Part shown: one piece after another, positions 1-45,133 of the stretch
How positions within the stretch are numbered: the first letter of the stretch is position 1
Layout: each line of letters starts with the position of its first letter
Assembly (NCBI GenBank): GCA_039938515.1
Contig: JBDUUL010000014.1
Coordinates: 1 to 45,133, forward strand
Direction: 5' to 3'
Length of the DNA stretch: 45,133 bases
Source: Nitrososphaera sp.
GTDB taxonomy: Archaea > Thermoproteota > Nitrososphaeria > Nitrososphaerales > Nitrososphaeraceae
Notes under the pieces: generated by a model
What the model was told of the DNA's origin: nothing
The model's input: the letters and a program-made list of their open reading frames with translations, nothing else
Database searches by the model: none
Made by a program: the position numbers and the translations under genes

Positions 1-193
1 CCGGGCTTCCGTCAATTCCCTGGAGAAATGCAAGCGGGGCATAGACTATTGCAAAGAGAACCTCAAATGCCACGGTTACTATGATAAAATCGACAAGCCA
101 TGCCCAGAACCTTGTGGACCACCTGGCTAAGGTGATTTCAGTTATGCCATGTGTCGTATTGTCGGGCGTGGGATTCGTATTCACATGCAACAT
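1..193 (-). CDS. RDD family membrane protein, N-terminal part (runs off window)
   Basis: Reading the minus strand from an ATG at 193 gives 64 open codons to the window edge. After about 20 polar residues there is the RDD signature region, with Arg-Trp, Arg-Phe-Trp-Ala-Trp and Leu-Val-Asp leading into a hydrophobic segment, as in RDD-family membrane proteins; the rest lies outside the window. The function of this family is mostly unknown, with links to ion exchange or transport in a few members. A TATA-like element at 205-215 is centred about 26 bases before an in-frame GTG at 184, so a leaderless start at that fourth codon is as likely as the ATG. The family call rests on one short motif region. 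Confidence 0.6.
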   Translation of the reverse strand, partial: MLHVNTNPTPDNTTHGITEITLARWSTRFWAWLVDFIIVTVAFEVLFAIVYAPLAFLQGIDGSP

Positions 194-908
194 AGTGTCC
201 GATTGATATTATAACTTGCGGAACGCATTGTCTTGCACTGCAGACGGTCAAGGATTTCAGAATAAAGTTATACCACCAGCTGCCTCATTACAGCGTACTT
301 TTGTATTGCGTTCGAAATGCAGGGCGAATGCGAACACATTCTTCCGGCACTGAATGGGAACCAATAGTTGTATACTCGAGTACCCGGAGAAGTTCTTTCA
401 TCTTTGTTTCGGGCACCCGGCAGCAAACAATGAAGGCTGATTGAGACTAACTTCAGACTGTGAAAAGTTCGCAGCTATTCCTTTCTTAATGTCAGCCGAT
501 CAACGAAATGTATGTAACAACTAGAGTAACCTTACACCATGCTAAATAGTTCGCACCCAATCTTACCTTCGAATGCTAACAATAAAGTCGATGCAATATC
601 AGTGCGCATTCTGTGATAGCATTTTTTCTTCGCTTGATAACTTTGGCAAACACAACTTGCTCACGGGCCACAAGCGGTTTTATGCCAAAACGCACCGTAC
701 AAGTTTGAAGAAAATATTTCAGCTGGTAGTCCGGCGCAATTAAGCAATCGCCGTTAATCCTTGAAGTAACGCAGAGTATTGCCGGAGTCGACCAAGCAGT
801 GATCGCAAACCAAGTCCTGAAACCCAGAACCCCTAACTCATCTTATAAGGCCGAAACAGCTGATTTAAGCAAACAGCAGGTTAGCGAGCAGATGATTTGT
901 CAAGATTG
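194..908. other. Gene-poor intergenic stretch of about 715 bases
   Basis: I see no convincing gene here on either strand. Open frames are short and lack recognisable motifs, and the composition looks more AT-rich than the coding parts of the window. The first bases hold the TATA element of the RDD gene. No tRNA, rRNA, repeat array or insertion-sequence end was recognised. It may contain decayed sequence or an unrecognised small RNA. Confidence 0.5.
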
Positions 909-1220
909 TCATACAATTCTATTTGCCGATAACATTTCTTTCAGCACTGCTGCATTGTTGTGCTCAGTATCCTTGGCAGAATAAAGCAGAACTACTCTAC
1001 CTCTTTCCGCCTCCATCTCCTTTAATTGGTGGAGCAATCCTAGCTTCAAGCTATCCTTTCTAATTTCTTCCTTGTACTTTGTCCTAAATTTTTCCCATTT
1101 CTTTGCGTCGTGTGAAAACCACTTTCTTAGCTTGTCGCTTGGAGCTATGTCCCTGAACCATACGTCTATTTTCAACTTATCTTTGGGTATGCCACGTGGC
1201 CAAAACCTATCAACAAGCAC
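909..1220 (-). CDS. DUF488 (YeaO-like) family protein, start codon unclear
   Basis: The protein from GTG 1220 (103 aa) begins with the DUF488 signature VDRFWPRG and continues with the conserved features W-F-R-D-I-A-P, LRKWF-HD, W-F-Y and LLYSAKD-E-HNNA, complete to the usual C-terminus. The biochemical role of the family is unknown. The family normally has some 15-20 residues before the VDR-WPRG motif, and such a stretch (I-T-L-A-R-A-Y-G-Y) is encoded in frame between 1221 and 1271. That extension has no ATG, GTG or TTG before an in-frame stop at 1290-1292; the only near-candidate is ATT at 1271. The gene therefore uses a rare start, makes a shortened protein from GTG 1220, or has lost its start. 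The family call is firm, its functionality is not. Confidence 0.75.
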   Translation of the reverse strand: MLVDRFWPRGIPKDKLKIDVWFRDIAPSDKLRKWFSHDAKKWEKFRTKYKEEIRKDSLKLGLLHQLKEMEAERGRVVLLYSAKDTEHNNAAVLKEMLSANRIV

Positions 1221-1292
1221 AGCTGCTTCGTTATCTGCCTTGACATAGCCGTAAGCTCGTGCTAGTGTAATCGTAGACTTTCTAGCGCTCTA

Positions 1293-1741
1293 TCAGTTCA
1301 AAAATGTGTCTATAGTACTTTGACGGCAACAACTATCAAAAGGCTGAGGCTGCTTTTTTCAGGCGTTGGCTGCGGAATGCTAGCTCGTTTGCGAGGTCGT
1401 TAAGAGTTGGCGAATTTTCATTTGACTCGCTTTTGGTCAATTGCCCCTTGTTTGGTTTAATTGCAAAGGCAATTCGAGTATGGGATTATCCTATCTGCTT
1501 ATTGCGTTTAGTTTTGATTACGGTGATGCCAAGTTTTGATCGTGCTATTGCTGCTTTAGAAATGCAGTCAGATGCATATTGTTCTTCACTGGGCTCATAC
1601 CAATTTGACAGCAGGGAGCGGCCCCTCAGATTTGGGCCGGATTTAGACATTCAATCGCAATTCTACAGCTCTTGACACATAAACCCACCGGGATTGCTCA
1701 GACATTGGTGTGTAAGGCATTCATGGTCGAGCAGGTATTAG
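1293..1741. other. Intergenic stretch of about 450 bases without a supported gene
   Basis: One plus-strand frame from a TTG at 1433 is open for 80 codons, but its translation has no domain, no plausible promoter spacing, and looks like random sequence. Nothing else was recognised. Together with 194-908 it makes the left end of the window clearly less gene-dense than the rest. Confidence 0.45.
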
Positions 1742-1749
1742 TTTATACT
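1742..1749 (+). promoter_or_regulatory. TATA box of the Gly/Ser-rich secreted protein gene
   Basis: The sequence tttatact lies about 26 bases before the ATG at 1772. This is the spacing expected if transcription starts at or next to the start codon, giving a leaderless mRNA. Confidence 0.55.
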
Positions 1750-1771
1750 TGATCACGAGCTCACATTAACT

Positions 1772-2338
1772 ATGCGAAAGGTTCTGATCGCGGTCGTTGT
1801 GGTGGCTGCGCTTGTCCTCATAGTGGGCCTGGCAGCCAATGCTGCAGTAGCCAAACAGCAGGTGGCACAAGCTAGCAGGGTAGGCAACTCGACGGTTGTC
1901 AACTATTACAATCATAACCCGTACGGTTATCTGCCATTTTATTACCTCTGGTATCAGCCATATCCATTTTACGGTGGTGTATATCACGATAGCAATACCT
2001 ACAGCGGAAATGCTCCTCCCGGAGCGTCAACTGAACCAAGCCCGAAGGGAGGTTCCGACGTGGGTGGCGAGTCGATAACAAATGACTATGGTTCTTCAAC
2101 GCCCGGCAATAGCATGTCCGGAAAAGGTGGGAGTGATATTGGAGGCGAGTCTGTGCAGGGATCTGCACCTCCGAGCCCCAGTATGTCAGGCGGAGGGGGA
2201 ACTGATACGGGCGGCGAATCTGCAACCGCAGGTTCTGGCGGATCAAGTGACTCTGGAAGCTCTGGCGGTTCTGACAGTTCCGGCGGCGACAGCGGAGGCA
2301 GTTCAGGCGGCGGTGGAGGAGACTCGGGGGGCGAATAG
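1772..2338 (+). CDS. Secreted or membrane-anchored Gly/Ser-rich low-complexity protein
   Basis: This 188-aa protein has a short basic start, a hydrophobic segment at about residues 4-27 ending Ala-Asn-Ala-Ala (signal peptide or anchor), a Tyr/Pro-rich stretch at about 45-70, and then a low-complexity Gly/Ser/Asp tail. The tail carries a degenerate repeat of the form GG(S/T)D(V/I/T)GGES at least three times, with a last partial copy at the C-terminus. I do not recognise a family; the composition fits a flexible cell-surface protein. The stop TAG is followed directly, in the same frame, by the ATG of the next gene. Long open frames on other strands here are side effects of the low-complexity sequence. 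Confidence 0.7.
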   Translation: MRKVLIAVVVVAALVLIVGLAANAAVAKQQVAQASRVGNSTVVNYYNHNPYGYLPFYYLWYQPYPFYGGVYHDSNTYSGNAPPGASTEPSPKGGSDVGGESITNDYGSSTPGNSMSGKGGSDIGGESVQGSAPPSPSMSGGGGTDTGGESATAGSGGSSDSGSSGGSDSSGGDSGGSSGGGGGDSGGE

Positions 2339-2623
2339 ATGGTCATTAATCTGGTGTACGACATTGATCGGGTTACCCGCGCTGCCGCCGACGGACACTA
2401 TGATGCAAAGGGGCTGCAGATAAGCGCGTCCGGCGCCTGGAAGTACCCGTCAATTATGATGCTGATTAAGCTCTTGGAACCGATACTTGCCAGCGACGAG
2501 CTCAAGGATATCGAAGGAAATGCCAAGATAACATCAGACCCCGTAGTAAACGGGATTGGCAGGATTCGCCTTGAAATCGAGTATAAACAAAAGAATCCCC
2601 CGTCGGTATCCAGCACTAGATGA
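2339..2623 (+). CDS. Hypothetical 94-aa protein, coupled to the upstream secreted protein
   Basis: The ATG directly follows the TAG of the preceding gene with no intervening base and in the same frame, so re-initiation after termination is the likely mode of expression. The protein has no membrane segment and mixes hydrophobic, acidic and basic residues like a small folded cytosolic domain; it opens MVINLVYDIDR and ends with a polar tail. I do not recognise a family. Because the upstream product is exported and this one lacks a signal, the two would end up in different compartments unless the TAG is read through. Confidence 0.6.
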   Translation: MVINLVYDIDRVTRAAADGHYDAKGLQISASGAWKYPSIMMLIKLLEPILASDELKDIEGNAKITSDPVVNGIGRIRLEIEYKQKNPPSVSSTR

Positions 2624-2912
2624 CTCCTAGCCGATTAATTCATGTTTGAGGTACGCTGGAACGGGGTAGACCTTAAGCTGACAAAATGGACATGACCGGT
2701 TTAGCGACAGAGCGTGCCATTCATGTAATCCACATAGGAAACTATCACTTTTGAAACTTTCAACCACTGGTGAGACAGTACAACAAGCAGCTATTACACT
2801 GTCAGGCCGACTCGGAATATCTTATTGAATGCGTTTTATACGCGATAGCAGAATAGTTAACCGTCTTTCTATCAAGTGGGTAGAATTTAGCTCGTCCTGG
2901 CAAGAAGAATAG

Positions 2913-3051
2913 TGCGGGGGGTGGGATTTGAACCCACGAATCCCTAAGGAACAGGGTTGTAGGAACCACTCCCGGTTCGTTCTAAGCTTCGCACCTTCAT
3001 GCCACTAGGCAAAAAGGACCTGCGCCGTTGACCGGGCTTGGCAACCCCCGC
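2913..3051 (-). tRNA. tRNA-Leu (UAG) with two introns
   Basis: The 7-bp acceptor (GCGGGGG with CCCCCGC), discriminator A at 2913, T arm (GTGGG, TTCAAAT, CCCAC), long variable arm and D arm define a class II tRNA-Leu. The anticodon region holds 71 bases instead of 17. Removing two introns, 2988-3018 (31 nt) and 2957-2979 (23 nt), gives a perfect anticodon arm: stem CAGGG/CCCTG and loop CTTAGAA with anticodon UAG at 2982-2984. Intron 1 (position 30/31) shows a full bulge-helix-bulge: bulge GG^T, central helix CGCA/TGCG, bulge AA^G, inner helix CCTT/AAGG. Intron 2 (38/39, indistinguishable from 37/38 by sequence) has bulge AA^C, the anticodon pairing with CTA in the intron, bulge AA^C, and inner helix GAACC/GGTTC. 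The mature tRNA would be 85 nt. No single-intron model gives a valid Leu anticodon loop. Confidence 0.93.
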
Positions 3052-3085
3052 TTGATTCAGCTTCCGCCTGCTGCCAAATTTATTG

Positions 3086-3092
3086 TTATATA
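3086..3092 (+). promoter_or_regulatory. TATA box of glmM
   Basis: The sequence ttatata is centred about 28 bases before GTG 3117, which argues for that codon rather than TTG 3093 as the start of glmM. The same AT-rich patch, including caataaattt read on the minus strand at about 3075-3084, probably also serves the divergent tRNA-Leu gene. Confidence 0.5.
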
Positions 3093-3116
3093 TTGTGCGA
3101 AGCTATCTGCAAACAG

Positions 3117-4514
3117 GTGCAGCAAAAAGGCGAGCAGAACGGACCGAGGCTGTTTGGGACAAACGGCGTAAGAGGCGTGTACGGGTCAACGATTAACCAC
3201 CATTTGGTCATAGACCTTGTGCGTGCGCTGGCCAGTTACTTCAGGAATGGTCCGATAGTTGTGGGCTATGACGGTCGGCATTCCAGTCCGACAATTTCAA
3301 AACTGGTGAGGGCGACTCTAAATTCTGCCGGAATCCGGACGGCCGATGCGGGACTGTTGCCGACTCCATGCCTTCAGTTCGCAGCAAAGAAACTCGGTTA
3401 CAGTGGAGGCATCATGGTCACCGCGTCGCATAACCCTCCCGAGTACAACGGCCTAAAGCCCTCCGGAGCAGACGGGGTAGAAATATCGAGAGAGGACGAG
3501 CTGGCTGTCGAGAAGGCGTATTACGATAAGGTTTATCCGCCCGTTCACGCACATGCCGCGACGGATTCTCGGGATGAATCAGTTGTTCCGGCCTACATCG
3601 ACGCGGCCTTGGCGCTCGTTGATTCGGATAGAATCAGAAATCGCAAATTCACGATTGTGATGGACACCGGCAACGGCGCCCAGGCAGCAGTTGCGCCGCT
3701 GATTGCAAGGCATCTCGGCTGCAAGGTGATTGTGGTTAATGGAAGAATCGATGGCGACTTTCCAGCCCGCGGATCAGAACCGCTTGTAACCAACCTTTCG
3801 ATACTGACAGAGGCGGTGAAAAGTTCAAGGGCCGATCTCGGCGTGGCTTTTGACGGCGACGGCGACAGGAGCATCTTTTGCGATGAAAAAGGAGCTATTC
3901 ACTGGGGCGATAAAACCGGCGCGCTGCTCACCAGGCACCTCATTTCGACAAGGCATCCTGGCGCGGAGGTTGTTTGCCCGATAAACACCTCCATGGTGCT
4001 AGAATCCGTGACTAAAGAGGCAGGCGGAAGAGTGTTTTACACAAAGGTGGGAAGCGTAGAAGTTTCTCGCGAGATGGTTGCAAGAGGCAGCCCGCTTGGG
4101 CTTGAGGAGAATGGCGGCTACATGTACGGCCCAATGAATCAGGTGCGCGACGGCGCAATGTCAACCTGCCTTGTCTTAGATATGCTTGCCGCATCTGCTT
4201 CGCCATTTTCTGGGCTGGTCGCAGGACTTCCAAGAACATACCAGTTCAAGGACAAGTTCTCTTGCAATTCAAGGGCATCGGTAGAGAGCGTTGTCAGGGC
4301 GGTTCTCGGTCACGGCTCGCCGAGAAGGATTGAGCAGATGGACGGGGCAAAAATCTGGATAGACGACGAGAGCTGGGTAATGGTGAGGCCGAGCGGGACA
4401 GAACCTCTTATCAGGATGTACGCCGAGTCGACAGACAAATCGCTCCTTGACTCCAAGGTCGAGGAGTACAGGCGAGTTATCGTTTCAACAATCGGCGGGA
4501 TGCAGGATAGCTAG
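3117..4514 (+). CDS. glmM: Phosphoglucosamine mutase / phosphohexomutase
   Basis: This alpha-D-phosphohexomutase (465 aa from GTG 3117) should interconvert glucosamine-6-phosphate and glucosamine-1-phosphate on the way to UDP-GlcNAc. The family landmarks are all visible: N-terminal LFGTNGVRG, the catalytic loop TASHNPPEYNG with phospho-Ser near residue 104, the metal loop DGDGDR near 246-251, the sugar-binding loop with GLEENGG, and the C-terminal phosphate loop RPSGTEP near 424. GlmM is preferred over a phosphomannomutase because of the GTNGVRG start and because glmS lies in the same window, but archaeal members can be bifunctional. An in-frame TTG at 3093 would add 8 residues; the TATA spacing favours GTG 3117. 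The stop overlaps the convergent pdxT stop by 4 bases. Confidence 0.88.
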   Translation: MQQKGEQNGPRLFGTNGVRGVYGSTINHHLVIDLVRALASYFRNGPIVVGYDGRHSSPTISKLVRATLNSAGIRTADAGLLPTPCLQFAAKKLGYSGGIMVTASHNPPEYNGLKPSGADGVEISREDELAVEKAYYDKVYPPVHAHAATDSRDESVVPAYIDAALALVDSDRIRNRKFTIVMDTGNGAQAAVAPLIARHLGCKVIVVNGRIDGDFPARGSEPLVTNLSILTEAVKSSRADLGVAFDGDGDRSIFCDEKGAIHWGDKTGALLTRHLISTRHPGAEVVCPINTSMVLESVTKEAGGRVFYTKVGSVEVSREMVARGSPLGLEENGGYMYGPMNQVRDGAMSTCLVLDMLAASASPFSGLVAGLPRTYQFKDKFSCNSRASVESVVRAVLGHGSPRRIEQMDGAKIWIDDESWVMVRPSGTEPLIRMYAESTDKSLLDSKVEEYRRVIVSTIGGMQDS

Positions 4515-5182
4515 TTCTTTAGCCTGGACTCGTGGAACGCAGCTGCCATTCTGACGAGCTCCTCATGAATCCGGGTGTCGTCTGAAAGCTCGGGGTGGAA
4601 TGACGTTCCAATCAGGTTCTTTTGGCGCACTGCAACCGGCCTTCCGTCCAGTTTTGCAATGACCTGTACCCCGCTTCCTACATCAGAGACGGCCGGCGCC
4701 CGGATAAAGACGGCCTTGAATGGTGATTTTCCCAACGACGGCATGTCAAGGTCGGTCTCAAACGAGTCGCTCTGGCGCCCAAACGCATTTCTTTCCACCA
4801 CAATGTCCAGTCCGCCTATCAGCTTCTGCTTGGTCTCGCCCACCACCCTGTCAAACGCCCTGTTCGATAGCATTATCATGCCTGCGCAGGTGCCTAGCAC
4901 CGGTAGGCCTTCAGAAATCCGCGACCTTATTGCGGGAAGGGAACTGTGAATGGCAGCAAGTGTGCTGATTACCGTACTCTCGCCTCCGGGCAGAATCAGG
5001 GCGTCGACGCGTTCTATTTCGTCAGGATAGCGGACCGAAATGACCTCGCCATCCAGGCCGAGCTGCTTCAATGCATTTTGCGCAGCAGCCAGGTTCTCCT
5101 CGATGTCACCCTGAAATCCAGCCACACCTATCACGAGTTTGCCAGTGGAAGATGCTGAAGGACGACCGGAAGAATCGCTCAT
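4511..5182 (-). CDS. pdxT: Pyridoxal 5'-phosphate synthase glutaminase subunit PdxT
   Basis: This class I glutamine amidotransferase (223 aa) supplies ammonia from glutamine to PdxS. Visible are the N-terminal VGVAGFQGD, the oxyanion loop LPGGEST, the nucleophile elbow GTCAGMI with the catalytic Cys, and the His-Glu pair in TSFHPEL. The length is slightly above the usual 190-200 aa because of a Ser-rich N-terminal extension of about 15 residues, so an internal start is possible. The start ATG overlaps the pdxS stop by one base (TGATG), so the pair is translationally coupled. It is cytosolic and forms the 12+12 PLP synthase complex with PdxS. Confidence 0.95.
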   Translation of the reverse strand: MSDSSGRPSASSTGKLVIGVAGFQGDIEENLAAAQNALKQLGLDGEVISVRYPDEIERVDALILPGGESTVISTLAAIHSSLPAIRSRISEGLPVLGTCAGMIMLSNRAFDRVVGETKQKLIGGLDIVVERNAFGRQSDSFETDLDMPSLGKSPFKAVFIRAPAVSDVGSGVQVIAKLDGRPVAVRQKNLIGTSFHPELSDDTRIHEELVRMAAAFHESRLKN

Positions 5183-6153
5183 CAGGCGGACTGGCCCCTT
5201 TCCTGCATCCGCAGTTCAAGATTCTTTACATCAAGTCCAAGCAGAGACTTTTTCTCGTCTACCATTTTTTGCGCCTCGGCAACTACTTTTTCGTCGTCGT
5301 GAAAAGTCGTGGCAAGTACGACGGCGCGAGCGCGCTGCGCGGGATCGTCTGACTTGAAAATTCCAGAGCCGACAAATACGCCGTCGCAGCCCAGGTTCAT
5401 AAGAAGAGCCGCATCAGCAGGAGTGGTTATTCCGCCCGCGGCAAAATTAACGACAGGAAGCCTTCCAAGCCTTGCCGTCTCCTCTACAATTGCAAAAGAA
5501 ACCTTGAGCTCCCTTGCGGCCTTCATCAGCTCCTGTTTGTCGCCGTCCTGAAACATTGACCTGATTCGCCGGACCTCGCCATTTACCGCGCGTATGTGGG
5601 TGACTGCCTCAGATACGTTTCCTGTGCCCGGTTCGCCCTTTGTGCGTATCATGGCGCAGCCTTCCTCTACTCTTCGCAAAGCCTCGCCGAGGCTCTTGGC
5701 GCCGTTCACGTAGGGCGTAGTGAAATCCCATTTCCAGATGTGCCTTTCCTCGTCCGCCGGGGTCAGCACCTCGCTTTCGTCTATCATGTCAACGCCGGTA
5801 ACCTCCAGCACCCTAGCCTCGTCGGTGTGGCCAATCCTGCACTTGGCCATAATCGGAATGGTAACTGCGTCCATGATGTCTTCAATCACTTTGATGCTGG
5901 CTGTGCGCGCAACGCCTCCGGCCTTGCGGACATCATAAGGCAGTTTGTCAAGGACCATGACAGCCACCGCGCCGGCGTCTTCGGCAACTTGTGCCTGCTC
6001 CACGCTCGTCACGTCCATAACCACGCCGTGCTTTTGCATATGCGCAAAGCCGCGTTTTAGAAGAGTGGTGCCCCTGATCACCTTGGCGCCATTTCGCTCA
6101 GATACCCTGACGCCCTTTGGATCATGCTCGGCTGCCACAAGAGAAATCGTCAT
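5182..6153 (-). CDS. pdxS: Pyridoxal 5'-phosphate synthase lyase subunit PdxS
   Basis: PdxS (323 aa) builds PLP from ribose 5-phosphate, glyceraldehyde 3-phosphate and ammonia. The TIM-barrel landmarks are clear: [25 protein letters not shown], the catalytic-lysine segment [33 protein letters not shown], and the C-terminal [15 protein letters not shown] and [12 protein letters not shown]. Length and order match the family. A TATA element at 6176-6183 sits about 26 bases before the ATG, pointing to a leaderless pdxS-pdxT transcript. Confidence 0.97.
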
Positions 6154-6175
6154 GCTCTGATTTTGTCAAAACGCT

Positions 6176-6183
6176 CTATATAG
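6176..6183 (-). promoter_or_regulatory. TATA box of pdxS-pdxT
   Basis: The sequence ctatatag is centred about 26 bases before the pdxS ATG at 6153, the canonical distance for an archaeal TATA box with a transcript starting at the start codon. Confidence 0.6.
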
Positions 6184-6196
6184 ATATTAGCGTGAT

Positions 6197-6838
6197 TTAC
6201 CGGTGTGCCGAGATTATCTCATCCAGAGTCGATCCAATGTTGCGCACAATCGGAGGCACCGAGCCTTTTGTCGCATTGGCATCTACCCATGCCATTGTCT
6301 TTGTTGTGGAAGAAGGAAGGGCCGAAGTTAGGCTATTGCTGTCACCCGTTGTCCCAAATCCTGCTGAATTTACCAGGTGTACGTCAAGTGAGTACCTGGT
6401 GAATTTTGTAGCATTATCCGTTCGCGGATAGTCTGCGTCTGGAATTTGCAAAAAGCCTGTATCAAGAATAAGTGAGTGGAGCCGCGACAGTTCGTCTGAG
6501 GTCAGAGCAAAGTCTTTTTCCCGGGGTAACGAGGCATTCTCGTTAAAGCGCATCAACTTGGCCGATCCGTCTGCAGACACGGTCAGCAGGTCCGATGGTG
6601 CGCCTGTCTGGTTAAGGACGCTGTTCGGCGAGAAGCCCGACGTGAAGTTCTGACGCCCATAGTCCAGTGTGATGATTACGTCCTGTGAACTGCTCGATGG
6701 ACTTGCCTGGCCGCCAGGGGAAACCACAGGTTCATTGGTGCCGTTCTTACCGTTAATCCCCGGAAGAAAGACAAGGGCTGCCATAACCGCAACTATGGCA
6801 ACCATAATGATTACAAACTTGTTTCCGCCTGTAGCCAC
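6197..6838 (-). CDS. Membrane-anchored extracytoplasmic hypothetical protein
   Basis: The 213-aa protein starts with GTG one base after the aconitase stop, so it is co-transcribed and probably coupled with that gene. It has one hydrophobic segment at about residues 8-24, then a Gly/Ser/Pro-rich spacer and a soluble domain facing outward. The domain includes ITLDYGRQNF near its start and an LSRLHSLILDTGFLQIP stretch, a pattern seen in several thaumarchaeal surface proteins of unknown role. No catalytic motif or lipobox Cys was found. Pairing with aconitase does not by itself suggest a metabolic role. Confidence 0.7.
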   Translation of the reverse strand: MATGGNKFVIIMVAIVAVMAALVFLPGINGKNGTNEPVVSPGGQASPSSSSQDVIITLDYGRQNFTSGFSPNSVLNQTGAPSDLLTVSADGSAKLMRFNENASLPREKDFALTSDELSRLHSLILDTGFLQIPDADYPRTDNATKFTRYSLDVHLVNSAGFGTTGDSNSLTSALPSSTTKTMAWVDANATKGSVPPIVRNIGSTLDEIISAHR

Positions 6839-6839
6839 T

Positions 6840-8846
6840 TTAGGATCCTGGCTGTGCTGTGCGGATAAAGTTAAGCAGTCCGCCCGCGAGGAGTACCTGC
6901 CGCTGCCTTGGTGTAAGGTCGACTTTAAGCGTGATTTTTTTCACGCTTGTACCATTGCCCGCCTCAGCATCGATAGTTCGGGAATCAGATCGGAGCATTT
7001 CAGTCACCCCGGCTATGTTAACTAGCGTCTGTTGTGGCAGAGCCTCAAAGTCGGCGCTGTTTGAGAGCTCGAACGGAATTATTCCAAAGTTAATCAGGTT
7101 GGCCCTGTGAATCCGCGCAAATGATTTTGCGATCACTCCCTTTATGCCCAGATACATCGGAGCAAGAGCCGCATGCTCCCTGCTTGAGCCCTGCCCGTAA
7201 TTGTCGCCTCCAACTATAAAGCCGCCTCCCTTCTCCTTTGCGCGCTTGGCAAACTCTGGATCTATCCAGTAAAAGACATACTCGCTTATTGCCGGGATAT
7301 TACTTCGCAGGGGCAGGATTTTTGCGCCTGCGGGCATGATAGCGTCCGTGCTGATGTTGTCACCAACTCTTATCAGGACCTCGCCTCGCAGAGCCTGCTC
7401 CATCGGCTGTCGCAGTGGAAGTGGCTTGATGTTGGGCCCTCGTGCAACCACCACTTGTCCCGCCTGGGAGGTTGGCGCAGGTTCAATGATTCCCGAATCG
7501 TCAATGACGTACCTGTCGGGCCATGGGATCGCAGGGTATTCGCCCAGATCCCTCGGGTCGGTGATCTTGCCAGTCACGGCGCAGGCGATGCAGACTTCGG
7601 GAGAGGTCAGAAAGACCTTGTCGTCCTTGGTGCCGCTCCGGCCGGGCCAGTTGCGATTAAACGACCTTATCGATATCCAGTCGGTCCCCGGGGCTGAGCC
7701 CATGCCGATGCACCCCTGGCAGCCGCTCTCAAGGAGCCGAGCGCCTGAAGCGATAATGTTATAGATTGAACCATCCCGGGCGACCGTCTCAAGCACTTGC
7801 TTTGAGCCGGGGTTGATCGCCATTGTTACGTTCGGGTGTATCTTCCTCCCCTTGAGAACATGTGCGACCGTCATGAGTTCAGTATAGCTGGAATTCGTGC
7901 ACGATCCGATAAGCACTTGCTGGACGTCGGCTCCCTGGACGTCCCGGACCTTCTTCACCGCGTCTGGTGAGCCGGGCAGCGCAATGAGCGGCTCGAGCTC
8001 ACCCAGGTCAATCTCCATGTCCTCGTCATAGCTGCAGCCCGGGTCTGCCGCGATGCGTGTATAGTCCTGTGGGCGCGCTTGGCGCGTCATGTAGTCGAGA
8101 GTGACCTCATCGGACTCAAAGATCGAAGTGGTCGCCCCCAGTTCTGCCCCCATGTTGCAGATGGTTCCACGCTGAGGAATGCCGAAGTTCTTTATTCCAT
8201 CACCGTAATACTCAAAAATCTTACCTACTCCCCCCTTGACGGACAGCCGGCGGAGCATTTCAAGAATAACGTCCTTTGCGGTCACCCAAGGTCCCAGCTT
8301 GCCGGTGAGTTTTACGCCCACGATTTTTGGCATCTTGGTGTAAAAAGGCGCGCCTGCCATCGCCACGGCCACGTCTAGTCCGCCTACACCTATGGCGAGC
8401 ATTCCTGCACCACCGGCAGTGGGAGTGTGACTGTCAGAGCCGATAAGCAGCCTTCCCGGGACCGAAAACCTCTCCAGGTTTACCTGATGGCATATGCCGT
8501 TTCCGGGCTTTGAGTAATGAATGCCGTACCTTGAAGCAAAAGTTTGCAAAAAGCGATGATCGTCGCCGTTTTCAAATCCTGTCTGGAGTATATTGTGATC
8601 TACATAGATGGCGGCGTGCTCGACTTTGACCCTCGGAATTCCCATGGCCTCAAATTGCAGGCAGGCCATTGTGCCTGTTGCATCCTGCATCAACACCCTG
8701 TCGACCTTCAGGCCAACCTCCTGACCCGGCTCCATCTTGCCTTCCGCTAGGTGAGAGGAAATTATCTTTTGAGCCAGATTGAGCGGGCCGGTTTGCTCAT
8801 TGTTTCGGTCTGACGATGTGGACGGCACTACTAGATGGTTATGCAT
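6840..8846 (-). CDS. acn: Aconitate hydratase (single-chain)
   Basis: Aconitase interconverts citrate and isocitrate. The 668-aa chain carries the catalytic core and the C-terminal swivel domain in one polypeptide. The three [4Fe-4S] cysteines lie in GSCTNSSY and SGCQGCIGMG; active-site segments include GSDSHTPTAGG, MGAELGATTS, and in the swivel domain DNYGQGSSREHAAL. Its length is near that of short bacterial and mitochondrial-type aconitases rather than the longer cytosolic AcnA. A strong TATA-like element lies only about 10 bases before the ATG at 8846 and about 28 before an in-frame GTG at 8828, so translation may start at that seventh codon. Homoaconitase or isopropylmalate dehydratase is less likely because those are two-subunit enzymes in archaea. 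Confidence 0.92.
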   Translation of the reverse strand: MHNHLVVPSTSSDRNNEQTGPLNLAQKIISSHLAEGKMEPGQEVGLKVDRVLMQDATGTMACLQFEAMGIPRVKVEHAAIYVDHNILQTGFENGDDHRFLQTFASRYGIHYSKPGNGICHQVNLERFSVPGRLLIGSDSHTPTAGGAGMLAIGVGGLDVAVAMAGAPFYTKMPKIVGVKLTGKLGPWVTAKDVILEMLRRLSVKGGVGKIFEYYGDGIKNFGIPQRGTICNMGAELGATTSIFESDEVTLDYMTRQARPQDYTRIAADPGCSYDEDMEIDLGELEPLIALPGSPDAVKKVRDVQGADVQQVLIGSCTNSSYTELMTVAHVLKGRKIHPNVTMAINPGSKQVLETVARDGSIYNIIASGARLLESGCQGCIGMGSAPGTDWISIRSFNRNWPGRSGTKDDKVFLTSPEVCIACAVTGKITDPRDLGEYPAIPWPDRYVIDDSGIIEPAPTSQAGQVVVARGPNIKPLPLRQPMEQALRGEVLIRVGDNISTDAIMPAGAKILPLRSNIPAISEYVFYWIDPEFAKRAKEKGGGFIVGGDNYGQGSSREHAALAPMYLGIKGVIAKSFARIHRANLINFGIIPFELSNSADFEALPQQTLVNIAGVTEMLRSDSRTIDAEAGNGTSVKKITLKVDLTPRQRQVLLAGGLLNFIRTAQPGS

Positions 8847-8851
8847 GAAGG

Positions 8852-8861
8852 ATATAATATT
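8852..8861 (-). promoter_or_regulatory. TATA box of the aconitase gene
   Basis: Read on the minus strand the sequence is AATATTATAT. Its centre is about 28 bases before GTG 8828 but only about 10 before ATG 8846, and it abuts the stop codon of the upstream Cys-rich gene. Confidence 0.5.
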
Positions 8862-9188
8862 TTATTCCGAGCCGCCTTTGTCATTGCTTACAGAGAGCGG
8901 AAGCTCCTCCCCGACGGCAAGCAGGCTATGGCAACGCGGGCAGGCGGGGGTCTGAGTATCGGGTACATCTATGAGGTCAGAGCCGTCTGAAGGGCACAGC
9001 CCGGTAAAGCCGGAGGACAAGACATCTACAGAAATAAACCTCGACTCCAAGGTGCAGCAAAACAGGCGAAAATCAGCAAACTCATCATTTACGTCAGTCA
9101 GTACCTGGTCCATTGCAGGGGTGCCTAGCAGATGTCTTGAGGCATAGCCGCAATTCTGGCACGAGTATGCAAAGACCTTCAAGCGCAC
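8862..9188 (-). CDS. Small Cys-rich, probably zinc-binding protein
   Basis: This 108-aa protein from GTG 9188 has cysteine pairs CQNC (about residues 10-13) and CPRC (about 82-85), with further Cys at about 44-45 and in a GLCPSDG segment. It looks like two separated zinc-ribbon halves, but I recognise no named family. A TATA-like CCTTTTATCC read on the minus strand at 9208-9217 is about 24 bases before the GTG, consistent with a leaderless transcript. It is followed by aconitase in the same direction, which has its own promoter overlapping the end of this gene. Confidence 0.65.
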   Translation of the reverse strand: MRLKVFAYSCQNCGYASRHLLGTPAMDQVLTDVNDEFADFRLFCCTLESRFISVDVLSSGFTGLCPSDGSDLIDVPDTQTPACPRCHSLLAVGEELPLSVSNDKGGSE

Positions 9189-9251
9189 CTCTGATAATGT
9201 ATCTCAAGGATAAAAGGCGCTCTATTCTTCTGATAAAGAAATTCTGTCGCC

Positions 9252-9258
9252 TTAAATA
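9252..9258 (+). promoter_or_regulatory. TATA box of the spherulin-4-like gene
   Basis: The sequence ttaaata is centred about 30 bases before the TTG at 9285 and supports that unusual start codon. Confidence 0.5.
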
Positions 9259-9284
9259 CGCTCGCGGGGCTTGAGGTATCTGAT

Positions 9285-10781
9285 TTGAAGCGTTTGCTCA
9301 GGGGCTTGGCGGCATTGCTTTTCATTTCATTCCTGTCAAGCGCAACTCCAACCGGGGTAACTGCCGCGGACCAGAGCTTAACCCACAGGCGGTTTGTTAT
9401 CTATTATGGATGGTATTTTGACGAACACGGGATCCTGCAAAACGTGGTCAGCAGTATCTTGGCGGCAAAGCCTGATCTTGTGATAAGCCCTTACCACACG
9501 TCCGACGGCCAGGTCAACATCCGGCCTGACGTAATGAACACGTTTCACAGCAACGGGATCAAGGTGATTGCGTACGTTGCAACAGGTGACGCCAAAAGAG
9601 ACGTCAACTCGGTTCTAGGCGAAATCAAGTCCGCGCTCAGCGCGGGCGCCGACGGCGTGATGCTCGACGAGGTATCCCTCATGCAGACAGACGATCAGTA
9701 CTCGTACTACAAGCAAATCTACAACTTTGTCAAGCAGCAGGGTGGAAGCGACAAACTGGTGATTGCAAATCCGGGCAGCGTGCTAGTAGGGGAACGGGTG
9801 ATGCAGGTAAGCGACATTGTTTCGTTCGAGCACCAGTGGCGCTTTGCCTCTTCCTTGGATTGGTTTTCAAAATATCCTCCCTCGCGTTACATGGGGATTT
9901 CCAGCAACGACGTCCTGAACGCTATGGGATATAGAGTCGCGAGCGATGTCGCTTCGCGCGACACGATCGAAGCTTGGAATGACGGCATAGGATATCACTA
10001 CTCTACGGACACCTACACCGCCCTGCCGCCATGGTTTGGAAGCTACCAGCAATCTTTGGTGGATTATTCGAGCTCCTTTGCAAATACGCACAAGGTCAGC
10101 GTCAGGACCTACGATGACTCTGGCCAAGAGATTTCTGGTCTTTGGATCGAGGTCAAGAAGGGAAACTCGGTTATAATGACAGGGTTCAGCCCAGCTGCCT
10201 TTAACCTGCCGGATGGAATTTTCGAGATAGGCGCCTCCAGCTATCAGGCCTTTGAATTTTCGAAGTGGAGCGACGGCATGACCCAGCAGTACAGGAGCGT
10301 GGATGTCTCTCTGGATCTGGAACTCGGAGCGGTGTATCGGACGCAAAGCCACCTCGTGACCATAGAGAGCCATGATTTGAGCGCAAATCCCATAAGAGGC
10401 ATGTTTGTCAGGGTGAGCAATGGCGCCACAACGGTAGCCCAGGGTTTTACCCCTTATCAGGTAAAGCTGCAGCCCGGAACTTATGATTTTACTGCCTTAG
10501 GTTACAAGTTTTACCAATTCGCCGGCTGGGACAGCCAGTCGCAGGCAAGCAGTGGTTCCGGAGGAAGCTTGACTTTGAACGTCTCAAATGACACGCTCGT
10601 CGAGGCGCGGTATGACAACCAGCTGGTGGGCAAGCTGGGCACCGCGGTTTTCAAACAGCAATGCTTTGATAATGGCTACTCGGCTGCGGTTGCCGACGCG
10701 CTCCAGCAGGGCGGACCTGTTGCAGGCACGCTTGAACTGTACATGCAAAAAAGTGCAGCATTGGCAGCCTGCGCAGGCTAG
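9285..10781 (+). CDS. Secreted spherulin-4-like glycosidase-fold protein with two Ig-like repeats
   Basis: The 498-aa product starts with TTG and has a signal peptide (about residues 1-27, ending VTAA). Residues about 35-265 form a TIM-barrel-like domain resembling the Spherulin-4 / TM1410-type putative glycosidase group: FVIYYGWYFDEHG at strand 1, VISPYHTSDG, VIAYVATGD, and the acidic signature GVMLDEVS, where Asp and Glu would be catalytic candidates. Two related beta-rich repeats follow (about 268-355 and 358-440), each with a V-shaped motif F(S/A)xW(S/D) seen in surface adhesion-type repeats. The last 60 residues form a separate helical tail. Substrate is unknown; polysaccharide cleavage at the cell surface is an inference. 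Confidence 0.75.
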   Translation: MKRLLRGLAALLFISFLSSATPTGVTAADQSLTHRRFVIYYGWYFDEHGILQNVVSSILAAKPDLVISPYHTSDGQVNIRPDVMNTFHSNGIKVIAYVATGDAKRDVNSVLGEIKSALSAGADGVMLDEVSLMQTDDQYSYYKQIYNFVKQQGGSDKLVIANPGSVLVGERVMQVSDIVSFEHQWRFASSLDWFSKYPPSRYMGISSNDVLNAMGYRVASDVASRDTIEAWNDGIGYHYSTDTYTALPPWFGSYQQSLVDYSSSFANTHKVSVRTYDDSGQEISGLWIEVKKGNSVIMTGFSPAAFNLPDGIFEIGASSYQAFEFSKWSDGMTQQYRSVDVSLDLELGAVYRTQSHLVTIESHDLSANPIRGMFVRVSNGATTVAQGFTPYQVKLQPGTYDFTALGYKFYQFAGWDSQSQASSGSGGSLTLNVSNDTLVEARYDNQLVGKLGTAVFKQQCFDNGYSAAVADALQQGGPVAGTLELYMQKSAALAACAG

Positions 10782-10827
10782 CTACAGGCGCCCTATCGAA
10801 GTTATCTAGGGATAAGTCTTCAGAGAA

Positions 10828-11973
10828 TTACCGTGTCGCTGCCTCTGGATGCTTCAATGCCGTCTGTTTTGCCTTTATAGAGTTGAGCGCGACGGTAATG
10901 TCTGCCAGCCTCTTTCGCAGCGAGATCGTACTGACTTCCGCGGCATCAGCTATGGTCGTCTTTGTTATGTTCTTCAGCCCGCACTCGACGGTTGCCAAGT
11001 ACAGTGCCGCGGCTGCAAGTACTAGCGGATTCTTGCCCATTACGGCGGTGTGATTTGCAATTTTAGATAGAATGTCACGTGCCTTCCGGGTAACGCGCTC
11101 CTCAATTCCGGCCTTGGCGGATATTTTAGTCACGCTTCTATAGGGGTCGCTCATGGGCGGATCAAGTTGCATCTCTTTTACGAGTATCTTGTAGCAGTGA
11201 TTGCCAAACGGTTTGTCCAGCCCGATCTCCCGGCATATTTCATCCACTGTTCGCGGGATTCTCCTTTCCTTGCAGGCAAGGTAAATCGACGCATAGACAA
11301 ACCCGGTTATCGAGCGGCCCTTGATCAGGTTCTTCTGCAGGGACTTCCGGTAAAAATAGGCCGCGCGCTCCGCGACCTGCCAGCTCAGGCCCAGAGTGCT
11401 GCACACGCGGTTAATCTCCCACGTGGCTTTCTTCAGATTTCTGGAAACCGGCGCGCTGGCGACTGACATCGCGTTGAGTTTCCGCAGCCTGCTGACGGGA
11501 ATGGGATGAAAGGATCTATTCAGTGACCCAATCTCGTTCGTGCGCTCGCTGCCTGCTGAAAGGCCTGGCTGTGGATTTTCTCGCCTTCTGCCCGATTGGC
11601 CCCGCGTTGTACGGCCAGAAGAACCTTCAATGGAATGACTGCTTTCATCCTCTGCCCCGTCGAGCTGAAGCTCGTCACGCGTGTCATGGTCAGGCGACTG
11701 CCTCCTGCCTGCTCCGGCTGGCGATTTGAGATTTCCGATAAAGGTTGAAAGTCCCGTATCATGAATTAAAAGAGAAGAAGGATAGCCTACCCTGGCGCGG
11801 TCCTCGTCCATTGATGAGAAGTTCCGCCATTCAGGCGACAAAGTTTCAAGCCTTTCTCTCAGCACTATCCCGCACGACCCGCACAGCAGCTCCCCGGTCG
11901 AGCTGTCTGTAATGGGAGAGCCCCCGCAGCTGAGGCATAGATCATCCACTAATCCACCGTCTGTCATTGCCAA
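10828..11973 (-). CDS. tfb: Transcription initiation factor TFB with long linker
   Basis: TFB bridges TBP-bound promoter DNA and RNA polymerase. The zinc ribbon (Cys13, Cys16, Cys31, Cys34), the B-reader segment with LSPEWRNF, and two cyclin-like repeats (about residues 165-260 and 265-365) with GRSITGFVYASIYLACK and PRTVDEI are all present. At 381 aa it is longer than the usual roughly 300 aa because of a charged, Ser/Arg/Asp-rich insert at about residues 85-155 between the B-reader and the core. Members of this phylum encode several TFB paralogues, and such an insert marks this one as divergent. It is convergent with the spherulin-like gene and divergent from glmS. Confidence 0.92.
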   Translation of the reverse strand: MAMTDGGLVDDLCLSCGGSPITDSSTGELLCGSCGIVLRERLETLSPEWRNFSSMDEDRARVGYPSSLLIHDTGLSTFIGNLKSPAGAGRRQSPDHDTRDELQLDGAEDESSHSIEGSSGRTTRGQSGRRRENPQPGLSAGSERTNEIGSLNRSFHPIPVSRLRKLNAMSVASAPVSRNLKKATWEINRVCSTLGLSWQVAERAAYFYRKSLQKNLIKGRSITGFVYASIYLACKERRIPRTVDEICREIGLDKPFGNHCYKILVKEMQLDPPMSDPYRSVTKISAKAGIEERVTRKARDILSKIANHTAVMGKNPLVLAAAALYLATVECGLKNITKTTIADAAEVSTISLRKRLADITVALNSIKAKQTALKHPEAATR

Positions 11974-12208
11974 CCGAGAATAAAGTCCGGGTGGTAATAA
12001 CCCGGAAGCAATAATGATGTTGTCTCGTACTCCTTTGAAATTTATGGAAACTTGATTCTGGCAACCGATTACACAAAATCTGGCCTGGACTGATTGTTAC
12101 AAAAGCAATGCAGGTACCTTGTATACAATGAATTTATCGACATATCGTTCGATACCAGACGTACTCAAGCGATAAAAGCCATCCAACCAGTCTGCAAATT
12201 AGCAGCAC

Positions 12209-13975
12209 ATGTGTTCTATTATTGGGATTGTAAGCAAGGAGTCCGTCGCCCCGTTCCTCGTGGAAAGCCTCAGAAGGATGGAGTACAGGGGCTATGACAG
12301 CGTCGGGATTGCGACCCTTTCTCGGTCGAGCATCAAAGTTAAGAAGGGAATTGGAAAAGTCGGTCAGGTAAGCAGCAACCTTGATCTCCCTTCCATGGGG
12401 GGCACAGTCGGGATTGGCCATACGAGGTGGGCAACCCACGGCAAAGTCACCGATTACAACGCCCATCCGCACCCTTGCTGCACCGACGATATCGCGGTTG
12501 TGCACAACGGCATCATCGAGAATTACTCGGGGCTAAAATCAGAGCTTCTCAATCGCAATCACGTATTTAGAAGCGATACTGATACCGAAGTAATCTCACA
12601 CCTGCTTGAAGAGGCGTATTCCCACTCTGGAGATGTCAAGACTGCTGTGCTTGAAACGGTTGGCAGGCTGCAAGGGACCTATGCATTTGTCGCCCTGTTT
12701 TCAACCGGAACACTTGCTTGCGCAAGGATGGACGAACCTCTGGTAATCGGAATGTCGGATAATGCGTTTTACGCGTCAAGCGATGTGCTGGGATTTCTAC
12801 AGCATACCGATCAGGCAATGTTTCTCGAAAACAGAGACATTGCGATCATTGATGGGTCGGGAGTGCAGGTCTTCGACTTCGGGGGCCGGCCGGTTCGCAG
12901 GGAGGTTACCAAGGTCGCGTGGGAACTCGCAGACACCAACAAGGGGGAATTTGCTCACTATACCGCAAAGGAAATCTTTGAGCAGCGATCAAGCGTCGTC
13001 TTGGCAACTAGGCAGCCGGCCCACACTCTGGCGTCATTCTGCGACATTATAGGCTCGGCTCAGAAGGTAATTGTCACGGGCAGCGGCACTAGCTACCATA
13101 GCTCAGTCCTTATTTCGATGCTCGGCTCCAAATTACTAAAAAAACGTTTTGAGCCGATAATGGCGAGTGAGTTCCAGTATGACCTGGACATGCTGGATTC
13201 TGCAACGGCCGTGATTGCGATATCGCAGAGTGGCGAAACAGCGGACGTCCTTTCAGCTGTCAAGCATGCCAGAGCTTCCGGGTCCAAGGTCGTCTCAATC
13301 GTCAACGTCCCCACTTCTTCTCTAGCACGCATTGCCGACGCCTCACTTGCGATCAATTGTGGACCGGAGATAGGAGTAGCTGCGACGAAGAGCTTTACCG
13401 GCCAGCTTTCACTGGCTTACGCCATTATTGACAGGCTCTCGTCAGGCAAGGTAGGGTTTGACGCAAATGAACTTGCTCTGAAATTCGAAGGCGTCCTTGC
13501 TCATTCTTACGACATAGAGAGAATTGCCGCCACGCAGCTGTCCAAAGCAAGCGACATCTACCTTCTTGGCAGGTCGCTCCACTATCCAATCGCCCTTGAA
13601 GGCGCCCTCAAGATGAAAGAGCTGGCTTATGTCCATGCTGAAGGAATAGCAGCAGGCGAGTTGAAGCACGGTCCGCTGGCGATGATGGACAGGAACGCTT
13701 GTGTAATCGTTATCAACCCCCAAGACCGCACTTACGCTGACACTCTGAACAGCGCGCATGAGGTAAAGGCAAGGGGTGCGAAAATAATCGGAATCTCTAA
13801 CGCGGATAGCGATATATACGATGCCCTGATCCGTATCCCTTCCGTGGCCAACGATCTGCTTTATCCATTGATTGAGACGATTCCACTACAACTGCTCTCA
13901 TACTACCTGGCCCTCCAAAACAATGCCGATCCAGACTTCCCCAGAAACCTAGCAAAGTCTGTCACAGTAAGATGA
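12209..13975 (+). CDS. glmS: Glutamine-fructose-6-phosphate aminotransferase (isomerizing)
   Basis: GlmS makes glucosamine-6-phosphate from fructose-6-phosphate and glutamine, the first step toward UDP-GlcNAc. The ATG is fixed by the catalytic cysteine at position 2 (MCSIIGIV), which becomes N-terminal after Met removal. The glutaminase domain shows RMEYRGYDSVG, GHTRWATHG, and HNGIIENY; two SIS domains follow (ISQSGETADVLSAV; ALEGALKMKELAYVHAEG), and it ends LAKSVTV as in the family. The 588 aa match the usual length. Its product feeds GlmM, encoded 8 kb upstream. Confidence 0.97.
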   Translation: MCSIIGIVSKESVAPFLVESLRRMEYRGYDSVGIATLSRSSIKVKKGIGKVGQVSSNLDLPSMGGTVGIGHTRWATHGKVTDYNAHPHPCCTDDIAVVHNGIIENYSGLKSELLNRNHVFRSDTDTEVISHLLEEAYSHSGDVKTAVLETVGRLQGTYAFVALFSTGTLACARMDEPLVIGMSDNAFYASSDVLGFLQHTDQAMFLENRDIAIIDGSGVQVFDFGGRPVRREVTKVAWELADTNKGEFAHYTAKEIFEQRSSVVLATRQPAHTLASFCDIIGSAQKVIVTGSGTSYHSSVLISMLGSKLLKKRFEPIMASEFQYDLDMLDSATAVIAISQSGETADVLSAVKHARASGSKVVSIVNVPTSSLARIADASLAINCGPEIGVAATKSFTGQLSLAYAIIDRLSSGKVGFDANELALKFEGVLAHSYDIERIAATQLSKASDIYLLGRSLHYPIALEGALKMKELAYVHAEGIAAGELKHGPLAMMDRNACVIVINPQDRTYADTLNSAHEVKARGAKIIGISNADSDIYDALIRIPSVANDLLYPLIETIPLQLLSYYLALQNNADPDFPRNLAKSVTVR

Positions 13976-14064
13976 CACGATACAATTTGCAGGGAGATTG
14001 GCGGGGTCGCTAAAGCTCAATCGAGAGATAAAGTAATTAAGTTCCGCCGCCAATTACCACTCTA

Positions 14065-14253
14065 GTGTCTTCCTCCTCGCAACAGCGCTCCAAGCCCGAA
14101 AAAGAATCGACCCCTCAATCCAGCAGCCACGAGGAAGTGATAATGTGCGAACTTTGTGGTAACCCACTTGATTCGTGCATGTGTGCCTGCCCATACTGCG
14201 GCAAGCTTGACAAGTGCGAATGCTGTATACTTGACGCGGTAACCGGCGGCTGA
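14065..14253 (+). CDS. Small Cys-rich putative zinc-binding protein
   Basis: The 62-aa product from GTG 14065 has a polar Ser/Gln/Lys N-terminus (about 25 residues) and a compact Cys-rich second half with CELC, CMCACPYC and CECC, about nine cysteines in 30 residues. That density fits one or two zinc knuckles. I know no function. It lies between glmS and the oxidoreductase genes in the same direction. The AT-rich taattaag just upstream may be its TATA element. Confidence 0.6.
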   Translation: MSSSSQQRSKPEKESTPQSSSHEEVIMCELCGNPLDSCMCACPYCGKLDKCECCILDAVTGG

Positions 14254-14338
14254 TACAGGTCCAGCCCGTCACTCGGCTTTGGCCGTTCTAAAAAGCATTA
14301 AAAGCAGGACTGCCCAGAGAACACCGCGTATAGAACCA

Positions 14339-16318
14339 ATGCCCGAAAAGATCGTGAACTCCATGTCATGGGTCATAGGCGGCGCTCAAGGAAGCGGCGT
14401 CGACTCGGCCGCAAACATATTTTCTCGCGCATGTGCGATTGGCGGACTGCAAATTTTCGGCAAGCGCGAGTATTATTCGAATATCAAAGGTGAACACAGC
14501 TACTTCACGGTCAGGGTGTCGGAACGGCCAGTACACTCTCATATAGAATGTATTAGCATGCTTGTAACTTTCGACGCGGAAACCGTCTTCAGACATTTCG
14601 ACGAGGTGTCGGCCGGCGGCGCTATCATCTACGATGCGGACGCTGTGCACACTCTGCTGACAGAAGTGCCTACCATTGATGACCCCGCAGTCGACAGGAT
14701 TAGATCGCTTCTAGAGAAAGCCGGCCTTGGATTGAGCGTCAAGGACGCGCTATCACTTGCCCGTTCACGGGGGGCCGTATTGTACGAGATTCCGTTTTTC
14801 CAGGTTCTTGAGGAATTTGCAAAGCAGGTCAACGACCCGTCGCTTAGCAAACTCTCACGCATGGTCAACGTCATGGCCCTTGCAGCCTCTATGGCCATTT
14901 TGGACTTTGATCTAGGGGCACTCACAAAGGCAATATCGTTTATCTTTCGCAACAAGCCAAAAGTGGCCCAGCTCAACATTCAAGCCGCGACGCACATTTA
15001 CAATTATGCAAGATCGAAATTTTCCAGCCAGCAGACACTGTACTCGCTAAAGACACGCCAGCCGGATAGTGATACAATAATTGCTCAGGGCAACCAGTCC
15101 TCGGCTATGGGCAAGATGGTTGCGGGCTGCCGGTTTCAGACCTACTATCCCATCACGCCCGCCAGCGACGACAGCGAATTTCTTGAATCAAACGAGGTGC
15201 TTGACCTCTACGATTCCGGCGGCAAGGGCTCCACCGTCGTAGTTCAGACCGAGGACGAGATCGCGGCGATTGCGATGGCCATAGGCAGCTCGCTGACAGG
15301 AGCACGATCTGCTACTGCTACGTCGGGTCCAGGGTTTTCGCTCATGGCAGAGGCGCTTGGCTGGGCAGGAATCAACGAGGTTCCCCTCGTCGTGTCGCTT
15401 TACCAGCGAGCCGGACCTTCAACGGGCCTGCCAACCAGGCACGAGCAGGGCGACCTTTTGTTTGCCATAAACGCGGGGCACGGCGAGTTCCCGAAAATAG
15501 TTCTCGCATCAGCTGATGTCGAGGAGAGCTTTTACGATACAATCATGGCGTTCAACCTCGCTGACAGATACCAGGTCCCCGTCATTCACATGATGGACAA
15601 GGCAATCGCCAACTGCGTGACCACCTGCAAGAACTTTGACCTTTCTCGGGCGCGTATTGACAGGGGCAACTTTTCCAGGCGCGTAGAGAAATCCGAGAAT
15701 ACCGGCGCCGCGGGGCACTACCTCAGGTTCAAGCTGTCAGATTCAGACCCAATCAGTCCCCGCATACCGCTTGGCACCGAAGGCGCCATATTCTGGAACA
15801 CCGGCGACGAGCACACTGAGGAAGGCCACATTACCGAGGACCCTGAAGTGAGGACGAGGATGATGGAGAAAAGAATGGGCAAACTTGACCTTGCGCTGAC
15901 TGAAATTCCTGCGTCTGAAATGGCTCGCGAATACGGCGACAAAACAAGCGACATTGCATTATTGACTTGGGGTTCTACCAAGGGAGTAATCCTCGATGCA
16001 ATGGAAATGCTTGAAGAAAACGACGGAATCCGTGTAAAAATGATTCAACTGCGCCTCATGAACCCTTTTCCACGGGAACTCGTGGAATCAATGCTGAGGG
16101 ACTGCAAAGTGGTAATTGACGTGGAGATGAACTACTCGGGCCAGTTGGGATCCCTTGTGATGCAAAATATCGGCAGAAAAATGGATTACCAGATTGTAAA
16201 GTACAACGGCCGGCCGATGTCGCTTGACGAGGTTTATAATGCTGTAAAGCGAATAGTTGCAGCGTACAAGAATGGAAGCAAGTCACCAAGGAGGCAGGTG
16301 CTGAAAAGTGGCGCTTAA
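14339..16318 (+). CDS. korA: 2-oxoacid:ferredoxin oxidoreductase, fused gamma-alpha subunit
   Basis: This subunit of a pyruvate or 2-oxoglutarate:ferredoxin oxidoreductase couples CoA-dependent oxidative decarboxylation (or reverse carboxylation) to ferredoxin. The N-terminal gamma domain (about residues 10-200) shows [15 protein letters not shown]; the alpha domain begins near 250 with the hallmark YPITPAS and continues with TSGPGFSLM and RHEQGD, and the C-terminal domain includes the LRLMNPFP segment. I place the start at ATG 14339 (659 aa) because homologues begin close to the Gly-Ala-Gln-Gly motif; an in-frame TTG at 14279 would add 20 basic residues. The stop overlaps the beta gene by 11 bases. 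Confidence 0.9.
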
Positions 16319-17276
16319 GCTGGCCGATTACAAGACCGAGGTTCACAATGACTGGTGTCCCGGCTGCGGCGACTTTGGCATCCTGAACGCGATCCAAATG
16401 GCCTTGGCTGACATGCAGGTGCCTCCCTCAGGCGCGACCATATTCTCCGGCATAGGCTGCTCCGGAAAGACGCCCCATTTTATTCGCACTTATGGCGTAC
16501 ATACACTTCACGGAAGGGTTTTGCCGTTTGCCCAGGGAGCCAAGCTTGCAAATCCGCAGCTGCATGTTCTCGCGGTTGGCGGCGATGGCGATGGCCTTGG
16601 AATTGGAGCAGGCCATTTTGTAAGCGCCGGGCGCAGAAACGTCGACATGGCCTACATTATCTTCAATAACGCGGTATACGGCCTTACGAAGGGGCAGGCC
16701 TCTCCTACGCTGAAACTTGGAATGAAGACCAAGTCACTGCCTCAACCAAACGTCAATAATTCGGTAAATCCGATAGCGCTTGCACTCGTCGCAGGATTTA
16801 CCTTTCTTGCCCGTGGCTACGCATACGATGTTCGGCATCTAAAGGACATGATTAGAAAGGCAGTCGAGCACAAGGGCCTTGCATTTGTTGACGTGCTACA
16901 GCCATGTCCAACTTACAACGACATCAATACGAGAGAGTGGTTCCAGGGAGCAGACAACATGAACCCGGAGACAGGAAAAGACATGCCAAGGACGTACAAG
17001 CTTGAAGAGACCGGCTATGATGGCATCGTGCACAGCCCGGAGGAGCTGAACCAAAAGATGGCGCAGGTGATAGAAAAATCAAACGAATGGGGCTCCAGGA
17101 TACCGCTCGGAGTGTTTTACCAGAATGAGCACGTTCCAACGTACCAGGAGAGGATATCCGCAAGAATCCCGACTTACCTGAAAGATGCCCCTGCCGTGCA
17201 GAGGATAGCTGATGACACTGGCAAGCCGGTGACAAACATCGAGCGCTTGTTAGGCGACCTGCGCGTAGACCAATAA
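16308..17276 (+). CDS. korB: 2-oxoacid:ferredoxin oxidoreductase, beta subunit
   Basis: The 322-aa beta subunit binds thiamine diphosphate and the [4Fe-4S] cluster. It starts with GTG inside the alpha gene. Visible are the cluster/TPP segment [20 protein letters not shown], the TPP-Mg motif [10 protein letters not shown] followed by [12 protein letters not shown], and VLQPCPTYN. The two-subunit arrangement is that of Sulfolobus-type enzymes. Substrate preference (pyruvate or 2-oxoglutarate) cannot be read from the sequence by eye. Confidence 0.93.
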
Positions 17277-17309
17277 TGTTCAGCGCAAGGAGGCAGCTTG
17301 CATATAGCT

Positions 17310-18695
17310 TTAGCCAAACGCCTGCTTCCAGAATACAAACAAGACGACATTAGCCCCTCCCATCACGGCGACTGTGAGCCACCCAAGCCCGTTTGAAAGC
17401 CTGCCGTTTGTTCGCCTGCCTAGCACGGTGCGGTCGTTCGCTATTCTCATTACCGCCACTAGGATAGGGACTGCCATTATTCCGTTAATCACCGCGGCAT
17501 ATACAAGCGCCTTTATGACGTCAATTCCCGAAAAATTGATCCACAGCCCGATTAGAGTTGAGGCTCCAATTACGGCGTAGAATGCCTTCGCCTGCCCGAA
17601 CTTTTTGTGGAGGCCCTGCTTCCAGCCAAATCCGTCCGACAAGCAGTATGCTGACGCCCCAGCAAGTACCGGTACGGAGAGAAGTCCCGTGCCGATTATT
17701 CCGGCCGCAAATATCGTTTTGGCAAGCTCGCCGGCATGCGGGAATGTCTTGACAAGCGGCTCTAGCGCAGAAGCGGCTTGTTCAGCAGTTGTGATGTTCG
17801 TCTCGCCATGAGCGTGAAGCGTGTTTGCGGCCGTAACGATAACAAACCAGGTAATGGCCTGCGAAAACGCCATACCCATCACAACATCTGCTTTCATTTT
17901 TCGCATTTCCTCTCTTTTGAGCCGCGGCCTGTCGGTTCCGCTAATTTCCCTAATTACTCCTTCCGTGACCTTTTCTTCCGCCTCTTCCGATGCCTGCCAA
18001 AAGAACAGATACGGCGAAATGGTAGTGCCTAGTACGGCCACAAACATGACCGCAAATTCCGGCGATAGTTGGAATGTCGGTACTAACGTGCTTTCCAGCA
18101 GTTCTGACCAGCTTCCGCCGACAATAATCGCTGATATCAGATAAGCAAAGAGCGCAAGTGACAGATACTTCAGAACCCTTACGTACGCCCTGTACGGGAT
18201 TAGAATCTCTGCAGCCAGAATAAATGCCGTAAACCCGATTGTTACCAGCGCCATTGGCGCTTGCGGAAGCAGGAGTTTGGCAGACGCGGACATGGCGCCT
18301 ATGTCGGCACCAATGTTAACCGTATTGGCAATGAGTAAGAGTCCTGCAAGGGGAAACATGACCTTGCGGCTATACCGGTTGGAAATGACCTTGCCTAGTC
18401 CATCACCCGTTACAAGACCTATCCTGGCGCACATCTCTTGGACTGCAGTCATTAAAGGAAACATGAAAAGCACCATCCAGAGCATGCCAAGTCCGAACTG
18501 CGCGCCTGCCTGAGAATAGGTTGCAATGCCGGATGGATCGTCGTCTGCAGCCCCTGTGACTATGCCCGGTCCCAAGGTATTCAGAAAAGACCGCACCGGG
18601 TTTTGCCGGGTCCTGTTACCTTGCTGCTCCCCAACTGGATTTGAGGCGCCGCCATTTTCTGCCAGCCCGTCAGAAGGCGTGTCAGTATTGTCCAA
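17310..18695 (-). CDS. NRAMP-related divalent metal transporter with altered metal site (NRMT-like)
   Basis: This 461-aa protein has the NRAMP fold with about 11 membrane helices after a polar 35-residue N-terminus. In TM1 the canonical DPGN is replaced by DDDPSG (Asp51-Gly56), and in TM6 the canonical MPH is replaced by SPY within TTISPYLFFWQ. Loss of the TM6 methionine is characteristic of the NRAMP-related magnesium transporters (NRMT), so Mg2+ rather than Mn2+/Fe2+ may be carried; this is inference. A charged cytosolic loop follows TM6. The TTG start at 18695 is the only in-frame candidate near the family start. A canonical NRAMP lies 1 kb away. Confidence 0.85.
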   Translation of the reverse strand: MDNTDTPSDGLAENGGASNPVGEQQGNRTRQNPVRSFLNTLGPGIVTGAADDDPSGIATYSQAGAQFGLGMLWMVLFMFPLMTAVQEMCARIGLVTGDGLGKVISNRYSRKVMFPLAGLLLIANTVNIGADIGAMSASAKLLLPQAPMALVTIGFTAFILAAEILIPYRAYVRVLKYLSLALFAYLISAIIVGGSWSELLESTLVPTFQLSPEFAVMFVAVLGTTISPYLFFWQASEEAEEKVTEGVIREISGTDRPRLKREEMRKMKADVVMGMAFSQAITWFVIVTAANTLHAHGETNITTAEQAASALEPLVKTFPHAGELAKTIFAAGIIGTGLLSVPVLAGASAYCLSDGFGWKQGLHKKFGQAKAFYAVIGASTLIGLWINFSGIDVIKALVYAAVINGIMAVPILVAVMRIANDRTVLGRRTNGRLSNGLGWLTVAVMGGANVVLFVFWKQAFG

Positions 18696-18978
18696 TAGGC
18701 TTTGTAATCGAAAGCTCCATGAGGTACAAACTATTTGATAATTTTAAGACATTTCATAGTAGCAATAGCTAGCCGACGTGCGGGAAACAGTGTATGAAAA
18801 TGTCTGCGGCGTCACACGGCGGAACGCGGTGACCCCAAGGGTTGAGCAAATTATAAGGATCAGAGCGGCTCCATTGAGGGAGCAAGTTCCCATTCTTGGC
18901 ATTCTGGAGCCTAAAACTTGCACTACTATGCGGTAGCTACATACCGTATCTTATGGACTGGGCTTATCGATAAATCGC

Positions 18979-19542
18979 ATGATGAAACGCATCCGAACGA
19001 GACGCAGTCGTAGAGGTCTCGGCGACGTAATTACGACCCTGATTATCCTCATCGCCTCAGTCGTTCTGGGCGCGGGAGTAATTTTCTTCGGGGGTAGCAT
19101 GTTCCAGACCAACACACAAAGCGAATCCATCAAGGTGTCAAACGTGCACACTTGGGTTAACTCTAACGGCACATCAGTAACGGCATTTGCAGTCCAGAAC
19201 ACGGGCAGCAAGGCAGTGGCAATCAACTCCATATCTTTGAGAGGTCTGCCAATTGCACAGACAAGCTGGTACTCGTGTGTCAACCCGGTAGCATGCGCGA
19301 CATCAGGCAACATCAACACGGACCTGCCAACCCAGTACCATCCGTCAACCGGCGTTCCGCTCGGTGGTACTAACTACGCGATGCAGACCGGTCCAGTGTC
19401 ATTGACACAGGGTCAGGCACAGATTGTATACATGGTCGGCGCTGGCAACATTGGTACAATCGACGCAGGCAACACGTACTCGCTCCAAGTCCAGTCAGGC
19501 CAAGCAATCGCAGTACAGCAAGTCCAAGTAATCACGAAGTAA
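18979..19542 (+). CDS. Type IV pilin-like / archaellin-like surface protein
   Basis: The 187-aa protein has a class III signal peptide: basic leader ending RRSRRG, cleavage before LGDVITT, then about 20 hydrophobic residues, the layout processed by archaeal prepilin peptidases. The exposed part is Asn/Ser/Thr/Gln/Gly-rich, low in Lys and Arg, and ends with a beta-rich domain; two cysteines near residues 95-101 could form a disulfide. It stands alone, without assembly ATPase or peptidase genes nearby. A hairpin followed the gene suggests strong, self-contained expression. Pilus or adhesion fibre subunit is the best guess. Confidence 0.75.
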   Translation: MMKRIRTRRSRRGLGDVITTLIILIASVVLGAGVIFFGGSMFQTNTQSESIKVSNVHTWVNSNGTSVTAFAVQNTGSKAVAINSISLRGLPIAQTSWYSCVNPVACATSGNINTDLPTQYHPSTGVPLGGTNYAMQTGPVSLTQGQAQIVYMVGAGNIGTIDAGNTYSLQVQSGQAIAVQQVQVITK

Positions 19543-19548
19543 ATTCGG

Positions 19549-19571
19549 TGCAAAAACCCCGTTTTTTTGCA
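19549..19571 (+). terminator. Hairpin terminator after the pilin gene
   Basis: TGCAAAAAC, a CCC loop and GTTTTTTTGCA form a stem of about 9 bp whose 3' arm includes a run of seven T, seven bases after the pilin stop. T-runs are the usual archaeal termination signal. Confidence 0.6.
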
Positions 19572-19716
19572 TCTCCCACCGATTTTAATCAACTAGAGCC
19601 ATTTTGAAAATCTTCCACGAACGGTCATTAACGGTACCTGTCGGAGAATATTGCTAACGATTCGCTAGTGCAAGGACAGATGACAAGATTGCTATCGAAG
19701 AGCCTCGCGAAGGAGC

Positions 19717-21024
19717 CTAAGAAGAGGGTGCAGCTGATGGAACCAACGACGTAATCAGCAGGTACGTATTGAAGCCAAGTATCACAGCCACAAACACGAA
19801 AGCAAACAGAGTTGTCATCTTTTTGTTGACAAATTCGCCCATCAGGCTTTTGTTTCTGGAGAGAAGTACCAGAGGTATCATTGGCAATGGAATCATGAGA
19901 CTTAGTATCACCTGGCTATAGACAAGCAGGTTCAATGGGTCGACGCCGAGCAGGATTGCTATTGTTGTCGGGATGACATTTACGAACCTTGTGATAAGTC
20001 GCCTCACCCAGGGATTGGCCTTTTTTCCCAAAAGTCCCTCAAAGATCGACTGGCCGGCCAAGGTGCCAACCACAGAAGAGGAAATGCCCGAGGAAAGGAG
20101 GGTGATGACAAAGATAACGCCTGCAGCTGCGCCAAAGATAGGGAGAATCGTCCTGTACGCGTCGCTTATCGAGGCGACGTTGGAGTGTCCGTGGTGAAAT
20201 GCTGCCGCAGCCATGACCATTATCGCGACATTCACAAATCCAGCGACGGTGAGAGTAATGATGTTCTCGTACTTGTGCATCTGGAGCATCTTTCTACGTG
20301 TGGTCGGGGTTGCTTCCCGGGCCTTATTCGCGGTGAGAGAAGAGTGGAGGAATAGTGCGTGTGGCATCACGGTCGCTCCGATTACGCCAACTGCGATAAT
20401 TATGGCGCCGTTGTCAGGAAATGAGGGCGCGAACGAATGAGCCGCAATGGCATATGGGTCGGGCTTTGTCACAAACAACTCGTATAGATACCCAATGCTG
20501 ATGACTGAGACAAACAGCAGAAACATCTGCTCAATGACCCTAAACCTGCGGGATGTCAGGGTCAGGATCAAAATAACATCAAGCGCGCCAAATATCGCCG
20601 CATACAGCAGGGGAACGCCGAAGAGGAGATTCAGGGCAATAACCGTGCCAAGGTATTCTGCCAGGTCGGTGGCAGCGGCCGCTGCTTCGGCAGCCAGCCA
20701 ATACGGAATAATGTAAATTCTCTTTCTTAATTTTTCTCGCATTAACTCGGGGAGGGAGAAACCTGTCGCAATTCCCAGCTTGCCAGACAGATACTGAAGC
20801 AACATAGCCATGGCACTTGCAAGCCAGACTACCCAAATCAGTGCGTAGTTGTATGCCGCTCCCCCCTGGATGTCCGTGCCATAGTTGCCAGGGTCCATGT
20901 AAGCAATGCTTACCATTAGCGCAGGACCCATGAACGAAATCAGCTGCGCCACCCTGCTACTGCGATAGGCCAAGGCCAGCCTAGAAATAGTGGACTTTCT
21001 GGCTACGGGTGAACCCTCGGCCAT
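19717..21024 (-). CDS. mntH: NRAMP family manganese/divalent metal transporter
   Basis: This 435-aa proton-coupled importer of Mn2+ and related metals has the canonical site residues: DPGN in TM1 (Asp44-Asn47) and MPH in TM6 (in GATVMPHALFLHSS). About 11 helices are evident. The ATG at 21024 is preceded by a TATA box at 21050-21060, and beyond that by a DtxR-type palindrome and the divergent mntR gene, so control by MntR is very likely. Mn2+ is inferred from the MntR pairing; Fe2+ transport is possible. Confidence 0.93.
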   Translation of the reverse strand: MAEGSPVARKSTISRLALAYRSSRVAQLISFMGPALMVSIAYMDPGNYGTDIQGGAAYNYALIWVVWLASAMAMLLQYLSGKLGIATGFSLPELMREKLRKRIYIIPYWLAAEAAAAATDLAEYLGTVIALNLLFGVPLLYAAIFGALDVILILTLTSRRFRVIEQMFLLFVSVISIGYLYELFVTKPDPYAIAAHSFAPSFPDNGAIIIAVGVIGATVMPHALFLHSSLTANKAREATPTTRRKMLQMHKYENIITLTVAGFVNVAIMVMAAAAFHHGHSNVASISDAYRTILPIFGAAAGVIFVITLLSSGISSSVVGTLAGQSIFEGLLGKKANPWVRRLITRFVNVIPTTIAILLGVDPLNLLVYSQVILSLMIPLPMIPLVLLSRNKSLMGEFVNKKMTTLFAFVFVAVILGFNTYLLITSLVPSAAPSS

Positions 21025-21049
21025 ATTTCGATATGCTATAAAAGGTTGC

Positions 21050-21060
21050 GTGATTTATAA
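21050..21060 (-). promoter_or_regulatory. TATA box of mntH
   Basis: Read on the minus strand the sequence is CTTTATAAATC, centred about 31 bases before the mntH ATG. The MntR-type palindrome begins about 22 bases further upstream, where a bound repressor would affect TFB/TBP binding. Confidence 0.6.
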
Positions 21061-21081
21061 AGCTTGTGCACCACTAAAGAA

Positions 21082-21097
21082 GTTAGCCTTGGCTAAC
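21082..21097. promoter_or_regulatory. DtxR/MntR-type operator palindrome
   Basis: GTTAGCC, two central bases, GGCTAAC is a 16-bp inverted repeat with perfect 7-bp arms. It resembles the DtxR/IdeR box core (TTAGGTTAGCCTAACC...). It lies between the divergent mntH and mntR genes. A second, weaker half-matching element (TTAG...GGCTAA) at 21102-21115 lies about two helical turns away, suggesting two dimers. Confidence 0.75.
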
Positions 21098-21185
21098 TGC
21101 ATTAGTTCGGCTAAACTATCAGAGCCAAAGGCAATAAGTTTACATAAACCAAAATACTAACGGAGTCATTGATAGTGGTATCCGG

Positions 21186-21650
21186 TTGAAAGCGAAGCCT
21201 GAGGATAACGCTGATGAACAAAACAGGCTAGAGTCGATTCGCATAGCCCACTCCAGCGCAGCAGGCAAGCTTGGTCAGCCCTCGAGAACCGACACCATGG
21301 AGGACTACCTCGAGGTAATCTATGAACTGATACAGAGTAAAGGTTACGCCACTACAATTGACATTTCGAACTATCTCAACGTCAGCTCCCCCAGCGTGAC
21401 GAAGATGGTGCAAAAACTTGACGAGATGGGCTACCTCATATACGAAAAGTACAGAGGAATTACACTCACCGATGAGGGAAAAGCGATTGCAGCGAATATA
21501 CGCAGCAGACACAGCCTGCTAGTTGAATTCTTGAAGATAATCGGGGTTGATGATGCGGTAGCAAATATGGACGCAGAGGGTATCGAGCACCATCTCCATC
21601 CGCAAACTTTGAAAAAGCTTGAAGATTTTGTTAAATCGATTAAGAAGTAG
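21186..21650 (+). CDS. mntR: Metal-dependent transcriptional regulator, MntR/DtxR family
   Basis: From TTG 21186 the protein has 154 aa; the family core begins at Met38 with MEDYLEVIYELI. The winged helix contains SPSVTKMVQKLDEMGYLIYEKYRG, nearly the MntR pattern. All manganese-site residues known from Bacillus MntR have counterparts: Asp40 and Glu43, His in RHSLL, and Glu, Glu, His in EGIEHHL. There is no SH3-like C-terminal domain, again as in MntR rather than DtxR/IdeR. A start at ATG 21297-21299 would remove the polar 37-residue extension. It probably represses mntH and itself through the palindrome in between. Confidence 0.93.
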   Translation: MKAKPEDNADEQNRLESIRIAHSSAAGKLGQPSRTDTMEDYLEVIYELIQSKGYATTIDISNYLNVSSPSVTKMVQKLDEMGYLIYEKYRGITLTDEGKAIAANIRSRHSLLVEFLKIIGVDDAVANMDAEGIEHHLHPQTLKKLEDFVKSIKK

Positions 21651-21769
21651 CTGAAGACCTGCCAGGAATAGCGTCTGCTTCGGCTATCCATTCCAGCAAC
21701 GCCAGTTTGAATCAAAGTTGTTGTTCGCGCAGCGTGAACCTTTCTTTAATCCTCGGACACCAAAACTAG

Positions 21770-21844
21770 CGGGCCCGAAGGGCTTCGATCCCTTGGCCTG
21801 CGGTTCCGAAGACCGCCGCGATATCCTGACTACGCTACGGGCCC
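21770..21844 (-). tRNA. tRNA-Arg (UCG)
   Basis: Acceptor GGGCCCG pairs with CGGGCCC, the discriminator is G, the T arm is AAGGG/CCCTT, and the anticodon arm is GCGGT, loop CTTCGGA, ACCGC with anticodon UCG. There is no intron. An AT-rich TATA-like patch (about 21876-21886) lies the expected distance upstream. Confidence 0.95.
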
Positions 21845-21933
21845 AGCCGTCGCCTATACCTGAGTATGAGAGTATCATATAATTCAAGCAAGAGATTCAT
21901 GCCAGTTGGCCGAGTTCCGAAAGGGTAAAGAAG

Positions 21934-22122
21934 GTGGCTTTCGAGTGTACATGTAAGACAGGCGAATTGCAGTCAGGCTTTAGGCAGCTATTTTGCACCC
22001 ACAAGGATTCTTTTGCGTACAGGAACTATGGCGATTTTTCTTTCGTCGAGTTTTGCGCCTGTAGAAAGTGCGGAAAAACTCTGAAGCAGATCAGAGGCTA
22101 CGACGAAGACGTGAGAGGATGA
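21934..22122 (+). CDS. Small Cys-containing hypothetical protein
   Basis: The 62-aa frame from GTG 21934 has a Cys pair near the N-terminus (CTCK), a single Cys in FCTHK, and CACRKCGK near residue 41-48, compatible with a small zinc-binding fold. The next gene begins three bases after its stop, suggesting an operon. No family recognised. Confidence 0.55.
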   Translation: MAFECTCKTGELQSGFRQLFCTHKDSFAYRNYGDFSFVEFCACRKCGKTLKQIRGYDEDVRG

Positions 22123-22125
22123 TAA

Positions 22126-22329
22126 TTGAATCACCTTCACTTGCTTCTCGTGATTTGGTGGGCAGGCGCAGCGGCTGCCGGGTTCGCTCTTTTGTTTCCA
22201 AGGTATAACGACTTCTTTGCGGTCGGCGTCGCGGGCTGGGTCACACTGCTAACGAGTTCAGGACTCATGCTGTACGAGATTAGAAGGATAAAAAGCGAGG
22301 ACCGGAAGAAAAAGAGAGAGCTCGCCTAG
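22126..22329 (+). CDS. Small membrane protein with two helices
   Basis: The 67-aa product from TTG 22126 has two hydrophobic segments (about residues 4-23 and 30-49) and a highly charged C-terminal tail rich in Lys, Arg and Glu. No family recognised. It follows the preceding small Cys protein by three bases. Confidence 0.55.
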   Translation: MNHLHLLLVIWWAGAAAAGFALLFPRYNDFFAVGVAGWVTLLTSSGLMLYEIRRIKSEDRKKKRELA

Positions 22330-22360
22330 TCTGGGCCGCTCGTGCAGGAGGTAAAGCCGA

Positions 22361-22609
22361 TTAACCTTTGCCGCCCTGCTCTTCAATCACCACAAGAGTT
22401 ACCGTTGACGTGATTCCCGGGACCTTGCGGACCTTGTTCGTGATTGTGTGATTCATTGCCTCTGTGTTGTCTGACTTTACCTTCACAAAGATGTCGTGCA
22501 CGCCATAAGTTCCGCGGACTTCCTTGACGTCCGGCAATTTGGCGATTTCGTTAATGATCTTTTCCTCGGAGCCAAGAGTGCAGTTGACGAGGATGTATGC
22601 AGTTGGCAT
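22361..22609 (-). CDS. Stand-alone Lrp/AsnC ligand-binding (RAM) domain protein
   Basis: The 82-aa protein is a complete RAM domain: AYILVNC at strand 1, the helix after EEKIINEIAKLPDV, VRGTYGVHDIFVKV, and ITSTVTLVVIEE. It lacks the DNA-binding helix-turn-helix of full Lrp/AsnC regulators. Such single-domain proteins are common in this phylum and may bind amino acids or assemble with full-length Lrp proteins. Confidence 0.9.
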   Translation of the reverse strand: MPTAYILVNCTLGSEEKIINEIAKLPDVKEVRGTYGVHDIFVKVKSDNTEAMNHTITNKVRKVPGITSTVTLVVIEEQGGKG

Positions 22610-22646
22610 ATGGAAAGCAGAACAAGAATTTAGTATTTAGTCTTTG

Positions 22647-22811
22647 CTACCTTTTTGTTATACCGCGCCGGTCCTCGGCAATGTACTGCTCGGTCAGCTT
22701 GGTTTCGTAGCACTTGCCGCACAGCAATCCGGAAATATTCCACCCATCCATTGGTCGGTACTTGAACTTTAGCGGGCTGCCGCAGAGCGCGCAGGTCGGG
22801 GCATCTGCCAT
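22647..22811 (-). CDS. Small zinc-ribbon protein (54 aa)
   Basis: A minus-strand frame from ATG 22811 to a stop at 22647 encodes 54 aa with two Cys pairs, CALC near residue 7-10 and CGKC near residue 31-34, separated by a conserved-looking KYRPMDGWNISG linker. This is a rubredoxin-like or zinc-ribbon knuckle pair. It sits between the Lrp-like gene and another zinc protein, all in the same direction, which supports it being real. Function unknown. Confidence 0.7.
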   Translation of the reverse strand: MADAPTCALCGSPLKFKYRPMDGWNISGLLCGKCYETKLTEQYIAEDRRGITKR

Positions 22812-22847
22812 TGTTCTCTATTTTCGTAAAAGTTTGCGCAATAAGAA

Positions 22848-23042
22848 TTATTCCAAATCCGACGAGCGGTAGACCTCATGCGTCATGCAGAACGGACAAA
22901 TAAGCCCAAAGCTTGTTTCTTCGGAAATCTCGGAAATCTCTTGCCTGCTTGTGTCCACGACTGGCGCCAGGAACCGCCTGCCGCAACTCTTGCATCTGAC
23001 TGATTTCTGCATTTCTGCTGGCTTGTTTTGCGATACCGTCAA
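22848..23042 (-). CDS. Small zinc-finger protein (64 aa)
   Basis: The 64-aa product has CKSCG at about residues 17-21 and CPFC at about 49-52, the layout of a treble-clef or zinc-ribbon domain, with an acidic Ser/Glu-rich loop between. It is directly upstream of the other small zinc-ribbon gene. Function unknown. Confidence 0.65.
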   Translation of the reverse strand: MTVSQNKPAEMQKSVRCKSCGRRFLAPVVDTSRQEISEISEETSFGLICPFCMTHEVYRSSDLE

Positions 23043-23146
23043 TTTAATCGGTAGGCAGGCACGGAAATCCTAGGAGGACCTGCCTCCAGCCCGCGGGAAA
23101 TATGCTTATGTTTTAATAGGGGCAAAAGGTGTGTATCTCCACAAAA

Positions 23147-23653
23147 ATGGGACGTGTTGGTAAGGTCGCGTTTCCCGTGATTTTGGCGTTAGGGGCATTG
23201 ACGGGCTATCTTTGCTACACATGGTTTTACGGAGCAATCCCTCATCTTGGGACAGTAGCTTCTCCTTACAGGCAGGAGCTTCCTCCACCAGTCGCCCAGC
23301 CGACTTCCGCTGGGAACTCCAGTAGCGCTCCGGTTGATGAGTCAAAGTTTACAGATATCGTTAATATCGACATCCTCAAGGGCGCGTCTGTTCAGGGCAG
23401 TCCTTCATATTCGCCATCGCCCGCAAAGGCAAACAGCGACGCCCTGATAAAGTGGACCAACCAGGATACTGCAACCCACACGGCGACAAACGGCAAGTCA
23501 TCTGACGACCCAACCTCCGGCAAGTTGTTTGACTCGGGCTTTTTGGCGCCGGGCAAGTCGTTCAGCGTCCCGGCTTCAAAGCTGGGCAAGGGCGACCATT
23601 CTTACTACTGTCAGGTTCACCCGTTCATGACCTCTGTAATCACCGTCCAATAG
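23147..23653 (+). CDS. Membrane-anchored single-domain cupredoxin (plastocyanin-like)
   Basis: From ATG 23147 (168 aa) there is one N-terminal membrane anchor, a Pro/Ser-rich linker, and a blue-copper domain (about residues 75-168). The type 1 copper ligands are visible: His in TATHTAT, then Cys, His and Met in CQVHPFM. It is closely related to both domains of the double cupredoxin at 29357-30271 (shared ILKGASVQGS and SDDP.SGK.FD). A GTG at 23129 would add six residues; a TATA-like ttttaata at 23111-23118 favours the ATG. Role: outward-facing electron carrier, partner unknown. Confidence 0.85.
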   Translation: MGRVGKVAFPVILALGALTGYLCYTWFYGAIPHLGTVASPYRQELPPPVAQPTSAGNSSSAPVDESKFTDIVNIDILKGASVQGSPSYSPSPAKANSDALIKWTNQDTATHTATNGKSSDDPTSGKLFDSGFLAPGKSFSVPASKLGKGDHSYYCQVHPFMTSVITVQ

Positions 23654-23663
23654 TGGACTGCGA

Positions 23664-24047
23664 CTAGGCGTGCCGGGCGACGGCAGTGGCGAGTTCCCGG
23701 CTCCCAATGATTGCGCCCAGCGATAGGCCCACATTTCCCAGAACCAGCAGGGCGAAGTTCAGATACTGTCTGTTGTCAAGCATCCCGGTTGCTTCAAATG
23801 CAAATGAGGACATTGTAGTCAGCGAACCGCAGAACCCGACCGCGACCAAAAGGGAATAGCGGGGCTCGAGATTGTAAAGAGCAGATATTGCAGAGAACGC
23901 GCCGAGGATTGCGCTCCCTAGCACGTTAACTATGAGAATGTTAAGCGGGAGTGTCCCAAAGATTAGTGGAGATTCCGTGATTTTGAACCTGATTAGCGCG
24001 CCTGCAACTGCTCCGGCAGCAATAAGAGCAACCTCAATCCCCTTCAA
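23664..24047 (-). CDS. crcB: Fluoride channel CrcB/Fluc
   Basis: The 127-aa protein has four membrane helices and the Fluc signatures NVLGSAILG (helix 2) and GFCGSLTTMSSFAFE (helix 3 break). Fluc channels are dual-topology dimers exporting fluoride. The TTG start is preceded by GGTG. The 5' leader holds a structure matching the fluoride riboswitch (24077-24140), which independently supports the function. Confidence 0.93.
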   Translation of the reverse strand: MKGIEVALIAAGAVAGALIRFKITESPLIFGTLPLNILIVNVLGSAILGAFSAISALYNLEPRYSLLVAVGFCGSLTTMSSFAFEATGMLDNRQYLNFALLVLGNVGLSLGAIIGSRELATAVARHA

Positions 24048-24076
24048 ATCGCGCCCACCATTTTTGACACTTTTTT

Positions 24077-24140
24077 GGCAGGCATTATCAGCACCCCTCA
24101 GGTGCGGTTTTGGCTTTCTGCCAAGGCTAATGCCATAGCC
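24077..24140 (-). ncRNA. Fluoride (crcB) riboswitch aptamer
   Basis: Read on the minus strand from 24140, GGCT..AGCC forms the first stem; its loop is ATG followed by GCATT, and GGCATT pairs perfectly with AATGCC near 24082-24087 to form the pseudoknot. AAAC precedes the last stem GCACC/GGTGC, followed by TGAT. These correspond to the fluoride-binding A-U-G of the first loop, the AAAC, and the U-G-A-U and downstream U of known aptamers. The one difference is a small extra hairpin (GGC, AGAAA, GCC) between stem 1 and AAAC. The element lies 30 bases before the crcB start and just after the predicted transcription start. Confidence 0.85.
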
Positions 24141-24165
24141 TGATTTTGCAGCGGCACATGAAAAA

Positions 24166-24174
24166 GATAAACTT
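24166..24174 (-). promoter_or_regulatory. TATA box of crcB and its riboswitch leader
   Basis: AAGTTTATC read on the minus strand is centred about 30 bases before the first aptamer base, so the transcript would begin immediately before the riboswitch. Confidence 0.55.
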
Positions 24175-24348
24175 AGCGGTGTCTTTGAAGAATAAACGGC
24201 TTCCGTCGGCGGGAATAGGTAGATTAATTTGAAATGAGAACTATTCGCCAGTGATTCAGCTTCCGGCTCTCAAGCCCATTCGTAATTACAGTTCCAGTGA
24301 TTACCTTACATTCTCTGCGAGCACTATTTTTGCACAGACCGATGTAGC

Positions 24349-24828
24349 ATGAAACTGAACAAGAACGTAATCCGGTGGTCGGTTCTGCTGTACATTGTTC
24401 TTGTGGTTCCCGTAAGCGTCTTCCACGAATTTGGCCATGCCCTCGTCTGCTCATCCAATGGCTACTCATATCGTATCTGGGTGGATTTCACAGGTGGTCA
24501 TGAGATTTGCTCCAACACTTCGGTAACCCGGCTTCTTTCGTACAACGCGATGGGCGGAATATTTGGGTTGGCCGCAGGGATTTCAATTACCGCAAGTTCA
24601 AGGTTATTCCCTGGAAACCTGCGACTGGCTATCACTTCAGTCGGCCTGGCATATGTAGTCGACCAGTTTTCAAAGGTAGTGCTTGAGGGATTCTTCACCC
24701 GGGGATATCTGTCTGGAAGGTTCGACGTATTGATTACAATAATCCAGGTCGGCTCGTGGATAGGCTTCATGCTCTACTTTGCGCGAACCGAGGACGCGCC
24801 GCAGATAAGACCAAGTTCTAACGTTTGA
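24349..24828 (+). CDS. Small membrane protein with HEFGH motif (M50-like)
   Basis: The 159-aa protein has about four hydrophobic segments. HEFGHALV at residues 26-33 lies at the end of the first segment, exactly the zinc-binding HExxH of site-2-type (M50) intramembrane metalloproteases. A second conserved M50 element (N/D-x-x-P-x-x-x-LDG) is not obvious, although an Asp in VVDQFSK near residue 105 could act as third ligand. It is therefore a minimal or divergent M50 member, protease activity unproven. It is preceded by a 300-base gap whose first half is the crcB leader and promoter. Confidence 0.65.
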   Translation: MKLNKNVIRWSVLLYIVLVVPVSVFHEFGHALVCSSNGYSYRIWVDFTGGHEICSNTSVTRLLSYNAMGGIFGLAAGISITASSRLFPGNLRLAITSVGLAYVVDQFSKVVLEGFFTRGYLSGRFDVLITIIQVGSWIGFMLYFARTEDAPQIRPSSNV

Positions 24829-24864
24829 GAGACGGGCAGGGTAGGCGTCAAACCTTGCTCGAAG

Positions 24865-25164
24865 CTATTTTGACTGGGATATCAGCGTGTCCCACTTTCC
24901 ATAATCTCCGGATGGTAGCTCGCGTGCGGCGGCAAAACCCTGGCCGGTCTTGCCAAGATTCTTTATTTCGTCAATAGGAATTAGCCTCCAGTCAGGTACC
25001 GAACCGGAGCTAGTCCCGCCGGCTATCTGGTAAACGAGAAGCATCCTCTTGTTGTTCTTGATGCCGTAGGCGTGAGGCTCTGCAATCCGCTGAAAGCCCT
25101 TAAAGGTAAACTGCAATAACTGTTTTTTTTCAATCGCTTCGCGAAGAATGCTTGTGTTCACCAA
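24865..25164 (-). CDS. WYL-like single-domain protein
   Basis: The 99-aa protein shows the pattern of a WYL-type Sm-like barrel: LREAIEKKQLLQFTF, R-x-x-EPHAYG, LVYQIAGG, and DWRLIPIDEI. It has no DNA-binding domain. WYL domains bind nucleic acids or nucleotide ligands and act as regulators; a stand-alone form could be an accessory sensor. The assignment is by pattern only. Confidence 0.6.
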   Translation of the reverse strand: MVNTSILREAIEKKQLLQFTFKGFQRIAEPHAYGIKNNKRMLLVYQIAGGTSSGSVPDWRLIPIDEIKNLGKTGQGFAAARELPSGDYGKWDTLISQSK

Positions 25165-25265
25165 GGTAACAGCATCCGATGGCGCATATAAGAAAATAAG
25201 CCCATCCTCTCCATTAGTTACAGGCTCTTCCGGTTATTTCGGCTAGCACAACCGTACCTGCATAC

Positions 25266-25275
25266 TAAATAATAT
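25266..25275 (+). promoter_or_regulatory. TATA box of the PRC-barrel-like gene
   Basis: taaataatat is centred about 23 bases before GTG 25293, supporting that start and a leaderless transcript. Confidence 0.5.
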
Positions 25276-25292
25276 TCAGAGTAGGTAGGAGC

Positions 25293-25667
25293 GTGTCAAG
25301 GGGCAATGAACATGAGGCCGAGGGTCAAAGGACGACATGGATGGACGTGACAAACGAGTCAGTCCACACAAGCGACGACGTAGATATTGGGGACATCAAG
25401 GCCATAAACCGCGAATTTATCGTTGTAAAAAGGGGGTATGCCAATGTGCACTATTACTACATTCCAGTACGCGACGTGGAAGGCTGGGATGGACATGTAG
25501 TGTGGCTAAAGATCACGGAGGACCGGGTCAAAGCACTTCATGAGAGCGACAAAGAGCCAGAGCAGGGCCCATTCTATGTCCAAGATTCTCCTTATATCGA
25601 CGCCCGTCCGTATCCTCGCGCATACTTTCCCGAGATGCCGATTATAGCGGAAAAACACAGGAGCTAA
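25293..25667 (+). CDS. PRC-barrel-like hypothetical protein
   Basis: The 124-aa protein has an acidic N-terminus and a central beta-rich stretch (about residues 30-85): DIGDIKAIN, then a strand pair, YYYIPVRDVEGWDG and LKITEDRVK. That pattern, with the IPxxxVxGxDG turn, is typical of PRC-barrel or YsnF-like domains. The C-terminal 40 residues are Pro- and Tyr-rich. No function can be assigned. Confidence 0.6.
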   Translation: MSRGNEHEAEGQRTTWMDVTNESVHTSDDVDIGDIKAINREFIVVKRGYANVHYYYIPVRDVEGWDGHVVWLKITEDRVKALHESDKEPEQGPFYVQDSPYIDARPYPRAYFPEMPIIAEKHRS

Positions 25668-25817
25668 ACTGCGTCAAGTTCACGCAATGCCCCCATGGCC
25701 ATCAATGACAACAGCTAGAGCATCGGGTTGATCCGTTGATTTGCCCTTCAGCAGCTCTGATGACGTAGGTTAACCCCGGCCCAGAAAACCAATGCGAATA
25801 CTATCACTCGACGAGAA

Positions 25818-26069
25818 CTAGCGCTCCCTTTCCATTGCTTCCTGCTGCAATTTGTCTATCTTGGCCTGCGGGATCTCAGCAAACTTGTTGCACCAGTCCC
25901 TGCCTGAAATTATCAGGTTAAACTTTGCAAGGTCGGGCTGGACGCATTTGCCGTTCGTCAGAATATCTGCGTTTATTGGATCGGATGGGGAAAACCAAGT
26001 GCACGAGAGACAGTTTTCAGACTGCCATGAGATTCGCTTGATTATCTTACCGTTGTCTTCTGTCGCCAT
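25818..26069 (-). CDS. Small four-cysteine hypothetical protein
   Basis: The 83-aa protein has CLSC at about residues 20-23, GKC near 42 and WC near 60, spacing that could hold a zinc or an iron-sulfur cluster; the intervening sequence resembles small HiPIP-like or ferric-binding proteins only loosely. It lies divergently from the next gene with 32 bases between. Function unknown. Confidence 0.6.
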   Translation of the reverse strand: MATEDNGKIIKRISWQSENCLSCTWFSPSDPINADILTNGKCVQPDLAKFNLIISGRDWCNKFAEIPQAKIDKLQQEAMERER

Positions 26070-26101
26070 ATTCCAGTTTCCTTGAGAGTTACAGGATTGC
26101 T

Positions 26102-26752
26102 ATGACTATAAACGTGATCAACGATAGTTCGGGCACTGAGTGGGAATTCATATCTTGCATGGTGCGTACAAATATTTGCGACATGCCTGACAATGTTGAC
26201 TCGGACGGCGATCAATCGCCCTCTCTGCGCCCCGGGCTTGAATCACGCGCACTCAACGACTCGGTAGGAAGGGCGATAGCTGACCAGGATTTTGTTGAAC
26301 GGGTAATCGAGCTCCTAAAGGGAATGGAATTTCCAGCCTTCAAGCAGGAAATACTCGATTATGTCACGGAGGCAAACATGAGCGAGGACCAGGTCCTGAG
26401 CGTCCTCAATACCCTGAGCGGTTACAATGCCTACCGAGAACTGAACCAGGTACGCGAGGCCATAGAGGTCAACCGTCCCAGGACTCGCCATCACGGCAAT
26501 GATTCGCCGGACACGTTTCCGACCCAGGGGCAGGGCGAGCACGCTGCAGAGGTCGAGAGATCCAGATATGAGTCAACTCCGACGAGAAAGCACGTGTCAG
26601 AGACAAAAGTCAATGTGGCGCCAGACAGGAACCAGGGTGCAGTCATGGCTCAAAACCCCAGAAGCGCAGCTGTCTGCGATTTGTGTGGCGCGACATTTGC
26701 CACGGCAAATCAACTTGTCCAACACAAAAAGGAAGAAAAAGGCGAGCCCTAG
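26102..26752 (+). CDS. Hypothetical protein with C-terminal C2H2-like zinc finger
   Basis: The 216-aa frame has an acidic N-terminal half with two helices (about residues 55-125), a polar linker, and a C-terminal finger CDLCGATF..LVQH with C-x2-C-x12-H spacing. The expected second His is missing; the chain ends in a Lys/Glu-rich tail. The true start may be ATG 26183, since the first 27 residues look poorly conserved and a TATA-like patch lies near 26172. The stop overlaps the convergent alcohol dehydrogenase by 4 bases. Possibly a DNA- or protein-binding adaptor. Confidence 0.65.
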   Translation: MTINVINDSSGTEWEFISCMVRTNICDMPDNVDSDGDQSPSLRPGLESRALNDSVGRAIADQDFVERVIELLKGMEFPAFKQEILDYVTEANMSEDQVLSVLNTLSGYNAYRELNQVREAIEVNRPRTRHHGNDSPDTFPTQGQGEHAAEVERSRYESTPTRKHVSETKVNVAPDRNQGAVMAQNPRSAAVCDLCGATFATANQLVQHKKEEKGEP

Positions 26753-27702
26753 CCCAGCGGGTTAGAGTTTACGATTTCGTCAAGGCACCTGACGATGTCC
26801 TGCTTTGAGACCGAAACAGGATTGTTGTCCAGATGACCCCTGTCAGGCATTATCACGTCAGCAGCGGCATCAAGCGGCTGTTTGAGTTTTAGGGGCTCGA
26901 ACTTTAACTTCTGGCATATCCTCTTGAACCGATCGTAGTACTGAGATTTGTTGAACCTGTGGGCGACGGTCGTGCAGGATGAGAGGGCATAGCCGTGAGG
27001 AACTCCCTCGTTTGAGAATACGTACGACAGAGCGTGTCCAAGAGTGGTCGAGGCATTTCCAAATCCAATGCCCGAAAGCATTGCGCCGTATGGCAGAAGG
27101 CTCTGCTTGTCGTTTATAATCGCATCCTCGAGGATATCAAACGCCTCCTTGCAGAAGAAGCGGGTGAACGGGTTTGCAAGCTTGCTGTCAAACGCCTCCG
27201 ATGCCTGAGCTGCTGCGTCGCACGCGGAGTTGCGCATTATGTTAAAAGGCGTGCCGGGAAGAAAGTAAGGGTCCACTATGGCGGCGTCTGCAAGGAACGC
27301 CTCGTCCTGCAGCAGCTTCTTCTTGTGATCGAAACTGATTACTGCATACGTCGTCATTTCGGCCCCGGTTCCGAAGGTAGTCGGAATGAGTATCTTGGGA
27401 ATGCCGGTCATCTTTCCCAGGTACTTGCATACGTCCATCGAGCTCCCTCCTCCAAGGCCTATGTAAGCCGAGACCTCTTTTCCATCGTACTGTTTCTTGA
27501 TGGCTTCAATGGTTTCAATTGCGGGGTCGGGGGTTACCTTGTCGTATACTTCATAGTTCTTTATACCCATGTAGTCGAGCCACTTGTTGTAAATGTCAGG
27601 AGTCGTAGTTGTAATTACGAGCGAATTCTTGGGATAGGGAAATTCCTTGGCAGCATTTTCGCCAAACATTATTTTCTTGGGCATCAGCACTTTTGAGGCC
27701 AT
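26749..27702 (-). CDS. Iron-containing alcohol dehydrogenase (candidate semialdehyde reductase)
   Basis: This 317-aa group III alcohol dehydrogenase shows IGLGGGSSMDVCKYL for NAD(P) binding, PTTFGTGAEMT, and metal ligands Asp in SACDAAAQ and His in TLGHAL and VPHGYAL. It is shorter than the usual 380 aa. In ammonia-oxidising archaea an enzyme of this family (Nmar_1110 in Nitrosopumilus) reduces malonic and succinic semialdehyde in the 3-hydroxypropionate/4-hydroxybutyrate carbon-fixation cycle; this gene is a plausible counterpart. That specific role is inference. Confidence 0.85.
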   Translation of the reverse strand: MASKVLMPKKIMFGENAAKEFPYPKNSLVITTTTPDIYNKWLDYMGIKNYEVYDKVTPDPAIETIEAIKKQYDGKEVSAYIGLGGGSSMDVCKYLGKMTGIPKILIPTTFGTGAEMTTYAVISFDHKKKLLQDEAFLADAAIVDPYFLPGTPFNIMRNSACDAAAQASEAFDSKLANPFTRFFCKEAFDILEDAIINDKQSLLPYGAMLSGIGFGNASTTLGHALSYVFSNEGVPHGYALSSCTTVAHRFNKSQYYDRFKRICQKLKFEPLKLKQPLDAAADVIMPDRGHLDNNPVSVSKQDIVRCLDEIVNSNPLG

Positions 27703-27745
27703 GTTACGTCTCTAGGATCCATGAGGTGGGGTTTTATGTCTTGCT

Positions 27746-28879
27746 CTATACGTTCTGCCGGACTAGCTGTTCGTACTTTTTCTTCTCTAGACGCATAAGG
27801 TAAACGATGCCTGCTATGACAAAGACCTCAAGCGACTTGGCAAGCAGGCCTTCAAAGTCTATGTGTTCCGGCTGATTGCTTGGCGAGAGTGGCGGCGGGA
27901 ATATTACGGCGTACGTATAAAGGCCTACGAGCACGAGGCTGCCGACCAGCCCGAAGAGATTAACTGCCACCGTCTTTCGATAGTGTTTGTAGGGGTACGA
28001 ACCCCGGCCATAGGTGGCACCAACAAGCATTAACATTGTGTAAATGACTCCATATGTTACCTGCATACCTCCGGCCGTTATCAGGAATATGCTGTATTCT
28101 ATCCTGAGGGTGGCGTGCTCCGAATAGACGGCAAAGTGGACCATGCCTCCGGCGATGGCAGTAAACGTTACTACATACCTTACAAGATCGCCCGGCTGTA
28201 GCTTGAACTGCCCGGCTTTGCGCCTGCGCCTGTACGCCATGCCCATCGCGATTCCCATAAACAGCAGGGGGAGCGATATTCCGACTAGCACGGTCGAGTT
28301 GAAAATAGTGCCGAAATCGCGGTTGATGTTGACGTTAAACACGAACCTGTCACAGCTGCAGCCAAGTGAACTTGATAGGATTGACCTTGGGGGGTCAATC
28401 GAGTTGGGGTTTGCGGGCTGTGAGCCGGCGACGCTGAGCACTATCTGATAGCTGCCGACGCTTGGAAAGTTATAGTATACCTGAAAGTCGCCGACATCCT
28501 GCTTGGTCCAGGGAAAGGCAGCAACCCTTTCCCCGCTAAGCGCAGAATAAACCTCGACCATGGTGTAGATATTATGCGTGTCCTGGCCCTGAGTGTCCTG
28601 GACGCTGAATTGCATTGCTACCGGCTGGTTGGGCGGAGTATATTCCGGATCCAGCGCCTCGTAGACATAGTATTGGCCTACGCCCTGGCTCAGAGCATTG
28701 TAGTGCGAAAAGTGTTCAAAGTGGCCATAAGCCGGCTTGGGCGAAAAACAAAACAGGGCGGCAATGATTAGGGCTGCAAGGGCCAGCCCGATACGCCTTG
28801 ACGGAATATGCCGGCCGGCTTTTTTCTTTCTGACAGTTGTCTCAGAGATGACGCTTTGATGCATTGCCGGCAAGGTCAT
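27746..28879 (-). CDS. Conserved membrane protein of the oxidase cluster
   Basis: The 377-aa protein has an N-terminal hydrophobic segment (about 28-48), an outward beta-rich domain (about residues 50-185) with a CSC pair near 172-174, and five to six C-terminal membrane helices with several His residues in the helices. It follows ctaA by 12 bases in the same operon. I recognise no named family; a role in oxidase assembly or copper delivery is possible from context only. Confidence 0.7.
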   Translation of the reverse strand: MTLPAMHQSVISETTVRKKKAGRHIPSRRIGLALAALIIAALFCFSPKPAYGHFEHFSHYNALSQGVGQYYVYEALDPEYTPPNQPVAMQFSVQDTQGQDTHNIYTMVEVYSALSGERVAAFPWTKQDVGDFQVYYNFPSVGSYQIVLSVAGSQPANPNSIDPPRSILSSSLGCSCDRFVFNVNINRDFGTIFNSTVLVGISLPLLFMGIAMGMAYRRRRKAGQFKLQPGDLVRYVVTFTAIAGGMVHFAVYSEHATLRIEYSIFLITAGGMQVTYGVIYTMLMLVGATYGRGSYPYKHYRKTVAVNLFGLVGSLVLVGLYTYAVIFPPPLSPSNQPEHIDFEGLLAKSLEVFVIAGIVYLMRLEKKKYEQLVRQNV

Positions 28880-28891
28880 GGGCTCTACTGC

Positions 28892-29347
28892 CTAACGCGC
28901 CTTTGTAGGTATCGCCTTTTTTTCCAATTCGAGCCTGCGCGCGTAGAGGAAGGTCATAAGCATCATGGAAAACAGGACAAGACCGAGTCCCAAATGGCCC
29001 GTAACAAGCAGTGAATGGAGCCGCTCGACTATAACAACGCCTCCTAGCGATATTTGTCCAATCACGGCGCCGCCGGCGATCGCAGAGGTCATCTTCATTG
29101 CCCTAGGTGCAATCCGGGACCTCAACGTAAAGACCATGGTGATGATAACAAGGACACCGGAGGTTGCAGCGACGGTCCTGTGAAAGTACTCGATAATAAA
29201 ATCAGGCCCGGGAACGAAGCCCTGCGGACACAGCGGCCAATTGGGGCAGGACAGTCCCACGCCCGAAGAACTCACGTAGCCTCCGATGAAAATCAGTACA
29301 AAAAGGACGGATAATGAAGAAAAAGAGAGGGTTTGTAGCAGGCCCAT
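28892..29347 (-). CDS. ctaA: Heme A synthase, short archaeal type
   Basis: CtaA/Cox15 oxidises the heme O methyl group to make heme A for the terminal oxidase. The 151-aa four-helix form contains GGYVSSSGVGLSCPNWPLC with its Cys pair (about residues 22-40), EYFHRTVA with a heme-ligand His, and GHLGLGL with the second His. Archaeal enzymes of this half size are known. It lies 9 bases after the double cupredoxin gene. Confidence 0.88.
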   Translation of the reverse strand: MGLLQTLSFSSLSVLFVLIFIGGYVSSSGVGLSCPNWPLCPQGFVPGPDFIIEYFHRTVAATSGVLVIITMVFTLRSRIAPRAMKMTSAIAGGAVIGQISLGGVVIVERLHSLLVTGHLGLGLVLFSMMLMTFLYARRLELEKKAIPTKAR

Positions 29348-29356
29348 GTCCTGGGA

Positions 29357-30271
29357 CTAGCTAACCTTTAGAGACCCTTTCATGAACGGATGGACTTGGC
29401 AGTAGAACGGATAGGTGGTTCCCGAATCGACTTTATCGAGTGTGATGGTGGCGGATTTTCCAGGTTGAATGTAGCTTGTGTCAAATGCCTTGCCTGAATT
29501 GGGATCGTCTGAGCCGGTACCCGAAGTCAGCGTGTGCATCGCGTTGTCAGTGTTATCAACTTCTACTATGTCGCCCTTCTTGGCAGTCGCAGAGTCGGGG
29601 TCATATGCGGGGCTGCCTTGGACTGAAGCGCCCTTCAGAATGGAAATCTTTTCCGCAGCCGGAGTGGAACTAGTGCTGCCAGAGGCGCCGCCTGCCGAGG
29701 GAGCCGCCACGTTAATTGTCCCTTTCATGAAGGGGTGTACTTGGCAGTAATACGGGATGGTATCGCCCTGCTTCGCTCCAGTCAGCGTCATAGCCTTTGA
29801 GTTCTTGCCAGGATTTACAAAGCCGGTATCAAAGATCTTGCCAGAGTTTGGATCGTCAGAGCCTTTACCGGATGTTGCAGTGTGGACTGCAGTGTCCTTG
29901 TTTGAAAATACTAGTTGGCCGTTTGCGGGCACCGAACCGGGGTCAGGGTCGTATGCCTTGCTGCCTTGAACGGACGCGCCTTTCAGTATGGATATTGTGG
30001 TCGCGCCTGCAGGAATTGCATTGCCGCCGCCCGATGAGTTAGAGCCGGCTCCATGGCTACCAGTATCAGTGAATTTCGGCTCTACGGTTGTTGGCAGGCC
30101 AAGTCTTGTTACAGGAGGCGGGTTCTTGATCATTTCATTAAAGTTGGGGATGAGGATTGCTGCCCCGATGGCGATAGTAATGCCAATGATCGCTAAGCCC
30201 TTGCCAAAACGCTTTGGCGAGGTCAGGATGATTGGTTCCCTATGTCCTGGCCCCTCTTCGTCGTGGCTCAT
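29357..30271 (-). CDS. Membrane-anchored double cupredoxin
   Basis: The 304-aa protein has a single anchor (about residues 23-43), a Gly/Ser linker, and two homologous blue-copper domains (about 92-190 and 212-304). Both carry a complete type 1 copper set: His in AVHTATSG or AMHTLTSG, and Cys, His, Met in CQVHPFM. It is encoded 21 bases after coxA, so it probably delivers electrons to the oxidase at the outer face. The two domains are also closely similar to the single cupredoxin at 23147-23653. Confidence 0.92.
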   Translation of the reverse strand: MSHDEEGPGHREPIILTSPKRFGKGLAIIGITIAIGAAILIPNFNEMIKNPPPVTRLGLPTTVEPKFTDTGSHGAGSNSSGGGNAIPAGATTISILKGASVQGSKAYDPDPGSVPANGQLVFSNKDTAVHTATSGKGSDDPNSGKIFDTGFVNPGKNSKAMTLTGAKQGDTIPYYCQVHPFMKGTINVAAPSAGGASGSTSSTPAAEKISILKGASVQGSPAYDPDSATAKKGDIVEVDNTDNAMHTLTSGTGSDDPNSGKAFDTSYIQPGKSATITLDKVDSGTTYPFYCQVHPFMKGSLKVS

Positions 30272-30292
30272 CTTGTCCCTATTCCTCCGTTC

Positions 30293-31822
30293 CTAGTGGT
30301 GCGGCTCGCGGCGCGCATAGTCGTAGTATTTCTCTCCGATGCCAAATGGGTCGTCCATGTTCGCAGGCTTGCCACGAGCTACCGAGTGGAAGAGGTTTGC
30401 AAGGAGCAACGCAGCGCTTGTGCCGGTAATCCATGCGCCGACGGTCGAAATCTGGTTCAGGATGATTAGCGGCTGGACTGGCACGTAGTCGAATGTTCGT
30501 CTGGGCTGCCCGTATAGTCCTGTGACGTGCTGAGTGAGGAATATCAGCGATGTGCCTATGAACATGAACCAGAAGGTGACCATTGCGAGCCTCTCGTTGT
30601 ACATCCTGCCCGTGATAAACGGCAAGAAGTATAGCAGGAAGCCGACGAAACTGAAGGTAATCTGCCCCATCACGAACAGATGGAAGTGCCCGACTACCCA
30701 ATAGCTGTCATGCGTCAGGAAGTCGAGGGGCATTGCAGTATTCACTATACCTCCGGCTCCCGCGAAGAAGAACAACACTATCCCCCCTACCGCGAAAGCC
30801 ATTGGGGCACGGAACCTGATTCTTCCTCCCCACATGGTCGCCATCCAGTTAAAGACGTGCATCGCAGACGCAGGCACTGCGGCAAGAGTCCCCACCATAA
30901 ACACTGTCTTTTCCGTGAAAGTCATGCCTGTGGAGTACATGTGATGTGCCCATGACGAAAAGCCCACGATTGCTAATAGTACAAAGGCGGTTACTCCTGA
31001 CTGATAACTGAATATCGGCTTGCGAGAGAACTTTGGCACTATCTCGTAAACCATACCTACCGCAGGTATCAAGAAGATGTACACCTCAGGGTGGAACGTG
31101 AACCAGAACAGGTGCTGATAAGCTATGGGATCTCCTCCCATCGCGGGATTGAAGAAGCCGGATACCCCAAGCCTGTCCGTATACAGCATGATAAGAGCTG
31201 CAGCGAAGGTAGGCATAGCAACCAGAATCATGAGTGATGTGATGAGAGTAGCCCAGACAAACAAAGGAATTTTCATCAGAGGCAGATCCGGGTGCTTCAT
31301 ACGGAGAATAGTTACGACAAAGTTGATTGCGCCAAGAATTGAAGAGATTCCCAGAATCTTAAGGCCGAATATCCACATTTCAGCGGCAGGACCTGGCGCG
31401 CGGATAGTGGAGTAAGGTGGGTAACCATACCATGAGGTGTCGGACCAGCCGAGCCAAATTAGAGCCATTCCGACTGGAATCATCCAGAACGCAACAGCGT
31501 TGAGCTTTGGCCAAGCCATGTCTTTGTATCGGACCATGATGGGGATGAGGTAGTTACCGATACCAGAGGCAAAGGGAAGCAGCCACAGGAACAGCATGTT
31601 GGTACCATGCACTGTGAATATTCTATGGAATGTGGTCGAATCAGGAACCAGCCCCATCTGGTGGCCGGGCAAAAATAACTCTGTTCGTATGACCAAAGCG
31701 AGGGCTCCGCCCATAATAAATGCGGTCAAAGCAAGGTATACGTAAAGTAGACCTATATCTGTATGATGGGTTGAAAAAAGTATTTCCCAGACAGGTCGCG
31801 GCTTCTTGACTTCTAATACCAA
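30293..31822 (-). CDS. coxA: Heme-copper oxidase subunit I
   Basis: This 509-aa catalytic subunit reduces O2 to water at the heme-CuB site. Ligands visible: low-spin heme His in TVHGTNMLF and in GHFHLF, CuB His in FHPEVY (with the cross-linked Tyr) and in SWAHHMY, and the high-spin heme His in VGHFH. About 12 helices. The TTG start at 31822 is preceded by GAGGTG 12 bases upstream; a TATA-like CTTTTATTG lies near 31870. It is the main subunit of an A-type aa3-like oxidase; proton-channel subtype was not determined. Confidence 0.95.
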   Translation of the reverse strand: MVLEVKKPRPVWEILFSTHHTDIGLLYVYLALTAFIMGGALALVIRTELFLPGHQMGLVPDSTTFHRIFTVHGTNMLFLWLLPFASGIGNYLIPIMVRYKDMAWPKLNAVAFWMIPVGMALIWLGWSDTSWYGYPPYSTIRAPGPAAEMWIFGLKILGISSILGAINFVVTILRMKHPDLPLMKIPLFVWATLITSLMILVAMPTFAAALIMLYTDRLGVSGFFNPAMGGDPIAYQHLFWFTFHPEVYIFLIPAVGMVYEIVPKFSRKPIFSYQSGVTAFVLLAIVGFSSWAHHMYSTGMTFTEKTVFMVGTLAAVPASAMHVFNWMATMWGGRIRFRAPMAFAVGGIVLFFFAGAGGIVNTAMPLDFLTHDSYWVVGHFHLFVMGQITFSFVGFLLYFLPFITGRMYNERLAMVTFWFMFIGTSLIFLTQHVTGLYGQPRRTFDYVPVQPLIILNQISTVGAWITGTSAALLLANLFHSVARGKPANMDDPFGIGEKYYDYARREPHH

Positions 31823-31956
31823 CTACATCCGCACCTCTTAATTGACATTTTACGCTGCGATTATCAATAAAAGCATTTTGCTTGGAGATTTCGAATGCTC
31901 AGAAACGCAGTGTCCTGCTTGTTATAATGATTGAATGGGGCAAGAGAACTAAACTT

Positions 31957-31979
31957 GAAATAAAAAGTAAAAAGGAAAA
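31957..31979 (-). terminator. T-rich terminator after coxB
   Basis: The minus strand reads several T-runs (CTTTTTACTTTTTA) starting about 10 bases after the coxB stop. This suggests that the two-part subunit II transcript ends here and coxA has its own promoter. Confidence 0.5.
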
Positions 31980-31988
31980 CGGGAAGAA

Positions 31989-32480
31989 TTAACCCGTCAG
32001 AGCTGTTGCACCGACAGACGGTGTCAGGTCAACAGGCTTGGTCGCAGACGTAGAGTTTGAGCTTGGCTCCTCGACGAACAGTTTGGCCCTCATCTGATAG
32101 TGCGAAAAGCCGCAGTATTCCCTGCATTGTATCAGGTACTGTCCAGACTGGTCGAAGATGGTCCAGACGTTGTTGATTCTGCCTGGGACTGCGTCAATCA
32201 GGGTGGAAAAATCAGGGATGTTAAATGCGTGATTTACGTCCCTAGAAGTTACTTCAAACCGATAGGGGACTCCCTTTACAACGTGCAGCTGGCCAATTTC
32301 CTGAGTTCCGTTTTCATGCTCAAACGTCCAGAACCATTGCTGGGCAGTAACTTTGATCAGCTGGGCGTTTGGCGGAGTCTCGTCTAGTTTCCGCTCTACG
32401 TTCCAAGCATCCGCGCCCACGTAGATTAATAAAGCAATAACGACTGCTACGTAAACCCATTCTATAGTTGCGTGACCCAT
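31989..32480 (-). CDS. coxB: Cytochrome c oxidase subunit II, CuA domain part
   Basis: The 163-aa protein has one membrane helix (about residues 8-25) and a CuA cupredoxin domain. CuA ligands are complete: His in DVNHAF and the cluster CREYCGFSHYQM with two Cys, His, Met and the Glu. It accepts electrons from cupredoxins and passes them to subunit I. A normal subunit II has two helices; the first is encoded in the gene just upstream, separated by a single TAG in the same frame. Confidence 0.93.
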   Translation of the reverse strand: MGHATIEWVYVAVVIALLIYVGADAWNVERKLDETPPNAQLIKVTAQQWFWTFEHENGTQEIGQLHVVKGVPYRFEVTSRDVNHAFNIPDFSTLIDAVPGRINNVWTIFDQSGQYLIQCREYCGFSHYQMRAKLFVEEPSSNSTSATKPVDLTPSVGATALTG

Positions 32481-32753
32481 CTAGTGCCCGCCTCCCTGCA
32501 TTTTTGACGACACAGTCTTGTTTCGCGGATGAGATTCCCTGAATCGCCATACGATGTAGAACATTGTACCCATGATTACCGCTCCGATTACGAATGCGAC
32601 AACCATCAGCCTGTAAAATAGCGCCCAAATTTCAATTCTGGGATAGAAGGTATTTCCACCAGATTGCTGCGCAAACGCGGGACCGACCGAAACAAAAAGC
32701 ATTGCAGCAACGACAGGCAGGACAAACAACAAGATCCTAGAATACGAGATCAT
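32481..32753 (-). CDS. Cytochrome c oxidase subunit II, N-terminal membrane segment
   Basis: The 90-aa product has a signal peptide (about residues 1-28, ending FAQQ), then a helix (about 46-68) followed by IVWRFRES, the sequence pattern of the first transmembrane helix of oxidase subunit II. Its TAG stop is directly followed, in frame, by the ATG of coxB, so the pair together equals one full-length subunit II (254 aa). Separate chains probably assemble in the membrane. Confidence 0.8.
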   Translation of the reverse strand: MISYSRILLFVLPVVAAMLFVSVGPAFAQQSGGNTFYPRIEIWALFYRLMVVAFVIGAVIMGTMFYIVWRFRESHPRNKTVSSKMQGGGH

Positions 32754-32812
32754 GATCCTCTGTCGACCTTAGCTCCTTTGGCATTGTAATTTAAAACTAT
32801 CGCAAAGAGCTG

Positions 32813-33454
32813 CTATTCGTTAGGGTATCTGTGCATGGCCATGATGTTCACGCCGGACAGAGACATCATCCCTTCCTCGTGTTTTACAACAGTCATCGAG
32901 GCGTTACGGATGTGCCAGCGGTAGAGTGCCTCAGGTTTCAGGTCCAGGACAGTAGACAAGACTGCCTTTATGGGATCCAGATGAGTGACGGTTAGCACGT
33001 TTTTGTCGGGATGCCGACGAATTACGTCTTCCAGAAATTTTTTCACCCGGGCCTTGACTGATGCAAAGGTTTCGACTCCAAAACCCTGCAGAACCGGATC
33101 GTCTTCAGAGTAGAACTTTAGGAACAGGTTGCCGTATTTCGCAATGACTTCTTCATAGTTCATTCCAACCAGCTTGCCGAGCTCTATCTCGTAAAGTCGT
33201 TCGTCGACTTCGTAGGTGGTTCCAATTGACTTGCAGATTATTTCTGCAGTTTCAATGGCGCGGGTTACGGGCGAGACAAAGACCTTGTCTATCGAAATTG
33301 ACTTGAGCTGCTTGGCCGCATCGGCAACCTGCACCCTGCCCTGCTCAGTAAGGTGCGATTCTATGTGCCTTCCGACCAATATTCTGTTGACATTGTTGTC
33401 TGCCTGGCCGTGGCGCATCATGATGACAAGCGGCAATACGTGCTCAGCGTACAA
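32813..33454 (-). CDS. Histidine phosphatase superfamily protein (phosphoglycerate-mutase-like)
   Basis: The 213-aa product has the catalytic RHGQ motif near residue 14, the distal motif SPVTRAIETAE with the second conserved Arg, and TVTHLDPIKA with the C-terminal His. Family members dephosphorylate small molecules; the exact substrate is unknown, and the name phosphoglycerate mutase would overstate it. The start is TTG at 33454 or 33436. The gene is divergent from the F420:NADP oxidoreductase. Confidence 0.87.
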   Translation of the reverse strand: MYAEHVLPLVIMMRHGQADNNVNRILVGRHIESHLTEQGRVQVADAAKQLKSISIDKVFVSPVTRAIETAEIICKSIGTTYEVDERLYEIELGKLVGMNYEEVIAKYGNLFLKFYSEDDPVLQGFGVETFASVKARVKKFLEDVIRRHPDKNVLTVTHLDPIKAVLSTVLDLKPEALYRWHIRNASMTVVKHEEGMMSLSGVNIMAMHRYPNE

Positions 33455-33550
33455 GTGTCACTATTATTTTTTAGCCCAGCTCGAACGTTTGGTTTAGCCT
33501 CGTGTGTAAACTTAATATCCGCAATCGGAACACACGAAGCACATCCGGGT

Positions 33551-34219
33551 ATGAGAATTGGGATAATAGGCGGAACTGGCGGGATGGGCGAGGGCTTTGC
33601 ACTTCGCTGGTGCTTGAGGCACGACATAGTCATTGGTTCTCGGGAAGCCGGCAAGGCCAGGGACGTAGCCGCTGGTTACTCAAAAGCTGCAACCGAGTTC
33701 CATGGAAGTATTTCAGGCAGCATTTCCGGCGATGAGAATATCGCGCTCGCCAAGGATTCTGACGTTTTAATCCTTTCAATACCTTACGAAACGATTGAGG
33801 ATACGTGCAGCAGGCTTGCTGGCCAGGTGAAAAACGAGTGCATCATAGTCTCTCCGATTGTTCCTATGGCCAAGGCAGAGTCGGGGTTCGTCTACATTCC
33901 GCTCGAGCGCTCGGCAAGACCTGCCGCGGAGCTCGTAGCGAAAAAGCTTCCGGGTTCAAGAGTGGTCGCTGCGTATCACACAATATCGGAGGTGAAGCTG
34001 AAGAATATGGGACACGACATCGATGCGGACGCATTCATTTGCGGTGATGATGCCCAGGCAGTATCCTCAATTTCAGCTTTGACGTCAGAAATAGCTGGCC
34101 TCAGGCCAATACACATCGGACCGCTATCTCTGAGTTACCAGATAGAAATCCTTACACCGATGCTCCTAAACGCAGCTAGGCGGAATAAACTAAAGAATCC
34201 CGGTCTAAAGCTCGTCTGA
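33551..34219 (+). CDS. npdG: F420H2:NADP+ oxidoreductase
   Basis: The 222-aa enzyme transfers hydride between reduced coenzyme F420 and NADP+. It has the Rossmann motif IGGTGGMGEG at the N-terminus, IGSRE for NADP phosphate binding, LSIPYETIE, VSPIVPM, and VAAYHTIS, all hallmarks of the family, at the usual length. The start ATG 33551 is fixed by the Rossmann strand; the upstream open frame is not part of the gene. It implies F420 synthesis in this organism. Confidence 0.92.
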   Translation: MRIGIIGGTGGMGEGFALRWCLRHDIVIGSREAGKARDVAAGYSKAATEFHGSISGSISGDENIALAKDSDVLILSIPYETIEDTCSRLAGQVKNECIIVSPIVPMAKAESGFVYIPLERSARPAAELVAKKLPGSRVVAAYHTISEVKLKNMGHDIDADAFICGDDAQAVSSISALTSEIAGLRPIHIGPLSLSYQIEILTPMLLNAARRNKLKNPGLKLV

Positions 34220-34256
34220 CAGCAAACATTATACACTTAGCGGGCAGTTTACGCAT

Positions 34257-34568
34257 GTGCGGTGGAAGGAGGAGACCGGCAGTCGCCGCGGCAGGAATTG
34301 GATGTCGGCCATGGGAGTCCTGTTTATTGTCGTCGCAGGAATCATCGCTATTAGAAATTTGGCTCTATACTATGTTGACTATTCTGCCGGACTGATCGAG
34401 AACAGCTGGCAGGAATACCTGAACAAGATTACTAATTCGCAGATAACCAACGAAAAATTCGTTTTCGTCATGCTTGGCATAGGCGGCTTTTTGCTGTACT
34501 GGGGGTATTTCATCAAGAAAGAGGATTACGGGCCGCCTGACGAGCACGAACGCCGAAGGTTCAGGTAG
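34257..34568 (+). CDS. Small hypothetical membrane protein
   Basis: The 103-aa product from GTG 34257 has a basic N-terminus, one helix at about residues 20-40, an outward loop of about 35 residues and a second helix at about 62-80, ending with a highly charged tail. No family recognised; it follows npdG by 37 bases. Confidence 0.6.
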   Translation: MRWKEETGSRRGRNWMSAMGVLFIVVAGIIAIRNLALYYVDYSAGLIENSWQEYLNKITNSQITNEKFVFVMLGIGGFLLYWGYFIKKEDYGPPDEHERRRFR

Positions 34569-34759
34569 GTGTGACTTTCATCCCGATAATCTTCGCTTAA
34601 CCGTCAATTGCCGATACAATTTTTAGTGAAATTGGGTTCTAATCAGACTAGACTTGTCTGCCTGACCCCTAGGGTCTTCCGCAATTAATATTCCAGTCAG
34701 ATAATCAGCAAAGTTAAAGTCCGAGTGTGCACTAATCTTGAGATAGCAGCGAATTAGTC

Positions 34760-35242
34760 ATGAAGCGAAGAGCTCAAGTCATGCGGCGCATGTCGTCACG
34801 GTCGGCATCCAAGAGCGCCGATTCTACCCGGAAACGATCAAAGAAGTCCAGACTGCCTCCCCTTGCAAAGAGCCCACGCAAGACCGGCAAATCGGTTGGC
34901 CGCACTGACAGTGCACGGAAATCGCCTAACGTTGAGGCCCAGCCCCAAAGGCCAAGCGTGGTGAGGATCATGGGCAGAGGTCAATACAGGGTTAACGCAA
35001 GGACATTGAAGCGGCTCAACCTGGTCGACGACGCAATGGTGGAGATGGTCAGCAAGGAAAAGCCCGACGACATTGAGTTCAAGCGAAAATTGACGGAATT
35101 GACCGAAATCGTAGTCCGCGACGGCAAGCCGCTAACAGGCCAAGAAATGACGAAAACAGACATTATCTTGCCCAGTGCAGACCTGCCAATCGATAATGCC
35201 AAAAAGCTGTTTACTGGAGAAGGCGTCATCCCCCGCTTCTGA
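34760..35242 (+). CDS. pspAA: PspA-associated protein PspAA with basic N-terminal tail
   Basis: The C-terminal 92 residues (about 68-160) match the PspAA domain: VRIMGRGQYRV, RLNLVDDAMV, FKRKLTELTEIV, and the D-I-I-L-P-S-ADLP segment ending GEGVIPRF. It is a small domain usually encoded with PspA or other membrane-stress proteins. The N-terminal 65 residues are Lys/Arg/Ser-rich and probably disordered, which is not usual for PspAA and might bind nucleic acid or acidic membranes. It converges on pspAB with overlapping ends (35226-35242). Confidence 0.8.
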   Translation: MKRRAQVMRRMSSRSASKSADSTRKRSKKSRLPPLAKSPRKTGKSVGRTDSARKSPNVEAQPQRPSVVRIMGRGQYRVNARTLKRLNLVDDAMVEMVSKEKPDDIEFKRKLTELTEIVVRDGKPLTGQEMTKTDIILPSADLPIDNAKKLFTGEGVIPRF

Positions 35243-35834
35243 GCGGAAGGTTCCATATAGGATACCAAAGCCCCATATCCTTTTCAAAAGCCATTTCATC
35301 TGAAACCGCAGACATCATCTTCATCTCTGCCTCCGTGTTTCGCTTGTCGCTTCCGGTCGGGACAAAGGGATAGTACCTTGTCCTCTTGTAATTGTAAATC
35401 AAGTACTGGTAGGTCGAAAAAGTCCTTGACGATTCGCCCTGCGCCTGAAACTCAAAGACGGCTGCCAGGAGCTGGTCCTTAAATCCCCTTTCAATTACGG
35501 TATCAGCGACAGAGTTGACTCCGGCAAGAAGATCCTCTATCTTTTGTCCGTCAAAGGTCACCCACATGTATCCGTACGAGTCGGTCGATAGGTTGTAATT
35601 TATGTCAAACTCTGGCCGAATGCTGTCAAGAAATTTGCGAAGTTCGCTTTCCATCTCCTGAAAGAAGGACCCGCTCACGCTCTTGAACGCAATCGCGCAC
35701 CTTCCGGTTGACTTTAGCCCGAGCTTTACATCAAGTGTGAGCTGAGCAGAAGACAGGCTAAAGAGCGAGTCATAATCAGGCTGCTTTGCCTTCTTGACAT
35801 TGGCAATGTCGCGGACGCGGCGAAAAAAACTCAG
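35226..35834 (-). CDS. pspAB: PspAB (HtpX-associated) protein with probable CTG start
   Basis: From CTG 35834 the product has 202 aa, the usual PspAB length, with S-F-F-R-R at the start, PDYDSLFSL, LGLKSTGRCAIAFKSVSGSFF, SYGYMWVTFDG, the GFKDQLLAAVFEF segment and YNYKRTRYYPFVPTG. Starting at GTG 35678 would delete the first 52 residues, which match the family. No ATG, GTG or TTG lies in frame before 35678 in the PspAB-like part. The CTG overlaps the htpX TGA (CTGA), the same geometry as the usual ATGA coupling. Function: partner of HtpX in membrane quality control, not biochemically defined. Confidence 0.82.
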   Translation of the reverse strand: MSFFRRVRDIANVKKAKQPDYDSLFSLSSAQLTLDVKLGLKSTGRCAIAFKSVSGSFFQEMESELRKFLDSIRPEFDINYNLSTDSYGYMWVTFDGQKIEDLLAGVNSVADTVIERGFKDQLLAAVFEFQAQGESSRTFSTYQYLIYNYKRTRYYPFVPTGSDKRNTEAEMKMMSAVSDEMAFEKDMGLWYPIWNLPLRSGG

Positions 35835-36751
35835 CTCATTCGCGCCTCCATTTCCATCAGCTTCCTAATTCGCTGATCGACTGGAGGATGTGTCGCAAAA
35901 AGGTTTGCGATGCCTTGGCCAGAAAGGGCGGGAATTATGAAAAACGCGTTAAGCCCCTCGACTTGACGGAGATCCCGAGTCGGTATTTTACGCATGTCGC
36001 CGCTTATCTTGAGAAGAGCGTTCGCGAGCTTGGAGGGCTTGCCGGTCATAAGCGCCCCGTCCCTGTCTGCGACAAACTCCCGGTATCTCGATATTGCACG
36101 TATAATCAAAAAGCTGACAACCCAGGTTATGACCGCCACCACAAGGACGATAATCATCATCATGCCGTTGTCCCTGTCTCGCCTTCCCCCGTAGTACCCC
36201 CCTCCATAGGCACCGCCGTAAAAGCTAAACTGCATGAGGTACCATGCGACAGTAGAAAAGAGGCTTGCCAGGGTAAGGACAAGGACATCCCGGTTCTTTA
36301 TGTGGGAAAGTTCATGTGCCAGCACACCTTCAAGCTCTTCCGGCTCTAGCAGGTTCAGAAGGCCGGTCGTCACGCATACTATGGAGCTTTTCTGTGACTT
36401 GCCGGTGGCAAACGCGTTTGGCATATCTGTATTTATTACGCCGATCTTGGGCTTTGGAAGGCCGGTGCGGGCGACTATGCGCTCAACGAGGTCATGAAGT
36501 TCTGGGAACTGTTCTCGGCTAACGATCTTGGCGCCGGAGCTCCAGAGAACTATTTTTTCTGAAAAATACCACTGGGCGAGGACCATAATCCCTGCAATGA
36601 CGGCTATGGCCGTTGCGCCTACGCCGAGAGCAGTCAGAATGCCCAAGAATACAAGGTAAAGGATAGTTAGAACTGCATAGCAAACTATAATCCTCGCAGT
36701 GAGGCCTGTGTCTCTCTTCTTCCATGGCTGCTCTTTTTTTGGCGAATACAT
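35831..36751 (-). CDS. htpX: M48 family zinc metalloprotease HtpX
   Basis: The 306-aa protease has two N-terminal helices (about residues 19-62), the zinc site HELSH (146-150), NAFATG before it, two further helices, and the third ligand Glu in YREFVADRDGA. HtpX degrades damaged membrane proteins with its active site facing the cytosol. It overlaps pspAB by 4 bases, so the two are coupled. Confidence 0.94.
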   Translation of the reverse strand: MYSPKKEQPWKKRDTGLTARIIVCYAVLTILYLVFLGILTALGVGATAIAVIAGIMVLAQWYFSEKIVLWSSGAKIVSREQFPELHDLVERIVARTGLPKPKIGVINTDMPNAFATGKSQKSSIVCVTTGLLNLLEPEELEGVLAHELSHIKNRDVLVLTLASLFSTVAWYLMQFSFYGGAYGGGYYGGRRDRDNGMMMIIVLVVAVITWVVSFLIIRAISRYREFVADRDGALMTGKPSKLANALLKISGDMRKIPTRDLRQVEGLNAFFIIPALSGQGIANLFATHPPVDQRIRKLMEMEARMS

Positions 36752-36791
36752 CAGATAGCGACGGTAATACTATGCAGATTTAGTATTATAA

Positions 36792-38003
36792 TCATTTACC
36801 GCCCCTGTCCGATACAAAGTCCTCGAGTTTGTCCATCGCCTTTTCCAGCAACTCCTCCTGAGGAAGGTAAACGATCCTGAAATGACCGCTGCCGTAGGCC
36901 GCGCCAAAGCCAGACCCATGCACGGTTAGGACGCCGGTGCTGTTAAGCAGGTCGATTACAAACTCTTGATCGCTTTTCCACCGGCTTCCCAGGTTCAGTT
37001 TTGGAAAAAGGTAGAAAGCCCCGCTTGGGACTTTGCAGCTCATCCCCATTTCGGCGAGTCGCTTTACCACAAAGTCCCGTCGCGAGCGAAGTTTGCTGAC
37101 CATCCTTGGAATGTGGTCCTGGGGACCCTTGAGGGCTTGGACGGCTGCCACTTGAACTGGAAGGTTTGACGCGATTCTGACCCTTGCGAGTTTTGGCACG
37201 TCCTCCCTCAGCCCGTCGAGCTTCCTCGACTGGCTGTTCATGCAAAGGTAGCCGCAGCGCCAGCCAGTCATGAGATAAGATTTCGAAAAGCCGTTTAAAA
37301 GAACAATGGGGGCGTCCTTTGAGACCTTCCCGATGCCTGAAAACTGGGAATCAAATACGATCTTGTCATAGATTTCGTCACAAATTACATAGAGGTCATG
37401 CTCGGTGGCAATATCGACGAGCTGCTGAAGGCTCTTGCGGTCAAAGACCTCGCCAGTGGGATTGTTTGGATTTATGATAACGAGGGCCCTTGACCTCGGA
37501 GTGATTTTGGAACGCAGGTCCTCGAGGTCGGGCCGGCCATCACTGTGCAGCCTGAACTCCACCGGTCGGCCTCCGTAAAATTTCGCATAAGAGGAATATG
37601 GAGGGTAATACGGCCCGGGCATCAGGACCTCGCTGTTCGGATCGACTATCGACGCCATCGTCATGTCCAGGGCCTCCGAAACGCCGTTTGTGACCAACAC
37701 GTCGTCTTCCGAGACATCAAGCCCCTTCTCTGACTCTTTTTCAACAATCGCCTGACGCAGCTCCTGAAGACCCTCCGACTCGGCGTAGTAGTTCAGGTCA
37801 CCACTTACTGCGTCTATGAGGGCCTGCTTGATGTGGTCGGGCGTCTTGAAATCAAACTTCACCGGGTCTCCGATATTTAGATAAATGATGTCCTTACCGC
37901 TGGCCTTGTAACGCCGCGCGTATGTGGCAATGTCTCGGATAGCATATTCAACGCCGTGCGTACGGTCAGATACCTTCAATTGAGCGTGACTGAGGTAGGG
38001 CAA
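36792..38003 (-). CDS. Class I/II PLP-dependent aminotransferase (alanine/aspartate type)
   Basis: The 403-aa enzyme shows NIGDPVKFDF near the N-terminus, VTNGVSEALDM, PGPYYPPY, NPNNPTGEV for the PLP Asn, YVICDEIYDKIVF, and the Schiff-base lysine in LNGFSKSYLMTGWRCGY; the C-terminal HFRIVYL Arg binds the carboxylate. It resembles archaeal alanine or aspartate aminotransferases (AlaA-like). Exact substrate cannot be set by eye. It uses PLP, made by PdxST in this window. Divergent from glyS. Confidence 0.9.
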   Translation of the reverse strand: MPYLSHAQLKVSDRTHGVEYAIRDIATYARRYKASGKDIIYLNIGDPVKFDFKTPDHIKQALIDAVSGDLNYYAESEGLQELRQAIVEKESEKGLDVSEDDVLVTNGVSEALDMTMASIVDPNSEVLMPGPYYPPYSSYAKFYGGRPVEFRLHSDGRPDLEDLRSKITPRSRALVIINPNNPTGEVFDRKSLQQLVDIATEHDLYVICDEIYDKIVFDSQFSGIGKVSKDAPIVLLNGFSKSYLMTGWRCGYLCMNSQSRKLDGLREDVPKLARVRIASNLPVQVAAVQALKGPQDHIPRMVSKLRSRRDFVVKRLAEMGMSCKVPSGAFYLFPKLNLGSRWKSDQEFVIDLLNSTGVLTVHGSGFGAAYGSGHFRIVYLPQEELLEKAMDKLEDFVSDRGGK

Positions 38004-38092
38004 GCGAGCCGAGTTAAATTGTTAGTGATTTTCTGAATTAAGCACGCGGGAGTTCACAATGAGATGCTCAAGTTACATAAAATGTGAACAAC

Positions 38093-38102
38093 AAACTTAA
38101 AG
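38093..38102 (+). promoter_or_regulatory. TATA box of glyS
   Basis: aaacttaaag is centred about 29 bases before the glyS ATG at 38127, consistent with a leaderless or near-leaderless transcript. Confidence 0.5.
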
Positions 38103-38126
38103 CCTAATCGTCTGAGTCTTGCTTGA

Positions 38127-39614
38127 ATGGTTGCCAGCTATGAAGATGTCATGAAACTTGCTCTCGAACGCGGGTTTTACTTCCAAAGTTGCGAGATTTA
38201 TGCGGATGCACCAGCGGGCTTTTGGGAGTACGGGCCGACAGGGGTAAACCTGAAGAACAAGTTCATTGAACTGTGGCGCCGCGAGCTGGTAAGGCGGGAT
38301 GGCATGATGGAGATTGACGGATGCCAGGTGATGAGTAAGAGCGTTTTTGTGGCATCCGGACACATCGGCAACTTTACCGACCCGATCGTCAAGTGCTCCA
38401 AGTGCGGCTCCACTTTTCGGGCGGACAAATTCATTTCGGAAAAAACTGGCGAGAACGTGCCGGAGAGGCTGGGTGACGAGGAAGTAAACGCAATTATCCG
38501 CAAACACAACCTGAAATGCCCCAACTGCAAGGGGGAATTTGGGGGAGTAAGCAGGTTTAACATGATGTTCAGGCTCGGCATAGGTCCAGCTGGCGAAGAG
38601 GCATATCTTCGACCCGAAACTTGCCAGAGCATTTTTGTAGACTTTTCAAGGGTTTTCAAGACCATGAGAGGCAGGCTGCCTCTGGGGATAGCCCAGATAG
38701 GCAAGTCGTTTCGCAACGAGATAGCGCCAAGGCAGAGCCTTTTGCGGTTGAGGGAATTTTATCAGGCCGAGATTGAGGTATTCTGCAACCCAGCGCATGT
38801 CGACAGGATGCCGCGCTTTGAAGAGGTGAAGGACACGGTGCTTCGACTCTCGGATTCTGAAGGTAAACCAATTGGCCAGATGACTGCCGACGAGGCGGTG
38901 AGGAAAGGTCTCATTCCAAACGTCCTTGTCGCGTACTATCTGTCGCTTCTTACCCTTTTCTACGAGAAGACAGGCATTGACGTTTCACGGAGCAGGTTCC
39001 GCAGGCTTTCCGACGAAGAAAAGGCGTTCTACGCAAGCGTGGCCTTTGACTTTGAGGTCGAGACGAGCATAGGATGGCTGGAGCTTGTAGCGTGCAACTA
39101 CCGCTCGGATTACGACCTGAAGGGCCACGGCGCGACGAGCAAGCAAAACCTTGAAGTCGTCGACCCTTCCGACCAGACAAAGGTTCTGCCGCATGTCTTC
39201 GAGTTATCCATGGGCATAGACCGCAGCCTCTATACGATCCTAGAACACTGCTACTACGAAGACCAGGAGCACGACGATAGAATCGTTCTTAGGCTCAAGC
39301 CTTACCTTGCTCCGGTGCTCGTGGGGATTCTTCCCCTGATGACAAAGGAGGGTCTAGGAGAGAAGGCCCGAAGGATTCACGGAGAACTCAAACTTGACTT
39401 TGACACCTTTTACGATGAGTCTGGCTCCATAGGACGGAGATATCGCCGCCTCGAGGAGGTCGGCGCTCCCTTTGCCGTAACCGTCGACCAGCAAACAATG
39501 AGCGACGACACTGTGACCGTGCGCCACCGTGACTCGATGACCCAGGACAGGTTGCGAATTGCGGAACTGGGGGAGTTTATGCGTCGCGCCGCCAGCATTC
39601 CCGCTCGCCGATGA
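38127..39614 (+). CDS. glyS: Glycyl-tRNA synthetase, archaeal/eukaryotic alpha2 type
   Basis: This class II synthetase (495 aa) has motif 1 region AGFWEYGPTGVNLKN, a zinc site CSKCGS..CPNCKG (about residues 91-134), motif 2 QIGKSFRNEIAPRQ, and motif 3 MGIDRSLY, followed by the anticodon-binding domain with PYLAPVLVGILPL and RYRRLEEVGAPFAVTVD. It is somewhat shorter than many archaeal GlyRS of 550-570 aa, mainly in inserted segments. The stop overlaps the next start as ATGA. Confidence 0.96.
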   Translation: MVASYEDVMKLALERGFYFQSCEIYADAPAGFWEYGPTGVNLKNKFIELWRRELVRRDGMMEIDGCQVMSKSVFVASGHIGNFTDPIVKCSKCGSTFRADKFISEKTGENVPERLGDEEVNAIIRKHNLKCPNCKGEFGGVSRFNMMFRLGIGPAGEEAYLRPETCQSIFVDFSRVFKTMRGRLPLGIAQIGKSFRNEIAPRQSLLRLREFYQAEIEVFCNPAHVDRMPRFEEVKDTVLRLSDSEGKPIGQMTADEAVRKGLIPNVLVAYYLSLLTLFYEKTGIDVSRSRFRRLSDEEKAFYASVAFDFEVETSIGWLELVACNYRSDYDLKGHGATSKQNLEVVDPSDQTKVLPHVFELSMGIDRSLYTILEHCYYEDQEHDDRIVLRLKPYLAPVLVGILPLMTKEGLGEKARRIHGELKLDFDTFYDESGSIGRRYRRLEEVGAPFAVTVDQQTMSDDTVTVRHRDSMTQDRLRIAELGEFMRRAASIPARR

Positions 39615-40048
39615 CGAGTGCTTTTATTTCTGCGCAGGCAAGCAGAGTCATGCCTACCAGAGCTGGCGGACATCGCGACCCAAGGAGGATTGCGCAGGAC
39701 TCCGATCCCCCAGGCGAGAAGTGGCTGGTCGCATTTCGAAATCCAAGCTCGCGTTCAAGGCCTGATAGTTCTTTGGTGCGTGAATTTCTGGCGCCGGGGT
39801 TTTACGAAGCCTATGACATCGTAATGACCTTTGCAGAAAGAACAAACTTTGAGGTGCTGTGGTTTAAAGAGAGGAGGCTTTGCGAGGGTCTCGAGGGTTG
39901 CAAGTTTCCTATGCTCGATGCTCGATGCACTTTTTGCAACAAAAGGTTCAATCATGCAGAACCCGTACCTTGCTTTTACGAGGACTGTGGGGCGCAATTT
40001 TGCTCTCGGGACTGCATGGCAGAACACAAGGCACTCAGACACAGATAG
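39611..40048 (+). CDS. Small protein with C-terminal zinc finger (MYND/AN1-like Cys pattern)
   Basis: The frame starts at ATG 39611 overlapping the glyS stop (145 aa); the first 40 residues look non-conserved and an internal start is possible. A central helix-strand region (FYEAYDIVMTFAERTN) precedes a Cys/His cluster at about residues 95-143 with CTFC, CFYEDC, FCSRDC and a final H-x3-H, enough for two zinc ions. It may bind proteins or RNA; the coupling with glyS hints at translation, by context only. Confidence 0.65.
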   Translation: MTSAFISAQASRVMPTRAGGHRDPRRIAQDSDPPGEKWLVAFRNPSSRSRPDSSLVREFLAPGFYEAYDIVMTFAERTNFEVLWFKERRLCEGLEGCKFPMLDARCTFCNKRFNHAEPVPCFYEDCGAQFCSRDCMAEHKALRHR

Positions 40049-40087
40049 TGTAAACTGACCTGGGCCCAGACGTCGTGGCGGCAGGTG

Positions 40088-40675
40088 CTACTCCAAGGGT
40101 TTTATCAGCTCAAGCGTGACTATCCTGATTCTTTCAGGGTCCCCCGCGAATTGGTCCAGACACCCAGTTGAGTATCCTGAAGGCGCCCCGGGCATGCAGG
40201 ACAGAGCCTTGAAGTTTATCGATTCAAAGGTACGGACCAGCCAGTCGACCCACCGATAAAACTCGATTGGCGGCACGGGCTCGAAAAGATCATTCGTAAG
40301 CTCTGTTATAAGGTGAAACCTGCCCCCGGAACGCAATTTTAAGTAGAGCACGCGGTAAAATTCCCTCCAATCATCCTCCCTGGATTGGTCTATCAGGGCG
40401 GGGTCGGGGAGAATTGAGATGAATTCGTCCACAGAGCAGTTGTCGTATCTTCTTAGAGCATCTTGGCAGAGAGAATTAATTACCGTGGCATTGGAAGGAA
40501 GGAATTCCCTCGCAAGCTCGCACTTGGCCGGATCGACTTCAATTCCTTCAAAAGTTATTCCTTGATTCATCCCTGCTTTTGCAAGGTTCTTTAAAAAACG
40601 CCCGTCGCCTATCCCCAGCTCCACCACTAGTGGGTGGCTGGCCGGCCTGCCAGCTACCTCGTTCTGCGCGCTCAT
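40088..40675 (-). CDS. Class I SAM-dependent methyltransferase, TrmB-like
   Basis: The 195-aa protein shows the SAM motif VVELGIGDGRFLKNLA, then FEGIEVD, DEFISILPDPA and a G-G-R-F-H-L-ITE strand. The order and the PDP motif after strand 4 resemble TrmB-type tRNA (m7G46) methyltransferases, but the canonical basic residues after it (PDPWxKxRH) are absent, so the substrate is open. It lies 12 bases after the DUF59-PqqD gene. Confidence 0.75.
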   Translation of the reverse strand: MSAQNEVAGRPASHPLVVELGIGDGRFLKNLAKAGMNQGITFEGIEVDPAKCELAREFLPSNATVINSLCQDALRRYDNCSVDEFISILPDPALIDQSREDDWREFYRVLYLKLRSGGRFHLITELTNDLFEPVPPIEFYRWVDWLVRTFESINFKALSCMPGAPSGYSTGCLDQFAGDPERIRIVTLELIKPLE

Positions 40676-40687
40676 GAGCCGGATTAA

Positions 40688-41290
40688 TCAGACTTTGAGT
40701 AGTTCTGCTTCTAGGAGCTGAGTAACGAGCTGCACGGCTTCCTGCTCCACCTGCTGCCTTGGAAGCCCGAGTTTTGCAGAGAACTGGTCTGTTAGCTGAT
40801 TCAGTGTCCTGGAGCCGTCGCAGGTGTTCCAGAACTCCACGATCGCGTCGTTGACCATAAATCCCTGCTCCTTTTCGTTAAGCAAGATAAGCGATCCGTC
40901 TTCCTGCTTTGTCAGCCTGCCAGTCTTGAGAGGCTTTGATTTTTCATAATCGATCTGGAAGCGCAGCTTGGGTTTTCCAAAACCCATCCGCTCCCGCGCA
41001 CTAGGATCCATCTTTTCAATGCTCCATGGCGGATCCCATACGATTTCCACGTTGATATTGCCGATGCCGTTAATTTTCCCAACGTACCTTTTGACATCGC
41101 TTACAAGAGTATCATGGAGAGGGCAACCGCGAGTAGTCATTGTCATCTTGATGTCAACGTCCTTCCCATGTGCAACATTCACGCCATAAATCAGACCAAG
41201 ATCAACAACATTTACGGGGATCTCGGGGTCCATGCACTTTCTGAGTGCCGTGTACACCTGATCCACGCTGACAGCCTCCTGCCTAGACAT
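40688..41290 (-). CDS. DUF59 (MIP18/SufT-like) protein fused to a PqqD-like domain
   Basis: Residues about 8-100 form a DUF59 domain: CMDPEIPVNVVDLGLIYGV, MTMTTRGCPLHD with its Cys, and VEIVWDPPWS. DUF59 proteins help assemble or deliver iron-sulfur clusters. Residues about 125-200 match the small winged PqqD type: GSLILLNEKEQGFMVNDAIVEFW, CDGSRTLNQLTDQF, and VTQLLEAELLKV; PqqD domains present peptides to radical SAM enzymes. The combination in one chain is unusual. It is upstream of the methyltransferase and in the same operon. Confidence 0.85.
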   Translation of the reverse strand: MSRQEAVSVDQVYTALRKCMDPEIPVNVVDLGLIYGVNVAHGKDVDIKMTMTTRGCPLHDTLVSDVKRYVGKINGIGNINVEIVWDPPWSIEKMDPSARERMGFGKPKLRFQIDYEKSKPLKTGRLTKQEDGSLILLNEKEQGFMVNDAIVEFWNTCDGSRTLNQLTDQFSAKLGLPRQQVEQEAVQLVTQLLEAELLKV

Positions 41291-41387
41291 AGCAACTCAG
41301 GTAATCTCTGATGTTTTAAATACTTTATCTACAGTGCGCTATCGGGACAAGTCATCAGGAACCTGGATTCAGCATTGCCGGATAGGG

Positions 41388-42467
41388 CTAGCCCAAGAGC
41401 GTTTTGAGGTTTTTTTCAAACGGAGGATTGAGTATCCCGCGTTCTGTAATGATGCCAGATATGAGCTCTGGAGGAGTCATGTCAAAGGCCGGGTTGAATA
41501 TCCTGACGCCTCTGGGGGCGATGCGCTTTTTCCCTACCTTGACCACCTCGTCAATAGACCGCTCTTCGATTACAACGTCTTCCGGATTGCTTTCAAAGTC
41601 AAAAGTCGAAAGCGGGGCGGCCACGTAGAACGGAATCTGGTGTTTCCTTGCCAGGATTGCAACCTGGTATGTACCTATTTTGTTAAAGACATGTCCTGTG
41701 CGCAGGACCCTGTCCGCGCCGACAATCACTCTCTGGATTATTCCCCGCGACATCATGTGACCTACTGCTGTGTCCGGTATAAGGCTAACATCAACACCAT
41801 CGTGCTGCAGCTCAAAGGCGGTTAGTCGAGCTCCCTGCATCACAGGCCTTGTCTCCGTGGCTACAACGCTGAGCCTCTTCCCCGATTCACGCGCAGACCT
41901 TATGACCCCCAATGCGGTCCCGTATGCGACCGTTGCCAGCGAACCGGCGTTGCAGTGTGTCAATACAACGTCGCCATCAGTAAACATCCGTGCGCCGTGG
42001 GACCCAAGGCTCCTGTTCGACTCGATGTCTTCGTTTGCCATGACCAGCGCTTCATTTAGGACGTCCGACTTCGCTTGTTCAACACTTTTAGATTTTTTCG
42101 CTTTATCCATTACCCTTTCAAGGGCCCAAAAGAGGTTCACAGCTGTCGGGCGTGTTGACCGCAGGAGCTCGAATGCGGTGGACATGTCTGCAATGAAATC
42201 ATCTTTCGTCTTTGCCGCACTTTGCCTGGCCGCGAGCGCGAGGCCAAAGGCCGCCGCCACTCCAATCGCAGGCGCGCCCCGCACGACAAGCCTTTTGATG
42301 GCGTCGGCCACTTCACGATAATCCTTGCAATTCTTGTAAACGAGACGGCTTGGAAGCTTGGTCTGATCAATCAACTTCAGGCTGCCGGCATCCTCGTCCC
42401 AGGCGACGGTGAGTAACAGATCTAGGTTCTTGCTACGTTTGTGATCTTTCTTGGCGCGGGCTGGCAA
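41388..42467 (-). CDS. mtnA: S-methyl-5-thioribose-1-phosphate isomerase (eIF2B-like)
   Basis: The 359-aa enzyme isomerises methylthioribose-1-phosphate in methionine salvage. It has VRGAPAIGVAAAFG, THCNAGSLATVAYGTALG with the catalytic Cys, ETRPVMQGARLTAFEL, and VGADRV with the catalytic Asp, then NKIGTYQVAI. These favour MtnA over ribose-1,5-bisphosphate isomerase or aIF2B, though related archaeal enzymes overlap in activity. The start is TTG 42467; the first 15 residues are basic and variable. Confidence 0.88.
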   Translation of the reverse strand: MPARAKKDHKRSKNLDLLLTVAWDEDAGSLKLIDQTKLPSRLVYKNCKDYREVADAIKRLVVRGAPAIGVAAAFGLALAARQSAAKTKDDFIADMSTAFELLRSTRPTAVNLFWALERVMDKAKKSKSVEQAKSDVLNEALVMANEDIESNRSLGSHGARMFTDGDVVLTHCNAGSLATVAYGTALGVIRSARESGKRLSVVATETRPVMQGARLTAFELQHDGVDVSLIPDTAVGHMMSRGIIQRVIVGADRVLRTGHVFNKIGTYQVAILARKHQIPFYVAAPLSTFDFESNPEDVVIEERSIDEVVKVGKKRIAPRGVRIFNPAFDMTPPELISGIITERGILNPPFEKNLKTLLG

Positions 42468-42503
42468 GTGCCAATAGCCCTGCGCGGGTTTAGATTATAA
42501 AAT

Positions 42504-43919
42504 CTAACCTGCCTGCGGCCGAGGTCTGCCTATTGAAGCGATTCTACCGTGCTGGAATTTCGATCTATCCAGCATTCCGCGCCCGTCATATATGGGAGTC
42601 GCTCCGGTGATTTTAGAGCTCAGCTCGCGGTACTCAGGATGATCAGCTACTAGCATTATCAAATCGGCGCCGTCAATTGCCTGCTTTAGATTTTGCGTAA
42701 CGGGTATTCCTTCCTTTTCGAGCCTTGCGTCGGCCTTGACCAGCGGGTCGTGAACGCGGATCCGTCCGACTCGGAGCTTTTGAAGCTCGCTTATGACATC
42801 ATAGGTAGGCGATAGTCGGGTGTCTGAAACACCTCCCCGAAACGCGAGGCCAAGAACTGCGATAGTTGCATCAGAACTGTGAGCATTAAGTAGACTGACT
42901 GCCTGCTGAGCGCAATAGGCAGGCATCGTGTCGTTGACGTTTCTGCTCAGGCGTGTAATATTGCAGTCAATCTTCATGGCATCGGCGGTATGAAGTACAA
43001 AGTGAGGATACACCGGGATGCATGCGCCTCCTACGCCAGCGCCGGGCCTATGGATATGTGAGAATGGTTGTGAATTGGCGGCCTCTCGGGCTTCCCAAAA
43101 GTCAACGCCTATTCTCTCGCAAAATTTTGCGAGCTCGTTTGCAAGTGCGATGTTGACATCCCGGTATATCCCTTCCAGAAGCTTTTCAGTCTCGGCAGTT
43201 CTCATGCTGCTAAGTTGAATTACTCCTTTTTTGAAAATGAAGGAGTAAAGGGCCTTCCCAAGCTCGAGGCTCCTCGGCCCGGCGCCAGAAATTACGGCGG
43301 GATACCTTTCCTCAATATCCTCTATCGCCCTGCCTTCGTATATCCTCTCGGGATTGTACAACATAAAGAAATCTTTCTCGACGGTAAGCCCACTTTCTTT
43401 TTCAAGGATAGGAAGAATGACGTCTTCCGAAGTCCCAGGAGGCACGCTCGGGTTGAGAGATACGATATCACCTTTTTTCATCCCTCTGGCTATGGTAGAT
43501 GCGACCTGCTTTATCGCGCTGAGATCGGCAGAAAAACTGCCATCTGTCAAAAGGACAGGAACGCATATCATTTTTAGAAAAGACTCGTGTGCTGCCTTTA
43601 CAGGGTCGTCATAAACCAGAAAATGCTTTGTCTTGATACCCCTTGAGAATGCCTCGTTGACTCCGGGTTCCGGCACGTGTGTCCTGCCCTGCCTCGCATT
43701 CGCGAGTACGGCCGGCGATTTGTCGAAGCCTATGACATACGCTCCTGCTCGAAGCCAGGCCGCTGCAAGGGGTGAGCCGACATGACCAAGGCCATACATC
43801 GCTATCTTTAGATCGCCGGACCTCAGCTTACTTTTCACCTTTGAAGACGAGAAAACGTGCTTGTCTGCTGAGTCGGCCAGGGATGTCGAAGACACTGTCT
43901 TGGCGGCTGTTCTCTTCAT
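42504..43919 (-). CDS. UDP-sugar (UDP-glucose/UDP-ManNAc) 6-dehydrogenase
   Basis: The 471-aa enzyme oxidises the C6 of a nucleotide sugar in two NAD steps. It has an N-terminal Rossmann motif GLGHVGSPLAAAW (about residue 44-56), PPGTSEDVI, NPERIYEGRAIED, the catalytic Cys in GVGGACIPVYPHF, and the C-terminal domain with LGLAFRGGVSDTRLSPT. The NPERIYEG pattern suits WecC-type UDP-N-acetyl-mannosamine dehydrogenases, which fits the amino-sugar genes in the window. A TATA box at 43941-43949 lies about 26 bases before the ATG. Confidence 0.9.
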   Translation of the reverse strand: MKRTAAKTVSSTSLADSADKHVFSSSKVKSKLRSGDLKIAMYGLGHVGSPLAAAWLRAGAYVIGFDKSPAVLANARQGRTHVPEPGVNEAFSRGIKTKHFLVYDDPVKAAHESFLKMICVPVLLTDGSFSADLSAIKQVASTIARGMKKGDIVSLNPSVPPGTSEDVILPILEKESGLTVEKDFFMLYNPERIYEGRAIEDIEERYPAVISGAGPRSLELGKALYSFIFKKGVIQLSSMRTAETEKLLEGIYRDVNIALANELAKFCERIGVDFWEAREAANSQPFSHIHRPGAGVGGACIPVYPHFVLHTADAMKIDCNITRLSRNVNDTMPAYCAQQAVSLLNAHSSDATIAVLGLAFRGGVSDTRLSPTYDVISELQKLRVGRIRVHDPLVKADARLEKEGIPVTQNLKQAIDGADLIMLVADHPEYRELSSKITGATPIYDGRGMLDRSKFQHGRIASIGRPRPQAG

Positions 43920-43940
43920 CGGCGTCTTACATAAACTCTG

Positions 43941-43949
43941 GATATATTA
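43941..43949 (-). promoter_or_regulatory. TATA box of the UDP-sugar dehydrogenase gene
   Basis: TAATATATC on the minus strand is centred about 26 bases before the ATG at 43919. Confidence 0.5.
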
Positions 43950-43986
43950 GAGTTGATTATGGTTGGACTACCACATATCGGCCTAT

Positions 43987-44006
43987 AATTGAGGTTAAAC
44001 TCAATT
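43987..44006. promoter_or_regulatory. Inverted repeat overlapping a promoter
   Basis: AATTGAG, a GTTAAA spacer and CTCAATT form perfect 7-bp arms. The spacer resembles a TATA element and is centred about 24 bases before the ATG at 44020, so a protein bound here would block the promoter of the downstream gene. Confidence 0.45.
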
Positions 44007-44019
44007 AGCGCTCAGGCGG

Positions 44020-44946
44020 ATGGAGCTTTATCTGCCTAAACTGCCTGACGAAATCAGAAGCTTCGCATTAGCACTCGGTCTCCCAGTCGCACTTGTCGGG
44101 TGCAGATGCGGCGAGTCTTCGCTTGAGTGTTGCGAGTATGATCTTGCCATATTCGACGCTGGCAATACTCAGTCAAACCTTGTGAAGGTTGAAGGTTATT
44201 TCATCGAAGAGCACCATTTCGATTTTTCTTCGATAGGCGCCTCTCCCCTGCTTGACACTTCCGATGCGATTGTTATCAGAGACTCGCCTTCAATGCAACT
44301 GTCCAGTAAAATCAACGACACGGAGCATTCCTTGGCTTCTCGCAGACTCTTGCAGTCGCTGGGTAGAAGGTCGCTTGTCAGGTCGCTTTTCTGCCAGGGA
44401 GAGGCTCTTGAGGCCTACAAAGAATCTGACACACAGGCAGCCGCGATGTGGCTCAAGATTGGAGCATTTGAGTATTCTCGGGGGACTTTGGAGATTGCAG
44501 GCACAAGGCCAATGCCGCTCCACGAGCTTGGTCAGCTGCGTAACCAGTCTAGTTCTCCTATCGACCACTCGGGTCTTGATTTGGCCACCGAGATAATAGG
44601 GCTTGAAAGGGCAAGCAGATCGGTTCTATCAAGATCGATTCCGTCGGCAAGGGCGCTGTTGGATGGCAGGCCTGACCTTGAACTGATAATGGCCAAGGCC
44701 AGCACCCTGCTGCAAAAACAAATGATAGCAGATTGTTATTATTACATCGGCATGCAAGTATGCAGTCATTTGTTCTCAGGAGCAGGAGTTCTCAAGGCAG
44801 GACACATGAATAGACAGAACTTTAACATGAAGCTTGTCGAAACTGCGTTGGATTTATCAATTGACGCTTCAACATTCAGGAAAAACCAGTCTGGCCTCTT
44901 TAGAGCAGCAACAATTGCTCTGAGAGGCCTCAAGAAAAATAATTAA
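44020..44946 (+). CDS. Conserved hypothetical protein (308 aa)
   Basis: I do not recognise this soluble protein. The first 120 residues have alternating strands and a CRCGESSLECCEYDLAIFD segment with several cysteines, which might be a nucleotidyltransferase-like or Rossmann-like half domain; the rest is mostly helical (about residues 120-308). It is divergent from the UDP-sugar dehydrogenase and convergent with the zinc-ribbon gene at the right edge. A promoter-overlapping inverted repeat lies upstream. Confidence 0.6.
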   Translation: MELYLPKLPDEIRSFALALGLPVALVGCRCGESSLECCEYDLAIFDAGNTQSNLVKVEGYFIEEHHFDFSSIGASPLLDTSDAIVIRDSPSMQLSSKINDTEHSLASRRLLQSLGRRSLVRSLFCQGEALEAYKESDTQAAAMWLKIGAFEYSRGTLEIAGTRPMPLHELGQLRNQSSSPIDHSGLDLATEIIGLERASRSVLSRSIPSARALLDGRPDLELIMAKASTLLQKQMIADCYYYIGMQVCSHLFSGAGVLKAGHMNRQNFNMKLVETALDLSIDASTFRKNQSGLFRAATIALRGLKKNN

Positions 44947-44949
44947 GTT

Positions 44950-45133
44950 TTAGGCTCGCTTTTTACCTGTCCGAGGCACAGCGATTACTGCAGTGGGAGC
45001 CTCAAGCTTGTTCTTTGCCCTCAGCTTTGCCTTGTACTTTAGGTTCCTCGGCTTTGTCCTAAGTCTATAGCCGCAGCACGGGCACCATAGGCCATCCCAC
45101 TTTATGAATATCTCGCATATCTGGCAGCGCTTT
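44950..45133 (-). CDS. Zinc-ribbon protein, C-terminal part (5' end outside window)
   Basis: A minus-strand frame enters the window open at 45133 and ends at 44950 (60 visible codons plus stop). The visible part has CQIC, a WDGLWCPCCGYRLRTKP segment and a Lys/Arg-rich tail. The two Cys pairs make a zinc ribbon, and the basic tail suggests nucleic-acid binding. It converges with the hypothetical gene, 3 bases apart. Confidence 0.7.
   Translation of the reverse strand, partial: KRCQICEIFIKWDGLWCPCCGYRLRTKPRNLKYKAKLRAKNKLEAPTAVIAVPRTGKKRA

Follow-up and report, generated by a model that had tools for sequence, protein, structure and literature searches.

A fluoride riboswitch aptamer before crcB in a Nitrososphaera genome and a covarying helix that may connect it to translation

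The crcB leader on the minus strand of the window (the whole stretch of 45,133 nucleotides analysed here, from Nitrososphaera sp. contig JBDUUL010000014.1) carries what is, judged from sequence comparison, a true fluoride riboswitch, ordinary in its class and presumably able to bind fluoride. What this locus appears to add is a specific, covarying platform for translational control. Sensor and platform very probably form a translational ON switch, in which a helix would hide the crcB start and the fluoride-stabilised pseudoknot would free it. Translational fluoride riboswitches are a class already known from Thermococcus, and the comparison indicates that the on/off part has newly become visible in this lineage; no description of a start-region platform in ammonia-oxidising archaea was found in searchable papers. 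Sequence comparison within Nitrososphaeria makes the complete sensor and platform legible: one set of bases covaries with either of two mutually exclusive partners, and this dual covariation yields exact mutations to test.

A cmscan search returned a match to RF01734 at 24149-24072 (minus strand), which spans the full model (positions 1-64 of 64), reaches 43.8 bits where the gathering score is 34 (E 4.7e-11) and is the sole RF01734 match in the 2.56 Mb genome searched. The preliminary description, written from the letters alone, had placed a fluoride riboswitch aptamer before crcB and proposed to check it by an RF01734 search of the minus strand and by covariation in related Nitrososphaeria leaders. 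Its reading is borne out by the score above the cut-off, by the conserved position of the element, by a covarying pseudoknot and by the matching gene, and the elements it had named (P1, the GGCATT/AATGCC pseudoknot, AAAC, P3 and TGAT) were all recovered on the minus strand. From sequence and CM alignment, P1 is formed by GGCT (24140-24137) and AGCC (24128-24125). P3 (24105-24091), supported by CM alignment and the minimum-energy fold, pairs GCACC (24105-24101) with GGTGC (24095-24091) around TGAGG. The 5' pseudoknot strand GGCATT (24134-24129) pairs and covaries with the 3' strand AATGCC (24086-24081), placed by CM alignment and covariation, and TGAT (24090-24087) can be read directly ahead of the latter. 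Both linchpin residues are found at their expected positions: A 24088, within TGAT, is by position the equivalent of the Bacillus cereus A40 linchpin, and U 24080, directly after the pseudoknot strand, corresponds by position to B. cereus U48. The role of the linchpin has been described (PMC8752731).

When 300 genomes of the class were searched, 71 gave a match to RF01734 at E ≤ 0.001, and 62 exceed the cut-off. In the pseudoknot, 99.3% of cells are paired and four of the six pairs have changed on both sides, a level that none of 500 shuffles attained; covariation of the pseudoknot, like that of the start-region helix described below, was scored on 25 distinct combinations.

The gene that this aptamer precedes, by 24 bases from the end of the Rfam match, is the fluoride-related crcB (23664-24047, minus strand), which encodes a Fluc-type fluoride channel of 127 aa. 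Its product matches the CRCB profile PF02537 at 74.8 bits against a cut-off of 32.9 (E 7.8e-21), and no other protein of the genome matches this profile. The TTG start at 24047 was set by comparison with the homologues of relatives, which begin with MKGIE... An upstream ORF beginning with ATG 24061 (24061-24044, minus strand, MVGAI*, ATGGTGGGCGCGATTTGA), whose TGA overlaps the crcB TTG, is not kept in relatives and is regarded as a side effect of the UGGUGGGC arm. Downstream of crcB lies a convergent gene (23129-23653, plus strand) that has no Pfam match and resembles a small secreted cupredoxin with the ending YYCQVHPFM.

The preliminary description had also pointed to an extra hairpin, GGC/GCC, between P1 and AAAC. 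The hairpin is present and is longer than stated, with a stem of 5 bp, TTGGC/GCCAA (24124-24120 and 24114-24110), closed by AGAAA. We take this hairpin (24124-24110) to be the optional P2 of the motif. Its supposed oddity did not hold, as each of the 71 leaders parsed from relatives (60 distinct sequences) has a stem at this site, so that P2 is a feature of the whole lineage and not peculiar to the window's genome. Compensatory changes are seen at pairs 3-5: the third changes from G-C to A-T, the fourth mostly from G-C to A-T, and the fifth varies among A-T, C-G, T-A and G-C. The length of P2 in related leaders runs from 13 to about 36 bases. In the Rfam model P2 has no columns and is mostly aligned as an insertion, and the constant stems of published structures are labelled P1 and P3 (PMC11077080).

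An inverted repeat overlooked in the preliminary description, UGCCUGCCA ... UGGUGGGCG, ties the start region of crcB to the pseudoknot. Its 5' arm UGCCUGCCA (24084-24076, minus strand) takes in four bases of the pseudoknot strand (UGCC) together with the linchpin U, and its 3' arm UGGUGGGCG (24060-24052, minus strand) contains GGUG and lies just before TTG 24047. The arms form nine pairs, three of them G-U, which makes this helix weaker than those of most relatives, and the repeat by itself is only mildly unusual (shuffle p 0.034); it gains its weight because the relatives keep the helix. Since UGCC and the linchpin U are shared with the aptamer, the helix over the translation start region and the pseudoknot of the ligand-bound fold exclude each other.

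When the leaders are placed side by side, the ends of the aptamers recur reverse-complemented just before the start codon, as in TGTCTACC...GGTAGACA and TGCCTACC...GGTGGGCA, and again in CTCCTACC...GGTAGGAG and TGTCTCCA...TGGAGACA. In 59 of 72 leaders (families f1, f2, f11, f14 and f18) the pseudoknot tail pairs with downstream sequence at a score of 7 or more out of 8, against 0.67 expected from shuffled downstream sequence. Perfect pairing was seen in 47% of the leaders' own tail combinations and in 9.6% when tails were swapped between genera. In the helix alignment 97% of cells are paired and six of eight pairs have changed on both sides; its rows were picked by complementarity, which favours the helix, and the swap and start-anchored tests weigh more. 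The start-anchored test, tied to the gene start and not to the repeat, used the crcB loci of named genomes, in which the aptamer core was recognised by pattern at 16 of 80 (one of them, L167, probably a chance match). Ten of these 16 leaders carry the helix, against 0.06 expected, and the distance from the end of the partner to the start codon is 0-11 bases in all but two. Three strands change together, GGC/GCC/GGC in some leaders and GAC/GUC/GAC in others, the pseudoknot covarying at the very bases of the helix.

Such repeats could also be read as a DNA operator for a repressor, with the aptamer match incidental, as GTCTACC...GGTAGAC is near-palindromic and the spacing is 5-20 bases in many leaders. 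This explanation is very unlikely: one arm belongs to the fluoride pseudoknot, its changes matched by covariation of a third strand, that of the P1 loop; the spacing varies from 5 to 41, unlike that of an operator; and the repeat is well removed from the promoter, on its downstream side. Equally improbable is a decayed aptamer that has lost its function in the window's genome, an idea to which the window's tail (UGC, against UAC in nearly all relatives) and the extra G-U pairs of its helix lend something. The pseudoknot pairs, linchpin positions, P1, P2, P3 and TATA spacing are all intact, however, and the UAC-to-UGC substitution preserves pairing, turning A-U into G-U. The same substitution gives rise to a perfect 7-bp helix between P2 and the aptamer tail, UUGGCAG/CUGCCAA (24123-24117 with 24081-24075), which was rejected as a general platform: it depends on the window's own change and reaches -20.2 kcal/mol, against -29.6 kcal/mol for the start-region helix, with P1-P3 in place.

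The predicted energy of the start-region helix in the window is -11.3 kcal/mol against -6.2 kcal/mol for the pseudoknot strands, and all 64 leaders evaluated are predicted to favour the start-region hairpin over the pseudoknot strands, in calculations that leave out the tertiary contacts of the pseudoknot and Mg2+. With the pseudoknot bases blocked in the fold, the mean unpaired probability of GGUGGGC rises from 0.29 to 0.55 and that of the start codon is unchanged. Because of this unchanged start codon, and because the helix is absent from the free minimum-energy fold of the leader, thermodynamic support for the switch is partial. GGUG is complementary to CACC near the 3' end of 16S rRNA (GGATCACCTCCT), a sequence taken from two relatives, as the window's assembly lacks a 16S rRNA. 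It is at best a weak Shine-Dalgarno or ribosome-binding site, and the related family f2 has only GGU, so the hiding of the start may act by steric block.

For the 5' end of the transcript, a TATA-like box, TTTATC (24171-24166, minus strand), lies 31-26 bases before P1. Across 67 leaders of relatives, A+T content is highest (0.79-0.97) at 30-25 bases ahead of P1, and an A-rich, BRE-like stretch precedes this peak. As the position of TTTATC coincides with this peak, in agreement with the TATA box that the preliminary description had used to set the transcript start before the aptamer, transcription would begin just before P1, a few bases ahead of 24140. The leader would then measure about 95 bases, and the crcB mRNA would not be leaderless. 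A ligand-sensing RNA had been called notable in archaea known for leaderless mRNAs; given the precedent in Thermococcus kodakarensis, a fluoride riboswitch in an archaeon is in itself no surprise. Experimentally supported natural riboswitches are very few in archaea.

The translational switch would thus work as follows. The crcB mRNA would start at or slightly ahead of the aptamer, with its P1, P2, P3 and the pseudoknot from the P1 loop. In the absence of fluoride, 24084-24076 would pair with 24060-24052 directly before TTG, which would hinder ribosome entry and keep translation low. Fluoride and Mg2+ would stabilise the pseudoknot and the reverse Hoogsteen linchpin pair, both of which need bases of the helix; the start region would then be released and more CrcB made. 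We infer this mechanism from precedents in the class, namely pseudoknot strand exchange in bacteria and the translational T. kodakarensis switch. It suggests that archaea often without strong Shine-Dalgarno sites can regulate translation by covering the start region. The preliminary description had proposed translational control or some other route, and the conserved helix favours the former and makes it specific.

The other route would be a genuine aptamer acting on transcription or mRNA stability, through archaeal termination or through control over where RNase can reach the start-region hairpin. Termination is the mode of the best-studied bacterial fluoride switches (PMC11077080, PMC13273304), and the start-region hairpin could double as a processing site. 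No T-run follows the aptamer, as had been noted before, and neither a minus-strand terminator-like site after it nor an intrinsic terminator overlapping its 3' end, as in a transcriptional switch, was seen, though sigma-70 and terminator scans are uninformative for an archaeon. Neither termination nor decay requires the conserved partner strand to track the start codon at 0-11 bases, and this explanation is considered unlikely, if less so than the operator.

The translational switch can be placed among known members of the class. With RF01734 the window has in common P1, P3, the pseudoknot, the linchpin positions, a site before a fluoride channel gene and a score over the curated cut-off; it differs by its conserved P2, an insertion to the Rfam model, and by having no terminator. 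The transcriptional switches of B. cereus and Thermotoga petrophila exchange the same six pseudoknot bases between aptamer and platform, and in bacteria such bases are strand-exchanged into terminators (PMC13273304); their competing helix forms an intrinsic terminator, whereas that of the window lies over the start region. The same paper lists fluoride riboswitches that act on translation in Pseudomonas syringae and Burkholderia; these share with the window the lack of a terminator and the proposed mode of control, but are bacterial. The T. kodakarensis element, likewise archaeal, is reported to be an inducible switch acting on translation (Speed et al., 2018, cited through PMC8241225 and PMC11077080). 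That element is upstream of TK0513 according to PMC4247193, in contrast to the position directly before crcB in the window. A 2021 paper names it as the only experimentally supported natural archaeal riboswitch (PMC8241225).

The start-region helix is not used in every lineage. In family f4 and several other Thermoproteota a second type of candidate platform was found, whose downstream repeat is complementary to AACCGCC plus the 5' strand of P3 and not to the pseudoknot strand. Of 29 leaders examined at the level of the phylum, 10 show this second pairing at p ≤ 0.01, with the partner often 25-40 bases downstream; one example, AACCGCTCGT/GCGAGCGGTT, scores 9.5 of 10. The loci concerned are those of f4 (L018, L037, L039, L061, L063) together with L091, L092, L101, L102, L103, L112 and L119.

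In relatives, aptamers are also found ahead of genes for Na+/H+ exchangers (PF00999), for MutS-like proteins (PF00488) and for NuoH/HyfC-type subunits (PF00146), in agreement with the gene classes mutS, K+ or Cl- transport and formate hydrogen lyase (Weinberg 2010). Genome G087 has six aptamers and genome G185 eight, clustered within about 20 kb. These fluoride islands (L071, 1369-19960, and L072, 314-4842, on G087:C37; L073 and L074 on G185:C57) also encode TFB, enolase, a universal stress protein, MFS and cupredoxin proteins and, in six genes, a hydrogenase-like complex. A riboswitch ahead of a general transcription factor would be unusual. A lineage-wide translational switch of ammonia-oxidising archaea, with the pseudoknot strand as anti-start strand, combined with a marine multi-gene regulon (islands of TFB, hydrogenase-like membrane complex and enolase), is a serious but still tentative possibility; if true, a metal-fluoride RNA sensor would feed into global transcription in some marine members. 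At f2 loci, among them L071, L073 and L022, a short ORF of 27-65 codons often comes first after the helix, ahead of the main gene (TFB, NuoH-like, MFS or crcB), which might suggest a leader peptide as the immediate target.

By pattern search, 64 of 80 related crcB loci (L124-L201) have no recognisable aptamer upstream, and 0 RF01734 matches were returned among the genomes listed for g2, a genus of the same family; the switch has therefore been gained or lost often. The CrcB proteins of L123 and L197 (both titled Bathyarchaeota) and of L137 (titled Nitrospirales) are 59-61% identical to that of the window, pointing to mislabelled bins or transfer, and L123 and L197 also carry the Nitrososphaera-type leader.
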